A stretch of DNA of 64,000 bases. Origin: a virus. Within the stretch, counting starts at the first letter, position 1. Every line of letters begins with the position of its first letter. Positions 1 to 64,000 of this stretch are shown here, piece after piece. The notes beneath the pieces are model-generated. The model was not told where the DNA came from. It saw only the letters and a program-made list of their open reading frames with translations, and did not search any database. The position numbers were made by a program, and so were the translations under genes. The stretch is from the IMG/VR virus record IMGVR_UViG_3300042907_001193, positions 17,189 to 81,188 of that record; one strand, written 5' to 3'.

Positions 1-195
1 AATTGTAATTCTTTTTTTCAACAATTGTTCGATATTTTTCCATCTCTGGTCTTTCATATCCAACGCAACGGCGTGGCTGTAGTTTATCAAACAAATCTTT
101 ATTTTTTAGATACATGTTACCTATTCGACGGCATTCATCCATTGCCCATCCATGTTTAGTACCAAGATCTACAATATCAAATTCGGGATTCATTC
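1..195 (-). CDS. Partial protein, possible class I methyltransferase N-terminus
   Basis: The open frame starts at 195 after a strong SD (AAGGGGG) and runs off the left edge, so only the first 65 residues are visible. Near the N-terminus is DLGTKHGWAMDE, which resembles the glycine-rich SAM-binding motif I of class I methyltransferases, followed about 30 residues later by VGYE, which could be the acidic motif II. That reading is inference; the C-terminal part is needed. It lies 12 nt downstream of the exonuclease gene and is probably co-transcribed with it. Confidence 0.6.
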
Positions 196-207
196 TTATA
201 CCCCCTT

Positions 208-1059
208 TCATATTAAGCGCTGTCGCCGTGTCGGGTTACGCTGCCTTAAATCTGATTGCGAAGAATTAGCCACAAGTATCGACTTAGGCTTTGTTTCTTG
301 CTTTTTCTGCATCTGTGCTCGAAACTCTTCCATAATCCAATGCAAGCATAACGAATCAAAACCTGCACTATGCATTTGTTCTGGGGAAACATTGTGCTTA
401 GCTATCAATCCATATTGTTCCAAGATTAATGGCAATGACCATTTAATTCCGGCTACTTTTATTCCGATTACTCGTTTAAAGTAACTTTTTAAATCGTCTG
501 ACCTATAAGGTAATACGGTTAATCGATAATTAGCACAGTTAGAATTTGAAGATTCCCATATCTGTGTAGCCTTATAAATGCCACCCACATCAAAGTAATT
601 ATCAGAAGGTAGTTCAAAACCTTTGTTTAAGAATCTATTAAAGTTACCACGAAGCAACCTTTCATCTGCGTTCTGCCCATTCTGAGCTACAAATGGAAGA
701 TTTCTGTTATTCCATGCGTCAAACAACTTGTAATAGAATTGTAAGGCTTGTAAAGGATTGATGCCTTTTTTCTTCACATAGTCCGGTAGTAGTTGCCAGC
801 CTTCCCCTATGATAGATCGCATGGTATTTAACTTGTAGTCTAACCAATCTTCTGTGATGGAAGGATGATCATACCAGTTAAGGACAAGACTAAGCTGATC
901 AACAACTTTGCCATCTTCAACTATTGTGTGACCAATCTCCATGATTAGATCAGTTTGTTCGCTACTCCCAGTAAACTCTGTGTCGAAACACAAATAGCTT
1001 TTAGGTAAAGTATTGCCATACTTTGTAGCGAACTCTTGCCCCCATGCATCAATAATCAT
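208..1059 (-). CDS. DEDDh-type 3'-5' exonuclease (DnaQ/RNase T-like)
   Basis: 283 aa. The DEDD exonuclease motifs are visible: CFDTEFTG near residue 24 (Exo I, DxE), a central segment around NADERLL, and HSAGFD near residue 232 (Exo III, H-x4-D). These residues bind the two metals that hydrolyse DNA or RNA from the 3' end. The C-terminal 40 residues are basic and low in complexity. The polymerase in this window has its own intact exonuclease domain, so this enzyme is more likely to trim nucleic acid in repair or RNA turnover than to proofread. Confidence 0.8.
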   Translation of the reverse strand: MIIDAWGQEFATKYGNTLPKSYLCFDTEFTGSSEQTDLIMEIGHTIVEDGKVVDQLSLVLNWYDHPSITEDWLDYKLNTMRSIIGEGWQLLPDYVKKKGINPLQALQFYYKLFDAWNNRNLPFVAQNGQNADERLLRGNFNRFLNKGFELPSDNYFDVGGIYKATQIWESSNSNCANYRLTVLPYRSDDLKSYFKRVIGIKVAGIKWSLPLILEQYGLIAKHNVSPEQMHSAGFDSLCLHWIMEEFRAQMQKKQETKPKSILVANSSQSDLRQRNPTRRQRLI

Positions 1060-1073
1060 TTACAATTACTTTC

Positions 1074-1583
1074 TTACTTTGATAAGGCCGAAAAGCTAGC
1101 GTATATGCGTGCTTTCCATTTAATAAACCAGCGTTGCCATCTGGACATACCAGCGTACTTACGAAAACGTTCAGCATGTTTCATTAAATCACCAATGGTC
1201 TGCATTGGACCTTCACTGGCAATCGTGGCTTCTCTTATGCCTGCATAATGTAGCCCAGCATAACATGTACCAATCATAGCTAGAACAGCTACTTGAGCTC
1301 CTGGTTTACATTGGAAGAACTTGCTCTGAGCTAAGCTTTCAAACATAGACAAAGTGGGAAAATCAACAGCATTGGCTAGATAACTGCAATAAGCTCCACA
1401 AGCTTCGCCTAAATCGTCCATACTTACTTTTTCTCGCCGAAGTATTTCTTCCAGCTCGGGCCAACTTTGGTCTTCTAGTCTAGCTGCTACTAGCTCCATA
1501 ACTTGTTGAAAATTATGAGCAACATCTCTACTTGGGTTATAAAGTCGGCGATCTTCTGCACTCATTCTAGCTTGTAGTGTCAT
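1074..1583 (-). CDS. Conserved-looking protein of unknown function (169 aa)
   Basis: Not recognised. It has a charged N-terminal half, a hydrophobic alanine/glycine-rich stretch (GAQVAVLAMIGTCYAGLHYAG region, about residues 94-115) and a basic tryptophan-containing C-terminus. The start overlaps the stop of the upstream 304-aa gene by 4 nt (ATGA), so translation is probably coupled. The single hydrophobic stretch could be a buried helix or a weak membrane segment. Confidence 0.7.
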   Translation of the reverse strand: MTLQARMSAEDRRLYNPSRDVAHNFQQVMELVAARLEDQSWPELEEILRREKVSMDDLGEACGAYCSYLANAVDFPTLSMFESLAQSKFFQCKPGAQVAVLAMIGTCYAGLHYAGIREATIASEGPMQTIGDLMKHAERFRKYAGMSRWQRWFIKWKARIYASFSALSK

Positions 1584-2494
1584 GACTTCCTTTCAGCATC
1601 TGCACATGCGATACATACCCCAATATGATCCATTTCTGCAGGATTCAAAAAACTTAACTGGTTACACCTTTTACACTTACCCTTTTTATAAGTTAATAGA
1701 TGCGTTGCCAAAGGACAATTATCTGTACCATAAGGGCAACGAAAACATTCGTGTGTCTCTGGAAATCCTTTCAAACACGGTGTCTGACTTCTATCTCTCG
1801 CCACAATCAGTTGACGATTGTGCGTCATTGTAGCATGACTGTGTCCAATTTCTATTACAAAAGGGTCTTGCTGCGAGCGTTTTGGGTCAAGTAATAGAAA
1901 ACATTGCAACCCATAAAATTGTTGGACATCAAAATATAAACCTTGGCTGCGTTGCTCTCCTCTACTATTTATGCGAGATCTATTAAACCCAAACCCTAAC
2001 CCTTTGGCATTACGATAAGTTGCCAGATACTGCGTCTTTTTTAAAGACCAAGTTTGCGTTAACTTCTTAGGAACTACAGTCCCTGCTAAACTTTGAAAAG
2101 TAAACGCATTTACAAACTGTTTACCTTGCCTATGTGTGTATACATCACATATGCGTGCTGGCACCCATTCAAAACAAATTTGACGTAGCCACTGCGTAAC
2201 CGGTCGCTGACAAGCTAAAGCGGGTAGATTCCCAGCCATACGCCAGCAAGTGGCTACTAATAACTGGCGAGTCAACTCTCTGCCGACTAAGCTTTTCACG
2301 CTTGCATGCACTGTAGCTTTAACAATGTTATTCGGTAAAGCAGTATGCAGCTGGGATACAAAAGATGCAAAATTAGTACCTACTAGTGTAGTACCTATAA
2401 ATGGGGCTAAAGTTCCAACTAATCTATCTCTAGCCGCCAATACTCGTTTGATTGACATCTCCGGTAAAGGAGGATGTACTTCTGCAATAGTCAT
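1580..2494 (-). CDS. Unknown protein with C-terminal zinc-binding cysteines (304 aa)
   Basis: Not recognised. The last 60 residues hold a cysteine cluster, CFRCPYGTDNC followed by CKRCN and CIACAD, which looks like one or two zinc sites. The rest is basic and soluble. It overlaps the glycosyltransferase gene upstream and the 169-aa gene downstream by 4 nt each, so the three form one coupled translation unit. Confidence 0.7.
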   Translation of the reverse strand: MTIAEVHPPLPEMSIKRVLAARDRLVGTLAPFIGTTLVGTNFASFVSQLHTALPNNIVKATVHASVKSLVGRELTRQLLVATCWRMAGNLPALACQRPVTQWLRQICFEWVPARICDVYTHRQGKQFVNAFTFQSLAGTVVPKKLTQTWSLKKTQYLATYRNAKGLGFGFNRSRINSRGEQRSQGLYFDVQQFYGLQCFLLLDPKRSQQDPFVIEIGHSHATMTHNRQLIVARDRSQTPCLKGFPETHECFRCPYGTDNCPLATHLLTYKKGKCKRCNQLSFLNPAEMDHIGVCIACADAERKS

Positions 2495-3309
2495 TCAACC
2501 CCTCCATTTTCGTATCTAGTTATTTTTAAATTAAATACTTGATGTTCAAGTGATGGAGTAACATTCCCATCTTTCCAAAGAGTTTGTTCAGAGGTTTTAC
2601 CTATCCCTCGTCTACCATTTCTACCCCCTACATTGATCCTAACTACTGCGTTTAATTTTATGTAACTTTTAAGACAACTATCGCAACAGCATTGTACTCC
2701 TTTGTGAAACTCACCTACGCTGCCACCTTGCTGCCTTATCAACTCTCCTAAAATAGAATCACCACCATTGTGATATAAGTCTGCAAAAGGATAATCCCAT
2801 TTAGCTAAAAAAGCAGTATCCGCAACCCACCAACCACCTGTGGCAAATAAAAAAAAGCTACGGTTATTAAATGGTTTTCCTGTAAACCAAGGTTGTTTAA
2901 CAATTACTTCATGCTGCCGGCCTTGTTGCAACATTCTATGTAAAGATCCAACTTGAGTATATTGCTGACTCATCGCTAAAGCCTTATCCCACCAATCCGT
3001 GTAAGTTGCGTCTAAAAAACTATCGTCGTCAAACCACATTGTTTTAGCTGCTAACTGTCTATCTTTAAACATCTGTCGCATCAAAGGATACTTGCCTAGG
3101 TTTTTGCCATTCTCTTCTTCATAGAGATAAACAGGACAGCTACGCATTTGTTTTGTTGCCCAGCCTTCTACATACTCCTTAGTTTCTTTGCTAACTTCAT
3201 TTAAACCGATACGAATATCTTGTATATGTGCGGTATATCTAAAAGAACTTAACAAATCCTTCGCCAGATTAAGGTAGTCTCCATACAAGAGTGCGCACAC
3301 AGAAAACAT
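2491..3309 (-). CDS. GT-A-like glycosyltransferase
   Basis: 272 aa. It opens with a short hydrophobic beta strand typical of GT-A nucleotide-binding domains and contains MWFDDDS near residue 90, a DxD-type metal/nucleotide-sugar site. Later comes a conserved YHNGGDS block. Three blocks (RIGLNEV, WFDDD, HNGGD) recur in the same order in the C-terminal half of the 653-aa glycosyltransferase at 59.7-61.6 kb, so the two are paralogous domains. The acceptor is unknown and could be a host surface glycan or phage structure. Confidence 0.72.
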   Translation of the reverse strand: MFSVCALLYGDYLNLAKDLLSSFRYTAHIQDIRIGLNEVSKETKEYVEGWATKQMRSCPVYLYEEENGKNLGKYPLMRQMFKDRQLAAKTMWFDDDSFLDATYTDWWDKALAMSQQYTQVGSLHRMLQQGRQHEVIVKQPWFTGKPFNNRSFFLFATGGWWVADTAFLAKWDYPFADLYHNGGDSILGELIRQQGGSVGEFHKGVQCCCDSCLKSYIKLNAVVRINVGGRNGRRGIGKTSEQTLWKDGNVTPSLEHQVFNLKITRYENGGVE

Positions 3310-3338
3310 AAAATAACTCCTTTTGATGATAGCTAAAA

Positions 3339-3373
3339 AAAAGGCCCACAGTTGTTATTACTGTGGGCCTTTT
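3339..3373 (-). terminator. Rho-independent terminator
   Basis: A 13-bp perfect stem (AAAAGGCCCACAG with its complement, 9-nt loop) is followed on the minus strand by a run of eight T. It closes the transcription unit ending with the 318-aa gene. The flanking A/T runs make it potentially bidirectional. Confidence 0.9.
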
Positions 3374-3386
3374 ATTTTAATTAATG

Positions 3387-4343
3387 TTAGCGGGGGGACC
3401 GTCCTCGTAATTGTTTCTTCGTTGTAATAGGAGGCTCATCAAATTCATCAATCATTTGAATCGTTTCAGGTAACTCTGGAAGTTCTTCAACTGACTTCTT
3501 AGCAGCTGAAGCCATTACATTCTTATTTAGTGGCAGTTGAGCTTGTTTAATCAAAACACTCTGGGAACGCTCAAGCACTTTGGAAAGCTTTTCCATTGTG
3601 CTTACTAATTGGTTTTTGGTTCTACCAATCCGCTCCATGGTGTTTTTGATGTTGCTCACAAACTGCTCAGACACATCTTGTGGAGGCATTTCCATAAACA
3701 TACCATCAAGAGGCTCTGCCACTGCTTCCAAGTAGTTGTCAGCTAATTGGATAGTGGTGTAAATCTTCTGAAGCATCGCAACAGGGGTCTTTGGCAGCTT
3801 AGGCTTTCGACCACCAGCCCTCTTTACTTCAGCTTCCTTATTGCCTTGCAACTCTAAGGCTAGCTCATTTGCGGATAAGCATTCCCTACGCACTTGCTTA
3901 AGCAATGCCAACTGTCGCTTTTCAGAGCTAACCTTTTGCAATTCCTTAAAGTGATTCCACGTCAGATAGCCACCATTGGACATCTTCTCTTCAACCTGTG
4001 CTTTAACAAAATCACGGGTAAAAGCAGCCGAGACATTACACAGATCATAAATCGTAGCTGGAGTTAAATTAGGCAAGTTCCAATACGCTGCTAACTTTCG
4101 TATCTCAATCTTTTTCTGTGCTTCATTCAAATGCTCTTGATTAAGCAAATTTAAGCATGATGTGCCAATATCATGCTGCACTAACAGTGCAACTTGAAAT
4201 CCTACTTGAAGCTTTTTCCCAACTTCTAAAGCAATCGCTTGTGTCGTGGGGTCCATTTCCGAGAAAATGGCTTCTCTATCTTCCTGCTTCTTAACGTCTA
4301 ACCTTGCTACCTTGTTTGGTGTCACTGATTTTGTCTTACTCAT
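3387..4343 (-). CDS. Helical protein of unknown function, last gene of the replication unit (318 aa)
   Basis: Not firmly recognised. Residues about 100-165 (TRDFV...YLTWNHFKELQKV...LSANELALEL) resemble the helical N-terminal domain of DUF1016/YhcG proteins, where a similar LSWSH segment occurs; this is a weak match by eye. A coiled-coil-like stretch follows (about 235-275), then a polar tail with an acidic patch. It is the promoter-distal gene of the replication block, just before a strong terminator, so a role with DNA is plausible but unproven. Confidence 0.7.
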   Translation of the reverse strand: MSKTKSVTPNKVARLDVKKQEDREAIFSEMDPTTQAIALEVGKKLQVGFQVALLVQHDIGTSCLNLLNQEHLNEAQKKIEIRKLAAYWNLPNLTPATIYDLCNVSAAFTRDFVKAQVEEKMSNGGYLTWNHFKELQKVSSEKRQLALLKQVRRECLSANELALELQGNKEAEVKRAGGRKPKLPKTPVAMLQKIYTTIQLADNYLEAVAEPLDGMFMEMPPQDVSEQFVSNIKNTMERIGRTKNQLVSTMEKLSKVLERSQSVLIKQAQLPLNKNVMASAAKKSVEELPELPETIQMIDEFDEPPITTKKQLRGRSPR

Positions 4344-4373
4344 AGTTCGTTCCTTAAAATCTGGATTTTAAAA

Positions 4374-4928
4374 TTATTCTTTCCATGCGAGAACATCTCG
4401 TACATGGTCGATGAATCCACTGTACGGCTGTACAATTAGATTCATCTCTCTTTTTTTACCGCTTTTAAATACATGACAACTGGCTTGCAGCGGTGCGAAC
4501 AATTCCCAGTCACCATTATGAATCAACAATCCTTGTAAGAAACCCTTCCTTGGGAACACCATACCAATAGGGCGATCTGGATACTTTGCTAACAAAGGTT
4601 CCAGTTGTTCTTCGTAGCGTTCCACAAAGGGAAGCCCACGAAAAGCTTTAAACCAAAAAGGATGAATAGTTCTAGGGTCCCGATGAATTGGAGGAACATT
4701 TAATAACGGTTCCGCAAATAGGTACATCGGAAAGTTAACTACTCGATTATACGCTTCAAAAGAGTAGTAAGGTCCTAGCTCTAGAATTTCTTTTCGTTTC
4801 TTTTCTAACTTCAGTCTGCGTAAAGTCCATTCTACTCGATTGGATTCCCATTGTTTACCATGTGTATCCACATGCTCAAACTTAGCGATTTTGCTGAGCA
4901 GTGGATTTAATGGGTTTATCTTATCCAT
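4374..4928 (-). CDS. Unknown protein (184 aa) between recombinase and helical protein
   Basis: Not recognised. It is rich in proline and aromatic residues in the middle and has a basic N-terminal third with a probable helix (WTLRRLKLEKKRKEI). It starts 3 nt after the stop of the RecA-like gene, implying co-translation with it. It could be a recombination mediator, but only the position supports that. Confidence 0.7.
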   Translation of the reverse strand: MDKINPLNPLLSKIAKFEHVDTHGKQWESNRVEWTLRRLKLEKKRKEILELGPYYSFEAYNRVVNFPMYLFAEPLLNVPPIHRDPRTIHPFWFKAFRGLPFVERYEEQLEPLLAKYPDRPIGMVFPRKGFLQGLLIHNGDWELFAPLQASCHVFKSGKKREMNLIVQPYSGFIDHVRDVLAWKE

Positions 4929-4931
4929 GGG

Positions 4932-6389
4932 TTACTCCGCTGATTTTATGTGTTTAGCCACAATCTCATCATACGGCCTATCCAGCTGGTATCTGCGTTT
5001 AATATTCAACGCATCCCGAATGCCTTCGCATACCTTAGGGTTATCTTGAATAAGTTGCCCTACTTCTTGAAAGGGCAAATATTCATCTTTACCCATACCT
5101 ATAGCTCTGAAGTTTGCTAAACATTCCACATCAGCAGCTGGTGATTTACATTTAATTACTAATTCACGATCCGTCAACCTTACCTTATGAATTCCATCCA
5201 TCTCATTCAGCAAGGTACATAGGGCCCAATTCCAGTCCCACAAGAACATGTCACGAGGGTGACCTGTCTCGGGTTCATCTTCGATCCACCAGAGAAACCT
5301 AGTTTTAAGAACACGACCTGTAGGACCAAATGAGTTTTTAGCACAATGGATTTTAATGCCTAACCCTTCAAACTGTGCGTTTTTAAACTTAGATTTCCAC
5401 ACCGAATTTCGAAGCTCAAAGCTTTCATGAAAGTTAAAGCTTTGCCCACCCAGCGTGTATTGATGGGCATTACCTCGGTCATCTGTCTTTTCCTTGAGAT
5501 GATTAACAATCAAAAGAGTGAAAGGCCAGTTCTCAAACTGTTTTTTGATGCCAGTCAAATAGTGCGTGTTCTTCAATGCATTGATTGGATGAGTTCGATT
5601 CGCATTACCTTCCTTAATAATCTTCTCTTGAATCTCTTCTGAGGTTGCCCCCGCAAGAGAATCGATACAAAAGCAACATGGGATGGTTTTGCCTGGGCCA
5701 GGCTCAGTAGCCGTACCTACCAGCATTTGCTGCACTTCTCTTAGATAATGCGTGAGGATCTGCTGCATCTGCTCTACAGAGTTTGCTCGGTTAGACAAAA
5801 TCGGAATAGCATCTCGTTCTACCCGCATGATGTCGCATGCAAAATCTGCATCAAATTTATCCTCGGTATCGATATGTACCGCTAAACCTCGTTGCTCGTA
5901 GAACCAGCGAAAGAACTCATAAGCCAACGCAGACTTACAGCTACCCCAGCTACCTGCAAGCATCATCACACTTGACAATGGGAACACATCATTAGCAATC
6001 AAGTATTCAAATGCCAGTGAAGGAGTAGGAATACCAATTGCAAGTTGTCCTAACTCTTCTCGTGAACCGAACACTCGATCTGCCCCAAACTTATCTCGAG
6101 CAGTTGAGAACAATGTGTTCATCATCTCATTACGGCTTTCCCCGCTCTTCTCTCTAGACCAGCGTGCTCGTAAAGTGTCTTTACCTTTATTAGTTAACTT
6201 AACCCCACCCGACAAACCTATAATCTTTTTCTTAGATTCAAGTATGTGAGCCATCTTGTGAGGGGGAGGAGCAACGACTTTGGCTTCAGTTGGTTTTTCT
6301 TTAGGTTTAGGTTTAGGTTTAACTTTTGAGTGCTCTGCAACTGGCGGATTTAAAACTGAATCTAGCAAGTCATCTGTCTCATCTGACAT
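4932..6389 (-). CDS. RecA/UvsX-like recombinase ATPase
   Basis: 485 aa from the ATG at 6389, which follows an SD (GAGGAG); the upstream in-frame start lacks one. An N-terminal proline/lysine-rich tail of about 45 residues precedes a RecA-type core. The Walker A is AGSWGSCKSA (about residues 145-154), with Cys where RecA has Gly/Ser. A FCIDSLAG strand fits Walker B, and LLIVNHLKEK and TLGGQSFNF fit RecA motifs before the L2 region. It should coat ssDNA and drive strand exchange. Neighbouring candidate ssDNA-binding, polymerase and SbcCD genes support a replication-recombination role. Confidence 0.78.
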   Translation of the reverse strand: MSDETDDLLDSVLNPPVAEHSKVKPKPKPKEKPTEAKVVAPPPHKMAHILESKKKIIGLSGGVKLTNKGKDTLRARWSREKSGESRNEMMNTLFSTARDKFGADRVFGSREELGQLAIGIPTPSLAFEYLIANDVFPLSSVMMLAGSWGSCKSALAYEFFRWFYEQRGLAVHIDTEDKFDADFACDIMRVERDAIPILSNRANSVEQMQQILTHYLREVQQMLVGTATEPGPGKTIPCCFCIDSLAGATSEEIQEKIIKEGNANRTHPINALKNTHYLTGIKKQFENWPFTLLIVNHLKEKTDDRGNAHQYTLGGQSFNFHESFELRNSVWKSKFKNAQFEGLGIKIHCAKNSFGPTGRVLKTRFLWWIEDEPETGHPRDMFLWDWNWALCTLLNEMDGIHKVRLTDRELVIKCKSPAADVECLANFRAIGMGKDEYLPFQEVGQLIQDNPKVCEGIRDALNIKRRYQLDRPYDEIVAKHIKSAE

Positions 6390-6418
6390 AACCACTCCTC
6401 AGATTAAATTACATAGAA

Positions 6419-6451
6419 AATAAGAGTGAGGCTGATAACCCCACTCTTATT
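6419..6451 (-). terminator. Probable intrinsic terminator
   Basis: AATAAGAGTG pairs perfectly with CACTCTTATT across a 13-nt loop, and the minus strand continues TTTTC. It lies between the 616-aa gene and the RecA-like gene and may lower downstream expression. Confidence 0.65.
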
Positions 6452-6471
6452 GAAATTAACAGTAGTGCCAA

Positions 6472-8322
6472 TTAACGTGGACGCTTTTTCTTAACAGGAG
6501 AAGGAGCGGGTGCTTCTTCTTTTGCTGGAATAGGCGCAACTCGTTTACGGCTTCGAGCCAGTCCTTTCGCTTTGGCCAAGCTGTTGTTCAGCTGGTCATT
6601 TAGCGTTTCGCTGGCTTCTTCGTCTTCATCGAAGTCTTTGGACTTGCTGTTTTCTTCGTCTTCGTCAACGAAGTCGTCATCGTCTTCGCTGTCTTCGTCT
6701 TCGCCGTCTTCTTCGGGGTCAGCTTCTTCGCTGTCGTCGTCTTCTTCAAGCTCGTCTTCGTCGAATTCTTCGTCACCGAAGTCTTCTTCTTTGGACTTAC
6801 TTTTGCTGACTTTCGCATTCCCGTTAGATCCGTTGTCAAACTCATCATCAGACTCCTCGTCATCCAACTTATCCTCGTCGAGTTCTTCATCAAACTCATC
6901 TACGAGTTCTACTGCGGACTTTTTGCCACTGGATGGTTTAGCAAGGTTAGGGCTGTTGGTAACGCCCGCCTTGGCTGCAACCACCTTTGGTTTAGCCACA
7001 GGATTAACCTTTGGATAAACCGGCAATTCCTCCTCACTATCCTCCTCGACCGCAGCAGCAACCCCCGAGGTCACTACACGGTTGTTTAGGATGGCAGCTA
7101 CCGCATCGTAATTTAAATACTCTGGGTGGCTCATCCAACCAAACTCAAGGAGTCGGGGTATTTGTCGAAATGCTTTCGCAATCAACACGCACCTTTCTTC
7201 AATCGTTGGCTCATGCAGCAGATAAGAATCAGCAGGGTCACCTGCATTTTCTTTCCACAAGAACACATTCTTACTAAGAATGTGATCCACTTGCTCACTG
7301 TTCAAGTCTGGAGTCAAAACTCCAGTAGGACCTGAATACTTCGTGGACACTGCTGCTTCGTATTCCACAGCCATCTTGCTGGTTGCACCACCTGCAAATG
7401 TACTGTGCTTTTCTATTACTGTTTGAGTAGGGTTATAAATCGTAAAGAATAACCCACCTTTAACAGTTCCTGTTTTAGCATCAAAGATGCCAGTAGGATC
7501 ACCATACTTAAATGGAAGGGAAGGATTTGCTAGTTCATCCCCTGTCCAGTCTTGTTTTTCAATACAGCAAAGCTTCAGTAGGTTTCTACCGGCAGACACA
7601 GACAAGGGGAGCACAACCAGTGGATCATTCTCGCCTTCGCCTAATGGTATCCCATTTCTTGGGATATCTTTTGACACTTCCTTGCCTTGTTGCTTGTACG
7701 AGATGTGTTCTCGTAAAAGGTCAAGCGAATCACCATTCTCGTACACAGAAGCAATTACAAAGTACTTCTGAGTGAAAGCCCCAAGTGCTGGCATTTTAGC
7801 ACTCATTAAGCCATTCCAACGAGGATCGTAAACACCACCATAGCCAAAGTCTTTACCTTCAAATGCCTTCTTTACTGTCATGTAAAGCTTTACATATGGC
7901 TCGTTCCAGAAAGTTACACCTTCGTAAACAGAACTCTTATTTCTCGCAATGATGTAACTGCATTGTTGAAACTCTCCATTACCACCGAAGTGTGGAGTGT
8001 CTCTTTTAATACCAGCATACTGGATAGTGTAAGCAGGTTCTGATATAGACATACCACCAAGTCCCGCCATATCAATGGCAGATAGCCTACCATTCAACAG
8101 CTTGTTACTTGGATCTTCTGGATCCAACATAGGCCACACACGCAACACTGTTTTGCCACCGGTGTAGCAGCGCAAATTCTCAAGTCTCACACTGGTAAGA
8201 CTTGGATTGATGCACACATTACCCATAGGAACTCCCCTACGAGTTGTGTCTTCCTTGGCAGGATCCATCTGCCTATTTAAGGAAGCTAAGGTGCGGGGAA
8301 CTAACGATCTTTGCTTACGCAT
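6472..8322 (-). CDS. Candidate ssDNA-binding protein with long acidic tail (616 aa)
   Basis: No family is certain. The first 430 residues look like a folded beta-rich domain. After residue 440 comes a very acidic low-complexity region of about 130 residues (runs such as EDELEEDDDSEE), and then a basic tip ending KKKRPR. Acidic C-terminal tails are typical of phage ssDNA-binding proteins, where they recruit replication partners. The place between the RecA-like gene and thymidylate kinase/polymerase fits. The size is well above gp32 or T7 gp2.5, and the basic end is unusual, so this stays a hypothesis. It overlaps tmk by 8 nt. Confidence 0.6.
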   Translation of the reverse strand: MRKQRSLVPRTLASLNRQMDPAKEDTTRRGVPMGNVCINPSLTSVRLENLRCYTGGKTVLRVWPMLDPEDPSNKLLNGRLSAIDMAGLGGMSISEPAYTIQYAGIKRDTPHFGGNGEFQQCSYIIARNKSSVYEGVTFWNEPYVKLYMTVKKAFEGKDFGYGGVYDPRWNGLMSAKMPALGAFTQKYFVIASVYENGDSLDLLREHISYKQQGKEVSKDIPRNGIPLGEGENDPLVVLPLSVSAGRNLLKLCCIEKQDWTGDELANPSLPFKYGDPTGIFDAKTGTVKGGLFFTIYNPTQTVIEKHSTFAGGATSKMAVEYEAAVSTKYSGPTGVLTPDLNSEQVDHILSKNVFLWKENAGDPADSYLLHEPTIEERCVLIAKAFRQIPRLLEFGWMSHPEYLNYDAVAAILNNRVVTSGVAAAVEEDSEEELPVYPKVNPVAKPKVVAAKAGVTNSPNLAKPSSGKKSAVELVDEFDEELDEDKLDDEESDDEFDNGSNGNAKVSKSKSKEEDFGDEEFDEDELEEDDDSEEADPEEDGEDEDSEDDDDFVDEDEENSKSKDFDEDEEASETLNDQLNNSLAKAKGLARSRKRVAPIPAKEEAPAPSPVKKKRPR

Positions 8323-8998
8323 TTGTAAAACCTTTCAAAAGGGAAACAACACGGGTGTGTATCTCATTGCCAATTACCGCAATTGACAAAAGTTGAGAAC
8401 CACCCATACAGTCAACTATCTCAAACCTAGTCTTCGGATGATAATCCATTAAATCCGATGTGTAGAAAGATCTAACTTTCTCTAGATACACTTCATCTTC
8501 TTCGTGAAGATCTTTCGGTTTAGCAGTGTAACCACGGACATTTTTTTGTGCAATGTTTTTAATTGCAAAAGATGTGGGAACATCCAAAAAAAACATTACA
8601 TCTGGAACTGGCATCTGCCATAAGCCATATTCCAATTTAACAAAATGCTTGATTAGTTCATCTCGTTCTCCTTCCTCCGTTTTCATTGCGGAATAACACA
8701 ATGCTGAAGGTATGTAACGATCTGCAATAACCACATCGTTGTTTTTAATTAACGATTCTAGGTATGATTTAGATTCGTAGCGGTCAATGGAAAATAAAGT
8801 GCTGTGTAGGTAAGGATGTGTGTTTTTTCCAAAATCACCATTCAGATACCGACCTACTAACTTTCCATAAAGAGTATCTGTGTACCTAGGAAAACTAATC
8901 GTTTCAACAGTCAAGCCTACTTCCTGCAAGCTTGACTGCAATGCCTTGGTTACAGAACCCTTGCCCGATCCATCAATGCCTTCGATTACGACAAACAT
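8315..8998 (-). CDS. tmk: Thymidylate kinase (dTMP kinase)
   Basis: 227 aa, usual length for the family. The N-terminal P-loop is EGIDGSGKGS (residues 6-15); VIADRYIPSALCYS carries the DR(Y/H) motif; FFLDVP is the Walker B-like strand. It phosphorylates dTMP to dTDP and so feeds dTTP synthesis during phage replication. It sits immediately downstream of the DNA polymerase gene with a 16-nt gap. Confidence 0.93.
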   Translation of the reverse strand: MFVVIEGIDGSGKGSVTKALQSSLQEVGLTVETISFPRYTDTLYGKLVGRYLNGDFGKNTHPYLHSTLFSIDRYESKSYLESLIKNNDVVIADRYIPSALCYSAMKTEEGERDELIKHFVKLEYGLWQMPVPDVMFFLDVPTSFAIKNIAQKNVRGYTAKPKDLHEEDEVYLEKVRSFYTSDLMDYHPKTRFEIVDCMGGSQLLSIAVIGNEIHTRVVSLLKGFTNA

Positions 8999-9014
8999 TA
9001 CAATACTCTTTTAT

Positions 9015-12000
9015 TTAATCAGGTTTACTGTAATTGACAACACAACTTTCAACTCCACCAACTCCAACCGGCAATCCAAGTTCTCGAGCCTCTGCTGCTG
9101 TTAAAAGTTCACCCCAATGCTTTACCACTTCCATTTCAATGCCCAGATAATAGGGACCAGCTCCAGTAGGTAGCCCATCTAAACTAGAAGGGTAGATTGG
9201 AACTGCATCACGCATAAAAGTCGGCAAAACATATTCACACACATGCTTAACATGTTCGTAAGGAACTTCAAGCAACACGGCATCGTGAATTTGCAACAAG
9301 ACTTTGAATAGGTCTCGTCCTTGCTTCAACTGCTTTTCCTTGTAATCGTGGATATAAGCTAAAGCACGGCTGACCGCTGATGCAATCATGGATTGAATCG
9401 GGTAGTTCATGGCTTGTCTTTCAAACTCACCCGCCAACCCTCGGTCAAAGTTGGCATCTGGAAATCTACGAAACCTACCATAGCAATTGCATAAGTAACG
9501 ACCAGCCACTGTAGTGCCGGTCAGTGGGTCTATGTAGTCTCCAGTTGCACGCTGTTTGCATTCGTTGAAAAACGGACTTAACCTTGGATACATTAGAAAA
9601 ATTGCATCGATGACTGCTTGTGCTTCATCTACTTCAATTTCGATACCTTGTTCTTTTGCTGCGATAGCAATTGCTTTAGGACCTCGACCATAGGCAATAC
9701 CGAAGATTACAGATTTGGCCACGATCCTAATATGCTTCTTGCCGATAGCGGCTAACCCGCTTTTTGTCGGAGGACAAGTTAGTTTAAATGCAAAACAAGC
9801 TACTTGACTGTGTATGTCATAGTAATCTGGATGAGTTTCAGGCAGTTGATTTCGCAACGCATGTTTAATCATATTTTCGTCACCAGACATAACCGCCATA
9901 CCAAATAGCTCTGCACCTACATAATCTGCCTCTACCATCACATGACCAGGTGAAGCCTTTAAAACACTACGCAAAGTGTATTTGTAATCTTCAGCCCCAA
10001 GTAATCGTTTGTAGTCGGGATCTCTCTGCTTACTAATATTTTGTAAGTTAGGGCGAGCACTAGACCACCTTCCAGTTTCCTTGGTTTGATAGACATGAGT
10101 ACGAACTTTGCCATCGTCACAGCATAAAGAAGCAAGACCATCATCATACTCTAGGTTGCCGTCATCATCGTACATGGACTCTTCTGTTGCATCATCACAC
10201 GCTGGAGGATGTAACACAGTCTTAAGCACTTGATCTAAAAAGCGGTAATCACGCAGCTGATTTATTAGCTTTGCTTTACCCTCGTTAGTAGTTGATTGAG
10301 CTAACAGAGATAAAATCAGTTTGTTAGTAGACGGAGCATGCTCCGCCATCCTACCTGACTTTTTAACTTCACTCCATGGCTTGGGTGGTTTACTTGTGTC
10401 AAACAATGGATCTAAGTTTAAGCTAACTGCACCCTCTGGTCGCAATCTTATTACATCTCCAGTCTTCTTATCTTTCTTACCATTAAGAAGATGACCATAA
10501 AGTAATTCTCGCACATGCTGTGTAGACCTAATGTTAAACTCAGGCCACTTGATTTCTGTGCGTATCTTTACTTCAAGTGTATTCTTTGCGTTCATAAATC
10601 GCTTGGTTAAAAAATCAATACGATCTTTGTCCACAGTAATTCCGGTGCGATGTATCTCCAACACTGCAGGAGTTGCTATTTGAGATTCCCAGAATGCTTC
10701 TCGACAGTTATTACCTTCGTAATCCTCGTCAAGTAACACAGCTAGTTTGTAAAACAAACGCAAAGTAACATCAGCATCGTACATACCATAAGGCAGCAAA
10801 ATTTCATCGGGACATTCACCATATCCGTCTAGATCCGCATTCATTATACCTTTTGATTTGCAGTAAGATATCTTCCAATGCTGCAACTCTTTATCATATC
10901 TCGGTGCAGAAGTATAACGCATTGCCAGAGTTTCCAGCTTATAGCTAGCTGTCTCCTCAATAGCATGTGTCATCAAACCTGTATCTGCACCGCCCTCAAA
11001 CTTAGTGCGATACCACGCAGGTACTATTTCTTCTTCTGTAAACCCTTCTTTCTGATAAAGTTTAAACAACTTCTTATCCGCATTTTCTGCCTTCATCTCG
11101 TAGTCAAACAATTGGCAAGAGAAACAAGCTTGGATGTTGATTCCATAATCTAACAACCACTCTAAGTCTGCATTGAAGAAATGACCAACAACTCGTTTAC
11201 GCCTAAACTTAATTTCTTTGATCTCTTCGGCATCTTTGTATTTAAAGACACCACCAAGAAAGAACATGTTTAGAAGTTTAAGAGTTTTGTCGGGTAACTG
11301 CCTTGCTCTGCTAGTAGCAAAACCGGGAGTCATCTCACCCCCAGCCTCGTGAAACTTGATACCAAGTGCTTTCTTCTCGTACCAAGAAATCTGCATAGTT
11401 CGCATGTAAGCATTTTTATTAATAGGATGCTTTCCATGCCACTCTGCATCTACTGCAATCAAGCTGTCTCTCTTGTCCTCGTCCTTCTCAATGCTGATGA
11501 GTTGTTGTAATAAATCCCAATGGTTGTCCACCACTCTATGATCTATTACTTCTGAAGCTCCAATCGTTACTCCCTTAGTTAAAGCGATGAAACGAGATAT
11601 TCCGTTTTCTAACTGCCTACCCGCAGATTGATCTCGAAGCACTTGTCTAGGGTGAACTACAGTCATGACCTGTGCTTCTTTCCAATGCTGCTCTTGGTCT
11701 CTAGCAGTAAAGGCAACATTGTAGCGTAGTTTTTCTACTCTACCTTCCATCTCGCCTACACCCGCCGTACCTCCAAGCAAAGCTTTACTAACATCGGCAC
11801 CTAGACAAAGAATGTACTTGGGCTGCACAATCTTTATCTCTTGATAGAGCAGATGCATACAGTCTTTAATCCAGACTGCTTTCAATGTAGTTTTGTAATC
11901 TGGAGGACAAAATTTAACTAAATTCGTTACATAAAATTTAGTTAAATTAAAAGCTTTTAACTTACGGAATGTTTCAATCAATAAGGAACCATCTGCACCC

Positions 12001-12488
12001 GCCATGCACCTCCTTCTTTTGACCTCTTCACCCCAAGGATTACGACTGATGATCATTACATCTGCGGGCACCGGCCCGCTAGGATCAATTGATCCTAACA
12101 AATGGCCTAGTACAAATTCTGCTTCTTTATACTGATGAGGTCCAACTTCTACATCTAAAGTAAAAGGAGAAACTCGTAATGATTCACGGATTAAACCCAT
12201 TAATTCATTACTGTATTCCAACCTCTTTGCTTTAGTTTTTTCACCATCAGCATTTGTTATCGTTTCTTCAACCAGCTTGGATTCGATGTCCCCTAGACCT
12301 AATACATGTCTAAGAAACGCAGAGTTAGAAGGTAAAGGAGGCAAGCCGGGAGCTGCTAAAGGGAATACAGCTCCGCCTAATTGCACTTCATGCAATCGTT
12401 TTTTATACACCATCTCAACTGCTGCAGAAGAAGTTTTAACCGCTGGAGTAATTCCACCTCCTCCCGCTATCTTTATCTTTCGTGCCAT
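9015..12488 (-). CDS. polA: Family A DNA polymerase with N-terminal uracil-DNA-glycosylase-like domain
   Basis: 1157 aa from the ATG at 12488, which has an SD (AGAGG); an upstream TTG lacks one. Three domains are visible. Residues about 140-300 resemble family 4/5 uracil-DNA glycosylases (YVTNLVKFCPP, LCLGADVSKALL, VVHPRQ). A 3'-5' exonuclease follows with DAE (347-349), NADLEW (439-444) and YDADVTL (570-576), all intact, so it should proofread. The polymerase domain has motif A DYVGAEL (855-861), motif B around K925 with Phe at the sugar-selecting position (SVIFGIAYG), and motif C QIHDAVLLEV (1066-1075). Motif C has HDA where Pol I has HDE. Confidence 0.92.
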   Translation of the reverse strand: MARKIKIAGGGGITPAVKTSSAAVEMVYKKRLHEVQLGGAVFPLAAPGLPPLPSNSAFLRHVLGLGDIESKLVEETITNADGEKTKAKRLEYSNELMGLIRESLRVSPFTLDVEVGPHQYKEAEFVLGHLLGSIDPSGPVPADVMIISRNPWGEEVKRRRCMAGADGSLLIETFRKLKAFNLTKFYVTNLVKFCPPDYKTTLKAVWIKDCMHLLYQEIKIVQPKYILCLGADVSKALLGGTAGVGEMEGRVEKLRYNVAFTARDQEQHWKEAQVMTVVHPRQVLRDQSAGRQLENGISRFIALTKGVTIGASEVIDHRVVDNHWDLLQQLISIEKDEDKRDSLIAVDAEWHGKHPINKNAYMRTMQISWYEKKALGIKFHEAGGEMTPGFATSRARQLPDKTLKLLNMFFLGGVFKYKDAEEIKEIKFRRKRVVGHFFNADLEWLLDYGINIQACFSCQLFDYEMKAENADKKLFKLYQKEGFTEEEIVPAWYRTKFEGGADTGLMTHAIEETASYKLETLAMRYTSAPRYDKELQHWKISYCKSKGIMNADLDGYGECPDEILLPYGMYDADVTLRLFYKLAVLLDEDYEGNNCREAFWESQIATPAVLEIHRTGITVDKDRIDFLTKRFMNAKNTLEVKIRTEIKWPEFNIRSTQHVRELLYGHLLNGKKDKKTGDVIRLRPEGAVSLNLDPLFDTSKPPKPWSEVKKSGRMAEHAPSTNKLILSLLAQSTTNEGKAKLINQLRDYRFLDQVLKTVLHPPACDDATEESMYDDDGNLEYDDGLASLCCDDGKVRTHVYQTKETGRWSSARPNLQNISKQRDPDYKRLLGAEDYKYTLRSVLKASPGHVMVEADYVGAELFGMAVMSGDENMIKHALRNQLPETHPDYYDIHSQVACFAFKLTCPPTKSGLAAIGKKHIRIVAKSVIFGIAYGRGPKAIAIAAKEQGIEIEVDEAQAVIDAIFLMYPRLSPFFNECKQRATGDYIDPLTGTTVAGRYLCNCYGRFRRFPDANFDRGLAGEFERQAMNYPIQSMIASAVSRALAYIHDYKEKQLKQGRDLFKVLLQIHDAVLLEVPYEHVKHVCEYVLPTFMRDAVPIYPSSLDGLPTGAGPYYLGIEMEVVKHWGELLTAAEARELGLPVGVGGVESCVVNYSKPD

Positions 12489-12490
12489 TT

Positions 12491-13573
12491 CTACCTCTTT
12501 TTCCAAGAAATAATTACACCTTTATCACCAGCTTGCTTCGTAATATATTCACGAAGCATTGTGCGGGCTAAGGAACCAGGGTCGGTTCCCTCTGGAAGTT
12601 GCACGCTGCAAAATCCGGATTTTAACCGCTCATTTAAATCAGCTTCGATTTCGTTAACCTTTAACGCAAGCTTGTCTTTAACATCTGGATCAAACAGCAA
12701 CACTCCAGAGTAATCTTTGAAATGCTGTCTAAAGAGAGTTTGTTGTTCATTTGTTAAAGTTGCACCTAAGGTGCATACAGCTTGAGGTCCCACTCGCCAC
12801 ACATCTGTTACCCCCTCGACAATAATACCTACTTCATACTGGGAAGCATTCCCAAGGTTGTAAAGAATATTTCGTCTAGGTGTTCCAGGTGCTGTGTAAT
12901 ACTTAGGCAAGCTAGATTTCTTCCAATCCGTCTCGAAAGCAGCTCTAGCTTGCCACCCCACCATCTGCTTGTCATGGTAGATAGGAATGATTAAACGATT
13001 CCTACATATGTACCGGTCACTAGTGTGACACCAATGCACATTGTAAAACCGACCAATCTTATCTGGGTCAAATCCTCGTCCGGCTAGGTACACATTGGCT
13101 TCATGTGTGCTTGGAAGCTTATCAATCCTAGTGACTTCACCGGGCCAGCTTGTCCTTATTTTTGAAACATCAACTGTTCGTCCTTCACGCAGCTGAGCTT
13201 TGCGAAGATCTACTAAATGACGGCCCACCAGCATCTGCTCTAACTCCTCATAAATATGAGCAGTTTTAAGCGACAGCGGACAACCTCCATTAAAACAAGT
13301 AGCAAGATGAAGCTGAGGTTTCCCCCATTGATTTTCAGATCCGTAGCAATGGTTAATATAACAACGAAACCTTGTATCGTTGCAGAAGGGACAACACACT
13401 GCGTAATACTCGCCAGCATGTATAATCACTTCTTTTGGTTTACCTGTAATTAAATCAATGCTTGTCTTTCGTATTTGCTTCTCTCCCACTTGCGAGATAC
13501 GCACATTACCAAACACGGCTTTGCACCTACGAAATAAAGCTCGATTTAAAGCATTTTTCTCGTCATTGTTCAT
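12491..13573 (-). CDS. DNA primase, zinc-binding plus TOPRIM
   Basis: 360 aa. An N-terminal zinc site is formed by CPFC (61-64) and CFNGGC (93-98). A TOPRIM fold follows, with VEGVTD (252-257) carrying the catalytic Glu and LFDPDVKD (293-300) the DxD metal site. It is shorter than bacterial DnaG and has no C-terminal helicase-binding domain, which fits phage primases that work with a separate helicase. The helicase is encoded immediately upstream and the polymerase immediately downstream. Confidence 0.88.
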   Translation of the reverse strand: MNNDEKNALNRALFRRCKAVFGNVRISQVGEKQIRKTSIDLITGKPKEVIIHAGEYYAVCCPFCNDTRFRCYINHCYGSENQWGKPQLHLATCFNGGCPLSLKTAHIYEELEQMLVGRHLVDLRKAQLREGRTVDVSKIRTSWPGEVTRIDKLPSTHEANVYLAGRGFDPDKIGRFYNVHWCHTSDRYICRNRLIIPIYHDKQMVGWQARAAFETDWKKSSLPKYYTAPGTPRRNILYNLGNASQYEVGIIVEGVTDVWRVGPQAVCTLGATLTNEQQTLFRQHFKDYSGVLLFDPDVKDKLALKVNEIEADLNERLKSGFCSVQLPEGTDPGSLARTMLREYITKQAGDKGVIISWKKR

Positions 13574-13590
13574 TGGCTCCTCGTTAGTGT

Positions 13591-15267
13591 TTAACTTTCA
13601 TCTACAATTATGTTTGAAGTATCGGACGGAGCAGGAGTAGCACTTGCGTGATCTTCGTTATCAGCAAAATGATCAAAAGAAGAATCATTTACATTTACAC
13701 CCACAGATTTCATTGTGGACTTCTCCACAATTTGCCCACGGCTATCTATGTGATAGTTGTTAAGCCCTACCACTGAGTTGTACTCGCCATCTACACGGAT
13801 AATGCTTGGAGGCACTCGCCGGAAACGACGATGCTTCGTACAGGCAATTTGGCCCATCGAGTCTGAATTTAAATTACCTATTACAAAAGAAAAATCTAAA
13901 TTCTCACCAAAGCTTTTACTGCCTTTTGCATCAGTATGATGCAAAGTTTTTGTAGGACTTAACATTGAGTTAGCTGCACCGCTAAGCTGATGTAATACAA
14001 CAGTATGGCAGCTAAATGGTTTACTGATCTCTCTAACAATCCGTGCTACTGCATTTTGATATGTTTTGTGATCTTCTTGCCGTCCGCTCTCTTGCTGTTT
14101 TAGAGTGGTATCTCTATCCACCATCAACCCAAGATAATCGATGATCACATTACGCACATAGCAAGAAGGGCCACGAGTACGCAACTCTAACTTAATCCGC
14201 TGCACAATCTCATCGATCCCATTACTACCCGCAGTTGGATAATCTTTGTCGCTACCTGAAAAATCTAAACACAGCGTGTGGCCGTTCAACCAAGTTATGG
14301 CATTCTCCACACGAACTCGTTCTGGTTCAAATACCCCATCTTTGATTTCTTGTGCAAATATCTTACGTTCGTAATCTAATGGGGTTTCTGGATCGTTTAA
14401 CAAAGAATCTAGCCCTTCCATGCCCATCTTATCTAAGCTGGCCCGATTCACCCTTGCTGCATACATTAACGCACGATGCAGAATCTCGGGTGCCTTAGCT
14501 GCTTCGTAAGTAACCAGCACAGAAATCCCATGCCTACCTTCGCTATTCTCTAACTTCTCTTCATAGGATTGCTTTGCAGCTTCGCACCACAGCATGACTG
14601 CTAAGGTAGTTTTACAAGTACCATAAGGTGCCATGATGCCATAAACTTCGCCTTCCGCACTACCACCCCCAAGATACTTGTCTAAGAAACCAAGCCCTGT
14701 TGTGCGAATAATCCTAGGGTCACGTTTGTCCCAGCCAGTTTCAAAAGTAAGAGCCGCCTTATCTTTAATGCCCATTGTCTTGAGCATTTCTAATTCAAGC
14801 AGCGTCTTTTGCAAAACAAAAGGTAGGTCTTCTATTTCTCCGTTTTTGTGAAGAGCTAGTTTTAAATTGTCAGACTGTGCAAACATTAAAAAACGTTTGC
14901 CCGCTCTAAGTGCAAATTTCTCTAGCCACTTAGTGTGCACATCTTCCCCATCTAATGTGTCCGGATCGGCCGCATAAGACAGAAAATCCTCAAGATCTAA
15001 ACGGCTAGCCTCTGAAATGATTTCAGAATCTTGCTCAAGCATAGATTCTAAGTCTGCCCATATTTCGGTAAAACTGGGTAGACAATTGTTTTCTTTATGA
15101 AAGTCTAATAAAACCCGATAAAGCAATTGATAGCTTTCATCGGCAAAATGAGCGACAGTCAGTTTACTTTTAAAATGAGAAAATATTGTTTCATTCTGCA
15201 TTAGAATTGTAACAAATAATCGCAAGTGAGCAGCTGACAGCCGACCTTGTTTTCGGTCGCTTGGCAT
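13591..15267 (-). CDS. DnaB-type replicative helicase
   Basis: 558 aa from the ATG at 15267, with AAAGGA 5 nt upstream. The helical N-terminal domain (to about residue 150) matches the DnaB N-domain, and the RecA-type motor follows. Walker A is APYGTCKTT (213-221), again with Cys before Lys. RNVIIDYLG gives the Walker B strand, and VVLHQLSG fits the sensor/loop region. It would unwind the fork ahead of the polymerase, 5'-3', as a hexamer. No helicase loader is recognised; the 255-aa gene upstream is a positional candidate. Confidence 0.88.
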   Translation of the reverse strand: MPSDRKQGRLSAAHLRLFVTILMQNETIFSHFKSKLTVAHFADESYQLLYRVLLDFHKENNCLPSFTEIWADLESMLEQDSEIISEASRLDLEDFLSYAADPDTLDGEDVHTKWLEKFALRAGKRFLMFAQSDNLKLALHKNGEIEDLPFVLQKTLLELEMLKTMGIKDKAALTFETGWDKRDPRIIRTTGLGFLDKYLGGGSAEGEVYGIMAPYGTCKTTLAVMLWCEAAKQSYEEKLENSEGRHGISVLVTYEAAKAPEILHRALMYAARVNRASLDKMGMEGLDSLLNDPETPLDYERKIFAQEIKDGVFEPERVRVENAITWLNGHTLCLDFSGSDKDYPTAGSNGIDEIVQRIKLELRTRGPSCYVRNVIIDYLGLMVDRDTTLKQQESGRQEDHKTYQNAVARIVREISKPFSCHTVVLHQLSGAANSMLSPTKTLHHTDAKGSKSFGENLDFSFVIGNLNSDSMGQIACTKHRRFRRVPPSIIRVDGEYNSVVGLNNYHIDSRGQIVEKSTMKSVGVNVNDSSFDHFADNEDHASATPAPSDTSNIIVDES

Positions 15268-15297
15268 GTGCATCCTTTCTCGCACAGAAGTACATCG

Positions 15298-16065
15298 TTA
15301 ACACCTTGCAGCTGAAACTATCTCAGCTGCCGCTACACGAAAATCCAACGGAACTAATTTCCCCAACACCGCTGTATACAGTTGGGGAAAGAGAGTGTAA
15401 TCCATTGCCGCTAAAAATTCAAACTGCTTTGCTACTTTATTTAATTTTTCAATATGTGGATCTGTTTTTGGCAGACTTTCGCAAGTAGAAGTTGCAATGC
15501 AGTATTTAAATAAAGGAGACAATTCTAATCTAGGGTCAATCAATGCGTAATATACGGATAAACTAAGTGGATACCCATTTCCTTTTTTAAAGATAACAAT
15601 TGCAGTTTTGATCCTTTGGCTTTCCGCAATGAACTGACAGCGTAAATCATTTTCTGCTTTTTTTAAAAAATCAATAACTAGTTCTATAGTGTTAGGTGCT
15701 GCCAACTGGCCTAAAGCAGGCACAGTCAATGCACTACCACGCAATATGTAAAAAAGAACACGAACATAATGAATAGGGTTTAACTGATTCATTTGCTCAA
15801 TCTTTTTGTACATAGCTTGCCATTGATTTGTGGTTTTTCTTTCTTCTGGTGTGTCAAACTTAGACTTACCATCTAAGCTTGAAGCAGGCTGATAAGAAAC
15901 CGCAAATTCACCTTGGCGAAACCGGTCTAAAACTTGTCTCTCTTGTATATAAGTGTCTTTAAACAATTGTACTTCTGTCGTTAACCCTGTAGCCTCGTTA
16001 CCCGATGAAGCTCGAGAATTTGCACCGGGGATAGGAGAGCGACTAAATTTATATTCGTTTTCCAT
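15298..16065 (-). CDS. Unknown protein between two helicases (255 aa)
   Basis: The start at 16065 follows AAAGGAA and leaves a 17-nt overlap with the SF2 helicase; a longer frame would overlap by 83 nt and lacks an SD. A polar, disordered-looking N-terminal 70 residues precede a mostly helical domain. Not recognised. It is the only unassigned gene between the SF2 and DnaB-type helicases, so it is a candidate helicase loader or accessory factor. Nothing in the sequence proves it. Confidence 0.65.
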   Translation of the reverse strand: MENEYKFSRSPIPGANSRASSGNEATGLTTEVQLFKDTYIQERQVLDRFRQGEFAVSYQPASSLDGKSKFDTPEERKTTNQWQAMYKKIEQMNQLNPIHYVRVLFYILRGSALTVPALGQLAAPNTIELVIDFLKKAENDLRCQFIAESQRIKTAIVIFKKGNGYPLSLSVYYALIDPRLELSPLFKYCIATSTCESLPKTDPHIEKLNKVAKQFEFLAAMDYTLFPQLYTAVLGKLVPLDFRVAAAEIVSAARC

Positions 16066-17551
16066 TGTATTCCTTTTGTAATCCCGAAGATGGAAAAGAT
16101 TGTTCCCAGTTATTAAGTGCATAAGAAGCACAGCGGTTTTTTGCTCGTGTTTTAAATGTGTAATTAAACTGATCTAGGTAATCATGGACTTGCCCATAAG
16201 GTTTGTCCGCTGAAATTCTAGATACTCTACCAGGAATTTGAATGTCGTTAATAGGGCTACCGCCACCATCTGCCCTAATTAGAACAGCCAAACTGTTAAA
16301 GGAAACCCCAACATTCCATACAGTAGTGCATATGACTTTTTTAAGTATTCCCTTTTCAAAGTCTTGTGTCAGTTTTTGCCTTCTGTTTAAATCCATTAAA
16401 GGCTCATCTGCTTTGCAGAAACCTCCACGAGCATAGTGTGCCCGATCCATCTGACTTAACCCATTCTCCATGTATACTAAAGTAAAGTTTGGTAACTGTT
16501 TCTTTAGGTTAAAAGCATGTTCTATCGTCTCTACTGTAATTAATACCTGCGTATCGTCGTCATAGCGTTTAGCATCTTCTGCTATTCTTCGATTACGATA
16601 CTCGTTACACCAAATACCCTGCCGTTTCTTTTTTACATCTTCTGCGTCCATACATGGATCTTGATCCATCACCACAGAAGTCCATTGGACTTTAATAGGA
16701 ACCACCATGCTGGCAGACTGTGCTTGTGCGTAATTTACTTTAAAAATGACAGGACCAAACATGCCTAAGTTTCTAAAGTCTTTACCATCCCAACGAAGAT
16801 CATGCGATGCAGACAACCCAAAATTACGACTGTTCTGCCACCTTGCCAACTCACCAGAAGCTTTGTCCGCAGAAAGCTCATGACACTCATCCCCGATAAG
16901 GATATCCGCAGTAGCTGGGCTATGATGTAAGGAACCAACTGTATAACACATCACCCGCTTGCCCCGAACATTCTTAGTTCCACCTACAATGCCAACATCT
17001 CCTACCATCTGGCACAGCTCTGGGTAAATACGATCTCGTAATACAGATACCCGCTTGGTAACCACATCAATTTTTGTTCTTGGCAACAAAGAGGCAACTA
17101 ACCCAATCATGAAAGATTTACCGAAGCCGGGAGGGCAATCAAAACGACCGCAGCGGTTTGCTAAAACTTTATCCAGAAATTCCTTTTGATTTGCTCTAAG
17201 CTTATATTTGTTAATGTTCTGCCATTGTGGTTCTAACTTTTTAGGATCCATAGGGGATAGATCTTTAAATTGCACATCATATCCAGCTTGGGTAAGCGTG
17301 CTACGCAGCAGTTTCCAAAACCCATAGAAAGTCACAATGCGTTGTTTGTAATCGATATCCATAAGTGTGTGTTCTTGTACTTCTAATACAGAAAGACCTT
17401 GTTGCTTTCGCTCTTTTGCCTCGTAACCAAAATAACATTTTCGTTCTGTAAAACTTAAAACTGGCTTGAGCAACTCAAGCATGCTATCTGTCGTTGGGTC
17501 TAGATAAAGTGTATTCCCAGTCTTATATAATGTGACAATTTGTTTGTCCAT
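16049..17551 (-). CDS. SF2 DNA helicase (UvsW-like)
   Basis: 500 aa. Motif I is PPGFGKS (140-146), motif II is GDECHE (DECH box, 221-224), and motif III fits FGLSASHDLR. In the second RecA-like domain, TTVWNVGVSF and IQIPGRVSRI fit motifs V and VI. N-terminal to the motor is an about 115-residue domain, as in UvsW. T4 UvsW remodels forks and R-loops and works with the recombinase; the context with RecA-like and SbcCD genes agrees. Confidence 0.85.
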   Translation of the reverse strand: MDKQIVTLYKTGNTLYLDPTTDSMLELLKPVLSFTERKCYFGYEAKERKQQGLSVLEVQEHTLMDIDYKQRIVTFYGFWKLLRSTLTQAGYDVQFKDLSPMDPKKLEPQWQNINKYKLRANQKEFLDKVLANRCGRFDCPPGFGKSFMIGLVASLLPRTKIDVVTKRVSVLRDRIYPELCQMVGDVGIVGGTKNVRGKRVMCYTVGSLHHSPATADILIGDECHELSADKASGELARWQNSRNFGLSASHDLRWDGKDFRNLGMFGPVIFKVNYAQAQSASMVVPIKVQWTSVVMDQDPCMDAEDVKKKRQGIWCNEYRNRRIAEDAKRYDDDTQVLITVETIEHAFNLKKQLPNFTLVYMENGLSQMDRAHYARGGFCKADEPLMDLNRRQKLTQDFEKGILKKVICTTVWNVGVSFNSLAVLIRADGGGSPINDIQIPGRVSRISADKPYGQVHDYLDQFNYTFKTRAKNRCASYALNNWEQSFPSSGLQKEYNGKRI

Positions 17552-17594
17552 TTACACTGACTCCTTCTTGCATTTTTGGATTAATTGATTAGAA

Positions 17595-17672
17595 TGCAGC
17601 TGTGGGTTGGCGAAGCATCGCACCCGCTACACTTACCATCGGCTGGGCACCGCACCTAGCCGATGGTTTTTT
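17595..17672. other. Paired hairpins in intergenic gap
   Basis: Two adjacent stem-loops fill most of the gap between the SF2 helicase and the 164-aa gene. One pairs GGGT/ACCC around GCGA/TCGC (about 17604-17625). The other is a perfect 10-bp stem ACCATCGGCT/AGCCGATGGT (17635-17644 with 17658-17667) followed by six T on the plus strand. As a T-tailed terminator it faces the plus strand, although both flanking genes are minus. It may instead be a structured 5' leader for the helicase mRNA. Confidence 0.6.
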
Positions 17673-17674
17673 AA

Positions 17675-18169
17675 TTAATCCATAGTATTATTTTGAGATT
17701 GTCTTCGTGGATGTATGTTCACAATTTCGTAATGTCCATATTTACCAGGCTGCCACGGAGACAACCCTTTATACTTACCTGCAATTTGCATCAATGCCCA
17801 GAAATCTTGATCGTCTATTTCAGACGGTACTACACAGTTTATTACAACAGTTTGATTAGCCATGATTGATTCATGCAAAGACCAACGCTCTCGCCCATTA
17901 GCAGATTTCTGGTAGAAACAACGAGTTAGACATTTGTCTTTAATCTCCGCATCAAGCCCTATATCCCAACAGATATGCTTAACGGCTTCTTGATGCCTAC
18001 CTAACATCTCTGCAGCTAACTTCATGTTTGCATGATGCCATGTAGCTAAAAACAAAATCTTACCATCTCGACCAGGACTTCGTTGGAACCGAAAACGACC
18101 TGTCTTCTTTTCTTTTTCATTCCCCAAACTAGGGGTGGTGAAACGAATTCTTACAGATAATTCACGCAC
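17675..18169 (-). CDS. Conserved phage-type protein of unknown function (164 aa)
   Basis: It has a distinctive pattern: IRFTTPSLG at the start, FRFQRSPGRDGKILFL, a WHHAN segment, and a C-terminal block DQDFWALMQIAGKYKGLSPW. I recall similar proteins in other mobile-element and phage contexts but cannot assign a name or role. It starts 2 nt before the stop region of the 298-aa gene and lies in the recombination cluster. Confidence 0.7.
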   Translation of the reverse strand: MRELSVRIRFTTPSLGNEKEKKTGRFRFQRSPGRDGKILFLATWHHANMKLAAEMLGRHQEAVKHICWDIGLDAEIKDKCLTRCFYQKSANGRERWSLHESIMANQTVVINCVVPSEIDDQDFWALMQIAGKYKGLSPWQPGKYGHYEIVNIHPRRQSQNNTMD

Positions 18170-18171
18170 AG

Positions 18172-19068
18172 CTATTCTCCAAATTGCTTTAAAAAACTGT
18201 CTTTGACTAACTTATTGCTAAAAAATATTCGAGGATCAAACTCAGCATGCTTCACGCTTCCGGATAACCAGTTACGTGCTATAAAATGCAATAACCGCTT
18301 ACAAGTTCGATACACCTCTTTCTTGTCCGTAACATCGCAAGGAATGTCTAGTAAGAGAGGGCTATCCGCTGGCAGAGCTTTTACAGCTTCAACCAATAGC
18401 CGAGCCCTATCTTGTTTAGCATCAAGTTCTGCTGTCTTTTTCCTTATGCGTAAATTCCAAAACTTAGAGAACTTAGCAAAAGGCATTAAACCAAAATGAC
18501 TGTTTAACCGAGTCAGCCTATTGGGATGCTTTACATTAAAGTACCAGCGAGGATCTACTATTGAAGCAAGTATATCCAGCACTAGATCGGTGTGTTGCTC
18601 TATCTTTAAAAATTGCCAGAAAGGATAAGTAATATGCTGCGGATACCAGTGCTGCAGTCTATCTTGTATTTTTGGAGAGGAGTCATAAAGCTGTTCTTGC
18701 TTTACCTCTAGTAATAAAAAATTACGATAGCTTGTGCTGTCTATGTGATGCCAAGTATGTGGCAGATTATCATGCGGATTCAGCACAGAAATACAATTTA
18801 ACAACTGCAAACTTGAATTATGATACCTACGGCATATCCGAGGAGAACCCACTAATAAATTACCTTTTATCTCCTTGTTAATCAAAGCTAGGTACAAGGA
18901 GATAATGACTTTATAATTCTGAGGTACTGCAATCACACGATAGGTCGTTGCCAGCAGTTTACTTGGGCGATACTTTCCAATTACCTGTGTAGGTATACCT
19001 TCTGGAGTGTTTACCCAAGTAGTGCCATCGTGATCTATGTGAATACAGGTCATAAATTGTCTCAACAA
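18172..19068 (-). CDS. Unknown protein downstream of sbcC (298 aa)
   Basis: Not recognised. Helical and basic, with a run VDPRWYFNVKHPNRLTRL in the middle. It overlaps the SbcC-like gene by 7 nt if the first ATG is used; an internal ATG at 19053 is also possible. Coupled translation with SbcC/D suggests a recombination-related role by position only. Confidence 0.65.
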   Translation of the reverse strand: MLRQFMTCIHIDHDGTTWVNTPEGIPTQVIGKYRPSKLLATTYRVIAVPQNYKVIISLYLALINKEIKGNLLVGSPRICRRYHNSSLQLLNCISVLNPHDNLPHTWHHIDSTSYRNFLLLEVKQEQLYDSSPKIQDRLQHWYPQHITYPFWQFLKIEQHTDLVLDILASIVDPRWYFNVKHPNRLTRLNSHFGLMPFAKFSKFWNLRIRKKTAELDAKQDRARLLVEAVKALPADSPLLLDIPCDVTDKKEVYRTCKRLLHFIARNWLSGSVKHAEFDPRIFFSNKLVKDSFLKQFGE

Positions 19069-21206
19069 ACTTCACCCTTCTTTATTTCAACCAGTTGATC
19101 AAAAACTTTACCGAGTTCTTGTACATGAGTAATGACAATCAATTGATGGTCTGCCCCTACCTTCTTTGCAAGTTGTTGTAATGCCTCTTGGAAGAAGCTT
19201 ACATTATCTGCATCTAAGCCAGAGGTCGGCTCATCAAGAAACATCATCCCTATATTATGCCCAAAAACACGATCTAAAGCTGCACGAAAAGCGATAGAAA
19301 GTAGAACTTTCTGCCCTCCGCTTAACTGTTTTGCCTTAACTGGCTCTTGTCCGGCAAAAAATACATTAAAGGTTAGGTCTGCATCTGCCTCCACATAGAA
19401 CGGATCGTTAAACATTTGAAGGTTGGCATTGATGTCTCCAACCAACAATTGGAGGTTTGACTGTGACACGAGCTTGGGCAAGTTATTCCAATGGAATACA
19501 TCTCCAGCGGAACTAACTGTGTCCAATAGCTTACGCACCTTTTCACGCTCTGCCATCTTAGCCGTAAGCTGTTCTAAGCTTTGCTTAGTACGAAGCCAAG
19601 ACCTCTTAGCTTCTTGAAAAGCTCCTACAGATTTCTGCCAAACAGCAAGAGCTTCTTGATGCTGAGCTAACCTTATCTTTGCAGTCGAGACTTTATCCAC
19701 AGCGGGCATCTGCTTAATTTGTTTACTTAGTTTACTTTTTTGCTCTAACACATTTTTAAGCTCACCTTGAAAACCTGCTATGTGATGCTGTTCTTGTTTA
19801 ACATCTTTCTCTAAGTAAAACTTTTGTTGCTCTATATCAAGATTTCGAGCGATCAAAGCCTTGGCTGTATCTATGTGCTCATCGTTTACCCCTGCTAGTT
19901 TCTTGGAAATTAACTCAACTTCTTTTTCTACTTCTTCTAATTCTGCTGCCGCATCCATACAAAGTTGTTGGCAAATTTTATATCCCGCTTGATACTGCTC
20001 TAACTTCTTGTCATAGCTTTCGGAGTAAGTCAAAATACGAACAACTTCTGCAAGTCTGGTTACATTCTTTAGATACTCTACTTTTACCCGCTCAACATAT
20101 TCTTTTGTAACTTCTTGCTGGCATTGCGTACAAAGACGATTGTCCGAATGTATCAACAATGTAGTTACTTGTTTTATTTGAAACTCAAGCTCATGCTTTT
20201 CTTTAGTCAGTTGTTTTTGAAGTTTTAAATCCACATAATCTTTATTAGGTTTAGGCTTACTTCGTTTCTTAAGCTCAGCCACTGCTACATGTTCATCGTG
20301 GATGTCTTTTTTAGAGAAGAGGTTAAGTCGAGCTGTCTTATGCACTTCCACTAGGTCTAACAATTCTTGAGCTACTGCTAACTTGTTTTTAAACTTAGCT
20401 TGCCAAGCTTCTCGCCTAGCCAGCTTATGCTTAGATTGGCTTTGCTGCAGCTCTTCTAAAGATAGTTCTAGCCTTTCAATTTTATGTTTTACTTCTTTTA
20501 ACTGAGTTTGAGCTTCTTTACCTAACTCATACTGCGAAAGCAATAACTGCCGTGCTTCTAGCTCTTCTTCCGTTAAGATGTGTAGCTTGGCAGCTTTACC
20601 TACCTTACTGTGCTCCGTCATCGCTGTGCGAGTTTCAGTAATAGCGTCTTCTAGCTCCACGCTATTGTCCACTACCTCGATACTCTGCTGCCTTGCCACA
20701 TAATCCATACATACCTTGTGAATGCTAGAAGCTGCTTCCGTGCCACACAAGTACTGAAAGGTCTTAGCTCTCTCGCTAGCTGTCTGATCCAAGAAGCTAA
20801 ACATCTCCCACTGATTGACAAACACATACTTGTCAATCACTGCTTTACTGATGTCGAGGTAGTTAATAACTGCATCGTTTACATCCGTAGCCTTCTCAAA
20901 CACAGATACACCGATCTTAAACTCGTTCTTGTTAGGTCGCAGCCACCTTGTCAAGGTAAACGATTGACCTTGGTGTTTCCCTATTACACGGATGTAACTT
21001 GGATCACTACTGCCATTTGTAATGATCTCGGCTTTAGTACCGCCAAGGCGCGTGAAGTCATTAGTCAACGCTGCATAAATTGCGTTAACTAATGTTGATT
21101 TACCCGCCCCATTGGCTCCTACAATACCCACCAAACCACGCCCAAACTTAACAGTTAAGCTTTGGTGCGGGCCTATGTTCTTTAGCTCTACTTGTTCAAT
21201 ATACAT
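19062..21206 (-). CDS. SbcC/Rad50-like (T4 gp46-like) ATPase
   Basis: 714 aa. Walker A GANGAGKS (30-37); long coiled-coil arms on both sides of a CTQC zinc hook (359-362); ABC signature LSGGQKVLL and Walker B MMFLDEPTSGLD near the C-terminus. Together with the SbcD-like gene just upstream it should form the Mre11-Rad50-type nuclease that processes DNA ends for recombination-dependent replication. The coiled coils are short compared with bacterial SbcC, as is usual in phages. Confidence 0.92.
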   Translation of the reverse strand: MYIEQVELKNIGPHQSLTVKFGRGLVGIVGANGAGKSTLVNAIYAALTNDFTRLGGTKAEIITNGSSDPSYIRVIGKHQGQSFTLTRWLRPNKNEFKIGVSVFEKATDVNDAVINYLDISKAVIDKYVFVNQWEMFSFLDQTASERAKTFQYLCGTEAASSIHKVCMDYVARQQSIEVVDNSVELEDAITETRTAMTEHSKVGKAAKLHILTEEELEARQLLLSQYELGKEAQTQLKEVKHKIERLELSLEELQQSQSKHKLARREAWQAKFKNKLAVAQELLDLVEVHKTARLNLFSKKDIHDEHVAVAELKKRSKPKPNKDYVDLKLQKQLTKEKHELEFQIKQVTTLLIHSDNRLCTQCQQEVTKEYVERVKVEYLKNVTRLAEVVRILTYSESYDKKLEQYQAGYKICQQLCMDAAAELEEVEKEVELISKKLAGVNDEHIDTAKALIARNLDIEQQKFYLEKDVKQEQHHIAGFQGELKNVLEQKSKLSKQIKQMPAVDKVSTAKIRLAQHQEALAVWQKSVGAFQEAKRSWLRTKQSLEQLTAKMAEREKVRKLLDTVSSAGDVFHWNNLPKLVSQSNLQLLVGDINANLQMFNDPFYVEADADLTFNVFFAGQEPVKAKQLSGGQKVLLSIAFRAALDRVFGHNIGMMFLDEPTSGLDADNVSFFQEALQQLAKKVGADHQLIVITHVQELGKVFDQLVEIKKGEVC

Positions 21207-21214
21207 GGTAACTC

Positions 21215-22336
21215 CTAAGCATGAGATTTAACCCACTGTTGTAATGCTTGTTCGGGGTCAGGGCTTTGTAAAAGTGTTAATACTAGATCATGGACTAAAG
21301 GTTTCTCTGATTTGCTTATGCATGCGTCCACGCATTGCATCATGCCTATGCGATCTCCAGAGACAACTTGAACATCTTGTTCTTCGGACTCAAATTGTTT
21401 ATTTTCTTTTTGCTTGAAAAACAAATGAGCTTTTGATTCAAAGTGTTGTTTGAATCTACCTACCAACTCGATGTCATTAGAGGTGTGCAACAAATGCAGC
21501 AAAGGCATTGCTATTTCTGCCGGTATTGCATTGTCTTCAGCATAGGCTGCAGCCTTAGTCAGTTCTGCTTCTGCCATTAGTTTCAACACTTCCCAAGAGC
21601 CTTTTGCTTTATCTACAGTTAAGCGAATACATCTACGAGAGTACAAAGGCAGAGCTTCTATTATAAGCTTCTCTGTCGATTTGTATTTTTTATCGTAATT
21701 CTTAATCAAAAATACTTTCTTGTTTTCTGGTTCTGCAATATTACGCATGTGCGTGCTACCAGGACTCAGCACAGTCAAATCCCCATGGTGATGAATCAAA
21801 TTCATGTGGTAATCACCGGTGATTAGATACTTCACATTCGGAGGAATGTCATTGAAACACCCTTGTGGTTTAGCCATGTCTCCCATAAAGTCTCGCCACA
21901 CTTGATGGCAAACAAGTATAGAAGACTCCTTTGCTAAATCACTTTTAAGAAATTGTTTTAATTTCTCTTCATTGTTCTGGTAATCGCATCCGGCAATTTG
22001 CCAGCCATCAAAAGTTCTGTTGTGTTCATGCAGCCAAACGGCCTTAGTGGCTGCTTGTAACCAAGGGCTTTCTTGATACTCATGCTGCCCTTGGTTATAG
22101 TAGACTCCAATACCTGTATCCGTTAACTTACGAACACCGGCTAAAAGTTTATGGATGGGTTCCGAGACATTGACTTGCTTGTCAAGGATGTCCCCTGCAA
22201 GAATGACTGCCTCGACTCCATGATCGAGGGCTAGAGTTACAATCTGGTCCCACGCATAATAACTATCTCCCTCAATAGGGCGATGAGTCCAGACTCGATT
22301 ACTGAGATGAAGATCACTTGTTACTAAGATATTCAT
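21215..22336 (-). CDS. SbcD/Mre11-like (T4 gp47-like) nuclease
   Basis: 373 aa from the ATG at 22336 with AAGGAG upstream; a longer frame would invade the divergent plus-strand gene. Metallophosphatase motifs are SDLHLSN (7-13), ILAGDILD, GQHEYQ, VCHQVW and ITGDYHMN. The third motif reads GQHE where the family has GNHD/E, so the bridging Asn is replaced by Gln. The last motif lacks the usual GHxH spacing. It pairs with the SbcC-like ATPase 8 nt downstream. Confidence 0.87.
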   Translation of the reverse strand: MNILVTSDLHLSNRVWTHRPIEGDSYYAWDQIVTLALDHGVEAVILAGDILDKQVNVSEPIHKLLAGVRKLTDTGIGVYYNQGQHEYQESPWLQAATKAVWLHEHNRTFDGWQIAGCDYQNNEEKLKQFLKSDLAKESSILVCHQVWRDFMGDMAKPQGCFNDIPPNVKYLITGDYHMNLIHHHGDLTVLSPGSTHMRNIAEPENKKVFLIKNYDKKYKSTEKLIIEALPLYSRRCIRLTVDKAKGSWEVLKLMAEAELTKAAAYAEDNAIPAEIAMPLLHLLHTSNDIELVGRFKQHFESKAHLFFKQKENKQFESEEQDVQVVSGDRIGMMQCVDACISKSEKPLVHDLVLTLLQSPDPEQALQQWVKSHA

Positions 22337-22348
22337 GAGATACTCCTT

Positions 22349-22783
22349 ATGGTTAAAAATGTACAAATAGTTGCTATGCCCATTTGTGAGCTGTGTGATC
22401 GTCTTACCATCGCACAACTAAAACTGCAACGATTGCCGTCGGATGAACTAGACAAAGGTTTACTGCGAAAACAAATCGCATACTATGAAACTGGGATTGA
22501 TTATACCGATCCTAAAATCTGTGACTTGATAGCAGCTTTGCTTGATATCAATGGACAAATGTGGGATGCCGAACACGACATACGCAAAGGATTAGATGAA
22601 ATACTAGGGCTCTCCGAAATAGGAAGACGAGCTGTTAAAATCCGGAATTTAAACTGCATTAGAATTGCCATCAAAAATAAGATTACTATGCTGGCCGGAC
22701 AACCTGAGTTTAGCGATTGCAAAATGAATCATGTTAGTCAACGTTCTAACAACTCAGATACAACTGAATCGCCATCGTTGTAG
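22349..22783 (+). CDS. DUF6165-like protein, on the opposite strand
   Basis: 144 aa. The arrangement ICELCDRLTIAQLKLQRL, then ALLDINGQMWDAEHDIRKG, then a helix with RNLNCIRIAIKNKI, matches DUF6165 proteins as I recall them. Their function is not established. It is divergent from sbcD with starts 12 nt apart and converges on the 107-aa gene with a 46-nt overlap. No good SD precedes the first ATG, and an internal ATG at 22376 is possible. It is the only plus-strand gene in the first 40 kb. Confidence 0.72.
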   Translation: MVKNVQIVAMPICELCDRLTIAQLKLQRLPSDELDKGLLRKQIAYYETGIDYTDPKICDLIAALLDINGQMWDAEHDIRKGLDEILGLSEIGRRAVKIRNLNCIRIAIKNKITMLAGQPEFSDCKMNHVSQRSNNSDTTESPSL

Positions 22784-23061
22784 AACAGTGCTACAGTCTC
22801 ATAAGTTTCAATCCATATTCTAGCACCATTCTTTAATGGCTTATTCATACTCTGCACAATGCGTGCAACCTCGTTACCTTTTTTATCGTAGATGATCACT
22901 GAGTTGCCTCGCAAGCTACGTCCTCGCCTATGCACAGCAATCACAGGATCATCTTTCCCGCTTCTAATGTTGTTCCGCATGTCCGCTCGGGATACATGCA
23001 TCCGGCAGATGCTTGCTCTAGTCTTCTTCCCCTTGGAAGGTGTCGAAGTCAATTTCGTCAT
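22738..23061 (-). CDS. Small basic protein of unknown function (107 aa)
   Basis: Not recognised. A basic N-terminal half (HRRGRSLRGN) is followed by a beta-rich C-terminal half. Its start lies inside the upstream 181-aa gene (44-nt overlap), and its end overlaps the 3' end of the plus-strand DUF6165-like gene. Confidence 0.6.
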   Translation of the reverse strand: MTKLTSTPSKGKKTRASICRMHVSRADMRNNIRSGKDDPVIAVHRRGRSLRGNSVIIYDKKGNEVARIVQSMNKPLKNGARIWIETYETVALFYNDGDSVVSELLER

Positions 23062-23563
23062 TGTCTGTTCCTCCTTGAATATGGCTTAGCTCTCCAAGAG
23101 CACCTTTAAGCCATTTGAAAAACTCTTTCCTTGTTTTCTTTGCCAACTCCATCCCTTTAGCTTCTCGCCTCTCGAAGTCGAGAAATGCTACAGACAGCAA
23201 TAGTGCAGCTGCCTTCACTGTTGTGATGCGGTGAAACACACACGCATCTGAATTCCATTCATCTTCCTCTTCGTAATTCCTTACGATGGCATCATACTTC
23301 TCTCGGATGCGTCTCAAGGCTTGCCACGACATAAACATATCGGGCACAGCCAGCCGTGTAAACTGGTTTATGGACGCATCCGTTGCCAAAGGCTCTTGAC
23401 CCATCTTCCTAATAAAAGGAGTGTCGGGTGCATTTAACCGAATCGCTTCCTCATTAGCCCAGTCAAACTGTTCCGCAGCCCACTGATATAATTCTGTCAG
23501 ATTAAAGAATAAGTCTCGGGGGCTGCCGCTGTTCTTAGGGTATGGGGGTGAATTAATTTCCAT
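23018..23563 (-). CDS. Unknown helical protein (181 aa)
   Basis: Not recognised. It has tryptophan-containing helices near the N-terminus, an alanine/leucine-rich helix around AAALLLSVAFLDFE, and an acidic C-terminus. It overlaps the 274-aa gene by 11 nt. Confidence 0.65.
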   Translation of the reverse strand: MEINSPPYPKNSGSPRDLFFNLTELYQWAAEQFDWANEEAIRLNAPDTPFIRKMGQEPLATDASINQFTRLAVPDMFMSWQALRRIREKYDAIVRNYEEEDEWNSDACVFHRITTVKAAALLLSVAFLDFERREAKGMELAKKTRKEFFKWLKGALGELSHIQGGTDNDEIDFDTFQGEED

Positions 23564-24377
23564 CGATGTCTCCTCTTTGTTTGTATTTAGTAATGCGTAG
23601 TAAATGAGCGTCAGATCTAGTCAACAATGAGTAAAAACTTTGCAGATTGTCAGAAGCAAACAAGGTTGCCCAAGGAAAACGCAAAACTGTCGCCATTGCT
23701 CGAACAATGTTAGTGTTAGTTCCTCCTTCAAAAGTTGTAAAAGTTAAGCTAGGGTGTGCAGCAAGCCTAGTCAATTGTTTAGACAAATCACAATCAGCGG
23801 GCACAATCTGAATGCCAACATGCCGTAGTTGTAAGCTACCTTTTTCTGGGTCGATATAAGGAGCACACAATTGAACAGTAGCCAAAGCAGAACACCACTG
23901 ATGTGGGCCATAGTCAGAACGAAAGAAAGGTAATTTTGTTAAATTCCAGTTTTTAGTTCGTTGCCAGGCCACGACCTTGCAAGGTTGTCGCACATCTTTA
24001 GGGATGCACGACAACGTTACATAGATAGGATACAACCACCTACGCACAAAACACCATGGGCACACTTTTGGATTATTGCAAAACCGAGTAATAGGTTCGA
24101 CATCAAACCCAACTGGGCAACAGTTTAAAGCGTAAGTGTAAGCAAGCCGCTTTGCCGGATCTTCTCGCATTACTCGATAGTATTGCCATCGAAGATTTTT
24201 CTGCAGCAAATAAGTTCGAATTGCATCTGAGCTGTGCGTAGTAGGCAGTGTCTGCAAAACACAATGGCGTAAAAGTGCCAAAGCCGTATGCTCGGGTTTA
24301 GGTTTCAGCTTGTGCTTGACCACACCTTTAATGAACTTAACCTCTGTCTCTGTCTCAACGATTTCTATGTTGTCCAT
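23553..24377 (-). CDS. Unknown protein with a CxxC knuckle (274 aa)
   Basis: Not recognised. Residues about 98-112 hold FCNNPKVCPWCFVRR, a compact zinc-binding candidate followed by basic and aromatic residues. CPWC-type motifs occur in some nucleic-acid-binding proteins, but no catalytic signature is visible. Confidence 0.65.
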   Translation of the reverse strand: MDNIEIVETETEVKFIKGVVKHKLKPKPEHTALALLRHCVLQTLPTTHSSDAIRTYLLQKNLRWQYYRVMREDPAKRLAYTYALNCCPVGFDVEPITRFCNNPKVCPWCFVRRWLYPIYVTLSCIPKDVRQPCKVVAWQRTKNWNLTKLPFFRSDYGPHQWCSALATVQLCAPYIDPEKGSLQLRHVGIQIVPADCDLSKQLTRLAAHPSLTFTTFEGGTNTNIVRAMATVLRFPWATLFASDNLQSFYSLLTRSDAHLLRITKYKQRGDIDGN

Positions 24378-24386
24378 AACTCTCTC

Positions 24387-24728
24387 TCACCAAGTGAACT
24401 GGGTACCTAGGTAAGGCTTACGAACTTGAACTGCGGTTACTTGATTTTGTTGCCTCTGAAACTTTAACACTTTGCTGACTTCAACTATACTTCGCCATAA
24501 GAAAGCTATTTCCTTTTGTTGAAGCACTTGTGAAGTTCCAAAAGTTATTGCAAAGAAGTCAGGAACAAACAGCGTATAACCAATAGGAAATTTGTTATCA
24601 GTTAAGTGTTTACAAAACTGCTTTAACTCCTTATCCCAGTTACGAAGTATGTCCGTAATCTTAGCGTGGTACCCTAGCCTATTGTTTACAGCCTTATCAT
24701 CTTGTAGTAAGGCAATGTAATTATTCAT
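24387..24728 (-). CDS. Unknown protein (113 aa)
   Basis: Not recognised. Mixed alpha/beta composition with a basic C-terminal third. It overlaps the 102-aa gene by 4 nt (ATGA), suggesting coupled translation. Confidence 0.6.
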   Translation of the reverse strand: MNNYIALLQDDKAVNNRLGYHAKITDILRNWDKELKQFCKHLTDNKFPIGYTLFVPDFFAITFGTSQVLQQKEIAFLWRSIVEVSKVLKFQRQQNQVTAVQVRKPYLGTQFTW

Positions 24729-25033
24729 TTTTTATTTCTTTCTCTTTCTAGATTTTGATTGCTGCAGAAGTGCCATGACCAATGAAACCCCTGTTCAATG
24801 TGGCACCCATGCGTTTCAGCTATCTTGTCTAGTTTAGCCCATTCCTTCTTTCCAATACCGCTATTCAGTAAGTGATACAGTGTTCCTTCCGCAACAAAGA
24901 CCACTTCTCCAAATGCCATTTCTCCTTCTTTTTCTTTCCATTGTTCAGCTGTGTAAGTTTTTGTGTCGATGTACTTTGACACAAACTTATCCACAGCTTT
25001 AAACAGTTTTTCTTTAGTTTTAGTTTTAAGCAT
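24725..25033 (-). CDS. Unknown small protein (102 aa)
   Basis: Not recognised. Lysine-rich helical N-terminus; the C-terminus contains clustered His, Trp and Cys (HIEQGFHWSWHFC). First of a coupled pair with the 113-aa gene. Confidence 0.6.
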   Translation of the reverse strand: MLKTKTKEKLFKAVDKFVSKYIDTKTYTAEQWKEKEGEMAFGEVVFVAEGTLYHLLNSGIGKKEWAKLDKIAETHGCHIEQGFHWSWHFCSNQNLERERNKK

Positions 25034-25044
25034 TGTTGTTATCC

Positions 25045-25275
25045 TTAGATAGATTGTAGATAAATGCCTCTGTTCGTCTTTAACCGGTCTTTGGCTTCAA
25101 CCTTAGCAGCAGCTACCGAGCTGCAGTTAAATTGATAGCCATTGATAATCAAGGTAACTTCCGCCTTGTCATCACTTTCTAAAATAGTTGAAACTGTACC
25201 ATTGGGGTAACAGCGTCTGTAAACAGCATGCTTAACCCCATTGGTCTTTCCTCGTTCCACTTGCCATCTTTTCAT
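25045..25275 (-). CDS. Unknown small basic protein (76 aa)
   Basis: Not recognised. Short beta-rich middle section flanked by basic segments. It lies 11 nt upstream of the 102-aa gene in a run of small same-strand genes. Confidence 0.55.
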   Translation of the reverse strand: MKRWQVERGKTNGVKHAVYRRCYPNGTVSTILESDDKAEVTLIINGYQFNCSSVAAAKVEAKDRLKTNRGIYLQSI

Positions 25276-25284
25276 TCATTTCTC

Positions 25285-25482
25285 CTATGCATCTACTTCA
25301 TACCCTTCAAACCAATTTCCAAGCTTTGCCGTCCTAGCTTTCGCAAGCGGTAGGACAGCCGTCTTAGAACTTGTCTCAGGGTCGGAACAATGCTTCTGGG
25401 CTTGCTCAAGGGTTAAACCTCGATGAAGCGTCCTTGGTCTTCCTTTAAAGTAAAACCTTATAATTTTGTATCGTAGTTCCAT
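25285..25482 (-). CDS. Small conserved phage-type protein (65 aa)
   Basis: The pattern GRPRTLHRGLTLEQAQKHC, then SDPETSS, then a basic stretch and GNWFEGYE, is one I recall from many phage and bacterial small proteins of unknown function. The TLEQAQ helix plus DPETSS is the most constant part. Confidence 0.7.
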   Translation of the reverse strand: MELRYKIIRFYFKGRPRTLHRGLTLEQAQKHCSDPETSSKTAVLPLAKARTAKLGNWFEGYEVDA

Positions 25483-25517
25483 AGGTTAACTTTCTTTAAA
25501 ATAAGGGTGTAAGTTAC

Positions 25518-25547
25518 AACACAAGTTCACAAACTTGTGACTTTGTG
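25518..25547. promoter_or_regulatory. Candidate operator/promoter, copy 1
   Basis: An inverted repeat CAAGTT/AACTTG lies inside a longer AACACAAG...CTTGTGAC...TTTGTG block. A closely related block recurs at 26243-26274. Both sit in gene-free gaps, so they may be paired operators or promoter-associated sites. The A/T-rich TATTCTAAT just to the right could be a plus-strand -10. Confidence 0.4.
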
Positions 25548-25575
25548 GTATTCTAATGTAATGATAGAAGAAAAG

Positions 25576-25788
25576 CTAAGAACGGCTATCGCTACTCTCC
25601 TCCACTTCTACATCACAATCTAACCCATACGCGCTCGAGATGGGGCCATCGTCTTCTTTTCCATTTACATACACATCCACCGCCACTCCTTCATCAGTTT
25701 TGCGGATTCGCACTGCAAATCCCTTTACAGTAATCCAAGCACCATCATCCAGTAAAATGTAATCAGGACCTTCGCCATCAATTTCCAT
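25576..25788 (-). CDS. Small acidic protein (70 aa)
   Basis: Not firmly recognised. Beta-rich: DDGAWITVKGFAVRI followed by VAVDVYVNG, and an acidic tail. Similar ITVKGFAVRI-type phage small proteins exist to my recollection, without known role. Confidence 0.6.
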   Translation of the reverse strand: MEIDGEGPDYILLDDGAWITVKGFAVRIRKTDEGVAVDVYVNGKEDDGPISSAYGLDCDVEVEESSDSRS

Positions 25789-25820
25789 TGGTTGTTCTCC
25801 TTGTTAAGTTTAAAGCTAAA

Positions 25821-25884
25821 GCCAGTGCCGGATCTCAAGGGGCGACACACATCGAAAAAGAGTCGCCTTCTTCTTAGCACTGGC
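25821..25884 (-). other. Nested hairpin in intergenic RNA
   Basis: An outer perfect 8-bp stem (GCCAGTGC/GCACTGGC) encloses an inner perfect 6-bp stem (GGCGAC/GTCGCC) with a 15-nt loop. It fills the gap between the 96-aa and 70-aa genes. No T-run follows on the minus strand, so it is more like an mRNA stability, processing or protein-binding element than a terminator. Confidence 0.6.
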
Positions 25885-25885
25885 C

Positions 25886-26176
25886 TTAGTCTGCCTTTGA
25901 TACTAAAAGCTCACTGTTGTGAACTTGATCTGAGATTTGGGCTGCGGGTAATCCCGTAGCTTCTGAAATTAAATTGATTATCTTCTGCTCAATAATGTTA
26001 TCTAACTTATTCCTATGATTCATTACTATATCTATTATTAGCTTGAGCATTGGTACCGCTTGTATCTTTATTGCTTGGTTCTCCCAAGTACCTTCTTCTT
26101 TATTACTCCAAGCCGTAATAAAAGCCATAAATTTTTTATGGTTTTTACTTATTTCATTTAATTCATTTTGATTCAT
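25886..26176 (-). CDS. Unknown small helical protein (96 aa)
   Basis: Not recognised. Predominantly helical with repeated Ile/Asn/Lys. The start follows GAAAGGAA. It is the first gene after the hairpin and palindrome at 26.20-26.27 kb. Confidence 0.6.
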   Translation of the reverse strand: MNQNELNEISKNHKKFMAFITAWSNKEEGTWENQAIKIQAVPMLKLIIDIVMNHRNKLDNIIEQKIINLISEATGLPAAQISDQVHNSELLVSKAD

Positions 26177-26195
26177 TACATTCCTTTCGTTAGAA

Positions 26196-26225
26196 AGAAA
26201 GACAACTAGTTATGGTTGTCTTTCT
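26196..26225 (-). terminator. Hairpin upstream of the 96-aa gene
   Basis: AGAAAGACAAC pairs perfectly with GTTGTCTTTCT across an 8-nt loop. It lies between the palindromic site and the SD of the 96-aa gene, so it could act as a terminator or attenuator. The T-tail on the minus strand is short and interrupted. Confidence 0.5.
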
Positions 26226-26242
26226 CTATACTGTAGTAGAAT

Positions 26243-26274
26243 AACACAAGCTCACAACTTTGTGAGTTTGTGTT
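26243..26274. promoter_or_regulatory. Palindromic operator candidate, copy 2
   Basis: The 32-bp block AACACAAGCTCACA-actt-TGTGAGTTTGTGTT is palindromic except for one position pair. It shares its sequence with the site at 25518-25547. It lies between the winged-helix-like gene and the 96-aa gene, and the winged-helix-like protein could be its ligand. Confidence 0.45.
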
Positions 26275-26315
26275 GTGATTTATGATACGTATTGTAGGAC
26301 GATTTATTGCGATGT

Positions 26316-26678
26316 CTACATTTTTGAAATTGTTTTTTCGACTAATTTAAGAATTTGATGAAGCAGCTTTATACCTACTTGAATATCGGAGTTAGGTTGA
26401 GTTTGAACTTTCTTACTAACTACTGCTAACTTAGGTATACTTGCTTTCATTCTCCATGCAGGTCTAGTTTTACCCGCTCTAATTGTAGACATATGCCTTT
26501 CAATCAACCCCGCTTGAACTAGCTGGCTTCGGTATATCAATACCGTTGCCTTGGTTAGCCCTGTTGCTTTGACAATGTCTATGTCGCAAACACCGGCATT
26601 TCTGGCTGTTTGTTGTGCGATATACAAACAAATCTTTTGTTTGCCTTTGTTGAAACCTTTCGTGTAATCTTTACGCAT
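26316..26678 (-). CDS. Winged-helix-like DNA-binding protein (120 aa)
   Basis: Residues 15-75 fit a helix-turn-helix/winged helix: CDIDIVKATGLTKATVLIYRSQLVQAGLIERH, then a basic wing with AGKTRPAWR. This layout is common in MarR/IclR-type and phage regulators. It is followed by palindromic sites, so local autoregulation is possible. Confidence 0.65.
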   Translation of the reverse strand: MRKDYTKGFNKGKQKICLYIAQQTARNAGVCDIDIVKATGLTKATVLIYRSQLVQAGLIERHMSTIRAGKTRPAWRMKASIPKLAVVSKKVQTQPNSDIQVGIKLLHQILKLVEKTISKM

Positions 26679-26692
26679 AAAGCGTTCCTTTC

Positions 26693-27007
26693 TTATTTTT
26701 TGTTAAGACAGTGAGGTATTTGCATTTCATTTAATAGTTTGGTACAGCGTGCTATAGTAACTTCTCCCAGGTTTTGAATGCTTTCTAAATCTTCAACAGT
26801 TAATTTAGCTAAATCTCCTATAGTTAATAACCCATAGTTTTCTAGCGTGTTAGCTACACGGACGGGCAGCCCAACATCTGACAACGATATAGTCTGACAT
26901 TGTTCAATTCTGTCTTTTTCTTTTTCGTCGTCAGACATGAACTGCACCCAGAGTTGATCTGGAGGTTTTCTTCGTTTACGTTTGACTGGTCCGCCATGTA
27001 GTTCCAT
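26693..27007 (-). CDS. RNA polymerase alpha-CTD-like protein
   Basis: 104 aa. A basic N-terminus precedes residues about 43-97, which follow the helix-hairpin-helix pattern of the bacterial RNA polymerase alpha C-terminal domain: LPVRVANTLENYGLLTIGDL, then LTVEDLESIQNLGEVTI. Alpha-CTD binds UP elements and activators. A free phage copy could compete with or redirect host polymerase. A generic HhH DNA-binding role is the alternative. Confidence 0.7.
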   Translation of the reverse strand: MELHGGPVKRKRRKPPDQLWVQFMSDDEKEKDRIEQCQTISLSDVGLPVRVANTLENYGLLTIGDLAKLTVEDLESIQNLGEVTIARCTKLLNEMQIPHCLNKK

Positions 27008-27033
27008 TTAGCACCTATGAGTTAAAAAACATT

Positions 27034-27070
27034 TAGCCACAAGCTTAGCAATGAACTAAGCTTGTGGCTA
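27034..27070 (-). terminator. Strong intrinsic terminator
   Basis: A perfect 15-bp stem (TAGCCACAAGCTTAG/CTAAGCTTGTGGCTA, 7-nt loop) is followed on the minus strand by AATGTTTTTT. It ends the unit whose last gene is the 134-aa acidic protein. Confidence 0.85.
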
Positions 27071-27098
27071 TCTTTTGTACCTAAATTATGTAATTTAT

Positions 27099-27503
27099 TT
27101 AAGTTAAACCATCTACGATTTGTTCTCGTAGTGTTTCTTCTACAGTTTCTGCCAGCTCTTCAATACCTTCGGCTTCCATCATTGCTTTAACGATATCATC
27201 TACTAACTCTGGCTGTGCTTCGTCATCGTTGTATCTAGGATCTTCAAAGAACGATTCCATCACTTTTTGGTTTCGAGCGTAAATGCTTTCTGCCACTGGT
27301 GCATTTATTTGATCCATAGTTGCTTCAATAGTATCAAAGGTGCTACTCCAATCCATCTTGTCATCTATAAAATTACATAACCATTCCCAGTCTTTATCAT
27401 CTTCTTTGTCAAATAGATCTGCTTCCCAATGTGCAAAGATGATGTTTTTAACACCTCGTTTCTTTACTTCCATTAGCGATTTAATTGCATCATCGATTTT
27501 CAT
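27099..27503 (-). CDS. Unknown acidic protein (134 aa)
   Basis: Not recognised. Strongly acidic and rich in Asp/Glu and Trp, with helical segments throughout. It overlaps the zinc-finger gene upstream by 14 nt and ends before a strong terminator. DNA-mimic behaviour is conceivable from charge alone, but nothing specific supports it. Confidence 0.6.
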   Translation of the reverse strand: MKIDDAIKSLMEVKKRGVKNIIFAHWEADLFDKEDDKDWEWLCNFIDDKMDWSSTFDTIEATMDQINAPVAESIYARNQKVMESFFEDPRYNDDEAQPELVDDIVKAMMEAEGIEELAETVEETLREQIVDGLT

Positions 27504-27894
27504 TTAGTTCTCCTTTAAGTTGTTTATGTTTAGCGCAAGTTTTGCATACCTTGGCCGAGTCGGAAAAAGTGCAAAACTTGCACATTATTTTGTTACACAG
27601 TTCGCAACGTTGTTTAGGCATGTGCTTATATAAGGTGAGCTCATCTAGTTTAGAAAATCGGATAAGACATGCATCGCAATATTCTCCTTCTAGTCTAGGG
27701 AAAAGCAGTCTAATAGTGTTTTCCCTATCAAGAACAAAAGAAGCTCCATTAATAGTAATGGAGCAAACTGTACTAAAATTGCGAAAACCCGGAGATCCGT
27801 TAATCTCCATTGCGAGATGGATAGCACCATCACTTTCCATGACAAGAAGATTGACCCCATTACTTAATGTCATTTTGTGAATACCTTTTGTCAT
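27490..27894 (-). CDS. Zinc-finger protein of unknown function (134 aa)
   Basis: The N-terminal 75 residues look beta-rich. The C-terminus has four CxxC pairs: CDAC, CELC, CKFC and CKTC, enough for two structural zinc ions in a B-box or treble-clef-like arrangement. Role unknown. Confidence 0.65.
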   Translation of the reverse strand: MTKGIHKMTLSNGVNLLVMESDGAIHLAMEINGSPGFRNFSTVCSITINGASFVLDRENTIRLLFPRLEGEYCDACLIRFSKLDELTLYKHMPKQRCELCNKIMCKFCTFSDSAKVCKTCAKHKQLKGELNENR

Positions 27895-27956
27895 AATTGA
27901 CTCCAGTATTTAGTAAACCTCCTTGTAGTAGCTAAATTTTTAAAGTTAAAGTTTAG

Positions 27957-28172
27957 TTACACACTGGCTAACAAATTAGCTACTTCTCTTGGTGTTTCCT
28001 TTACCCAGAGAAGTCCATTAGGATAAGTAGGGCCCGACACTTCGATGCAAGTAATTGCGGTGGAGTACTTTGACTTTTCTTCCCAGAACGCTTTTACAAA
28101 CGCAGGGTTGACCCAGAATTCTTGACTACCACCACCGCCGGACCCTAGATTAAAGAATTGAACTGCTTTCAC
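27957..28172 (-). CDS. Unknown small protein (71 aa)
   Basis: Not recognised. It contains a GSGGGGSQ linker-like run near the N-terminus and proline/valine-rich strands. It follows the 65-aa paralog gene by 2 nt. Confidence 0.5.
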   Translation of the reverse strand: MKAVQFFNLGSGGGGSQEFWVNPAFVKAFWEEKSKYSTAITCIEVSGPTYPNGLLWVKETPREVANLLASV

Positions 28173-28174
28173 AA

Positions 28175-28372
28175 TTATACTCCTTCAATTTTTTCTTTTT
28201 CTTTAAAATCTTTTTTAGCTTGTTCAACTACTACGCTACGAATGTAGTCTCCCCAACGCATGCCTTTGTTGGCAGCAGCAAAAGCTATGAGGGCAAAATG
28301 CTCTCGAGGAAACAAAACTTTTACTTGTCTATCCGAAGTTGTAGTTATTTTGTCTGCTTTAATCTTTTTCAT
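28175..28372 (-). CDS. Small paralogous protein A, possibly ribbon-helix-helix-like (65 aa)
   Basis: It shares FALIAFAAANKGMRWGDYIR followed by VVEQAKKDF with the gene immediately upstream (28378-28590), and a shorter match with the 73-aa gene at 51.6 kb. A basic N-terminal strand followed by two helices fits a ribbon-helix-helix-type fold, but this is inferred from pattern only. Confidence 0.6.
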   Translation of the reverse strand: MKKIKADKITTTSDRQVKVLFPREHFALIAFAAANKGMRWGDYIRSVVVEQAKKDFKEKEKIEGV

Positions 28373-28377
28373 GTTAC

Positions 28378-28590
28378 TTACTCCATTTCTTTGCTAATGA
28401 TTAATTGTGCTTCTTTGAAATCTTTTTTGGCTTGTTCAAGTACTACATTACGTATGTAGTCTCCCCAACGTATTTTTTTGTTAGCAGCAGCAAAAACTAT
28501 AAGAGCATACTGCACATGCGAAAAAATAAGTTTTATTGGTTTCTCTTGGTTTTTATCTGGTTTAGCTTTAACCGATTCGTTTTTCTTCAT
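28378..28590 (-). CDS. Small paralogous protein B, tandem duplicate of A (70 aa)
   Basis: Nearly the same layout as the downstream gene: YALIVFAAANKKIRWGDYIR and VLEQAKKDF. The N-terminus is basic and diverged. The two genes are 5 nt apart, which points to tandem duplication followed by divergence. Confidence 0.6.
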   Translation of the reverse strand: MKKNESVKAKPDKNQEKPIKLIFSHVQYALIVFAAANKKIRWGDYIRNVVLEQAKKDFKEAQLIISKEME

Positions 28591-28595
28591 ACTGA

Positions 28596-28784
28596 TTATC
28601 CTTTTAATGTAAGTAAATTAATTGAAGGTAAGTCTGCAGTTGCTGTAAACACACTTTCAAAATCTGGGCATAGCACTACACACTCATCTGTAATGCCGAG
28701 ACATCTTCCATCCTTTAGATGGACTACATCTACCATGACACCGCCTCCTGTGTCTTCGCTGGTTATTTTTTCTATGTAAGTCAA
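28596..28784 (-). CDS. Small protein with TTG start (62 aa)
   Basis: The best start is a TTG at 28784: AGGAGG lies 6 nt upstream. A longer ATG-initiated frame would overlap the upstream gene by 38 nt without an SD. The protein is beta-rich (GVMVDVVHLKDGRCLGITDE). Function unknown. Confidence 0.55.
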   Translation of the reverse strand: MTYIEKITSEDTGGGVMVDVVHLKDGRCLGITDECVVLCPDFESVFTATADLPSINLLTLKG

Positions 28785-28794
28785 TTTGTTCCTC

Positions 28795-29136
28795 CTAAGT
28801 AAGTTGGTTAAAAATGTCATCAAAAATACCATCAGGCCCTTCCATAGCTCTTATAGCATTAGATTGGCCTCCGCTCATTTCGTTCTCGTAATTTTCCCAG
28901 TTGTAGTCTGACCTACCCCCAAAGAACGATATGTTCTGATTTACAATTTTGCCTGAGCGTAGCTCGCGGTAGCATTCAAGGCATAAATAGTGGTAACGAG
29001 ACGTTCTTAATATTCTGACATCGGTTACAATGTCTTTACAACATGAGCACTCAAAATTATCACTAGAGCGAAGCACAGGTTTAACATCCATCTTAGGCTG
29101 CTCAACTACCACTCTATCCTTTTGTGCGGCGGTCAT
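28795..29136 (-). CDS. Zinc-ribbon protein of unknown function (113 aa)
   Basis: The middle part has CSCC and, 20 residues later, CLEC, a plausible single zinc site. The C-terminal half is polar and acidic. Its stop region contains the SD of the downstream TTG-initiated gene. Confidence 0.6.
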   Translation of the reverse strand: MTAAQKDRVVVEQPKMDVKPVLRSSDNFECSCCKDIVTDVRILRTSRYHYLCLECYRELRSGKIVNQNISFFGGRSDYNWENYENEMSGGQSNAIRAMEGPDGIFDDIFNQLT

Positions 29137-29139
29137 GAT

Positions 29140-29424
29140 TCATTCTCCGTGGTACTGAAACAAAACAGCGTTACAATGACAATGCACCGCACCGATGGTC
29201 ATTCCAGTGTCATGACAGTGATGCAAGTGTACAGGCCATCTAAAGAAGCCTAAAGGAAATAATTCGATGTCTATTTGTTTTTCCATTACTTTGCGAGCAG
29301 CAGCTTTATCAAGTGGCTCTTCGCAATAACTGCATTTTCCTTTTTGCTTGCTGATATACTCTTCACGCACTAATTTACGCTCTTGCCACGTAAGTTCTGC
29401 GTAGTCAACTGGGAGCTTCATCAT
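29140..29424 (-). CDS. HNH / endonuclease VII-like nuclease (94 aa)
   Basis: It has a CSYC zinc pair, then VHLHHCHDTGMTIGAVHCHC, matching the HNH/treble-clef core of recombination endonuclease VII-type proteins (HHxHxTGxxxGxxCxxCN). It should cut branched or double-stranded DNA. It is short, containing little beyond the catalytic core. Confidence 0.75.
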   Translation of the reverse strand: MMKLPVDYAELTWQERKLVREEYISKQKGKCSYCEEPLDKAAARKVMEKQIDIELFPLGFFRWPVHLHHCHDTGMTIGAVHCHCNAVLFQYHGE

Positions 29425-29435
29425 TATTCTCCTTG

Positions 29436-29717
29436 TTAGAGTTGTGAGTCAGCTACTTCGCTGCCTCCTAAGCTTCTTAGTTTGTCTTTCCAAACTCTGC
29501 CGTTGTATGACATATACCCTACAAGTTTGTTGTTTAGAAAGAGGGGGCAATCTCCCCAATTACCCCCGCCTAGACCTTCAAGCTCTTGCCATTCTTGGAC
29601 CTTTTCCCTTAGTTCTTTAATGGCATCGGCTTGCAGCTCTGTGTTTGCAATTTCTTCTTCTGGGTTTTGACCGTGGTCAATATTCCCATAAGCCGTAGCT
29701 TTAAGCTTCAACCGCAT
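29436..29717 (-). CDS. Unknown small protein (93 aa)
   Basis: Not recognised. Acidic, with a probable central helix (DAIKELREKVQEWQELEG) followed by beta strands. It overlaps the 102-aa gene by 17 nt. Confidence 0.55.
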   Translation of the reverse strand: MRLKLKATAYGNIDHGQNPEEEIANTELQADAIKELREKVQEWQELEGLGGGNWGDCPLFLNNKLVGYMSYNGRVWKDKLRSLGGSEVADSQL

Positions 29718-30009
29718 TTTCAGTCCTTTCTTTAATTTGTTTAAAGATGTTCATATCGCAATCCAAGAATACTCCTTTGCAATTGTGTCCAGTGATAATG
29801 ATGCACCTCATGTGCGGGGCTACGGAGTTACCCGCTGCATGCTCATGAATCATGCTGAAGCTAACTGGGAAGATAAAATCTTCTGGAAGTTCTGCTAGCA
29901 GCTCTGGGCTAAGTATTCGGTTGTACCCTCTACTGATTGCCAACAAGTTGGCTTTTAGTAGTTCGGGTTTAGTAAAGAAAGGTATGTGACTGTACGACTT
30001 AGTTTCCAT
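29701..30009 (-). CDS. Unknown protein at the distal end of the Trp-rich array (102 aa)
   Basis: The start at 30009 follows AAGGAG; the longer frame lacks an SD and runs into the array. Not recognised. It has an HEHAAG segment and a cysteine pair near the C-terminus. It begins 13 nt after the last array gene and is probably on the same transcript. Confidence 0.65.
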   Translation of the reverse strand: METKSYSHIPFFTKPELLKANLLAISRGYNRILSPELLAELPEDFIFPVSFSMIHEHAAGNSVAPHMRCIIITGHNCKGVFLDCDMNIFKQIKERTENAVEA

Positions 30010-30022
30010 TAGAATCTCCTTG

Positions 30023-30211
30023 TTAAAATTGTTGTGACCAATTTTCAGTTCCAGGTCTACCGATAGACCATAAATCTGAATACGCATTGTTTACAAATCT
30101 GGATTTTGACATTGCATTGAGATTACTCAACGACCAAATCCTATTTCTATTCCAAGCTCTAGCAGGGAGCTTAGCATCCCACCCACTTACCATATTTAGT
30201 CTTCTTATCAT
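30023..30211 (-). CDS. Trp-rich microprotein 17 of the array
   Basis: 62 aa, starting MIRRLN. Five Trp spaced 6-22 residues apart. It overlaps the previous member by 4 nt (ATGA), with tandem stops TGA-TAA in the upstream frame. It lacks the usual C-terminal Trp-Arg/Ser tail, as expected for the last member. No signal peptide or membrane segment. Function unknown. Confidence 0.8.
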   Translation of the reverse strand: MIRRLNMVSGWDAKLPARAWNRNRIWSLSNLNAMSKSRFVNNAYSDLWSIGRPGTENWSQQF

Positions 30212-30393
30212 CTGCTACGCCTCCAAACTTGAGACTGTTGCAGCATTCTACTCCAACTAAAATTCCACATACATCTATTAACCCAACTCTGCTGCTTCAT
30301 TGTTGATTTAAACCAGCTTTTACTGTTTGGGCTTGTAAGTCTTTGTCCGGTCCAGTTTTGAGAAAGTGCTTGTGTTTTAATTGTCATTCTCAT
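30208..30393 (-). CDS. Trp-rich microprotein 16 of the array
   Basis: 61 aa from an ATG that overlaps the upstream stop by 4 nt (ATGA), so I prefer it to a longer TTG start. It opens MRMTIK instead of MIRK. Six Trp. The end VWRRSR carries GGAG, the SD of the next gene. Basic overall. Confidence 0.75.
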   Translation of the reverse strand: MRMTIKTQALSQNWTGQRLTSPNSKSWFKSTMKQQSWVNRCMWNFSWSRMLQQSQVWRRSR

Positions 30394-30590
30394 TTTAACC
30401 AATTAAGTCCTTTCCAATAAGTAGTCCAACAATTAGACCAACATTCTGATCTAGTTAGATGTCCTATAGCTACAAAACCTTTCCAACTTACGGACCAAGC
30501 ATGAGCATTTTGAGAAGAATAACTCCAAGTTATAGCTTTTTTAAAAGAGCTAGATTGATCCGTTGGAAATGTATTGACTCTTCTTATCAT
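30390..30590 (-). CDS. Trp-rich microprotein 15 of the array
   Basis: 66 aa, starting MIRRVN; seven Trp, mostly preceded or followed by Ser, Thr or Cys. Start at the ATGATAAG junction with the upstream member. The end WKGLNWLK supplies AAAGGA as SD for the next gene. Confidence 0.78.
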   Translation of the reverse strand: MIRRVNTFPTDQSSSFKKAITWSYSSQNAHAWSVSWKGFVAIGHLTRSECWSNCWTTYWKGLNWLK

Positions 30591-30739
30591 TGGTAGCTTG
30601 CCCCCCGAGAAATAGTCCAACTTTTAGATCCCGATCTAAAGTTAGTCCAGCCCCAAGACCAGCCATTCCTAGGGGTCTTAGAAAGACAACTAGACTTAGT
30701 CCAATGTAAAGAGAAACCATTTATATTTTTTCTTATCAT
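30587..30739 (-). CDS. Trp-rich microprotein 14 of the array (shortest)
   Basis: 50 aa, starting MIRKNI, read directly from the sequence because it is short. Five Trp, including NGWSWGWTNF. TAATG overlap with the upstream member and ATGA overlap with the downstream one. The C-terminus (SRGASYQ) lacks the usual Trp tail; the SD for the next gene would be GGGGGG. Confidence 0.75.
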   Translation of the reverse strand: MIRKNINGFSLHWTKSSCLSKTPRNGWSWGWTNFRSGSKSWTISRGASYQ

Positions 30740-30954
30740 TACCTCCTCCTTCTAGGTGACGGCCAGAGTGCAACCCCATAGTCAGACCATAGGTGACGAT
30801 GCGCCCAGACTTTAGAGAACGCAGGACCAGAACCCCAGCCTCCAAAGAATGGAACACCAGGCCCTTTGGCAAGTGTTCCACCCCATGAAGACCAGACATA
30901 ACTATTATCCCAAGATCCGGTCCTAGCCTGTATTCTGGCTATTTTTCTTATCAT
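30739..30954 (-). CDS. Trp-rich microprotein 13 of the array
   Basis: 71 aa, starting MIRKIA; seven Trp and a glycine-rich middle, ending PSPRRRR. Stop and next start share one nucleotide (TAATG) behind AGGAGG. The 5' end overlaps the upstream member by 4 nt. Confidence 0.78.
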   Translation of the reverse strand: MIRKIARIQARTGSWDNSYVWSSWGGTLAKGPGVPFFGGWGSGPAFSKVWAHRHLWSDYGVALWPSPRRRR

Positions 30955-31163
30955 CGCTTAGTCCTCCAAAGCAAAGAGCGATGAGCGTGACAACCATTTA
31001 AAAACCAATGAGACCAACTGTACTCAAGTTGGTGTGAGTCCGTGGCAATCTCAGACCACATCGATTCACGGCTCCAAGACTCAGAATTAGTCCTTTCGTT
31101 TTTAGGTCCGAGTTTATTTGTTACCCAAGACTTAGATCCGGGCCATGTTGCTTTCCATATCAT
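30951..31163 (-). CDS. Trp-rich microprotein 12 of the array
   Basis: 70 aa, starting MIWKAT, a variant of MIRK. Eight Trp, mostly as SW or HW. The tail LLWRTKR contains the TGG-AGG codons that give the SD of the next gene. 4-nt overlaps at both ends. Confidence 0.78.
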   Translation of the reverse strand: MIWKATWPGSKSWVTNKLGPKNERTNSESWSRESMWSEIATDSHQLEYSWSHWFLNGCHAHRSLLWRTKR

Positions 31164-31339
31164 CTTCGGGTTCTCCAGCTATTTGAACGAAACCAAAGAT
31201 ATTCAGAAAAGATGCGGCACAAACCCCAACAGCCAGCAAAACTGTTTAAAGATGTTGACCAATGACTCAAATTAGTCCTAGACCTTTGTAATGCTTCAGT
31301 CCAGTTATTAGAGTTAGCAGTTATTCTATGCATTTTCAT
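31160..31339 (-). CDS. Trp-rich microprotein 11 of the array
   Basis: 59 aa from the ATG that overlaps the upstream stop (ATGA). It opens MKMHRI rather than MIRK. Five Trp and two Cys; the tail SWRTRR encodes GGAG for the next start. Confidence 0.75.
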   Translation of the reverse strand: MKMHRITANSNNWTEALQRSRTNLSHWSTSLNSFAGCWGLCRIFSEYLWFRSNSWRTRR

Positions 31340-31521
31340 TGAGCTGTTCTCCAAGAGTAGGAACGGTTGTACCATATGCCACTACCTACATCGCTGTGGG
31401 TGCGCTGGCGAAACCAGTTACCTGATTTTAAATCGTAATGATCCCATTGGTTGAACCATGAACATTTCTGTTCTCTGTTCCAAACAACAGATATGATTAC
31501 TACATTTGCTTTTCTTATCAT
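31336..31521 (-). CDS. Trp-rich microprotein 10 of the array
   Basis: 61 aa, starting MIRKAN; six Trp about 5-14 residues apart. The tail YSWRTAQ carries the embedded GGAG. ATGATAAG junction with the upstream member. Confidence 0.8.
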   Translation of the reverse strand: MIRKANVVIISVVWNREQKCSWFNQWDHYDLKSGNWFRQRTHSDVGSGIWYNRSYSWRTAQ

Positions 31522-31694
31522 CGAGAGCCCCTTCTCCAATCTCTAGACTTTTCCCAAGTATTAGTCCAAGACCCAGAATCATAATTAGACTTAAACCAAG
31601 ACCAAGACTCACGCCATTCTTCTGCCCAATCCCAAGATCTAGCACAACCCCGAGAAAAAGTCGTAGCAGTAGTACATTTTGTTTTTCTTATCAT
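31518..31694 (-). CDS. Trp-rich microprotein 9 of the array
   Basis: 58 aa, starting MIRKTK; eight Trp concentrated in the C-terminal two thirds (SWDWAEEWRESWSWF). The tail DWRRGSR carries GGAG. 4-nt overlaps at both ends. Confidence 0.8.
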   Translation of the reverse strand: MIRKTKCTTATTFSRGCARSWDWAEEWRESWSWFKSNYDSGSWTNTWEKSRDWRRGSR

Positions 31695-31858
31695 TTGTCG
31701 GTGCTCCAAGAATAAGACCAAGGCTCAGGCCAAGACCCAGATCCAGCCCAACGCATAGACTCTGACCAAGATTCAGACCAAGGCCCAGACCAAGACCAAG
31801 ACCTAGTCCAAGACACAGACCAAGACCAAGAACTAGCCTCATTTGTTTTTCTTATCAT
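31691..31858 (-). CDS. Trp-rich microprotein 8 of the array (most repetitive)
   Basis: 55 aa, starting MIRKTN, with 11 Trp (20%) in an almost regular Ser-Trp alternation (SSWSWSVSWTRSWSWS). The DNA is a degenerate TGG-TCT hexanucleotide repeat, so slippage or unequal crossover probably enlarged it. The tail SWSTDK carries GGAG. Confidence 0.8.
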   Translation of the reverse strand: MIRKTNEASSWSWSVSWTRSWSWSGPWSESWSESMRWAGSGSWPEPWSYSWSTDK

Positions 31859-32037
31859 ATATCTCCTTTCCAAGAGGAAGACTCTATAAAGTCCTCAGTC
31901 CATGCTCCACCAATACGCCATTCTTCTGACCAAAGATTAGACCATGTAGGCCAAGGTCTATACTTAGCCAAACACCAAGACATGTTCGTGTCCAAAGACC
32001 AAGAGAAAGATTGGCCAAAAGCTTTTCTTATTATCAT
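31855..32037 (-). CDS. Trp-rich microprotein 7 of the array
   Basis: 60 aa, starting MIIRKA (one extra Ile codon). Eight Trp. The tail SSWKGDI gives AAAGGAG as the SD of the next gene. 4-nt overlaps at both ends. Confidence 0.8.
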   Translation of the reverse strand: MIIRKAFGQSFSWSLDTNMSWCLAKYRPWPTWSNLWSEEWRIGGAWTEDFIESSSWKGDI

Positions 32038-32210
32038 CGGAAAGAACTCCAAGAATTAGATCTAATCTTTGGAAAGACCCACAGGTAAGACCAAGATTTT
32101 CCAAAAGGCGTAGCGGTAGATCTGTGCCAATGTCGTGTAAAGCAAGTTCCCCAAAAAGACAAGTCTGACCAATCTCTTGATCTGGGAATTACTAATGTTT
32201 TTCTTATCAT
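32034..32210 (-). CDS. Trp-rich microprotein 6 of the array
   Basis: 58 aa, starting MIRKTL, read directly from the sequence. Six Trp, ending NSWSSFR with GGAG in its codons. It begins one nucleotide after the upstream TAA (the only spaced junction) behind GGAG. Confidence 0.78.
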   Translation of the reverse strand: MIRKTLVIPRSRDWSDLSFWGTCFTRHWHRSTATPFGKSWSYLWVFPKIRSNSWSSFR

Positions 32211-32211
32211 G

Positions 32212-32394
32212 TTATCTCCATGCTATTCGCAGAATAGATAGGTTCCAGTTTCGTGCTCCCCATGTAATGCTGTAATGCCAGCGTCCGGGCCAGCCTAGAG
32301 ATCCGGAACCGGACAACAAAGACGCAGACCAGTACACAGACCCAGACCAGTTACGAGATAGTTTTTCAGGAGCTCTCGCTGTTCGTTTGATCAT
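32212..32394 (-). CDS. Trp-rich microprotein 5 of the array
   Basis: 60 aa, starting MIKRTA. Seven Trp, with a serine/glycine-rich middle. The tail RIAWR-TAA carries GGAG. 4-nt overlap with the upstream member. Confidence 0.78.
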   Translation of the reverse strand: MIKRTARAPEKLSRNWSGSVYWSASLLSGSGSLGWPGRWHYSITWGARNWNLSILRIAWR

Positions 32395-32591
32395 ATGTGG
32401 TGACTCCAAGATCTAGGAATGGAACCGACTACGAAGTTAGACCGAAGTCTGTTTTGAGGCCAGCACCCAGTGTAATTTTGACTAAAATGCCAGTTCCAAC
32501 TCCAAGTCTTGGGAAAAGGTTTAAGACGAGACCAAGAATAACCTTGAGACCAAGCTTCAGTTCGAGAGTATAGCAATGTTTTTCTTATCAT
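32391..32591 (-). CDS. Trp-rich microprotein 4 of the array
   Basis: 66 aa, starting MIRKTL (same first six residues as member 6). Seven Trp including TWSWNWHF. The tail RSWSHHI carries GGAG. ATGATAAG junction upstream. Confidence 0.8.
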   Translation of the reverse strand: MIRKTLLYSRTEAWSQGYSWSRLKPFPKTWSWNWHFSQNYTGCWPQNRLRSNFVVGSIPRSWSHHI

Positions 32592-32797
32592 GCGTTTGTA
32601 CTCCACGACTCGGACATAGGTATGTTTATATCCATCGCCACCCAAGCCCAACAATGAGACTCAAAATCAGTCCAAGACTCTGAATGTGCCTCAAAATTTG
32701 AATTTATACTATATCCCCAATTATCTAACCAAGATGATGATATATGTGCACTAACGTTCCAAGAGTTTGAACTCCTCCACGTTATTTTTCTTATCAT
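32588..32797 (-). CDS. Trp-rich microprotein 3 of the array
   Basis: 69 aa, starting MIRKIT; eight Trp, more acidic than most members. The tail ESWSTNA carries GGAG. 4-nt overlaps at both ends. Confidence 0.8.
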   Translation of the reverse strand: MIRKITWRSSNSWNVSAHISSSWLDNWGYSINSNFEAHSESWTDFESHCWAWVAMDINIPMSESWSTNA

Positions 32798-33003
32798 AAG
32801 TTATCCCTCCAATGCCAAGACTCGTGTCTATTTTTAACCCAAGCACCAGATCTACCCTGAGACTCGGGCCAAGAATAAGATTTAGCATACTGATGAGACC
32901 AAGCCCCACCCCAGCCACCTTGAGCTACAGTTGGCTTCCACTCAGATGTATCCCAATTCCCAGACCAAGACCCAGAACTTGCAAAATCAACACTTCTTAT
33001 CAT
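32794..33003 (-). CDS. Trp-rich microprotein 2 of the array
   Basis: 69 aa, starting MIRSVD; nine Trp. Glycine-rich centre (GGWGGAWSHQ). The tail SWHWRDNL carries GGAGG. ATGATAAG junction upstream. Confidence 0.8.
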   Translation of the reverse strand: MIRSVDFASSGSWSGNWDTSEWKPTVAQGGWGGAWSHQYAKSYSWPESQGRSGAWVKNRHESWHWRDNL

Positions 33004-33182
33004 CGGTATTCCCTCCATGCTGTGGTGGAAATAAATTTAGTGTGAGACCAACTACTTGACCAAGGTCTACCTAATCTATCAGAGGAAAAAACCATACCTT
33101 CTGTTCTGTAAGTGCCGCAAGTCCAACTATTGGTCCAGAGCAAAGCTCTGGACCATGGAGGAATAGATTTTATTATTCTCAT
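33000..33182 (-). CDS. Trp-rich microprotein 1 of the array (promoter-proximal)
   Basis: 60 aa, starting MRIIKS; six Trp. It has its own strong SD (AAGGGGAG) and begins 14 nt after the stop of the 105-aa gene. The tail TAWREYR carries GGAGG for member 2. Confidence 0.78.
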   Translation of the reverse strand: MRIIKSIPPWSRALLWTNSWTCGTYRTEGMVFSSDRLGRPWSSSWSHTKFISTTAWREYR

Positions 33183-33196
33183 ATGCACTCCCCTTG

Positions 33197-33514
33197 TTAT
33201 GCATCCAAGGGAGCGAAGCACCAGCGTGGCTGATATATGATTTCCACTGCACCTAGGGAAATCACAACAGAGGAGCCGATTGGATCCTCGGTGTTAGGTT
33301 GTTCTTGACTAGAAGCACCCGAGGTCTCCACTGCCCTAGCTTGGGCCAACACCAAGCAGTCATCAGCTACATGGCTGAGGATGCCACGGTAGTTGTAGCG
33401 GGCACAAAGCACCGCAACGGGTTGACCCAAGAATTGCTGAGCAATACTGGCCATGTTGCCAGCAAGGGTGCCATCGATATTTACCAAAGTTACTTTGTTC
33501 TTTACTTTTGCCAT
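33197..33514 (-). CDS. Small-barrel-like protein heading the array operon (105 aa)
   Basis: Not firmly recognised. The core QPVAVLCARYNYRGILSHVADDCLVLAQA and the C-terminal strand AVEIIYQPRW have the short, strongly bent strand pattern of Sm-like small beta barrels. That is inference. The SD is AAGGAA. It lies downstream of a terminator and upstream of the 17 Trp-rich genes, so it is probably their first co-transcribed gene. Confidence 0.62.
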   Translation of the reverse strand: MAKVKNKVTLVNIDGTLAGNMASIAQQFLGQPVAVLCARYNYRGILSHVADDCLVLAQARAVETSGASSQEQPNTEDPIGSSVVISLGAVEIIYQPRWCFAPLDA

Positions 33515-33552
33515 AATACTAATTCCTTAATATAAGATTGATTCCAACGAAA

Positions 33553-33577
33553 AAGGGAGCAGACATTCTGCTCCCTT
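33553..33577 (-). terminator. Intrinsic terminator before the array operon
   Basis: AAGGGAGCAG pairs perfectly with CTGCTCCCTT (5-nt loop) and is followed on the minus strand by TTT. It separates the 108-aa gene from the array operon, so a promoter for the array should lie at about 33515-33552, where TTATATTA is a possible -10. Confidence 0.85.
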
Positions 33578-33611
33578 AGGTAAACTAAATAACATTAATA
33601 CCGACATCGAC

Positions 33612-33938
33612 CTAGTCTGCAACTTTGCGTTCACGCTCTGCGTTGAGCGGATCATACTCTCTTTGTCTAGTGACACAGACCCAGCTGTTAGCTGGCAAGC
33701 GGATGTCCGAATGCTCGTCGTGTCCGACTACTGTTTCTTCTTTAGAAAAGAGATAGATATCTCCTTTCACATTTACATAACTTTCGACCTCGGGCCCAGT
33801 CCTGATGGCATGACTGTGACCAGTCACTTCTCCGAATGCAAGAATCCTAGATTCGTGCTTTTTCATATCTTTAAGATCCTTTGGCTTAGCCACGGTCTTA
33901 AAGAAAATATCACCCTGACGACTTTGAAAATTCCGCAT
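33612..33938 (-). CDS. Conserved protein with GHSHAI motif (108 aa)
   Basis: The order RQGDIFF, ILAFGEVTGHSHAI, GHDEHSDIRLPANSW and VTRQREYDP matches a small protein family I recall from phages and bacteria; no function is established. The repeated histidines could bind metal in a cupin-like fold. Confidence 0.7.
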   Translation of the reverse strand: MRNFQSRQGDIFFKTVAKPKDLKDMKKHESRILAFGEVTGHSHAIRTGPEVESYVNVKGDIYLFSKEETVVGHDEHSDIRLPANSWVCVTRQREYDPLNAERERKVAD

Positions 33939-33957
33939 GATAGCTCCTTCGTAAAAG

Positions 33958-34554
33958 TTAAGATTCCTGTGAAGGCTGGTACTTGTCAGCCTTCATGTAA
34001 TTCGTCCATGCTACTGCTTCCAAACATGTCTTCATGGTTGGCGGTACGCATAAGAAGTAGTTCTTAAATGTACCATCGGGTTCTGCAGTCGAGTTTACTA
34101 CCTTGACATACAAGGTAGGCTCGGTGAAAACCCTTGGGATTTCAAACAGAATCCTTTCTCTTCCAAACTGATCCACATCCTTGTGGATAATTTTAGTAGT
34201 AGGTAGGGCCATGATTTTGTCTAACCCTATGACCTTCATCCCTACATATCTTACCTCCGTATTTGGGTTTCGCAAGACTTCTTCCAACAAAACCGTTTCT
34301 GGCTTGGTAAAGAAGTGCGGAGGAATGCGAACTCCTTCGTAATAATACAGGATGCTGCCGAACTTGTCGGCATCCATTCCATGTTGTTGACCATTCTTGT
34401 ACCAGATGATTCTGGTAGGGGAGATGTAGGCTGGACCATTGTCACAATGGAGCCTACCATCCTCGTTCAAGATTCGTTTAAGTGGCCCAAACCCAAACTC
34501 TCCATTAAAGAATTTGAGTCTGGAAGTCCACGCTTCATATCCTTGGTTTTTCAT
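33958..34554 (-). CDS. DUF6745-like protein (198 aa)
   Basis: The start at 34554 follows AAAGGAG. The N-terminal half contains LHCDNGPAYISPTRIIWYKNGQQHG, a toxin-immunity-like W-NG-H motif. The C-terminal half (MKVIGLDKI, IHKDVDQFGRERILFEIP, VVNSTAEPDGTFKNYFLCVPP, AVAWT) matches DUF6745 as I recall it. In bacteria that domain is of unknown function. An aspartate/glycine-rich pocket is likely, but no enzyme can be named. Confidence 0.72.
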   Translation of the reverse strand: MKNQGYEAWTSRLKFFNGEFGFGPLKRILNEDGRLHCDNGPAYISPTRIIWYKNGQQHGMDADKFGSILYYYEGVRIPPHFFTKPETVLLEEVLRNPNTEVRYVGMKVIGLDKIMALPTTKIIHKDVDQFGRERILFEIPRVFTEPTLYVKVVNSTAEPDGTFKNYFLCVPPTMKTCLEAVAWTNYMKADKYQPSQES

Positions 34555-34565
34555 TCCAACTCCTT

Positions 34566-35279
34566 TTAGGTATGAATGCTCCACAGTGCGTTTGTCTCAA
34601 GAGTCACGCTGAAGGTTTCACCAGACCCTGGTCCATGATAGATGAGCCCACCATTGTACCCATAGGTATAATACTGGCTATATCTGTATGCGTTTTTAAA
34701 TGCATACTCGGTCAACACTTGAGAGTACCCTTCATTCAAGTGAACTTTCTCGGTGATCTTGAGTTCTTCAACAACCTTCTGATGAGGGTTAATAACTCCT
34801 GCTTGGGCATGCTTGTTAAAGCAATCCCAATAGATTTCCGATCTAAGCGGGAAGTATGCAGAGAAGCTGAAACTGTGTAGACAACCATCGTCATGTAGGA
34901 TGACTTTCTGCTTAGGTACACCAATAGTCACTGGGTCTTTATCTTCTGGACCAAACAACACTTGCAGCTCTATCCAGCTTGGATCGGGCAACTCTGCGTA
35001 TGGTGAAGTGCTACTGTGGGTGAGATGTGCCATTTTAGTAAAGAAGCTTTCGGCTAACTTCTCTGCAGTGTCGGTTTTCCCCGCATGGTACATTGCAAGG
35101 ATATACCCTGCGATAGAACCTAAGCGAGTTTCTCCATGCTGCGTGAAGTACGCCTTGCCTTTCCAGTGTTCTGCGAGTCCATGCAGATACCTATTTAATT
35201 TGGTGTTAAGTATTTCTAAGCAGTCTTGGCCATAAGTTTGCAATCCTAATTCACTTACTGGGCTTTTTAAATCACTCAT
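34566..35279 (-). CDS. Unknown protein upstream of the DUF6745 gene (237 aa)
   Basis: Not recognised. Helical N-terminal third; the remainder is beta-rich, ending in tyrosine/glycine-rich segments (YSQYYTYGYNGG). It is followed 11 nt later by the DUF6745 gene, so the two may act together. Confidence 0.65.
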   Translation of the reverse strand: MSDLKSPVSELGLQTYGQDCLEILNTKLNRYLHGLAEHWKGKAYFTQHGETRLGSIAGYILAMYHAGKTDTAEKLAESFFTKMAHLTHSSTSPYAELPDPSWIELQVLFGPEDKDPVTIGVPKQKVILHDDGCLHSFSFSAYFPLRSEIYWDCFNKHAQAGVINPHQKVVEELKITEKVHLNEGYSQVLTEYAFKNAYRYSQYYTYGYNGGLIYHGPGSGETFSVTLETNALWSIHT

Positions 35280-35574
35280 CGTTATTCTCCTTTTTGAAAG
35301 GGGTTATTTCTGTAAGATGTTTTTCATAATATTTTTCATCTTCTTCATCATCATCTTCTGGTTCATTGTGATCTTTAAACTGCATTAGCTTTTCCATCAC
35401 ATGCTCTTGTCTCGCCTCCCAACGCTCTATGTTACAGCCTTCCTGTGGGTTGCTTTCAAGAAAAGCTCGCATCCTATCCACATAAAATCTAATGGATGTT
35501 CTAATAAAATCTCTTTCCCAGTGTAGGAGCAAATTGGGATTGTCATAAACTGGCTTGCTGTTATCACTCATCAT
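35272..35574 (-). CDS. Unknown acidic helical protein (100 aa)
   Basis: The start at 35574 has AGGAGG 6 nt upstream; an adjacent ATG at 35571 is equally usable. Helical, with an EPEDDDEEDEKYYEKH acidic patch near the C-terminus. It overlaps its neighbours at both ends. Confidence 0.6.
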   Translation of the reverse strand: MMSDNSKPVYDNPNLLLHWERDFIRTSIRFYVDRMRAFLESNPQEGCNIERWEARQEHVMEKLMQFKDHNEPEDDDEEDEKYYEKHLTEITPFKKENNDE

Positions 35575-35974
35575 CTTCTTCCTCCTCATTTTCGTTTTCG
35601 TTCTCAGTCTCTATTTCGATAGAAACTTCTGGGTCTGGATCAAGGTCTACTCTTTCCATCATCCACGATGAAACAGATGCTTTCATCGTTTCTAGGTTGT
35701 AGGTAACATCGTCACCATAGTCGTTGCCGTCACCGGCACCGCTGTACTGGTAAGCATCAAATGCCCATGTCTCCACATCTGTTTCTAGTTTACTCACCCT
35801 CTGTTTTCTCTTAACAATCTTAACTAGATCGTCTGTCTTGGGTGCCACTAAAACTACATACAGATTCCCTTCGTCATTTCCTCCACGAAACTCAAGTTCT
35901 ATGGAACTTATTCCTAGTTCTTTTGCTTCATCATAAAGCTTTTTGGGTAGCGGAATAGGACTCAAATCTGACAT
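35564..35974 (-). CDS. Unknown protein with acidic repeat tail (136 aa)
   Basis: A folded alpha/beta N-terminal part is followed by a tail of alternating Glu/Asn and Glu/Asp (ENENENEEEEDDE), which also encodes the SD of the next gene. Function unknown. Confidence 0.6.
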   Translation of the reverse strand: MSDLSPIPLPKKLYDEAKELGISSIELEFRGGNDEGNLYVVLVAPKTDDLVKIVKRKQRVSKLETDVETWAFDAYQYSGAGDGNDYGDDVTYNLETMKASVSSWMMERVDLDPDPEVSIEIETENENENEEEEDDE

Positions 35975-35987
35975 AGCTTCTCCTTAG

Positions 35988-36335
35988 TTAGTTATCGCAA
36001 GTTTCATGTTTGTTAGTTGCAAATTGTGCTATGACATCAACATAGCCTGCGTTTGGATCTACATCGTTATGCCAAACGGCATTAACGAACCTCAGACCGC
36101 AAGAGTGTTCAAACCAATATTTAACATGAGCAGACAAGCTTTCGCCTGAAGAAGCTTCTACTCTGTTATCGTAGTTGTTGCGAAAGAAATCTGCTTTTAC
36201 CTCGTCCATAGCAAGGTAAATCTTATGGCAGCCATCCCATGCTGCTAAAATTGCGTTTTTGCAATATTCCGGAAGGGCATCATAGCCTTCATCTATGTCG
36301 TCAGAGTTGTGCACTCCATACTCATTTTGATCCAT
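35988..36335 (-). CDS. Unknown protein (115 aa)
   Basis: Not recognised. Acidic N-terminus, then a helical centre and a beta C-terminus with an AVWHNDVDPNAGYVDV segment. Confidence 0.6.
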   Translation of the reverse strand: MDQNEYGVHNSDDIDEGYDALPEYCKNAILAAWDGCHKIYLAMDEVKADFFRNNYDNRVEASSGESLSAHVKYWFEHSCGLRFVNAVWHNDVDPNAGYVDVIAQFATNKHETCDN

Positions 36336-36346
36336 GTTCGTTCTCC

Positions 36347-36706
36347 TTAGTTAATTTTTAAATCACTTTCAATACTTTTCTTAGCTACCCTAAGCATCCA
36401 GTCTTTAGGGTTTTCTAAAATAGGTTGAAGCCAATCTTGGACTGTTGGGATGAACCCACAATCTTCTTCTACATGTTGCTCTGCAAGCGACTTGATTGGT
36501 ACTTTCTTTTCTTCGCTGTTGCGAAGCGTGCTGCCAAACTTCTTCACTGCCCATTCCACGCCTGCAGCATGATGGCGCAAAGCTCGATGAGTCCAGTTGC
36601 CTGTAAAGGCTTTAGTCTCATCAAACCAGTTGTGCAGTTCGAGGTAGTCTTCTGGTAAGCCACCAAATTTCTTAGCGGAGCTTACCGCATGATGGTAAGG
36701 TGTCAT
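36347..36706 (-). CDS. Unknown protein (119 aa)
   Basis: Not recognised. Helical, with several His and Trp (ALRHHAAGVEWAVKKFGS). A metal site is conceivable but unsupported. It directly abuts the 101-aa gene. Confidence 0.6.
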   Translation of the reverse strand: MTPYHHAVSSAKKFGGLPEDYLELHNWFDETKAFTGNWTHRALRHHAAGVEWAVKKFGSTLRNSEEKKVPIKSLAEQHVEEDCGFIPTVQDWLQPILENPKDWMLRVAKKSIESDLKIN

Positions 36707-37012
36707 TTATCTCCCATAATCAGATTGAGGTTTGAAGGGGCTGAACAGTTCACCATACTCTGTGGTGATGATTCCGTCGTCGGTGATGGTACATGGAACG
36801 ACCATGTCTTCATCTCTGTCGAGACAGTCTAAAGTTTCGTCTTCGAGAAATGTCTCAATCCTATGCATCATTAGGTCTACTATCTCTAGATAGGCTTCTC
36901 GTTGCGTTGCATAGGTTACTGGAGTGCTGAAGTTGTCTTCATCACTATCCCACCATGCGGGGATAAGATTTCCGCCTAGCTCTTCGGTGACTATTACCCA
37001 AGCTTTCTTCAT
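36707..37012 (-). CDS. Unknown acidic protein (101 aa)
   Basis: Not recognised. It begins with a strand AWVIVTEELGGN and has an acidic central helix. It abuts the downstream gene without a gap. Confidence 0.6.
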   Translation of the reverse strand: MKKAWVIVTEELGGNLIPAWWDSDEDNFSTPVTYATQREAYLEIVDLMMHRIETFLEDETLDCLDRDEDMVVPCTITDDGIITTEYGELFSPFKPQSDYGR

Positions 37013-37022
37013 GTTTTCTCCT

Positions 37023-37184
37023 TTACCATGTAGTTTTTAGCGTAGCACTTACGTTTACCCGTTGAATTATATACGGGTCGTGTGGGTACACTTCTGTGCT
37101 GGTGGTAGATTCCAGCGTTTTCGTGCAGCCTATGCTGCTTAACAACACTGCGGTTACTAATAACATTAAGCTTGTCTTTACCAT
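37023..37184 (-). CDS. Small lipoprotein (53 aa)
   Basis: The start at 37184 follows AAGGAAG. A basic start MVKTS, a hydrophobic segment LMLLVTAVLLSS and the lipobox SIGC predict a signal peptidase II substrate with Cys about residue 19. The mature part is about 35 residues, Ser/Thr-rich. Size and lipobox would suit an outer-membrane spanin, but no matching inner-membrane partner is evident, so that is a guess. Confidence 0.7.
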   Translation of the reverse strand: MVKTSLMLLVTAVLLSSIGCTKTLESTTSTEVYPHDPYIIQRVNVSATLKTTW

Positions 37185-37255
37185 TGGAACTTCCTTGTAG
37201 GTGTGCAAATACACACACAATGTAATTGTGTTAAAGCGTATTTGTAGTGGTGAGG

Positions 37256-38833
37256 TTATTTAAATTTGTTGATTCGTTCGCCAATCCAACGCATCACGGG
37301 GACAGCCATGCTATTCCCTAATGCTTTGTAACGAACTCCATCTGGGCATTGATCCGCTGGCTTTTTATTCCAAGGGATCTTAGTGTAATCGTCAGGGAAT
37401 CCCTGCAATCTTTCACACTCGATGGGGGTTAATCTTCGCACTGCCATAGCTTGCATGACAGTGGGGCCGGTACCTGTTCCGTCTGATCCTCTATTTGTCA
37501 TGGGTGCTGCAACATCGCCAGTGATCGCACCATTAAACATATCTGTGCCGACTATTTTTGTAGTTGTTACAGACACAAGGTCGGTAGCGTCTTTGTAGTC
37601 TCTAGCCTTCATAGAGGAAGCTGTCTGGTCGTCTGCGTATTCACCAAAGGCTTGCATTCTGAATGCGTGCATTACAGTCGGACCGCTGGCATTTACGCTG
37701 CTGCCTGATGTACCCATCGTGGCAGCAACATCTCCAGTGATCGAGCCATTGTAGCAGTCAGTGCCAAGGACAGGCTGCATCACAGTGGGACCGGAATGGG
37801 TCGCACTGCTACCTGTACTTGAGGTTACGGTTGCGGAGACATCTCCAGTTACTGCACCATTGTAGCAGTCAGTACCAATGGCTACCGCAGTCTGGTTGTC
37901 TCCCATGTTGCGTCGTAGTGTACCCGCTACTTCCTCCGTGAATCGACTAGGATTGCCTTCTCGTGCTGCAATGCCTGGTTCGAAAGCATAGGCTACTGCT
38001 AGCCCACGACCTTCGGTAAGGTCATCATTCCCAATCCCTTTGTAGTCTCTAGCGCGCATAGCCCCTACGATGTCTTTACCATTCGGGCTTTGCCATTTGA
38101 TTTCCGTTTTGCTAACGACTAGATGCTCTCCCCTAGAGGAAGGCACCCCGCCATTACCGCCACTTCTGAGGCAAGCTGCAATGGAATAATTCCCATTGGC
38201 TATTTGGTCTGCGTCAACGCCGCGTTCTCCAAAGCCGCCCGTAAGAGTGGCGGCAACTCTTTTCCCCGCTTCTCTGCTCGGCGCAGGATGCCGCTGCAGG
38301 CTTTCGGACTCAAATAGAACTTTTGCGGCACGCCCTGCGTCTCCAAGACATCCGATAACGAACAAACGTCTCCTTCTCTGGGCCACTCCGAACCACTGAG
38401 CGTCCATGATCCTAAATGCGAACCCATACCCCAGGTTTCCCAACGCCCCGAGGAAGGTACCAAAATCCCTTCCTCCGTTGGAGGACAGAACACCGGGGAC
38501 GTTTTCCCAGACCAACCACCTAGGTTGGTAACGTTGAGCGATTTTAAGATAGGTAAGCATAAGGTTACCTCGGGGATCTTCGAGACCTTTTCTAAGGCCG
38601 GCGATGGAGAAGCTTTGGCAGGGCGTGCCACCGACGAGGAGATCGATTTTTTCATAGGGTTTCCATTCCATGTACTTAGTCATATCCCCAAGGTTAGGGA
38701 CTTTGGGGTAATGATGGTTGAGGACTGCAGAAGGGAATTTATCAATTTCCGAGAAAGCGACAGGCTTCCAGTTAAGATGGTGCCAAGCTGCGGTGGCTGC
38801 TTCTATCCCCGAACACACTGATAAATACTTCAT
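37256..38833 (-). CDS. DNA (cytosine-5) methyltransferase with repeat-bearing insert
   Basis: 525 aa from the ATG at 38833 (SD AAAGGG). MKYLSVCSGIEAATAAW gives the SAM site; GGTPCQSFS (68-76) carries the catalytic Cys72; WENVPG is the ENV motif (110-112); QRRRRLF follows. The C-terminal motifs IX/X fit RLTPIECERLQGFPDDY. Between about 190 and 460 lies an insert that contains two ARDYK segments and three copies of a 35-40-residue repeat headed by GTDCYNG or GTDMFNG. It probably methylates phage DNA to evade restriction; the target is unknown. Confidence 0.93.
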   Translation of the reverse strand: MKYLSVCSGIEAATAAWHHLNWKPVAFSEIDKFPSAVLNHHYPKVPNLGDMTKYMEWKPYEKIDLLVGGTPCQSFSIAGLRKGLEDPRGNLMLTYLKIAQRYQPRWLVWENVPGVLSSNGGRDFGTFLGALGNLGYGFAFRIMDAQWFGVAQRRRRLFVIGCLGDAGRAAKVLFESESLQRHPAPSREAGKRVAATLTGGFGERGVDADQIANGNYSIAACLRSGGNGGVPSSRGEHLVVSKTEIKWQSPNGKDIVGAMRARDYKGIGNDDLTEGRGLAVAYAFEPGIAAREGNPSRFTEEVAGTLRRNMGDNQTAVAIGTDCYNGAVTGDVSATVTSSTGSSATHSGPTVMQPVLGTDCYNGSITGDVAATMGTSGSSVNASGPTVMHAFRMQAFGEYADDQTASSMKARDYKDATDLVSVTTTKIVGTDMFNGAITGDVAAPMTNRGSDGTGTGPTVMQAMAVRRLTPIECERLQGFPDDYTKIPWNKKPADQCPDGVRYKALGNSMAVPVMRWIGERINKFK

Positions 38834-38834
38834 G

Positions 38835-39044
38835 CTAACCCTTTTTAGTGCCTTCATTTAGTTGTAACAGACCCAAGTAAACAGCTTTTGCCATTTCCTC
38901 TTTGGCTGCATAGTAAAGGGGGGCACCGCCTGTTTTCACTAGGTAACCATTTCCGATACAGCTTACCCTAAGCTGTATACTTATGTCGTTACCATCTTTA
39001 CGGATAACAAACTCCGGCACAATCGGTGCTTCAGTAGTTGTCAT
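38835..39044 (-). CDS. Unknown small protein (69 aa)
   Basis: Not recognised. Beta-rich N-terminus (EFVIRKDGNDISIQLRV) and a C-terminal helix. Its stop region carries the SD of the methyltransferase gene 1 nt downstream. Confidence 0.6.
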   Translation of the reverse strand: MTTTEAPIVPEFVIRKDGNDISIQLRVSCIGNGYLVKTGGAPLYYAAKEEMAKAVYLGLLQLNEGTKKG

Positions 39045-39398
39045 TTATACTCCTTTATTTTTCTTTTCTAATAATTCTTTAGACATGCTTGTTAATTCGT
39101 TTAGCATTGTCTGATGTCGCTGAAACATCTCATCCAAGATGTGTGCTGCACTTTGCAGCAATGCACCAAAAGACCCAACAACGGAGTCTATTGGTTTTTC
39201 TTTACCACTTTCTGCTGACAACCACATCCCTTTGCCGATGTTTTGGATATCGTTTAGGTTTCTGTAGTAGTCATACACGACTATTACACTGCGTAGTTCT
39301 GGAACATCTAGAAACGCAGAGTGTATGGTTTCTCTAAACTTGTGATTCAATTTTTCGTCAAACATGTATTTAGGTTCGACTTCTGGTTCTTGACTCAT
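39045..39398 (-). CDS. Unknown helical protein (117 aa)
   Basis: Not recognised. Almost entirely helical with a possible C-terminal coiled coil. It abuts the 69-aa gene. Confidence 0.6.
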   Translation of the reverse strand: MSQEPEVEPKYMFDEKLNHKFRETIHSAFLDVPELRSVIVVYDYYRNLNDIQNIGKGMWLSAESGKEKPIDSVVGSFGALLQSAAHILDEMFQRHQTMLNELTSMSKELLEKKNKGV

Positions 39399-39400
39399 AA

Positions 39401-39727
39401 CTACTCCATTTCTTTAAAATTTATTCCCATTTTTGGGGTTAGACAAAATCTTTTGAATACGTCGTTGCCCAGATTGGCTAGCCTTGATACCGCTAATGCA
39501 CAGATCATCAGTGATAGTATATATCCCGCCAATCCACAGTCAGCCAACTCTAGACCGAGCATACAAAAGAGACTTACCCAGACTGATAGGCAAAAGGGGC
39601 AACTTAGTAGCTCCCCTAGGAAGCTATCCCACATCTCGGTGCGACTTCGCAACGATGCCATCAGTTTTGAGTGTCTCCATATCTCCACGATTTGCCAAGT
39701 GGCTAACGCAGCAACGACAATATTCAT
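39401..39727 (-). CDS. DUF1360-like membrane protein (108 aa)
   Basis: Two or three membrane segments. The signature ELLSCPFCLSVWVSLF after an N-terminal helix matches DUF1360 proteins found in many phages and bacteria. Function unknown; the two Cys could be redox-active or metal-binding. Confidence 0.75.
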   Translation of the reverse strand: MNIVVAALATWQIVEIWRHSKLMASLRSRTEMWDSFLGELLSCPFCLSVWVSLFCMLGLELADCGLAGYILSLMICALAVSRLANLGNDVFKRFCLTPKMGINFKEME

Positions 39728-39736
39728 AAAAATTCC

Positions 39737-39871
39737 TTAATTACCGGTAATATACATACCTGCATATAAGATTAAACCTGTTAGGAAAGCAAGAAGATAT
39801 AATCCTTGCACCAAGAAAACTCCAACGGCTATGGTGTAACATAGCCCCCATACTGCAATAGTTGAATCCAT
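39737..39871 (-). CDS. Small membrane protein (44 aa)
   Basis: Read directly from the sequence. From MDST the protein is hydrophobic through most of its length (IAVGVFLVQGLYLLAFLTGL), predicting one or two membrane passes. A weak SD (GGAAGAG) precedes it. It lies between the 71-aa gene and the DUF1360-like gene. Holin or accessory membrane role possible. Confidence 0.55.
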   Translation of the reverse strand: MDSTIAVWGLCYTIAVGVFLVQGLYLLAFLTGLILYAGMYITGN

Positions 39872-39874
39872 TTT

Positions 39875-40090
39875 TTACGTCTCTTCCGTGTTGGGAGGAG
39901 ACCAATTAGCCAACACTACTCGGTCAGGGGACGGCGCACCTTCGCCAATTATTAGCTCACTTAATGGTTTACCAGTCGGGTCTGGGTATTGGTGAATTAA
40001 CAATTGTTTAGTAGAAAACGATGGCAACAACCCTCCGGGCGGTTTTTTTAGTTTTCTTATTTGATAGGCGATGGCGCTGCGAGATGGCAT
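39875..40090 (-). CDS. Unknown small proline-rich protein (71 aa)
   Basis: Not recognised. Basic N-terminus followed by proline-rich stretches, so probably little fixed structure. Confidence 0.5.
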   Translation of the reverse strand: MPSRSAIAYQIRKLKKPPGGLLPSFSTKQLLIHQYPDPTGKPLSELIIGEGAPSPDRVVLANWSPPNTEET

Positions 40091-40111
40091 AATAGCCTCC
40101 CCTGGTTAAAG

Positions 40112-40282
40112 TTATTGGTGGTTATCTACGGGCTTGATTATCGGAGTCAACCCGCTGGCGTCTATCATCATTGAGCCCACCGATGTGAGCCCTTTTCCAG
40201 TATAATAGCAGCTGACTCCGATTACTAGAACAGGGTATGCTAAACACATACCGATAATAGCACTGATCTCTGGCTTTGACAT
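40112..40282 (-). CDS. Small membrane protein (56 aa)
   Basis: The start at 40282 follows AAGGAA. One clear membrane segment (SAIIGMCLAYPVLVIGVSCYY), then a Gly/Ser-rich stretch. It is divergent from terL with 13 bp between the starts. Confidence 0.6.
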   Translation of the reverse strand: MSKPEISAIIGMCLAYPVLVIGVSCYYTGKGLTSVGSMMIDASGLTPIIKPVDNHQ

Positions 40283-40295
40283 AGAAAGTTCCTTA

Positions 40296-42251
40296 ATGAG
40301 TGAAGAAATAAACATGTTACGCAAAACCTCTAGCCAAGTATTGGCAGAGGAACAAAGCTCGGGCTCCGAAATTGACTTTGGCCCAATGCTGGAATCGTCG
40401 CTGTTGGCTGATTATGTAAAGAACTCTTTAGATACTCAGCAAATCCAACAGTTACGAATGGCTCAGCATGTAATGGCCAAGACGGGTTATCTGACATTAA
40501 AACCATTGCTTCCCCTTTTGTTATCTATTAGGGGAAAGCCATATCATTTACATGACCATTTTCCATTTGCTCCTTTCTTTAGAACAAGAATGCCTCGTAC
40601 CACACTATTGAAAACAGGAAGACAGGTGTCAAAGTCCACATCGCTTGCAGCGCAAGGAGTGTTGTTTGCTAACTGTATTCCCTATTTTTCGACACTTTAT
40701 ATCACACCATTGTTTGAAATGGTGCGAAGGTTTTCACAAAATTATGTAGCTCCTTTTATTGAAAGCAGCCCAGTGGGTCGTCTGTTTTCGGGAGAGACTA
40801 CGATTAACAATGTGCTACAGCGTTCATTCAAGAATAAGTCTCAGATGCTCTTCTCCTTTGCCTACACCGACGCAGAAAGAGTGCGTGGGGTAAGTGCAGA
40901 TAAGAACTGTATTGACGAGATCCAGTACATGGATATTTCGTTTCTACCTATTATTCATGAAACGCTATCTGCGTCTAGGGACTGGGGTATTATCCAGTAC
41001 GCTGGAACTCCTAAGACTCTAGACAATACCATCGAGAAGCTTTGGAATGATTCCTCCATGGCTGAATGGGTTATCCGCTGCCCCCACCCAGGCTGCGGAC
41101 ATTGGAACATTCCGGCATTAGAGTACGACCTAATTAAGATGATTGGGCCAGTACACTCCGGCATTTGCGAGACTGTACCCGGTGTAATTTGTGCTAAGTG
41201 TGCAAAAGCTATAAACCCTCGACCTGCAGCACAAGGTGGCACAGGACGATGGGTTCATCGCAATGCAAGCAAGCGTTGGTCTTTTGTTGGGTATCATGTC
41301 CCTCAGCTGATTATGCCGATGCATTACTCTGATCCAGAAAAATGGCAGAAGCTTGTAGACAAGATGAATGGGAAGGGTAATGTTCCCGTCAATGTTTTCT
41401 ACAACGAAGTTTGCGGGGAGTCGTGGGACAGTGGGTCTAAGTTAGTCACTGTTACTGACATAAAACAGGCTGCCTGTCTTCCTTGGCCTTGCCTAGTAGA
41501 CGAAGCCAAAAAGCACATTGATTCTTACATTTACCGCTTTGTCTCTGTAGACTGGGGCGGCGGTGGTGTAAGTCGAGGTAAAAGCAGCATGAGTCTGCAA
41601 TCCTACACCGCAATTGCAGTATGCGGATTGACTCCAGATGGGCGAGTAGACATCATTTATGGGTTCCGCAGCATGACTCCGCATGAACATGTGAGAGAAG
41701 CTAGGCTTATCCTTGGCATCATGCAGACATTCCATTGCAGCCATATAGTACACGACTACACTGGAGCTGGTACTGTTCGAGAAACCTTGCTAGTACAATC
41801 TGGATTAGATCCAGCCAACATACTAGCAGTAGCTTATGTGGGACCAGCTAAGAGTGGGTTGATCAACTTTAAACCTGCTAACGAGTTTCATCCCCGCAAC
41901 CATTACACTATGGATCGTAATCGAGCATTGAACTACTGCTGCCAGTTCATCAAATCCCATGTAGTACGCTTCTTTCAATACGATCATCGAGGTTCAGAAG
42001 ATATTGGGTTGCTCCATGATTTTCTAAACCTTATTGAAGACAAAGCAGAATCTGGAAGCGGAAGGGATCATTACCGAATCTTACGAGATCCAGCTGGCCC
42101 AGATGACTTTGCACAAGCGGTTACTATGGGAACTATGATGTTGTTCCAAATGCATGGTCGATGGCCAGACTTATCCGCTTATGAGAGTATGAACATCAGT
42201 GATGAAGTGCGATCTGCAATGAAAGGTCGGGCATTAGAAGACCCCGAATAA
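40296..42251 (+). CDS. terL: Terminase large subunit (TerL)
   Basis: 651 aa, motor plus nuclease. The ATPase has Walker A-like KTGRQVSKST (106-115), a deviant form with Arg and Ser, and Walker B NCIDEIQ (204-210). A zinc-like insert (CPHPGC 262-267, CAKC 299-302) links to the nuclease, where VSVDWGGG (416-423) holds Asp419, and HDYTGAG and DPAGPDDFAQA fit the later acidic motifs. It packages DNA into the procapsid. No small terminase is recognised nearby. The SD is weak, and an internal ATG at 40314 is an alternative start. Confidence 0.9.
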   Translation: MSEEINMLRKTSSQVLAEEQSSGSEIDFGPMLESSLLADYVKNSLDTQQIQQLRMAQHVMAKTGYLTLKPLLPLLLSIRGKPYHLHDHFPFAPFFRTRMPRTTLLKTGRQVSKSTSLAAQGVLFANCIPYFSTLYITPLFEMVRRFSQNYVAPFIESSPVGRLFSGETTINNVLQRSFKNKSQMLFSFAYTDAERVRGVSADKNCIDEIQYMDISFLPIIHETLSASRDWGIIQYAGTPKTLDNTIEKLWNDSSMAEWVIRCPHPGCGHWNIPALEYDLIKMIGPVHSGICETVPGVICAKCAKAINPRPAAQGGTGRWVHRNASKRWSFVGYHVPQLIMPMHYSDPEKWQKLVDKMNGKGNVPVNVFYNEVCGESWDSGSKLVTVTDIKQAACLPWPCLVDEAKKHIDSYIYRFVSVDWGGGGVSRGKSSMSLQSYTAIAVCGLTPDGRVDIIYGFRSMTPHEHVREARLILGIMQTFHCSHIVHDYTGAGTVRETLLVQSGLDPANILAVAYVGPAKSGLINFKPANEFHPRNHYTMDRNRALNYCCQFIKSHVVRFFQYDHRGSEDIGLLHDFLNLIEDKAESGSGRDHYRILRDPAGPDDFAQAVTMGTMMLFQMHGRWPDLSAYESMNISDEVRSAMKGRALEDPE

Positions 42252-42252
42252 G

Positions 42253-42498
42253 TTATTCTTGCGGGATACCTACAATGCTGACGAACTCGTGTTTAGCGTA
42301 GCTATACACCTTAGTCTTTGTGATGTCTTCACTTAGCACCTCAGTAGGCCCGTGTAGACCTACTGGGTGATTGTTTTGATATCTTGTGTAAAATGGATGC
42401 GTTTTGCTATTCCACTTTTTGTAGGATAGCACAGGCATGCGACCCTTACGGTCTACGTAAATTCGAAAGTTTTGAAAATCTAACGACATATTGTTCAT
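42253..42498 (-). CDS. Unknown small basic protein (81 aa)
   Basis: Not recognised. Basic and aromatic (KKWNSKTHPFYTRYQNNH). It overlaps the MerR-type gene by 53 nt, and its stop faces the terL stop. Confidence 0.55.
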   Translation of the reverse strand: MNNMSLDFQNFRIYVDRKGRMPVLSYKKWNSKTHPFYTRYQNNHPVGLHGPTEVLSEDITKTKVYSYAKHEFVSIVGIPQE

Positions 42499-42688
42499 TA
42501 ACCCCTTTCGGTTTTAAAGAAATTTCTATTTTTTTAATATCTTCTTTTGTGAACAGTCGTCTTCCTGCCACACGAGAGGAAGCCTCCGACAAATCGCCTT
42601 TTTCAATAAGATAAAGCAATTTTGCTCTAGGAATTTGGAGTTGTTTAGCTACTTGCCCGCTTGTAAAAAAAGCTAATTCCTTATCCAT
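42446..42688 (-). CDS. MerR/excisionase-type helix-turn-helix protein (80 aa)
   Basis: FTSGQVAKQLQIPRAKLLYLIEKGDL is a MerR/Xis-type helix-turn-helix, followed by a wing GRRLFTKEDIKKIE. It probably binds DNA as a regulator. The tandem repeats at 42730-42783 lie immediately upstream and are candidate binding sites. Confidence 0.72.
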   Translation of the reverse strand: MDKELAFFTSGQVAKQLQIPRAKLLYLIEKGDLSEASSRVAGRRLFTKEDIKKIEISLKPKGVNEQYVVRFSKLSNLRRP

Positions 42689-42729
42689 ATCTATTTCTCC
42701 TTTTGATTTTATACGCTAGCTGTTGTCCG

Positions 42730-42783
42730 CCACTAACATACTGGGGAAAACCGACACCACTAATAGTCTGGGGAAAACCCACA
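42730..42783. repeat. Two 27-bp tandem direct repeats
   Basis: CCACTAACATACTGGGGAAA at 42730 and CCACTAATAGTCTGGGGAAA at 42757 begin two 27-bp units differing at four positions. They fill the gap upstream of the MerR-type gene and are iteron-like or operator-like. Confidence 0.75.
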
Positions 42784-42787
42784 CTCC

Positions 42788-45022
42788 TTAGGTTATGTGC
42801 AGATGGCTTGGAGCATTGTTTAAAGCTTTAGATTTAATAAAGCCAAACAACTGCTGCATTTGCCTTACTGTATAATCTTTCCACGCTTCCCAGCTGGCTG
42901 GTATCTCATGGTCAGACTTACTGAAATGTTTTAAATACTGCAGCACAATTTTGTCACAGCTATGGGTTACCTTTCGAGGTTGTAACCCTTCGGGAATGTT
43001 TGTGACTTTTATCAAATTAGAGGTATCACTTTTACACTGGTTTGCTGCGAAGCTAGTTACAAAGAATCCAGTGTCATCTTGGGTCAATGCAGTGACAAAC
43101 CGCTGAATTCTGCGAGGCCATTTATGTACCCATCCACGAGGTTGCCCACATCTTATTTCAAACCTATGGTACAGTTCTTGTAAGAATAAACTGCAAGTGG
43201 GATGGTCTACCCATATACCATAAGCTGGGAAACCTACAGCAGGGGCTGTGACCTGTGCGCACATTGCTATAGCAAATGCCCATATTATTTCTAACTCGGG
43301 ACTCTCGTCACTGATTGCAAGAATCACATCATCTCGCAACCGGCAAAGCAATTGCTTAGGTCCGGGAGCATCTTCTGGAAATGTAAATTCCGGATTTGAA
43401 GAAAACTCACCACGACACAGCCTGGAGTTACGGAATTGAAAGCCACTGCCATCCCAACCGATAGACTGCAGCCCATTGACAACCTCGGGTAATTCAATCT
43501 GACAAGCTGCTGTGAATGGGTTAAACTTCTCCAGCCATCGATTACCCCATATGTTACAGAAGCAGTCGGATTGCAAAACTATACCATGGCTCAATCCGAA
43601 TTCGGTTATCCAAGCTAGGTTAGCTTTTTCAACCGGCACTCTAAATGGATACTTGCCTTTGTTGGTTTGCAGATACCCGACGTATTCCTTAGATGCATCT
43701 GGGCGAATCACTATCTTGTCTACACGCACAATGCCTGAAAACCTTACATTCCCCGCATCGTCATACCACTTGTTATTCTTCTCCACCATTACCATATAGG
43801 TGGTTCCACCTACTGTTGGTAACTTCTGGTTAATTGGAACTCGTATTCTTCTCCCAACTTCTGTGAGCAAGTTTGGAGCAACATAAGAGCGAACAAGCTT
43901 AGCTACTTCCGAACTATGCTGTTCCGCATCTTGAAGTAACTTAGTCTTGTCAGCGGGTGCGGCATATAATGCCCAATTAGAAAGAGCTCGCTCATAAGGC
44001 TTAGCCGTGCGTACTATCTGCTGGTAGACTTCTGTTACTGGCATGTCGGACATCCAGCGATTCCAGCGAGGTCCACTAACTTCTTTAGGTTGCTGTCGCA
44101 CAATCTCTGGACCAGTAAAAGTCATAGAAGCATTTGACAGCATGGCTTGATGCAATATTGCTGCAGTAGGATGACATTCCCAGAAGATGAGTTGTCTACC
44201 TCCCAGCATGGGCCATTGCTTTTTCCTCTCCGTGATCATGAACTGTCGCCACGCTAAGATAGGCAAGGGTATCTCGCTGCTGTTGAAGTTACGCAGCTGC
44301 AGCCTAACCATGTTGGTAAGCATTGAGGTAAGTACAAGACTGTCAGACTGTATTTGCCATAGGTAGGGCAAGCCAGCAAACCCAACCTCACCGCCAGTAT
44401 TGGAATTAACTATCGTTTCAGTTCCGTTGTTAAAGCACGCTAGCGCACCTATCTGAGTAGGTGAGCGGTAATAAGGCACTACCACGGTAGGGTCTTTCTT
44501 TTTAAGTAAACGGAATCTTCCATACTTAGCGACTTGTGTTGGGGTTAAAATACCCAAGAGTTGCCCAGGACCTGCCTGATGTCGTTCTTTACTCATGGGT
44601 GAAGATATATTCCAACCCAATCGTAACAAGGCTTGATAATGCTCTCTGCCTTCGTTCTTCATGGAAAGCTGAGATTGTTTCCATAATTCTTGTAATTTTG
44701 CAGAAAATCCTAGCCCACGTAGGTATAATCGCATATTGCTCGGACTTATGGTTCGGTTTAACTGCTCGGCCAAATAGTACATAGCTTCTTCTTGAAGCAT
44801 ATTTAATCGTGCAGCTGCCATTGCCAAAATCGTCCCTGTGGCCTTACACTGGGAGCAATAATACCATTCTTCCAAAGTTTTGGTATCTTGATAAATGGCC
44901 CAAGCTTGTGCTTCACAGTAAGGGCACTTAGCTGAGACTGGGTAAGATGCGATTGGCTCCATCCCGATTAGTGGAGCGATGGCTGCAAATGATAACCCTG
45001 CATGAATATCTAGGAGAGACAC
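42788..45022 (-). CDS. Zinc-ribbon primase-like protein (744 aa), second primase candidate
   Basis: The GTG at 45022, with GAAGG upstream, is the most likely start, because a longer frame would cross the divergent 392-aa gene; an ATG at 44962 is the alternative. The N-terminus has a CHC2-like zinc ribbon (CPYC and CSQC 21 residues later). The middle (TVGGTTYMVMVEKNNKWYD through LQTNKGKYPFRVPVEK) resembles DUF927-type primase-associated domains. No TOPRIM or Walker A motif is clear. It probably works on nucleic acid, perhaps as a second primase. Confidence 0.62.
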   Translation of the reverse strand: MSLLDIHAGLSFAAIAPLIGMEPIASYPVSAKCPYCEAQAWAIYQDTKTLEEWYYCSQCKATGTILAMAAARLNMLQEEAMYYLAEQLNRTISPSNMRLYLRGLGFSAKLQELWKQSQLSMKNEGREHYQALLRLGWNISSPMSKERHQAGPGQLLGILTPTQVAKYGRFRLLKKKDPTVVVPYYRSPTQIGALACFNNGTETIVNSNTGGEVGFAGLPYLWQIQSDSLVLTSMLTNMVRLQLRNFNSSEIPLPILAWRQFMITERKKQWPMLGGRQLIFWECHPTAAILHQAMLSNASMTFTGPEIVRQQPKEVSGPRWNRWMSDMPVTEVYQQIVRTAKPYERALSNWALYAAPADKTKLLQDAEQHSSEVAKLVRSYVAPNLLTEVGRRIRVPINQKLPTVGGTTYMVMVEKNNKWYDDAGNVRFSGIVRVDKIVIRPDASKEYVGYLQTNKGKYPFRVPVEKANLAWITEFGLSHGIVLQSDCFCNIWGNRWLEKFNPFTAACQIELPEVVNGLQSIGWDGSGFQFRNSRLCRGEFSSNPEFTFPEDAPGPKQLLCRLRDDVILAISDESPELEIIWAFAIAMCAQVTAPAVGFPAYGIWVDHPTCSLFLQELYHRFEIRCGQPRGWVHKWPRRIQRFVTALTQDDTGFFVTSFAANQCKSDTSNLIKVTNIPEGLQPRKVTHSCDKIVLQYLKHFSKSDHEIPASWEAWKDYTVRQMQQLFGFIKSKALNNAPSHLHIT

Positions 45023-45023
45023 A

Positions 45024-46202
45024 ATGCCTTCGCCTTCTATAGTTTTAGATCCTGCAAGTGACAAAAATAAAACCGAGCTGGTTAAGATTGCTCAGCGTTA
45101 TGATTTCCCGCAATTCGTGAAGGATGCCGATCTGGAAACCACAATGGCTCCAGCAACTATCGCAGTCACCGCTTATGCCGATCCTATCCATAAGAAGTAC
45201 GCATGTCATTCTGCCGCTGCTACTTGGCTGTCTGCAGCGTACTTCCATGAAAAGTCAGCTGAGTACCATCCTAACGACCAAAACAAAATTTGTGAACGCT
45301 TTAAAAGGTTTTCTGATTATTTTGGTATTCGCCCAGCTTACGATGCAATAGTCAAGCGTGCCACCGATTTAAAGGGCAGCGATCAACTTCCAGACAGCAG
45401 CTATGCTTATGTATGGCAAAGCAAGGATGGAGTTAAGGAACGCTATTACCCCATGACCAATTCTTTGCAAGTCAAAACTGCAGCTGAGTGGTTGCAGTCA
45501 AACTGTGACCGAATACCATTTATTGATCGTAATAAAATTGCCGATAAGATTCTAGAGAAAGCTGCTCGCTATGGTGCAAACATGGGCGAAGCTATTACCG
45601 ACTTCATCGAGAAGCAAGCAGGGCGAGGTATACCCGATCCTCTAGAAGTATGTAGCATGCTAGAGAACAGAGCCAAGCTTGCGAACAAGCACGAACAGCG
45701 TGAGGCGATTACAAAGCTTGCTGCAGCTGTTAGGACTACTCCTCGCACTGCATTGCAACCTAGAGAGCTAATCAAGTTGGCTGCGATAGTCGATCTGATT
45801 GACCATAACATTGGGCTTAAGGGCAAGTACACGGAACTAATCCCAAGGGCTGAAGATGTCCTTTTCAAAGTCAGTTACACGAAAGCTGCTGCAGATATCA
45901 CAAAGCTGTGCACACTGCAAACAGGGAACGCATACGATAAGTCACAGTTCTCCAAGCTTGCGCGTGAAGATGTAGTCAGCTTATTCGGTAACGACTTTGC
46001 TGATGAGGTATGCCGTGGGTTTGACATAGACCCCGAAAAGATTGCAGAAGTAGCACATACCCTGCCTAGGCCAGATGCGGAGCTGCTCGAACGCTTGATG
46101 AGCGAAGCTGGACAGCATCCGCAACTTAGCAAGTCAGCAGAGTTTCGTGAGATCGATGATGCGACATTGGAAGAACTAGCCAAGGCTTATGGCCAAGGCT
46201 AG
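45024..46202 (+). CDS. Unknown protein beside terL (392 aa)
   Basis: Not recognised. A good SD (AGGAG) precedes the ATG. Helical throughout, with charged repeats and no catalytic motif. It is one of two large plus-strand genes with terL, so it may belong to packaging or the virion. Codon use looks like its neighbours. Confidence 0.68.
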   Translation: MPSPSIVLDPASDKNKTELVKIAQRYDFPQFVKDADLETTMAPATIAVTAYADPIHKKYACHSAAATWLSAAYFHEKSAEYHPNDQNKICERFKRFSDYFGIRPAYDAIVKRATDLKGSDQLPDSSYAYVWQSKDGVKERYYPMTNSLQVKTAAEWLQSNCDRIPFIDRNKIADKILEKAARYGANMGEAITDFIEKQAGRGIPDPLEVCSMLENRAKLANKHEQREAITKLAAAVRTTPRTALQPRELIKLAAIVDLIDHNIGLKGKYTELIPRAEDVLFKVSYTKAAADITKLCTLQTGNAYDKSQFSKLAREDVVSLFGNDFADEVCRGFDIDPEKIAEVAHTLPRPDAELLERLMSEAGQHPQLSKSAEFREIDDATLEELAKAYGQG

Positions 46203-46214
46203 TCCTAAATAATG

Positions 46215-46718
46215 TTACTTCTTCTTAGCTGACCTTACGATCTTAGGCATTTTTACCGGTTCTACTATCTTTTCCAAACCACCGACCACGATGGTTTGTC
46301 CAGCCCTATCTGCCTTCTCGGCAACTGACTGAAATTTTTCTTTTGCACTAGCCTCTGCTGCTGCCCACAACGCAGTAAACGCTGGGTCAATCGACTGCAT
46401 CACTGAGTCTGCACCCAGCTGAATGACAGCCCCTAACGCAGCTTGTACGCTCATCAAGTTCTGCAACCATTGCTTACCTTCTTCTTTGCCTAGCCCCATC
46501 GCATACTTCAACAGCAAGGGCTTTAGGAACCCCGCAATTGCAAAGGGAGGGGTAGCCTTGGTATCCTCCCCTCTAGACAGACTTCCGTCCAAATGAACAT
46601 CAAAATTGAAGGTATGGTTGCCGGGTGCAACTGTTTCCCCTGCATCTTTAAGCTGCTTGAGCTGCTTCTCAACTAATTTACCCAAAGCAGTTACTTCCAC
46701 GATATTCAAATCACTCAT
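46215..46718 (-). CDS. Unknown protein (167 aa)
   Basis: Not recognised. A short beta part near the N-terminus (HTFNFDVHLDGSLSRGEDTK) is followed by long alanine-rich helices and a basic tail. It is the last gene of the Ycf46-like operon and converges on the 392-aa gene. Confidence 0.62.
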   Translation of the reverse strand: MSDLNIVEVTALGKLVEKQLKQLKDAGETVAPGNHTFNFDVHLDGSLSRGEDTKATPPFAIAGFLKPLLLKYAMGLGKEEGKQWLQNLMSVQAALGAVIQLGADSVMQSIDPAFTALWAAAEASAKEKFQSVAEKADRAGQTIVVGGLEKIVEPVKMPKIVRSAKKK

Positions 46719-46720
46719 GA

Positions 46721-47026
46721 TTATTCTCCTAGTGTAAAATTAATCCAAACAATTTCCGCTGCTATAGCCTCTTTACGCCTTTTGAATGGGCCAAGGATAG
46801 GCCCACCAATAATGTTTGCCCGCCACTGGCAAGGCCAATAGCGGGTGAATGCTGCGAGATAAGAGGTGTCCTTGACCCGACACCGAATGAGGTGGAACAA
46901 CCACCGCAATACGGAGTTAACAGGTTCAATGTGACTAACCCTCTTGATGTTACCCAGCTGTAGTAGCTGGGTAACTGGGCTGACTAGCCCTTGTGTTGTT
47001 CCATCTTTTTTGATGAAGATGATCAT
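46721..47026 (-). CDS. Unknown small basic protein (101 aa)
   Basis: Not recognised. It overlaps the 430-aa gene by 4 nt (ATGA), so translation is coupled. Confidence 0.58.
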   Translation of the reverse strand: MIIFIKKDGTTQGLVSPVTQLLQLGNIKRVSHIEPVNSVLRWLFHLIRCRVKDTSYLAAFTRYWPCQWRANIIGGPILGPFKRRKEAIAAEIVWINFTLGE

Positions 47027-48315
47027 TCATCACCCCCACCTACCTTAATCTTACGACGAGCTACCTTGCTCTTAGTTTTGATCTCGATGTCTTGAGCTAC
47101 AAGACGATCAAAGAACTTATTGAATGTTTGCTTGGTTGTAGTCCTAGCAAAGCTTGAGTTCTTAAGCTGCTTGGTAATCTCAGCAGCAGAACCGCCTAGG
47201 GTGCCTAAAGTTGCAGAGATCTCATCTGCAAGGCTGGTTAGGTTACTAACTTCTGGGTTAGTTCCCAGCATGGTTTTGACTGCGGAGATCTTCTGGGCTA
47301 GCCATTGAAGATTCTCAAACGCAGACTGAGTGAGAGCACGATGCTCTTCAGTCTCGTAGGGCTGTAGTTCCTTGTACTCTGCCTCGGTGAGAAGCATGGT
47401 AGTTGGCTTGCCTGTTTGGATGAAGGCATCGGATGACCCGCCTTTAGGACTTGCTGTCTGTACTGTTACCAGAAGCTTACCCGCTGGTACTTCCTCATCG
47501 TCAGTGTGACGGAGGATTTGCTGAACTTCGGCATACCTTAGCTCTTGCCGTTTGGACTCTAGCCCAGGCAATAGGCGGATACGCTTACCGCAGTTCTTAG
47601 CGACTGCTTCGACCATTTCCTTGAACTCAGCAATAAGCTCAGAGGTAGCACCTTCCACAGAAGCATTGAGTCGTGCTTCTGCTTGTTCTCGTAGGAACTT
47701 GGCCGTTGCTGGTGCGACATCTGCCATGGTGAATGAGGCATCAAAAGGCTCGATGCGAGGCATATCGCAAGTCACTGCGTCCGCAAGTGCATGAGCACTT
47801 GGGTACTTGGAACTGATGATATCCCAGTCCTTTGCTAGGGATATACGATCCGCCTCCTTAATCCGCTCGTAGTTATCTGGCTCGGATACCCGCTTCCCCC
47901 ATGTAAGGTACTGCAGTCGTGCTGCATTGAACCTTTCCATGAACTCATCCACTTTGCAGGACTCGATCAAGTAGCTACCCTTGATCTTCTCTGGGCGAAG
48001 AGTCGAGATATCTTGGGCTGCGGATGCAACTAAGGTATATTCGGGGATCGTGTAACTGTCACGGATAAGAGTCAACAGCCTACGAAGGGCAGCTCCCTCT
48101 TGGATTAGACTGTCTCTAGATGCACCGAGGATCGCATAGGATCCTCGGATGACTTTGCTGTCTGTGCCAAGACCAGAGGCCAGAACGGCCTTGGCTTGTT
48201 CTGTGAAGCCTATGCTTCCGGGCAACCAGCCTACAGTGAACTTCACTGTGCAATAGGTTACCGTCTTGTTAGTTGCCAATGCTTTGCCTTCTGTACTGAA
48301 TAATTCCTTCTGCAT
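47023..48315 (-). CDS. Unknown protein, partner of the AAA+ ATPase (430 aa)
   Basis: Not firmly recognised. Long helices and a conserved-looking N-terminal region fit DUF3150-type proteins that accompany AAA+ ATPases of the MoxR kind, but that match is weak. A basic C-terminus ends ARRKIKVGGGDE. The same transcript carries the Ycf46-like ATPase, so an accessory role is likely. Confidence 0.6.
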   Translation of the reverse strand: MQKELFSTEGKALATNKTVTYCTVKFTVGWLPGSIGFTEQAKAVLASGLGTDSKVIRGSYAILGASRDSLIQEGAALRRLLTLIRDSYTIPEYTLVASAAQDISTLRPEKIKGSYLIESCKVDEFMERFNAARLQYLTWGKRVSEPDNYERIKEADRISLAKDWDIISSKYPSAHALADAVTCDMPRIEPFDASFTMADVAPATAKFLREQAEARLNASVEGATSELIAEFKEMVEAVAKNCGKRIRLLPGLESKRQELRYAEVQQILRHTDDEEVPAGKLLVTVQTASPKGGSSDAFIQTGKPTTMLLTEAEYKELQPYETEEHRALTQSAFENLQWLAQKISAVKTMLGTNPEVSNLTSLADEISATLGTLGGSAAEITKQLKNSSFARTTTKQTFNKFFDRLVAQDIEIKTKSKVARRKIKVGGGDE

Positions 48316-48328
48316 ACTATTCTCCTTA

Positions 48329-48847
48329 TTATTTGGAAACTTTTTCTTTGAGAGTTGCTAGTAATTTAATTGTGGACATTAATGAGATCGCTAGTTGTTC
48401 GTAGTCGATCTTAGACATGTCTATGTCCTTCATTCTCTTTTCCGTGATCTTGTCAGCAAGCTCATCGAGATCAATGGAGCCAGCTAGATCATCTAGATTG
48501 ACATTCTCTGCCACTTCCGAGGCACCAATCTCGTAGGCAACATCACCTGCATCTATTTCGCTGGCAATTTCGGATGCAGTAAACCGCTCCGCTACCTCTT
48601 CTGCCAATAAGCCCTTATCGAGTGCATCCGCAACCGAAGCTGCTATTTCCTTGAGGCTCCACTTGGAAGAAACCGCTTCTTCCAACTCTAACTCGTTTAT
48701 CTCTGTGTGTGCAATTGCCCGTATGGACAACTGGATCTGCTCTTGCATTAACACATTGCTGAACTTCTCCTCGATAACCTCTTTGATGAGGCTATCGATT
48801 TTTTCTTGAGGCACTAACTTAACTAGCATTCTTGTAATGATTCCCAT
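48329..48847 (-). CDS. Unknown repeat-bearing helical protein (172 aa)
   Basis: The central part shows short repeated elements of about 10 residues (SEIASEIDAGDVAYEIGASEV, LDDLAGSIDLDELADKI), suggesting internal duplication. Acidic and helical, and no family recognised. It sits directly downstream of the AAA+ gene. Confidence 0.6.
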   Translation of the reverse strand: MGIITRMLVKLVPQEKIDSLIKEVIEEKFSNVLMQEQIQLSIRAIAHTEINELELEEAVSSKWSLKEIAASVADALDKGLLAEEVAERFTASEIASEIDAGDVAYEIGASEVAENVNLDDLAGSIDLDELADKITEKRMKDIDMSKIDYEQLAISLMSTIKLLATLKEKVSK

Positions 48848-48860
48848 GTTCTTTCTCCTT

Positions 48861-50708
48861 TTAGAGTTCTCGACTAGTTTTTACTTTTCTAGTCACTTTC
48901 TTTGGTGCATCCGTTACAGAGGACTTCCCTGCACTTTTTGGATGTTTAAAACGCTCTCCGCTTTCAGAGCAGATACAACCAGCGGACTCTGCCCACTCCA
49001 TTAAACTATCCATCTGTTTCTGATTCTTTTCGTAGGATGGAGTTATCCACCTACTTGCGTACTTGATGGTTACGCCCTGTAACTCCGCAAGACGGCAGCA
49101 CGACATGATGTCAGCTGGAGTCCAATAGTTGTCTTCTGGTCGTTCTTGTTCAACCAATTCGTGACGCTTCATGTACATAGCCCATGCAGCATCCTTGGCT
49201 TCTCTGCCTGGGAAACCTACGAACATTAGGGCATCCACACGACCAGAGCGAGTGATCTCGTCGGGTAGATTGCTAATGTTATTAGCTGCCGATAACACCA
49301 GATTGCTCTGCTGATTGTTAAACCAGCCAAGCAGCGTACCCAGCAGACGGCTTTCCACCCCACCGCTTTCGCCACCACCACCTTGAGGAAGGAACCGCTG
49401 AAACTCGTCGATAGCAAGGATGCCACCGATCATCTCAACTGTGGATAGCATCCTCGCTAGGATCTTGTCGGTATCGCCCAGCCACTTGCTGTATAAGTTA
49501 GAAGCCTGCATGCTGGACAGCGGAGTGTTGAACTCACCAGAGCAGCACTGCATGGTGAAGGACTTACCCGTACCCGGGACACCTAGCATAAGGACATGCT
49601 TCATACGAGCACGATCTGGCACCTCTGGTCTGAAACCTTTCCTTAGAAAGTTTTTCAAACCATTAAGCCCAACTACCGACTTGAGCGAGAAGAAGTCACG
49701 CTCGGGTCTACAAGTGTGCTCAAAGTAACTGGATAGCATGGGGTCTAGCCATTTCTCTATCTTCTTGCCGTTCTGAATGAACTTGACCCTAACACGGATT
49801 TCCCCTTCTTTGAGCTGTTTGTTCTGGACATGAGTCTCCTCTTGGATCATCGTCACATCTGTAGCATCTTGCAACTCAAGACAGTTGGGGGTTGGCCACA
49901 GCTTGATCTGGGTGACGAACTCGGGGCTCCAGACATCCAGCTTAGATGCCCTAGACAAGTGGCTTGCCTTCTTCTGGAAGATGGCAGCTGGGTTGAGGTA
50001 CCCAAAGTTTGCCATCGTCTCTGCTACATACTGGGCCGTCTTGGCCCTAGATAGGCCCGCAGTTGCGTTTAGCAGGGCTTGGCTGACCTCGGACACTCCT
50101 AGGTCTGTAATGATGGTGCTACGCTCTTCCCCAGTAGGAAGCTCATGCACGACATATTCACAATGGACCATGAGCTCCATCGGAAGCTCGAACTCTGGGG
50201 TGGTCTGCATGATCAAGAACACCTGCGTTGCTTGACCTTCATTGATCAACTTTTGTGCTTGGGCTAGCAGCACCGAGTCTAGTGCACCTTGCTGGCCTTG
50301 TGGCATTAGATGCCTATCAAAGTTTCTTACGACTAGCACACGCATGTGCTTGTCATCCGCACTAACTTCGTCTGCTGCTGCTCGGTAAGCACGACCACGG
50401 ATCATGCCTAGCACGATCTCGAAGCAGTCATGCAGCCCGATTTTCTTAGACGAGCTGCTAATACCCAATGCTGCGATGTCGTCATCCTGCGAGGCATCTG
50501 CTGCCCCGAGGTTGACAGGGTTACCATGTGCGTCGGTAACTCCGTCTGCCACATCCCAGAACAATAGGTCAAGTCTGTCTTCCGTACCTTGGGAAGCCCT
50601 TGCCGCTTCTGCCAATTCCCTAAGACACTCCTCTGGCTCGACTGAGGTAAGCACTAGTCCAGACTGGCCGGCTGCGAAATACCCATTCAATTTTTCTACA
50701 ATGTTCAT
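48861..50708 (-). CDS. Ycf46-like AAA+ ATPase
   Basis: 615 aa. The N-terminal 330 residues resemble the degenerate AAA half of Ycf46 proteins: VLTSVEPEE, LFWDVADG, VLVVRNFDRHL, ELP..EE. The C-terminal AAA+ domain is intact: Walker A GVPGTGKS (376-383), Walker B ILAIDEFQ (430-437), arginine finger RSGRVD (487-492). It is likely to remodel proteins or nucleic-acid complexes. The gene upstream is DUF2997 and the next is DUF1257, the partners seen with this ATPase in cyanobacteria and other bacteria as I recall. Confidence 0.82.
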   Translation of the reverse strand: MNIVEKLNGYFAAGQSGLVLTSVEPEECLRELAEAARASQGTEDRLDLLFWDVADGVTDAHGNPVNLGAADASQDDDIAALGISSSSKKIGLHDCFEIVLGMIRGRAYRAAADEVSADDKHMRVLVVRNFDRHLMPQGQQGALDSVLLAQAQKLINEGQATQVFLIMQTTPEFELPMELMVHCEYVVHELPTGEERSTIITDLGVSEVSQALLNATAGLSRAKTAQYVAETMANFGYLNPAAIFQKKASHLSRASKLDVWSPEFVTQIKLWPTPNCLELQDATDVTMIQEETHVQNKQLKEGEIRVRVKFIQNGKKIEKWLDPMLSSYFEHTCRPERDFFSLKSVVGLNGLKNFLRKGFRPEVPDRARMKHVLMLGVPGTGKSFTMQCCSGEFNTPLSSMQASNLYSKWLGDTDKILARMLSTVEMIGGILAIDEFQRFLPQGGGGESGGVESRLLGTLLGWFNNQQSNLVLSAANNISNLPDEITRSGRVDALMFVGFPGREAKDAAWAMYMKRHELVEQERPEDNYWTPADIMSCCRLAELQGVTIKYASRWITPSYEKNQKQMDSLMEWAESAGCICSESGERFKHPKSAGKSSVTDAPKKVTRKVKTSREL

Positions 50709-50722
50709 ACTGACTCCTTTAG

Positions 50723-50920
50723 TTATTCGAATTCATGCACTTTTATTGACACATCATTTTGATAGAATTCGGGTTTTTTCCGATCTTCTATCACTCCGCC
50801 GATTAACGCTTTGGTCAGTGGATCCGTTGCCTTGGTGCAACTTCCGCCCTTATGCCCAAAGGCTTCTACTTGCACTTCGCCTTTGTCATCGATCATGATG
50901 ACGATCTTCTTGTTGTTCAT
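50723..50920 (-). CDS. DUF2997-like protein (65 aa)
   Basis: A strand MNNKKIVIMID, a second strand VEAFGHKGGSCTKATDPL and a short helix match DUF2997, whose KGGSC...AT signature is present. Unknown function. It lies between the DUF1257 protein and the Ycf46-like ATPase, the usual arrangement of this module. Confidence 0.75.
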   Translation of the reverse strand: MNNKKIVIMIDDKGEVQVEAFGHKGGSCTKATDPLTKALIGGVIEDRKKPEFYQNDVSIKVHEFE

Positions 50921-50922
50921 GC

Positions 50923-51621
50923 TTAACTCCTTGGAAAGACTTCTATTTTGATTTTGCCGTCGGGAAGTACAGTCTTCTCATACCGACCATACTCAGGGTT
51001 TCCAGCTTTGATCTGAGAGACGATGGCCCTTTCTGCAGCCATCCCTGCATAGGCTTGCTTAAGTTCTCCACCCCAGCTGCCGTCTTTGTACTTGTACTGG
51101 CCTACCCCTTGGGCATTAAGCAGCCCATTCCCTTGGGCATAGAAGTCCGTCATCATTAAGTACTCACCTTTCCTTATTGGGTGAGGGATCAAGCCTATCT
51201 CGTAGGCTTTGTTGTTATTACTCGATTGTTTGTATCGAATAACGAACTCGGCATCTTGACCTACTGTCTCACTGCATATCTTTTCATACGCAGCTTTGAA
51301 CTCTGCATCTTGCAGCAGCAACTTTTGCTGGGCTAGGTCCCAAGACTTTAGCTCCAACTCTGCGAGGTTAGCTGGGAGCTTAACTCCCTGTGATTCTGCC
51401 TTGGCATGCACATCAATGCCTTGTCGCTTCAGTACCGCCATCATTTTTAACTGATACAAGCCTGGTAGGGGATAATCCCCCACAAGCCTACCACCATGAT
51501 CGGTGGTCCAAGTTCTATAATGCTTTTGCTTTACTAGCTCTAGCTCCGGACACTTTTCCTTCACAGTCAAGGCGAGTGCCTCAATATCTGTGACACAAAA
51601 TCCGCTTGCGAGATGACTCAT
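50923..51621 (-). CDS. DUF1257/Ycf35-like protein (232 aa)
   Basis: The start MSHLASGFCVTDIEALALTV resembles the MSHF..I.T.I.D...L start of Ycf35. The C-terminal third contains QAYAGMAAERAIVSQIKA, typical of the family. Family members of about 130 aa are more usual, so this copy carries an insertion of about 90 residues in the middle. Function unknown. Confidence 0.78.
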   Translation of the reverse strand: MSHLASGFCVTDIEALALTVKEKCPELELVKQKHYRTWTTDHGGRLVGDYPLPGLYQLKMMAVLKRQGIDVHAKAESQGVKLPANLAELELKSWDLAQQKLLLQDAEFKAAYEKICSETVGQDAEFVIRYKQSSNNNKAYEIGLIPHPIRKGEYLMMTDFYAQGNGLLNAQGVGQYKYKDGSWGGELKQAYAGMAAERAIVSQIKAGNPEYGRYEKTVLPDGKIKIEVFPRS

Positions 51622-51631
51622 GATTTCTCCT

Positions 51632-51853
51632 TTATAATGTGTCGAGAATTTCGTTTATTTTCTTTGCATCTTGCGCTGCCTTCGGTACAACTACCGACCT
51701 TATGTAATCTGACATAGTCATTTCTTTTATACCCGCTGCCAACTTCACGACGATTTTCTCGTTGTTAGTAAATGGGTAGCGTTTTCTGAGTGGGTGATAC
51801 GCTCCTCTAGACCGAGCCCGACCCCGCTCATTAAAGACTAAATTGACTATCAT
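51632..51853 (-). CDS. Small protein related to the 28.2-28.6 kb pair (73 aa)
   Basis: The C-terminal MSDYIRSVVVPKAAQDAKK resembles the GDYIRSVVVEQAKKDF part of the two small paralogs, and the N-terminus is basic. The fold could be ribbon-helix-helix, by analogy only. Confidence 0.55.
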   Translation of the reverse strand: MIVNLVFNERGRARSRGAYHPLRKRYPFTNNEKIVVKLAAGIKEMTMSDYIRSVVVPKAAQDAKKINEILDTL

Positions 51854-51862
51854 TCTTTCTCC

Positions 51863-52123
51863 TTATTTAAATAGTCCAATACGCTTCGCTGTCTTCAGAT
51901 TCAGCTGCACCTTTTTTCCGATATTAGCTCCATCCATGAAGTGCCAAGCTTCCTGCCAAGACAACGCATATGGGATGTCTTTGCCGTCCTCTTCTATTCT
52001 TGTATCCAAGGCATCCTTGTCGTACACTCTTGGGCCTTCGTGCCCAGTCACTATGTGGACAAATCCCTTGTCTAAGTTCTCTTGGGTGGATGCCCATACC
52101 ACTACGACTTTTACTGGTTCCAT
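51863..52123 (-). CDS. Unknown small protein (86 aa)
   Basis: Not recognised. A strand VKVVVVWASTQ at the start, then a helical C-terminus. First gene after the terminator at 52.14 kb. Confidence 0.58.
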   Translation of the reverse strand: MEPVKVVVVWASTQENLDKGFVHIVTGHEGPRVYDKDALDTRIEEDGKDIPYALSWQEAWHFMDGANIGKKVQLNLKTAKRIGLFK

Positions 52124-52143
52124 TTTGTGCTCCTATAAAAGAA

Positions 52144-52173
52144 AAAGGACCAGCACTTTCATGCTAGTCCTTT
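52144..52173 (-). terminator. Intrinsic terminator
   Basis: AAAGGACTAGCA pairs with TGCTGGTCCTTT (one G-U pair) on the minus strand and runs into TTTTTC. It ends the unit of the 82-aa exported protein gene. Confidence 0.82.
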
Positions 52174-52196
52174 GGTTTATTATTTAACGCTAGTGC

Positions 52197-52445
52197 TTAA
52201 CGGCAGCAGCGTTTTTTGTGATTAAATCTTTTAATATCAGTACTGTTTGGTTTCCAAGGAAACCACGCATCCGGAACTGGTACTTTACCATTGTACTCTT
52301 GTTCAAACTGGATGCGGCTGTGCGTCCGAGTTCTGCTTCGGCTTACTTCTACTTTTCGAGTAGCAGAGCAATTAGCTCCCGCACACTGTGCAGGTTCGCC
52401 CGCACTTGTTATCGATAACAATCCTACCGCAATCAAACTCATCAT
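52197..52445 (-). CDS. Small secreted protein with basic, cysteine-ended tail (82 aa)
   Basis: MMSLIAVGLLSITSAG looks like a signal peptide cleaved near SAG or AQCAG. The mature part is basic (TRKVEVSRSRTRTHS) and ends KKRCCR. It overlaps the previous gene by 4 nt. Role unknown. Confidence 0.58.
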   Translation of the reverse strand: MMSLIAVGLLSITSAGEPAQCAGANCSATRKVEVSRSRTRTHSRIQFEQEYNGKVPVPDAWFPWKPNSTDIKRFNHKKRCCR

Positions 52446-53122
52446 AACGCTTCTCCTTGAGAAGATCCCAGCCCAGCCTTTTGTACAATATCCTGTAGTT
52501 GTTTAACCATAGGTTCTGTGCTGCCGTTTTGCAAAGACAACGCAGATAATTGTTTAGCCAACGCTGAGACATTATCCAGATATATAGCCCGCGTCTCGTT
52601 TGTCTTCCCCTGCTGTACTTGATAAATGGCAGAATACATCTCTGGATCATCGGCGTAATCTGCGTCCACATTTATCGATTGGTCGGCGGGAAACGCCAAT
52701 CGCAGGACATCGAAGGGGTGAAGTATACCCTCTACCTTTAACATTTGTGAAATGTATTCTCGGATTTCTTCACAAAATTCTGAGTCATTCTTATCTTCAT
52801 CCGGAGGCCATAAAAGCATGGCTTCCGTAATTCCAAGAAGCATTTCGTCTGTGTCTGCAGGGTCAAAGACTTCGGGATTGAAGTCGTCCCCTGCGAGTAT
52901 GTTGCAGATAGATATGAACCTACCTACATCCTTGTAGAAGAAGTTTGTGGTTACAATTGTAATTGCAGCCATGATTTTATCGAGGGAGAACGAAGGCAGC
53001 TCACATTGGAAATCCGCTTCTAACTCCATGCGTATCGTCTCTGGTGCCCATTGCATAGCTTCTGGGCCATACTTATCCATGACTAGTAAGAATAGCGGTG
53101 TAGCAAATGCGTCCTCAGACAT
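52442..53122 (-). CDS. Unknown acidic protein (226 aa)
   Basis: I prefer the ATG at 53122, which overlaps the upstream stop by 8 nt; a longer frame would overlap by over 100 nt. No strong SD is visible, so the start is uncertain. Acidic and helical, no motif recognised. Confidence 0.6.
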   Translation of the reverse strand: MSEDAFATPLFLLVMDKYGPEAMQWAPETIRMELEADFQCELPSFSLDKIMAAITIVTTNFFYKDVGRFISICNILAGDDFNPEVFDPADTDEMLLGITEAMLLWPPDEDKNDSEFCEEIREYISQMLKVEGILHPFDVLRLAFPADQSINVDADYADDPEMYSAIYQVQQGKTNETRAIYLDNVSALAKQLSALSLQNGSTEPMVKQLQDIVQKAGLGSSQGEAL

Positions 53123-53606
53123 CAGCAGTGTGCGCTGAATCATCTTCGGAGCTACTGGTTTGCTCAGTTGGCTTGTTGCTGCTTGCTTGAGCAGGTTCTT
53201 TAGTAGCTGGTTGTGGACCATTGAACTTCCTCTTTCGGTGTTCCATGCGTAGCTGTAGTGCAGCTAGGTCGCAAAAGATATGCGTTACCGCTGCTTGTGG
53301 TAATTGTTCTACCACTTCCGAGGTTTGCGTATCTAGAAAAGAAGCAGCACCCGAGATGGAAACCCAGCGGGAATCACATACACAGACAGTGGTAACTTGT
53401 GGAGTGTCAGTCTTTACTGATACTGCAAAAGCTTCAATTCCAGATTTTACAAAGTTCAATGTATCATAGACTTGTGCATCTGAAAATACATTCAGATGCA
53501 GCAACCAGTCCGCCAGCCATAAGATTTGCTCTAAATCAGTACCTACTGCTTTGATGAGACGCTTTGTTGCTGCCTCATCAAGCATGATCATCTCATGTTG
53601 GGTCAT
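53115..53606 (-). CDS. Unknown protein (163 aa)
   Basis: Not recognised. A folded N-terminal region, then a Thr/Ser/Glu-rich disordered tail. 4-nt overlap with the upstream 109-aa gene. Confidence 0.6.
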   Translation of the reverse strand: MTQHEMIMLDEAATKRLIKAVGTDLEQILWLADWLLHLNVFSDAQVYDTLNFVKSGIEAFAVSVKTDTPQVTTVCVCDSRWVSISGAASFLDTQTSEVVEQLPQAAVTHIFCDLAALQLRMEHRKRKFNGPQPATKEPAQASSNKPTEQTSSSEDDSAHTADV

Positions 53607-53932
53607 TGACGGGCAGTGACCTCGTAGCGAGCTCTGTAGCTCTTGGGGGTTGCCCTAGGGTCGGTCAGAGGGATTGGCAAACCCTTCTCATCCTTAAGAG
53701 TTTCAAGAGGTTCACCCTCTGCTGTTACAGGATAAGGGCTATCCACTGTCCGGCTAATGCCAGGCAGACCCTTGATGCCCGCCTTTACAGTTGCTTGCAA
53801 GACAAAGTCCCTTGCTTTGGCAGACTGAAGTTCTTCAATCTGCATTACGAAGTCAGGCAGATCACTCTCGATAGTGACTATGCCTCGGCTACCATCTCCC
53901 AAGATTTCTACTACCAATGCTTTTACGGCCAT
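53603..53932 (-). CDS. Unknown protein (109 aa)
   Basis: Not recognised. Beta-rich start (VKALVVEILGDGSRGIVTIES), then a proline-rich C-terminal half. 4-nt overlap with the downstream gene. Confidence 0.6.
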   Translation of the reverse strand: MAVKALVVEILGDGSRGIVTIESDLPDFVMQIEELQSAKARDFVLQATVKAGIKGLPGISRTVDSPYPVTAEGEPLETLKDEKGLPIPLTDPRATPKSYRARYEVTARQ

Positions 53933-53999
53933 GTTTAGTTCCTTTCGTTTGTTGAACTAAGTTTAGTTTAGTATGTTGCCCCTCAAAAAGAAATCAAAA

Positions 54000-54197
54000 T
54001 TACTTATCTGAGGGTTTTTGTTTTCGTAGTACTCGCTTGACATGCCTACATGCTTTACGGAACTTTTGGAAGTCTTCCACGACTTCCGCAATGATATCCA
54101 GCTTAGCCTTTGGTGCTAGGTTAGCTTCCAGCGTGGACTGCACCTGCAGCATGAAGCTCTGGTACACATCCGACATGTTATCTCGTTCGGCTTCCAT
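54000..54197 (-). CDS. Unknown helical protein (65 aa)
   Basis: The start at 54197 follows AAGGAG 5 nt upstream; the longer frame runs through a terminator hairpin and is rejected. Acidic start, basic end (CRHVKRVLRKQKPSDK), amphipathic helices. Confidence 0.65.
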   Translation of the reverse strand: MEAERDNMSDVYQSFMLQVQSTLEANLAPKAKLDIIAEVVEDFQKFRKACRHVKRVLRKQKPSDK

Positions 54198-54228
54198 ATC
54201 ATCTCCTTGTCCAATAGCTAAGAAAAAA

Positions 54229-54260
54229 ACCTTCCCATTGCGTTGTAGCAATAGGAAGGT
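54229..54260 (-). terminator. Intrinsic terminator downstream of csrA
   Basis: A 13-bp stem (ACCTTCCTATTGC with one mismatch, loop TACAAC) runs into GGTTTTTTTC on the minus strand. It lies between csrA and the 65-aa gene. Confidence 0.88.
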
Positions 54261-54334
54261 AACGGCCGCAGTATGAGATTCATTATTATTGCAATAAAGC
54301 AACAATAACAAATCGCATACTGCGACCATTGGGT

Positions 54335-54523
54335 TTACCCAATTGTTCCTACCATCTTGGTAGGATTTGTAGCGAGTTCTCCTCGCCTTACCTTGATGTC
54401 TCTCGGGGCATCAACCCCAAGGGAAACTCTGCCTGTGGAAGTGTGCAAGATATGCACACTAACTTCTCGACCATCAAGGTCGAGAATAATTATTTCACCG
54501 GGTTTTCTAGTAAGTACCAACAT
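54335..54523 (-). CDS. csrA: CsrA-type RNA-binding regulator
   Basis: 62 aa, the length of bacterial CsrA. MLVLTRKPGE matches the first beta strand, and RVSLGVDAPRDIKVRRGEL the RNA-binding second half with the conserved Arg near position 44. CsrA binds GGA motifs in mRNA leaders and blocks or stabilises translation. Phage-encoded copies are unusual in my knowledge. SD GGAGG; it starts 1 nt after the stop of the 95-aa gene and ends before a terminator. Confidence 0.9.
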   Translation of the reverse strand: MLVLTRKPGEIIILDLDGREVSVHILHTSTGRVSLGVDAPRDIKVRRGELATNPTKMVGTIG

Positions 54524-54524
54524 A

Positions 54525-54812
54525 TTACTCGCCCTCCCAGAAATAATTTACGGAATCCAATTGGTCCCAGTCTACTGTCTTTGCCGGATGGGCAAAAAGT
54601 TCGACTAGTGCCTCAGGGCTGAAGGCATCGGATGCTTGCTCCGACATCCCCACCTTTTGCGGGTCAGCTGCCTCTAGTTGAAAACCCCTTGGCAATTTCT
54701 TGCCTTTTCCCTTCAATCTTTTGGCCTTTTGGGCCAACTGTGCCAGCCGAAACTGGCTACCCATTGTTTCGCCGATTGTTTCCGACATTTTCTCAAACAT
54801 CACCTCGGTCAT
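54525..54812 (-). CDS. Unknown protein upstream of csrA (95 aa)
   Basis: Not recognised. Methionine-rich N-terminal helix, a basic middle (KAKRLKGKGKKLPRG) and an acidic end. It is co-transcribed with csrA. Confidence 0.62.
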   Translation of the reverse strand: MTEVMFEKMSETIGETMGSQFRLAQLAQKAKRLKGKGKKLPRGFQLEAADPQKVGMSEQASDAFSPEALVELFAHPAKTVDWDQLDSVNYFWEGE

Positions 54813-54837
54813 TGTCTATCTCCATGGCACTAGATTG

Positions 54838-54868
54838 CCCCCTTGCGCTTGTGCCTCACACAAGGGGT
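54838..54868. other. Hairpin in the leader of the 95-aa gene
   Basis: CCCCTTG pairs with CAAGGGG across a 15-nt loop, about 27 nt before the start of the 95-aa gene. No T-tail follows on the minus strand, but TTTAAAAG follows on the plus strand. Confidence 0.45.
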
Positions 54869-54876
54869 TTAAAAGT

Positions 54877-55074
54877 TTAAACTAAACACACTACCGACAC
54901 CACCACCGCCACCACCACCGCCACCGCTATTGCACCAAGAACAATTAAACGCTCGATACGTTTGATTGTTCTTATCATGCGGACATGACTGAAGCTTGTG
55001 CCGTGTGGCACTTTTAGCAACTCATATTCCTCTCGGCTTAGTTCCCCATAAAAGGGGCAAGTGTAAGGGCTCAT
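54877..55074 (-). CDS. Small C-terminally anchored membrane protein (65 aa)
   Basis: A charged N-terminus (to about residue 40) is followed by IVLGAIAVAVVVAVVVSVV, one membrane segment at the extreme C-terminus. The SD is GGGAGG. A terminator hairpin lies 42 nt upstream of the start. Function unknown. Confidence 0.6.
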   Translation of the reverse strand: MSPYTCPFYGELSREEYELLKVPHGTSFSHVRMIRTIKRIERLIVLGAIAVAVVVAVVVSVVCLV

Positions 55075-55115
55075 AACAAAAACCTCCCTGCTAAAAACTT
55101 GCTACAAATAAAAAA

Positions 55116-55145
55116 CCCTCACTTGCTGTAGCAGGCAAGCGAGGG
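55116..55145 (-). terminator. Leader terminator A
   Basis: On the minus strand CCCTCGCTTGCC...GCAAGTGAGGG (stem of 11 bp, one G-U) runs straight into TTTTTT. It lies between the 55.15-55.48 kb non-coding stretch and the 65-aa membrane protein gene. Confidence 0.85.
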
Positions 55146-55477
55146 GTAACGATGAAGCCTGACCTTTTAACGCCTTGTCGAGGGCGATTAGAATTTTCAT
55201 CTAATTCCCATTTTCGCTAGGTGGGTTACCTCTCCCGAAGTCTGTCGGGACCAGCCGGAGGGCTTGTCATGCCTCCAGTGCGCAAGTTAGCAATAGCTAC
55301 TGGCTTTGCTATTGCTAACTAGTCGTTTCCGCTTGAAGAGTAGCGCAAGGTGACTAACCTTAAACTCCAGAGTGAATCCCCCACTCCATAAGGTCCTTTG
55401 CGATTTAGGCCGTATTTTCAGGCAACGCTAACGGGTAAGAATACCGAAGCCTTTTAACGTCTTGCTTAGGACGTTGG
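55146..55477 (-). other. Structured non-coding stretch
   Basis: No plausible gene in 330 nt. It is dense in hairpins: a perfect 13-bp stem (AGTTAGCAATAGC, 55285 to 55320 region), TCCCGA/TCGGGA-type, and CGCT/AGCG. It also holds two ACGYC...GRCGT hairpins followed by TAAAAGG. It ends in terminator A. It may be an independent RNA or a long regulated leader. It does not match tmRNA, RNase P or SRP RNA by eye. Confidence 0.6.
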
Positions 55478-55648
55478 TTAAAACTTAATTATGGTGGCTA
55501 GCCACCATGTTGCTAAAAACATTATTACTGCCCCTAGCAACGAGTTTTCGATCTGTCTCCAGATAGACTCTGGAGGTGTAGGCCGATCCGCTTGGAGGCG
55601 GATCACCTTTGCCAAATCCGACAAAGTTTCTTTTTCAAACTCACTCAT
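55478..55648 (-). CDS. Small membrane protein (56 aa)
   Basis: The start at 55648 has AAGGAG 6 nt upstream; the longer frame crosses a terminator. A charged N-terminus is followed by IENSLLGAVIMFLATWWLATI, one membrane segment. Terminator B lies 31 nt upstream of the start. Confidence 0.6.
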   Translation of the reverse strand: MSEFEKETLSDLAKVIRLQADRPTPPESIWRQIENSLLGAVIMFLATWWLATIIKF

Positions 55649-55678
55649 CTCTGACTCCTTTAAGTAGGTAAAAGAAAA

Positions 55679-55708
55679 CCCTCGCTTACCAAAATTGGCA
55701 AGCGAGGG
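55679..55708 (-). terminator. Leader terminator B
   Basis: CCCTCGCTTGCC pairs with GGTAAGCGAGGG and is followed by TTTTC. It is nearly identical to leader terminators A and C and lies between a conserved upstream hairpin (55725-55772) and the SD of the 56-aa gene. Confidence 0.85.
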
Positions 55709-55724
55709 CGTAATAGTTAAGGTT

Positions 55725-55772
55725 GCCCTCATATAATAATGACACCGAATTGCCATTTATTTAGCTGAGGGC
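55725..55772 (-). other. Conserved leader hairpin, copy 1
   Basis: GCCCTCA pairs with TGAGGGC around an inner AATAAATGGCA/TGTCATTATT stem. The block at 55726-55764 is repeated at 57426-57463. Its 3' arm (GAGGGC) is complementary to GCCCTC of terminator B, so it could act as an antiterminator strand. Confidence 0.6.
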
Positions 55773-55782
55773 TTTTCAAAGA

Positions 55783-56136
55783 CTAACCTTCAAAGACTAA
55801 CAACGATGCAGCTGCCCAGCTAACAGCTGAGCATCCATCGTTTTTTGGTATCTTAGTTGGTTTTCCGTTTTTAGGGTCGTAAACCTTAGTGATGGGAATC
55901 AACTTACTGTAAGGCATATGCCTAACCCCCAAACGTTTAACTAGCCCACCAAAAAAGGCAGCTTCTCTACTAACTTTTTGATAATAGTTAGCAGCAGCTT
56001 TTGCGGTGGTGTATGCCCTAAATACCGTCACCAACTTCTTCTTATCGGCTAAGTACCAATCCCAAACCACATATCTGTTGCCTGTGTACTTAGCTCCAGC
56101 TGGTAACCAGTCAACTTGTTCCCACTCCCGTTTCAT
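55783..56136 (-). CDS. Unknown basic protein (117 aa)
   Basis: The start at 56136 follows AGGAGGTG. Basic and aromatic, with VWDWYLADKKK and GKPTKIPKNDGCSAVSWAAASLL near the C-terminus. Not recognised. A terminator hairpin lies 56 nt upstream of the start. Confidence 0.62.
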   Translation of the reverse strand: MKREWEQVDWLPAGAKYTGNRYVVWDWYLADKKKLVTVFRAYTTAKAAANYYQKVSREAAFFGGLVKRLGVRHMPYSKLIPITKVYDPKNGKPTKIPKNDGCSAVSWAAASLLVFEG

Positions 56137-56191
56137 AGCACCTCCTAAAACTTGTAATAGGCACAAGCAATTAACATGGACACTAGAAAAA

Positions 56192-56222
56192 CCAAGGTGG
56201 GAACAAGCGTCTCCCACCTTGG
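56192..56222 (-). terminator. Leader terminator upstream of the 117-aa gene
   Basis: Perfect 11-bp stem CCAAGGTGGGA/TCCCACCTTGG with 9-nt loop, followed by TTTTTC on the minus strand. It lies between the preceding gene and the SD of the 117-aa gene. Confidence 0.82.
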
Positions 56223-56293
56223 CTCTTTGGTGAAGTGATATTTTGTCCGTCTTATTACGGAGAACAAGGATTTTTTAACTGTCACAGTTTCCA

Positions 56294-56599
56294 CTAATAC
56301 CTCCGAGCAAGTACAATGGGGGTTTTTACCGACTCTTCGAGGAGAGCTTTTATACTCTCCTCACTGAATCCCTTATATGAGGAGTAGGTGATGCGACACC
56401 TTATCTCCCTTTCGTCTTCAAAGAACTGGCAATAGAAGCCACCGCCATTCGGTTCCTCTGGGCCCCCTATAAATAGGGCTGCACCGCTGTTCGCCCATTT
56501 CTCCTCTTCGGAGTCATGCCAACGGGCGGCAGGGTCCATTTTGGAAAGGCGGTCTATACATGACAGCCCTTCTGACTCATTGCATTCAAACTTGGCCAT
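56294..56599 (-). CDS. Unknown protein (101 aa)
   Basis: Not recognised. Cysteines occur near the start, then a beta-rich stretch (GGGFYCQFFEDEREIRCRITY). SD GGAGAA. Terminator C lies 31 nt upstream. Confidence 0.6.
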   Translation of the reverse strand: MAKFECNESEGLSCIDRLSKMDPAARWHDSEEEKWANSGAALFIGGPEEPNGGGFYCQFFEDEREIRCRITYSSYKGFSEESIKALLEESVKTPIVLARRY

Positions 56600-56629
56600 A
56601 ACTTGTTCTCCGATAGTTAAAAAAGAAAA

Positions 56630-56660
56630 CCCTCACTTACCATTAGCTGGTAAGCGAGGG
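56630..56660 (-). terminator. Leader terminator C
   Basis: CCCTCGCTTACC pairs with GGTAAGTGAGGG (one G-U) and runs into TTTTCTTTTTT. It is the third near-copy of this hairpin, placed just before the SD of the 101-aa gene. Confidence 0.85.
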
Positions 56661-56709
56661 CGGGGAATTATAACAATGAGCCCTTTAACGTCGGCTCAGG
56701 ACGGTTTTA

Positions 56710-57336
56710 TTAATCGACTATGGCGGGGGCCCGCACAGTACCAGAAGTTGGTCGCTGGGCGGGCATCCCAGCTGCCAGCTCAGCAGCTTCCGTCTCATCC
56801 GTCAGTTCTTTACGGATCTTCGAACAGAATGCTGGGTTCTTAATGAACCCCAAAAACCACTCCACTTCGGCCTCATCGGCCTTGTTAAAGAGAGCAACCG
56901 TGATTGCTCGGATATGCCTAAGGTGTACAAGATCTTCCATTAGCTCGATATCGTCAAGTTCCCATATCAACTCAAGCCCTGCTGGGTGATTGAAGCAAAT
57001 TGCCTCCAATCTCAGCACCACCGAGGTGCTGCCAGTAAGCCCCACACCGGGCCTATTCACTGACATACTGATCCGGCCAGACTCGCCCTGGTAGCAGAAC
57101 CAGCTTAACCGACCACTGCCGGTTGTGTGGGCGATGTCTGCGGAGATCCCACCAGGCAGCGACAAATTTTCTTTCTGTCTTTCTGCCATTAACCGCTCCA
57201 CTCCGTCATTCGCAGCCATCGATGCCATAGCCCACCCAACATCTTGAAGTTGCTGTAACGAAGTGTGATTTGTCCACTCATGCCCATGATTGCGAGCTAA
57301 AACGAAAAGAGCCATACCGTTTGTGTTGCTTATCAT
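56710..57336 (-). CDS. Unknown protein (208 aa)
   Basis: The start at 57336 (ATGATAAGC) follows GGGAG; the longer frame includes a leader hairpin. A mixed alpha/beta body with a hydrophobic helix AITVALFNKAD, then a Pro/Thr-rich end. Not recognised. Confidence 0.65.
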   Translation of the reverse strand: MISNTNGMALFVLARNHGHEWTNHTSLQQLQDVGWAMASMAANDGVERLMAERQKENLSLPGGISADIAHTTGSGRLSWFCYQGESGRISMSVNRPGVGLTGSTSVVLRLEAICFNHPAGLELIWELDDIELMEDLVHLRHIRAITVALFNKADEAEVEWFLGFIKNPAFCSKIRKELTDETEAAELAAGMPAQRPTSGTVRAPAIVD

Positions 57337-57380
57337 AACTTGTCTCCCTACATACATACCTAGAAACAGAACTCCTAACT

Positions 57381-57398
57381 CTTGCTAGCACTAGCAAG
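57381..57398 (-). other. Leader hairpin of the 208-aa gene
   Basis: CTTGCTAG pairs perfectly with CTAGCAAG across a 2-nt loop. AACTCTT (57378-57384) can pair instead with AAGAGTT (57406-57412), which would disrupt it, so two alternative folds exist. Confidence 0.5.
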
Positions 57399-57425
57399 TA
57401 GATAAAAGAGTTCAAGAGCTAATCG

Positions 57426-57467
57426 CTCTCATATAATAATGACACGAATTTGCCTATTATTTAGGCT
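57426..57467 (-). other. Conserved leader element, copy 2
   Basis: Second copy of the block at 55726-55764: CTCATATAATAATGACAC, then GAATTTGCC and ATTATTTAG. It lies immediately after the stop of the 101-aa gene and before the leader of the 208-aa gene. It could be a phage promoter or a processing site. Confidence 0.55.
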
Positions 57468-57771
57468 AGAAAGTGTACTCGGTAACCTTACCGCCGGCGG
57501 AGATTAGAACACGGACTTTTTCTGCATTTACCATTTGTTTAAGCTTCAGTTTCTTCTCAACACTCATGGAAACAATTGATTGCTTAATGCCATTGAGTGC
57601 TTGGATTCGTCTTCCCGCTTTCTGATTGCAGCGACCACATCCAGAAGGTTTGGCGTTTATAACACCATCGGCCCCAGCCATGAATGGAAACTCTTGTACA
57701 AAGGTTGGATTACCAATCATACCTAGTAGCACAGATTCTTCTAGGATTAACATTTTGTTTAGTTCAGCCAT
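57466..57771 (-). CDS. Unknown protein (101 aa)
   Basis: Not recognised. It has a GCGRCNQKAGRR segment, a possible zinc or nucleic-acid contact, and a helical C-terminal half with many Lys. Role unknown. Confidence 0.6.
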   Translation of the reverse strand: MAELNKMLILEESVLLGMIGNPTFVQEFPFMAGADGVINAKPSGCGRCNQKAGRRIQALNGIKQSIVSMSVEKKLKLKQMVNAEKVRVLISAGGKVTEYTF

Positions 57772-57800
57772 GGTTTGTTTTCCTTGTAGTTAATAGCTTC

Positions 57801-58223
57801 TTATGGGGTAGGTGGTGCAGAAGGAAACCACACAGTTTGAATTACTTGAAGTTGAGACAGCCGCTCTAGCGCGTCAAGCAGTTCTTTAGTCTCCGCTTGA
57901 ATCTCTGCCCAGATTCCATCTGCTTCTGCTGTAGAGGCCACATCTAGCTCAATATAGTTTAAACGAAAGTAAGGCCAGCTCAAATCCGGATTTGAAGCCC
58001 CTGCAGGTATGTTAGCAAGTTGAGGCGGTCCCGCAACGGCTTCAAATGTATCTGTGGATAGTGTTGTGTAAGGACTTGGCGGATTGTTTCGGTACACAAA
58101 AATATTGGCATCTAGGTCTGGACCTTCTACTGCAACGACATCAACCCGCAGACGGTAAGTACCGTAATTTGTATTTGAAGTAGTCGTAGTCGCAGATCGT
58201 GTAAGACATATACGCCGAGTCAT
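57801..58223 (-). CDS. Unknown, possibly virion protein (140 aa)
   Basis: Not recognised. Thr-rich N-terminus, beta-rich middle with Asn/Pro turns, and a short helical end. Composition and position next to tail genes suggest a structural protein. Confidence 0.55.
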   Translation of the reverse strand: MTRRICLTRSATTTTSNTNYGTYRLRVDVVAVEGPDLDANIFVYRNNPPSPYTTLSTDTFEAVAGPPQLANIPAGASNPDLSWPYFRLNYIELDVASTAEADGIWAEIQAETKELLDALERLSQLQVIQTVWFPSAPPTP

Positions 58224-58227
58224 GTAA

Positions 58228-58554
58228 TTACTTCCTAAAAATAAACACTTGATCTTTTTGCCCTAGCATAAGCGGTAGGGCTATATCTTCTGCACAATGC
58301 GGACGCTTCTGTTGAATGTAGTCTACTAGCTGTCCTACCTTAGCGGGCTGCTCTTTTGCCCACTCGTGCAGTAGTTGCAGCCATTGAGTATACAACGAAC
58401 TGTGTTTTACTTTTAGACTACTTTGTGCAATATTTGCTTGCACAGCTACTTGCTCTGCTTCTTCTCGGTAGTTTTCAAGGCAGGGTACGCATTCCCAGAA
58501 TAGAGGATCTTGCCACAATTCGTGCATTATGGTGTGGTCTAAAACCAGCATCAA
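58228..58554 (-). CDS. Unknown helical protein (108 aa)
   Basis: Not recognised. Helical, with an AEQVAVQANIAQSSL stretch and a Trp-rich segment. It overlaps the glycosyltransferase gene by 4 nt (ATGA). Confidence 0.6.
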   Translation of the reverse strand: MMLVLDHTIMHELWQDPLFWECVPCLENYREEAEQVAVQANIAQSSLKVKHSSLYTQWLQLLHEWAKEQPAKVGQLVDYIQQKRPHCAEDIALPLMLGQKDQVFIFRK

Positions 58555-59654
58555 ATCTTACCTTCAAAATAGATTAGGTTTTGTTTCACTCTATCTAAAT
58601 GTTTCTCTGGTATCTTTTTCAATAGCTCTTTAGTAACTTTTAAACCGTCTGCGTAATGCCCTGACCAATAAGCACTTACACTAACTTCATCTTCTATGCC
58701 ATAATCCCAGATCCAAGCTTCTACAAACAACCCATCTTTTTGTACCGGAAGGCTTTGCCCCCATTTGCTTAAGAGATAAGCTTGATGGTATTTTGAGCTT
58801 GTGCGACAAAACTTTGCTGCTCCGTGTATAGCTTCAATCCTATGGGGGATGACTTCATGTGCTTGCATGTAGCTTTGGATGATATCTTCATCTTTATACT
58901 TTAGCTTTTCTTTAAGCCTAGCTGCGTTTAAAAGAGCCATATATACTTCTTCAGACCAAAAACCTTGTGTAGATCTTTGAAGATAGAATTTTAATGCTTT
59001 GGCATCTTGATTCAGATCTCGGAATGACTGCGCAAGGTAAAATGTGTACCTTGCTATTAGAAATGGATCTGTTTCCGTCAAAAGAGCATTCTCAAAAATG
59101 GCCACATCATTCTCAAACTTATTAACTTGGCTTCTTGCTCCGTCATGTGGCGTGGTGTTGCGAACACCAAGTAACACAGCTCTAGTTTCTATTGGGTCTT
59201 CGCAGTCTAAGTATTCGTGCAGCACTCCTTTGTACACATAGGGCTTTTTATTCTTCGTAATGGATAGTCGATCAAACACGATGTTGTCGTGATGACATTT
59301 AATCATGTAAAGATCTTTGTCCATACTTTGTTTAAACTTGTTCGCATCAAAATCATTGTCATACACTAAGGTTTCATCTGCATCAATCATCAGCACATAA
59401 TCAATGTCAGTTTGTTTTCGGATGTGAGCAAGAGCAGACGTTCGGTTATGAGCAAAATCTTTCCAAGGTTCTGTTATTACCTTACCCAACATATTATTTT
59501 TATTAAGCCAAGCTAGAATTACTTCAATCGTATTGTCTGTTGATCCGGTGTCTACGATGCAGACATACTCTATTAAGGGTTTAACGCTATCAAGACATCT
59601 TGTTATTATTTTGCTTTCGTTTTTAACAATCATGCACAAGCCAATTTTATTCAT
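58551..59654 (-). CDS. Family 2 glycosyltransferase with TPR-like C-terminus
   Basis: 367 aa. The start MNKIGLCMIVKNESKIITRCLDS is typical of GT2, VDTGSTDNT is the nucleotide-binding loop, and MIDADETL (about 105) holds the DxD metal site. The C-terminal half is helical and tetratricopeptide-like (ARYTFYLAQSFRDLNQDAKALKFYLQR), as in SunS-type enzymes. The acceptor is not evident. It is translated 4 nt from the large GT9-type gene. Confidence 0.82.
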   Translation of the reverse strand: MNKIGLCMIVKNESKIITRCLDSVKPLIEYVCIVDTGSTDNTIEVILAWLNKNNMLGKVITEPWKDFAHNRTSALAHIRKQTDIDYVLMIDADETLVYDNDFDANKFKQSMDKDLYMIKCHHDNIVFDRLSITKNKKPYVYKGVLHEYLDCEDPIETRAVLLGVRNTTPHDGARSQVNKFENDVAIFENALLTETDPFLIARYTFYLAQSFRDLNQDAKALKFYLQRSTQGFWSEEVYMALLNAARLKEKLKYKDEDIIQSYMQAHEVIPHRIEAIHGAAKFCRTSSKYHQAYLLSKWGQSLPVQKDGLFVEAWIWDYGIEDEVSVSAYWSGHYADGLKVTKELLKKIPEKHLDRVKQNLIYFEGKI

Positions 59655-59658
59655 TTTA

Positions 59659-61620
59659 TTACTCGTTTGCCCATGGGAATTTCTCAGAATAACCTCGTCG
59701 CCCGCCGTTAGCCATACTTGGGCAGGCCACTAGCGATTTGCCCATATTCCATTGCTTGATGTCAAAGCCAGCTTGGTGCAATGCTTCGCCACATGTAATG
59801 TCTCCGCCATTGTGCCCAAGCCTTACATCTGGGATATTCGCTTTGCGAATAGCTTCCGTAGCTATAGCCCAACACCACCCTACTGCAAAGTCTATCACAC
59901 TTCCATTTGTTTGTTCTTTTTGACTGCCACGCATTCGAAAATTACGCCCACGATACCAGTCTGCAGTCTTAAACCAAGCGGTAGGGTCGTTGCCATTTTT
60001 AGCATACATTGTTAAATCATGGTACATTAAAGAACCAAACATACGATAATTTTTAGGATGATTATCTATGATGGTCTGGCATAAATCATTGATCCAGTTT
60101 GGATTAACTACCCAAGTATCATCGTCAAACCATACTACATAGTTCGTGGTAATAGGTCTTTGCTCATCCCAGAACATATCTCGCATGACAGGATACTTAT
60201 AACGGTTAAGACTGTTTGCGTAGATCTTTGTAACCGGTAATGTTTTCACATAAGCAAAAGTATCGGGATGCACTTCATTAAGCCCAATACGCAAGTCTAA
60301 TCGTTCGGGTGGGATAGTAGCTAGAATGCTGGATAGACAAGTCTTGGCGAGTTGCGGGTGAGGTCCATAACAAAGAACGCAGATAGTAATCTTACCTCCG
60401 ATTATTGGGTTATCCATGAGAGGTAACTGCCGCTGTATCTGCCCTACCCCTACACTTGTGAGTTCTTGTGGATGAACCTTTTGAAAAGGTTTCTGTTCTT
60501 TGATAGCGGTGGAGGGCTCTCGCACAATCTTTATAGGCATTTCTGTTGTTATAGGGTTACCCTCTTGCACTCGTACTATGCTTACAGTTGGAGCAGGGTT
60601 GTCTACAATTTTAATAGGGGGTAACACCGACTTATCGTAATAGTCCATAACTGCCTCTACTACATGATCGGATGAAATTAAGTCTTGGCATTTCGGTACT
60701 GGATGAGGAGCGGTGCGAAGCGGCTGCCGACAGAGCGTGTGTGCTTTGCGTGTTAGATCTTGTGGGTCTAAAGCTACTGTTCTGTTCTTCCAGCACCCTT
60801 GAGTTGCACAGCATTCTAGTAATCCAATAGTGTGTAAAAACTTGTGTTCTACTTTCACAGGTTCAGCAGTTGGCCCAAAAGCTTGAAAACCATTTACATA
60901 GGCTTCAAACCAAGGATCTTCTCGCCCGCCTGCGTAAACCACGCAAGGTCTTTCAAAGGCTGCTGCGATATGCATTGCACCAGTTACCCCGCAAATCACA
61001 CCATCAGCATAGCGAATGATATTCCATAAATCTCTTACATTCTCAGTTTTACCAAGCATGTTTGTAGTGTTCTGCAATGGCGGGTGTATATGGTTAGTAT
61101 GGGTTGCCCCAGCTTGTACGCAGTGAATACCTTTTGCCAACAGCTTATCTACCACCTCTTGTGCTCGATGTGCGTGCCAGTGCTTGGCAGTTAGGTCTAG
61201 TTTACCTCCGGATAAGATAACCCAATAGCGTCCTTCAATTCTGGAATTTAACTCTTGTTCAGACATGTGAAGATCTGGGCGAGGTTTCGTCACTGGGACA
61301 TGGATGCCGGTTTTGCGTTCGAAGTCGTAGTGATACCAAGCTAGGATATGTTTCATCTCACGCCGGTCATTATACTTAGCATAAGAGTTCCAGCGAATAG
61401 CATCGCCCCAGCTTACCTCTACATGCGTTGCTTTACTTGAGGCCGCTGCGTCAGCCCTTACGACATGGGGGTTATTCCACCAGACATTACTCCAGTTGGT
61501 GTTTACTACGATTTGATACTGATTGGGGTAGGCTAGTTGAATATCACGAACAAGAGCGGTTAGCAACACAGTGTCACCTAGTGCCCATTTGTGCTTGATG
61601 ACAAGCTGAGTCTTACTCAC
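59659..61620 (-). CDS. Fused GT9-type heptosyltransferase and GT-A glycosyltransferase (653 aa)
   Basis: The N-terminal half resembles ADP-heptose:LPS heptosyltransferase (GT9): WALGDTVLLTALVRDI, then VILSGGKLDLTAKHW, and GVTGAMHIAAAFERPCVVYAGGRE. The C-terminal half has WFDDDTWV with DxD and HNGGDITCGE, the same blocks as the 272-aa glycosyltransferase at 2.5-3.3 kb. A Pro-rich linker joins them. GT9 activity fits a Gram-negative LPS target, but a phage-specific glycan is also possible. Confidence 0.78.
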   Translation of the reverse strand: MSKTQLVIKHKWALGDTVLLTALVRDIQLAYPNQYQIVVNTNWSNVWWNNPHVVRADAAASSKATHVEVSWGDAIRWNSYAKYNDRREMKHILAWYHYDFERKTGIHVPVTKPRPDLHMSEQELNSRIEGRYWVILSGGKLDLTAKHWHAHRAQEVVDKLLAKGIHCVQAGATHTNHIHPPLQNTTNMLGKTENVRDLWNIIRYADGVICGVTGAMHIAAAFERPCVVYAGGREDPWFEAYVNGFQAFGPTAEPVKVEHKFLHTIGLLECCATQGCWKNRTVALDPQDLTRKAHTLCRQPLRTAPHPVPKCQDLISSDHVVEAVMDYYDKSVLPPIKIVDNPAPTVSIVRVQEGNPITTEMPIKIVREPSTAIKEQKPFQKVHPQELTSVGVGQIQRQLPLMDNPIIGGKITICVLCYGPHPQLAKTCLSSILATIPPERLDLRIGLNEVHPDTFAYVKTLPVTKIYANSLNRYKYPVMRDMFWDEQRPITTNYVVWFDDDTWVVNPNWINDLCQTIIDNHPKNYRMFGSLMYHDLTMYAKNGNDPTAWFKTADWYRGRNFRMRGSQKEQTNGSVIDFAVGWCWAIATEAIRKANIPDVRLGHNGGDITCGEALHQAGFDIKQWNMGKSLVACPSMANGGRRGYSEKFPWANE

Positions 61621-61954
61621 TTACGACCTTTGCTTGTGCTAGAGATGGATGGAGTAAACAATGATTTCGCAGATGTGTGCTTAAAATTACGCTTGCTGCG
61701 TCTGTGTTCCACTTTTCAAAGAATTCTTTACCGCCCTCTTCTGGGGGGAAAGGAATTTCAATAGTATGAAATGCTTTGCGGTCAGACAGAAATGCTTGTT
61801 CACTCTTCCAGCACTTAAACACAGCAACCATAGCTTCAAGTTCAAAGTTCATATGAACTTCAACGAGTACGCAGTAAGCTTGTTTGATAGGTTCTAAATC
61901 GTGGGGATCTTCTACACTGAGCTGAACTGCCACTCGAGTTTTAAAAGGTATCAT
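61613..61954 (-). CDS. Unknown protein (113 aa)
   Basis: Not recognised. Beta start, acidic middle, helical end. It overlaps the GT9 gene by 8 nt. Confidence 0.6.
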   Translation of the reverse strand: MIPFKTRVAVQLSVEDPHDLEPIKQAYCVLVEVHMNFELEAMVAVFKCWKSEQAFLSDRKAFHTIEIPFPPEEGGKEFFEKWNTDAASVILSTHLRNHCLLHPSLAQAKVVSE

Positions 61955-61966
61955 ACTTGTTCTTTC

Positions 61967-62521
61967 TTAAATTGTAGGTATCTCTTCAATCATAGTAGCA
62001 TTTTCTACCGCCTTTCGTCTAGCAGCAAAAGCATTAGCCATATCAGATCTAGCCTTACCATAGTACATAAGCAATACAGTCATATCTTGTATGGTTTCAA
62101 ATTCAACTGGGTTTCCTTCTAAACTAATTAATCCTGGCAAAGGTAAGCCCATAGCTGAAGCCTCTCTAGCCAAAGAGAACACTCCTACGATAAGGGCAAC
62201 ATCAGAAGGGGTGATACCAAGGTGGTAGCCGTTACCCGAGTCCCATCCGGTTTTCTCTAGTGCAATCCATTCATTGTTTATGGATTGTAGTTTTCTAGCT
62301 TTAGCTTGAGATAGCTCGTCTGGTTCTGCACTCGGTATGAAATTTGAAACTTGATTAATTAAAGTTGTCAAATAAGCCCCAAGGTCTGAGCTTAAAGGAA
62401 CTGGCATAGTAGAGTTCTTAACAACATTAGACTCATCTTTTTGATCTAATGTTAAATTATAGATATCCTCGTATTGGTCTGCTACTAACCTCTGTGTTTT
62501 AAATATTCCTAAATGAAGCAT
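61967..62521 (-). CDS. Unknown tail-adjacent protein (184 aa)
   Basis: Not recognised. A long helical centre and a C-terminal helix with AFAARRKAVENA. It lies directly downstream of the tail-collar gene, so a tail assembly or fibre-chaperone role is possible by position only. Confidence 0.58.
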   Translation of the reverse strand: MLHLGIFKTQRLVADQYEDIYNLTLDQKDESNVVKNSTMPVPLSSDLGAYLTTLINQVSNFIPSAEPDELSQAKARKLQSINNEWIALEKTGWDSGNGYHLGITPSDVALIVGVFSLAREASAMGLPLPGLISLEGNPVEFETIQDMTVLLMYYGKARSDMANAFAARRKAVENATMIEEIPTI

Positions 62522-62529
62522 ATAACCTC

Positions 62530-63240
62530 CTATGTTTTGATTATAAAGTTTATGGCAATAGCTGGCTGCATTATACTTGTAGCTGTTAGACTATTGTTAG
62601 TATAAGTGTGGCTATGGTTTGCACTTTCGTTACCTGTCGTTACTGTATGGGTATGATCTCCTGAGACATAGCCAGTATAAGAAGTAGAATATCCATTTGC
62701 ACCACTTCCTACGATAATCTGCCCTGCATACCCTCCACCAAGAGCACTAAATCCGTACTGTGCTCTTCCCATGTTTCCGCTGCCCACACCATCGGAGTAA
62801 TTCTGATGGTAATGGTTTGCAGAGATTCCACTAGTAGTCCCAGAGTGAGTATGATTAGCACTTTGAGTTCCAGTTGTAATTGAAGGAATATTGGAAGCAG
62901 TCAGAGTAACAGTCTCTGCTCCCGTAGTTGAGGCTAATGTTCTAGCTGTTAAACCGGAACCAGTACCTACGCCAATTGGACACCTACCGCGCATATCTGG
63001 TAAAGTAAATGTATCGTTAGAATTTCCAGCACCATAAGTAGTGCCAATGACTTTAAAAAGATCGCTATAAGTCTTTCTGCTTACAGTTCTTCCGTCACAA
63101 ACTAGCCATCCATTAGGGGCGGTAGAACCAGCAAACATTTCGATAACACCAACAGGAATTACAGAAGGCTGAACTGCTTGGAATGCAGAACCCTTTGGAG
63201 AGTTAGCCGGAGTCATTCCGTAACTAAATGCTCCTGGCAT
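62530..63240 (-). CDS. Tail-collar-domain protein
   Basis: 236 aa. The start at 63240 shares a TAATG junction with the upstream stop behind GGGGGGAG. The core VIEMFAGSTAPNGWLVCDG, then TYGAGNSNDTFTLPDMRGR and PIGVGTG, is the phage tail-collar domain. Glycine/serine and histidine-rich repeats follow (TGTQSANHTHSGTTSG, SGDHTHTVTTG), typical of fibre shafts with metal-binding HxH. It probably forms part of a tail fibre or spike. Confidence 0.88.
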   Translation of the reverse strand: MPGAFSYGMTPANSPKGSAFQAVQPSVIPVGVIEMFAGSTAPNGWLVCDGRTVSRKTYSDLFKVIGTTYGAGNSNDTFTLPDMRGRCPIGVGTGSGLTARTLASTTGAETVTLTASNIPSITTGTQSANHTHSGTTSGISANHYHQNYSDGVGSGNMGRAQYGFSALGGGYAGQIIVGSGANGYSTSYTGYVSGDHTHTVTTGNESANHSHTYTNNSLTATSIMQPAIAINFIIKT

Positions 63241-63686
63241 TAATATGCTCCCCCCATCACGCAAACTTGCAAAGCTGTAGTACTAGCTGTAGTAGTAACG
63301 CTAACGGAAGCAAAAAGCTTAAATGTAGGGGGTAATACAAGAGGGTTTACGAAAGTCAAAGTAGTAGTAAACCCAGCAACAGTAGTGGAAGGAGTTACAG
63401 CGGTCACAAGTATTTCTGTAAACAAGAAAGCAGTAGTACCATCCCATACCCATATGCCTACGATATTACCAGCAGTGGCTGAAGTAAAAGAAGTAGAGCA
63501 AGAGTTGACTTGAATACTATCAATCCTTAACCCATTAGTTGAAGCTGGTACAACCTCTACAATATTTGCTGCTGCTAGTGATGCTGTTGCAGTAGGAGCT
63601 CTAGTAGTACAAGCTGTTTGTGCTGCAAGTGTCTTTGCGACAAAGTATGGTGCTTGCGGAAAAATAGGTGTCGATGTAACTGGCAT
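63240..63686 (-). CDS. Unknown virion-like protein (148 aa)
   Basis: Not recognised. Thr/Ala/Val-rich and beta-like, with a hydrophobic N-terminus, resembling virion components. Its stop TAA overlaps the collar gene start. Confidence 0.6.
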   Translation of the reverse strand: MPVTSTPIFPQAPYFVAKTLAAQTACTTRAPTATASLAAANIVEVVPASTNGLRIDSIQVNSCSTSFTSATAGNIVGIWVWDGTTAFLFTEILVTAVTPSTTVAGFTTTLTFVNPLVLPPTFKLFASVSVTTTASTTALQVCVMGGAY

Positions 63687-63717
63687 ATGTGCTCCTTTTT
63701 AGTATAGACAATTATAA

Positions 63718-64000
63718 CTACAACCCGCCAAAACTACTAGCGATTATAGTGTTAGAGGCTCCGGCAGCTCCAGCAGCTCCGGTAGGTCCAGTGGCTCCGG
63801 TAGGTCCAGTGGCTCCGGTTGCTCCAGTAGGTCCAGTGGCTCCGGTTGCTCCGGCTGTTCCGCTAGCTCCGGATGCACCGGGATCTCCGGTTGGTCCGGG
63901 TGGTCCTTGATCTCCAGTAGCTCCGGTTGCTCCGGCTGTTCCGCTAGCTCCGGATGCACCGGGATCTCCGGTTGGTCCGGGTGGTCCTTGATCTCCAGTA
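63718..64000 (-). CDS. Partial collagen-like fibre protein
   Basis: Read directly from the sequence in the frame ending at the TAG at 63718-63720. Gly-X-Y triplets run the whole visible length ([19 protein letters not shown]), and the end is [13 protein letters not shown]. The 5' part is beyond the window. Collagen-like triplets form triple helices and are common in phage tail fibres. The + strand frames in this area are shadows. Confidence 0.85.
63841..64000 (-). repeat. 81-bp tandem repeat in collagen-like gene
   Basis: The unit starting TCCGGTTGCTCCGG at 63841 recurs identically at 63922 and continues to the end of the window, a period of 81 bp or nine Gly-X-Y triplets. Confidence 0.9.

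Follow-up and report, generated by a model that had tools for sequence, protein, structure and literature searches.

The window, the entire 64,000-nucleotide stretch of viral DNA analysed here, carries a tandem array of small tryptophan-rich genes at 30023-33182. An independent gene chain places exactly 17 genes in this interval, all on the minus strand and each encoding 50-71 amino acids, with 119 Trp among a total of 1055 residues (11.3%), which reproduces the gene number, lengths and Trp count of the original prediction. The near-seamless packing noted there (overlap or gap of at most 4 nt) extends to all 16 junctions, 14 of which are 4-nt ATGA overlaps, with one of -1 and one of +1. In 100 first-order Markov shuffles the corresponding count averaged 0.52 and never exceeded 3, compared with 17 genes joined by 16 tight junctions in the real sequence. 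The 17 are real protein genes that all run in one direction, in an arrangement suited to translational coupling. A promoter scan returned fewer promoter-like sites than in shuffles, and an Rfam search of 28500-36500 matched no known RNA.

The termini shared by the members, a MIRK start and a Trp-Arg/Ser end, are present as first described, but their meaning differs, as they are largely junction signals. The MIRK start (ATGATAAGAAAA) doubles as the tandem stop TGA-TAA of the preceding gene in 61 of 81 overlaps, and the C-terminal Trp-Arg/Ser corresponds to the TTGGAG Shine-Dalgarno sequence (ribosome-binding site) of the next gene; the last gene ends in NWSQQF, without a TTGGAG-type end. Probably because each 3' end holds the ribosome-binding site of the following gene, genes are gained and lost in whole units. 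Whole-gene indels between arrays sit exactly at the ATG, and in L099, which lacks gene 4, the point where gene 3 joins gene 5 lies exactly at the start codon.

Table 1. Coordinates of the array genes and of the features directly upstream (positions in the window).
Feature	Coordinates	Strand	Description
Array gene 17 (last)	30023..30211	-	62 aa; orthologues B21, C24
Array gene 16	30208..30393	-	61 aa; orthologue not found in L099 or L101
Array gene 15	30390..30590	-	66 aa; orthologues B20, C23
Array gene 14	30587..30739	-	50 aa; orthologue not found in L099 or L101
Array gene 13	30739..30954	-	71 aa; 91-94% identity, among the most conserved members
Array gene 12	30951..31163	-	70 aa; orthologue B17
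Array gene 11	31160..31339	-	59 aa; orthologues B15, C21
Array gene 10	31336..31521	-	61 aa; orthologue B14 97% identical, omega 0.05
Array gene 9	31518..31694	-	58 aa; relatives in L104 too
Array gene 8	31691..31858	-	55 aa, 20% Trp; 'young', hexanucleotide/30-nt repeat still recognisable
Array gene 7	31855..32037	-	60 aa; Trp register common to E30/F30/G10 of other phages (alignment A2)
Array gene 6	32034..32210	-	58 aa; site of the single +1 junction; orthologues B10, C13
Array gene 5	32212..32394	-	60 aa; orthologues B09, C12
Array gene 4	32391..32591	-	66 aa; missing in L099
Array gene 3	32588..32797	-	69 aa; orthologue B08, 90% identical
Array gene 2	32794..33003	-	69 aa; ATGA overlap; relatives B06, C08
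Array gene 1	33000..33182	-	60 aa, MRIIKSIPPWSRALLW..; orthologues in L099, L101, L105
105-aa gene	33197..33514	-	directly upstream of array; member of conserved trio; omega 0.01-0.04
Terminator-like hairpin	33553..33577	-	11 pairs, T-rich tail; between 108-aa and 105-aa genes
108-aa gene	33612..33938	-	RQGDIFF..GEVTGHSH..GHDEH..; trio member; omega 0.04-0.06
Short DUF6745 protein	33958..34554	-	198 aa; trio member; Pfam PF20530, E=3e-23; omega 0.02-0.05

The genes upstream of the array form a cassette that travels with it. The DUF6745 and 108-aa genes neighbour every array of the clade, and in the array-less relatives L106, L107 and L011 the DUF6745, 108-aa and 105-aa genes were not found either. 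In all seven arrays, the gap that separates the 108-aa gene from the 105-aa gene contains a counterpart of the window's hairpin in which pairs have changed. The 105-aa protein has a weak similarity to DUF6897/DUF2642, below the cut-off. Elsewhere, long DUF6745 proteins have an internal 12-nt repeat in which one codon varies between W, G, R and E; contigs encoding them have no array, and array contigs encode a short DUF6745 protein without a repeat, as in the window, where the 6-nt lattice sits in separate genes. Many short-DUF6745 contigs carry merely 0-3 small Trp/Ser-rich genes. Among cellular genomes, the 108-aa gene was recovered at two loci; DUF6745 and an RQGDV homologue adjoin the STM4012-STM4015 genes on a Streptomyces plasmid, and DUF6745 adjoins STM4011 in Deinococcus plasmids.

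Comparable arrays with a differing gene content are present in related and more distant phages. The array is conserved in the related large phages, where the orthologous arrays keep the same overlaps and open reading frames, and the scattered frameshifts and stops that would speak against real genes were not seen. Most members of the clade fall into one family in an iterated profile search, and the strong divergence among them is borne out. A profile search of viral contigs for further homologues returned only the contigs already known, and the one subfamily searched against cellular genomes (A3) has no homologue there. Array members have no match in Pfam, PHROGs, PADLOC or the PDB, in agreement with the absence of a known description stated at the outset; tblastn of two members against cultured-phage DNA gave nothing significant, and nothing relevant to DUF6745, to Trp-rich arrays in phages or to tetrapeptide repeats of variable sequence came up in the open-access literature searched. 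The array is a gene family undescribed in the databases and papers searched.

The Trp residues of these proteins are spaced by a simple rule. In 61 members with less than 50% identity to each other, even and odd Trp-Trp distances occur in a ratio of 677:159; the window by itself gives 137:45 and the members of more distant phages 181:42, as compared to 69:73 in ordinary proteins. Only even periods exceed shuffles, with 10 residues as the best, and the alternation takes the form of SxxW and SxSW with even spacing and a 10-residue superperiod. The Trp register is shared across 83 aligned members. Odd-length indels between orthologues do occur. Even Trp spacing, the superperiod and the linkage to DUF6745 are additions to the original prediction.

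A hexanucleotide lattice underlies this alternation. TCTTGG is present in 30 copies on the minus strand of 30023..33182 versus 1.3 expected (23-fold), base identity within the array is raised at lags of 6, 12, 18 and 30 (0.60 at lag 6 in L102), and the alternation of Trp recurs in the synonymous third bases. In young members the TCT-NGG hexanucleotide is almost pure: at Trp-parity we counted TGG 100, GGG 61, AGG 21 and CGG 16 times, with TCT between. Judging from these codons, each gene apparently begins as a (Ser-Trp/Gly/Arg)n repeat, and the Trp alternation can be a leftover of this hexamer origin rather than a selected beta pattern. The earlier attribution to old duplications is an incomplete account, as tandem copying is also recent (five near-identical copies in L102) and the lattice points to birth from a hexanucleotide repeat.

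Once formed, the members appear to be held at their Trp residues. Between orthologous arrays Trp is retained at 144/146, 142/143 and 180/190 positions (95-99%), where 0.58-0.66 is expected, and non-Trp positions are weakly constrained (omega 0.47-0.67), with the aliphatic residues V, A and L among the less conserved. Genes neighbouring the array have omega values of mostly 0.01-0.15. The suggestion of diversifying selection is not supported: pooled omega for the array is 0.40-0.59, purifying selection on Trp is very strong, no site class gave evidence of positive selection, and scattered pairs with omega >1 rest on few synonymous changes. TGG is retained at 0.95-0.99 in frame versus 0.33-0.67 out of frame, and the TCT preceding a kept TGG is conserved in just 35 of 48 cases. 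Because in-frame TGG is kept and out-of-frame TGG and TCT much less so, selection acts on the amino acid and not on the DNA word, which rules out a DNA motif as the cause of Trp conservation. Among Trp changes in orthologues, 2 of 13 hit the first base of NGG, with no visible hypermutation. A phage-encoded tRNA supply for Trp was considered and dropped: the window encodes no tRNA, and six records together contain a single one.

The same evidence bears on a reading of the array as a selfish or structural nucleotide repeat without protein function. Enrichment of TCTTGG and alternation at synonymous sites are what such a repeat would leave, but open frames and exact overlaps are maintained in the arrays, omega is below 1 and TCT is not specially conserved; the frame-specific constraint largely refutes this explanation, which we regard as very improbable. 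A precursor role similar to RiPPs, with variable cores whose Trp/Ser residues are modified by an enzyme, is scarcely more plausible. It is suggested by the bacterial DUF6745 genes beside radical-SAM clusters (STM4011-STM4015) in Streptomyces and Deinococcus plasmids, but a radical-SAM gene (PF04055) is absent from the eight phage records searched, several of which are partial, no leader region extends past approximately 4 residues, and Trp is conserved over the full length instead of being confined to a core. We also consider it improbable, if a little less so, that the products are Trp/Arg-rich cationic peptides that inhibit or lyse the host at its membrane. A mean net charge of +4.9 with 11% Trp and 9% Arg (127 members) fits this, but the charge spans -6 to +11 and is zero or below in three of the 17 members in the window, a length of 50-85 residues is large for peptides of this type, a set of 17 coupled membrane-damaging copies would hardly be tolerable before lysis, and the conserved spacing and the DUF6745 link are left unexplained.

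The strongest of these competitors, though still unlikely, has every member fold into a small beta protein that binds one specific host target. Trp ladders would be stacked along a tight solenoid with turns of about 10 residues, and the array as a whole would supply a range of inhibitors, such as inhibitors of host defences. The superperiod and shared register argue for it, as do the conservation of Trp spacing across paralogues (alignment A2) and a gene-content turnover that resembles anti-defence loci. Against it, neither AlphaFold2 run gives a confident structure (7 sequences, pLDDT 51, pTM 0.33; 83 sequences, pLDDT 53, pTM 0.13), core-type aliphatics are among the less conserved residues, and there is neither a PADLOC match nor evidence of positive selection. 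A stable monomer fold was dropped after both runs; their failure agrees with disorder or with assembly, and is proof of neither.

Our preferred reading, tentatively held and somewhat less than even in probability, is that the array is a detached and expanded form of the DUF6745 repeat, acting through regularly spaced Trp in assembly or multivalent binding. Repeat-bearing DUF6745 proteins (PF20530) include UOF77368 of phage MW202476, with (SSL[WGRE])n, and a protein of Woesearchaeota JACPBN010000014.1, with (SQV[ERGW])n. Like the array, they draw W/G/R(/E) from TGG/GGG/AGG/CGG(/GAG), with even spacing and Ser in the unit, and their neighbourhood is partly the same (a 108-aa homologue in metagenomic contigs). 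They differ in that a nearly pure 12-nt unit lies within one long protein, whereas the array is 6-nt based and consists of many separate, overlapping and strongly diverged genes in which Trp is kept. We infer the array to be the counterpart of the DUF6745-internal W/G/R/E repeat from a codon pattern and neighbourhood common to both and from their mutual exclusion, a link without alignable homology and confounded by phylogeny. The odd-length indels between orthologues, the lack of visible hypermutation at NGG and the many short-DUF6745 contigs with few such small genes weigh against this reading. A member would be born as a hexanucleotide (TCT-NGG)n encoding Ser-[Trp/Gly/Arg] and later decay with Trp held, genes would come and go whole at start codons, and the DUF6745/108-aa/105-aa cassette would be paired with the array as its variable component. 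The proteins, presumably not enzymes, might be multivalent Trp 'stickers' with an extended beta-type alternation, Trp on one face and Ser or small residues on the other, and might co-assemble or, with cassette proteins, bind a host or phage target; these last are the weakest steps. In broader terms, and with similar reserve, phages and apparently bacteria and archaea may share an undescribed class in which a conserved DUF6745 cassette is combined with a variable Ser-[Trp/Gly/Arg] component, the array of this clade being a gene-birth array to which whole translational cassettes are added or removed, with only Trp fixed, as a multivalent Trp-ladder repertoire.

Other known systems resemble the array in part. 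The midge antifreeze protein is a tight 10-residue solenoid and designed tryptophan zippers alternate Trp on one face of a beta-strand; the array shares a 10-residue period or alternating Trp with these, but has no PDB sequence relation, disulphide pattern, predicted fold or hairpin parity. Phages also carry small accessory genes for host takeover or anti-defence in tandem; these are likewise short, overlapping, co-directional and of high turnover, but mostly unrelated to one another, whereas the present array is one Trp-patterned family of apparent repeat origin whose ends are encoded by the junctions. Trp/Arg-rich cationic antimicrobial peptides, of which indolicidin is an example, are similarly rich in Trp, Arg and Ser/Gly, but array members are longer, not uniformly cationic and patterned in spacing.

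The DUF6745/108-aa/105-aa cassette with a variable W/G/R/E repeat occurs in cells as well as in numerous uncultured phages, and we found no paper on it in the open-access literature. Stages of gene birth seem to lie side by side, from near-pure hexanucleotide (L102, gene 8 of the window) through partly decayed members to old ones recognizable by Trp spacing only, and because all of them seem to coexist, birth, fixation and constraint are measurable. The constraint itself is unusual, in that alternate-position Trp is nearly invariant and the rest drifts; since Trp alone is near-invariant, the roles of pattern and sequence in low-complexity proteins become directly testable.

The array comprises 17 minus-strand genes of 50-71 codons, and a recount returned the 119 Trp per 1055 residues of the original prediction. 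ATGA overlaps form 14 of its 16 junctions, the remaining two being -1 and +1; when the array DNA is Markov-shuffled, no more than three tight junctions arise. Of 81 overlapping junctions, 60 have a TGG 14 bases upstream of the next ATG; this is the ribosome-binding site TTGGAG, whose in-frame translation is Trp-Arg/Ser. This C-terminus is absent from the last array gene of the window (gene 17), which an ordinary gene follows. The conserved start ATGATAAG gives TGA-TAA in the preceding gene's frame (61/81). Each unit thus bears its successor's initiation signal, and units could be gained or lost without breaking translation. The arrays of the window phage (A) and of phages B and C are collinear, yet whole genes are inserted or absent, with the start codon as breakpoint: the end of gene 3 is followed by gene 4 in the window, and directly by the gene 5 start in B.

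Most Trp-Trp distances in 61 members that share <50% identity are even (peaks at 4, 6, 10, 14, 16, and 20), a bias absent from ordinary proteins of the same phages, and only even periods stand clearly above shuffles, 10 being the best. Relative to Trp, Ser, Ala, Thr, and Cys take odd offsets and Arg, Lys, and Glu even ones. The alternation reaches synonymous bases; for example, Gly is GGG/GGA at even offsets from Trp and GGT/GGC in between. Base identity in the array is raised at lags 6, 12, 18, and 30. Young members consist almost purely of TCT-NGG repeats (lag-6 identity 0.60 in contig L102). We infer that the genes were born by hexanucleotide expansion and then decayed with Trp retained; the alternation may also reflect beta conformation.

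Diversifying selection, as originally proposed, was not borne out, as pooled omega between orthologues is 0.40 (A/B), 0.57 (A/C), and 0.59 (phages E/F); in neighboring genes it is mostly 0.01-0.15, with one comparison up to 0.35. Trp sites are retained in 144/146, 142/143, and 180/190 cases, respectively (expected 0.58-0.66). Out-of-frame TGG is not retained between orthologues and the TCT ahead of retained TGG is altered in 13/48 cases; selection therefore acts on the amino acid Trp.

Upstream of the array lie the DUF6745 gene (PF20530, 198 aa) and two genes for proteins of 108 and 105 aa. In the array-less relatives L106, L107, and L011 neither the array nor any of these three genes was found, and two genes flanking the block are still present. 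A strong terminator-like hairpin, with base pairs changed across arrays and phages, parts the 108-aa from the 105-aa gene, so that the array's own transcript probably begins with the latter. Phages E and F (L103, L104) have Trp-rich genes interleaved with the cassette, between the 108-aa and 105-aa genes, one of them holding a long hairpin, TATAACTGGAGC..GCTCCAGTTATA.

The simplest function to fit invariant Trp, free spacers, even spacing, numerous co-translated paralogues, and a fixed partner cassette would be multivalent Trp-mediated assembly or binding; rival explanations carry lower weight. The array proteins show no enzyme motif, known family, or predicted fold.

The IMG/VR contig containing the window has 81,188 bases, and an identical terminase occurs on longer contigs (up to 178,753 bases). 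Large ORFs match phage families (terminase, DNA polymerase, SbcC-like, methyltransferase), with only 27-30% terminase identity to the nearest cultured phages. Terminase and junction-pattern searches yielded further arrays (B, 3300032232; C, 3300027782; D, 3300027976; E, 3300032233; F, 3300021963; G, 3300042938), with approximately 125 members across the collected phages; all array-bearing contigs are metagenomic, and genes outside the window were called by a simple script. Matches of a profile from 83 members were confined to the collected arrays, with none in four terminase relatives, whose contigs are partial. Iterated profiles unite most members as one family, subject to a composition caveat. 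Besides the single tRNA gene near the phage E array, no tRNA genes were found in five other records searched.

Coordinates of the array and of associated features
Feature	Location	Remark
Trp-rich array	window 30023-33182	minus strand
Terminator-like hairpin	window 33553-33577	same gap in L099, L101-L105
27/81-nt tandem repeats	window 63758-64000	minus strand: collagen-like Gly-X-Y, probably tail fibre
tRNA gene	G008:51855-51926	~2 kb from phage E array
DUF6745-like or similarly placed protein, 12-nt tandem repeat with one variable codon	L163:6264-7655	
Same class	L170:2925-4175	variable codon NRT
Same class	L172:6362-7549	
Same class	L182:6303-7049	
Same class	L189:6674-7288	
Same class	L200:5295-6455	
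Same class	L202:5125-6429	
Near-pure hexanucleotide repeat ORF near 108-aa gene	L163:10127-11035	
Near-pure hexanucleotide repeat ORF near 108-aa gene	L200:4200-4496	

More distant phages were retrieved with the 108-aa gene as query. Contigs L146 and L155 carry comparable Trp/Ser arrays with members starting MILK/MIFR/MITR, and over six loci of this type even and odd Trp-Trp distances number 181 and 42. About 10 contigs have DUF6745 genes with a 12-nt repeat and one variable residue, W, G, R, or E (TGG/GGG/AGG/CGG/GAG) or, in one contig, NRT-coded; the complete proteins measure 390-464 aa. Such repeats are a finding in themselves and resemble a variable-residue code. Their copy number varies between contigs 99.9% identical upstream, to which assembly collapse could contribute. 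A Trp array and this repeat occur together in no contig; the two would be related by pattern and context. The hexanucleotide ORFs near the 108-aa gene encode [YSD]G repeats, or E[QRW] or [AV]G by frame. On a Streptomyces cadmiisoli plasmid (L201, NZ_CP030074.1), DUF6745 and an RQGDV homolog of the 108-aa protein adjoin STM4012-STM4015, a radical-SAM/hydrolase cluster of unknown function.
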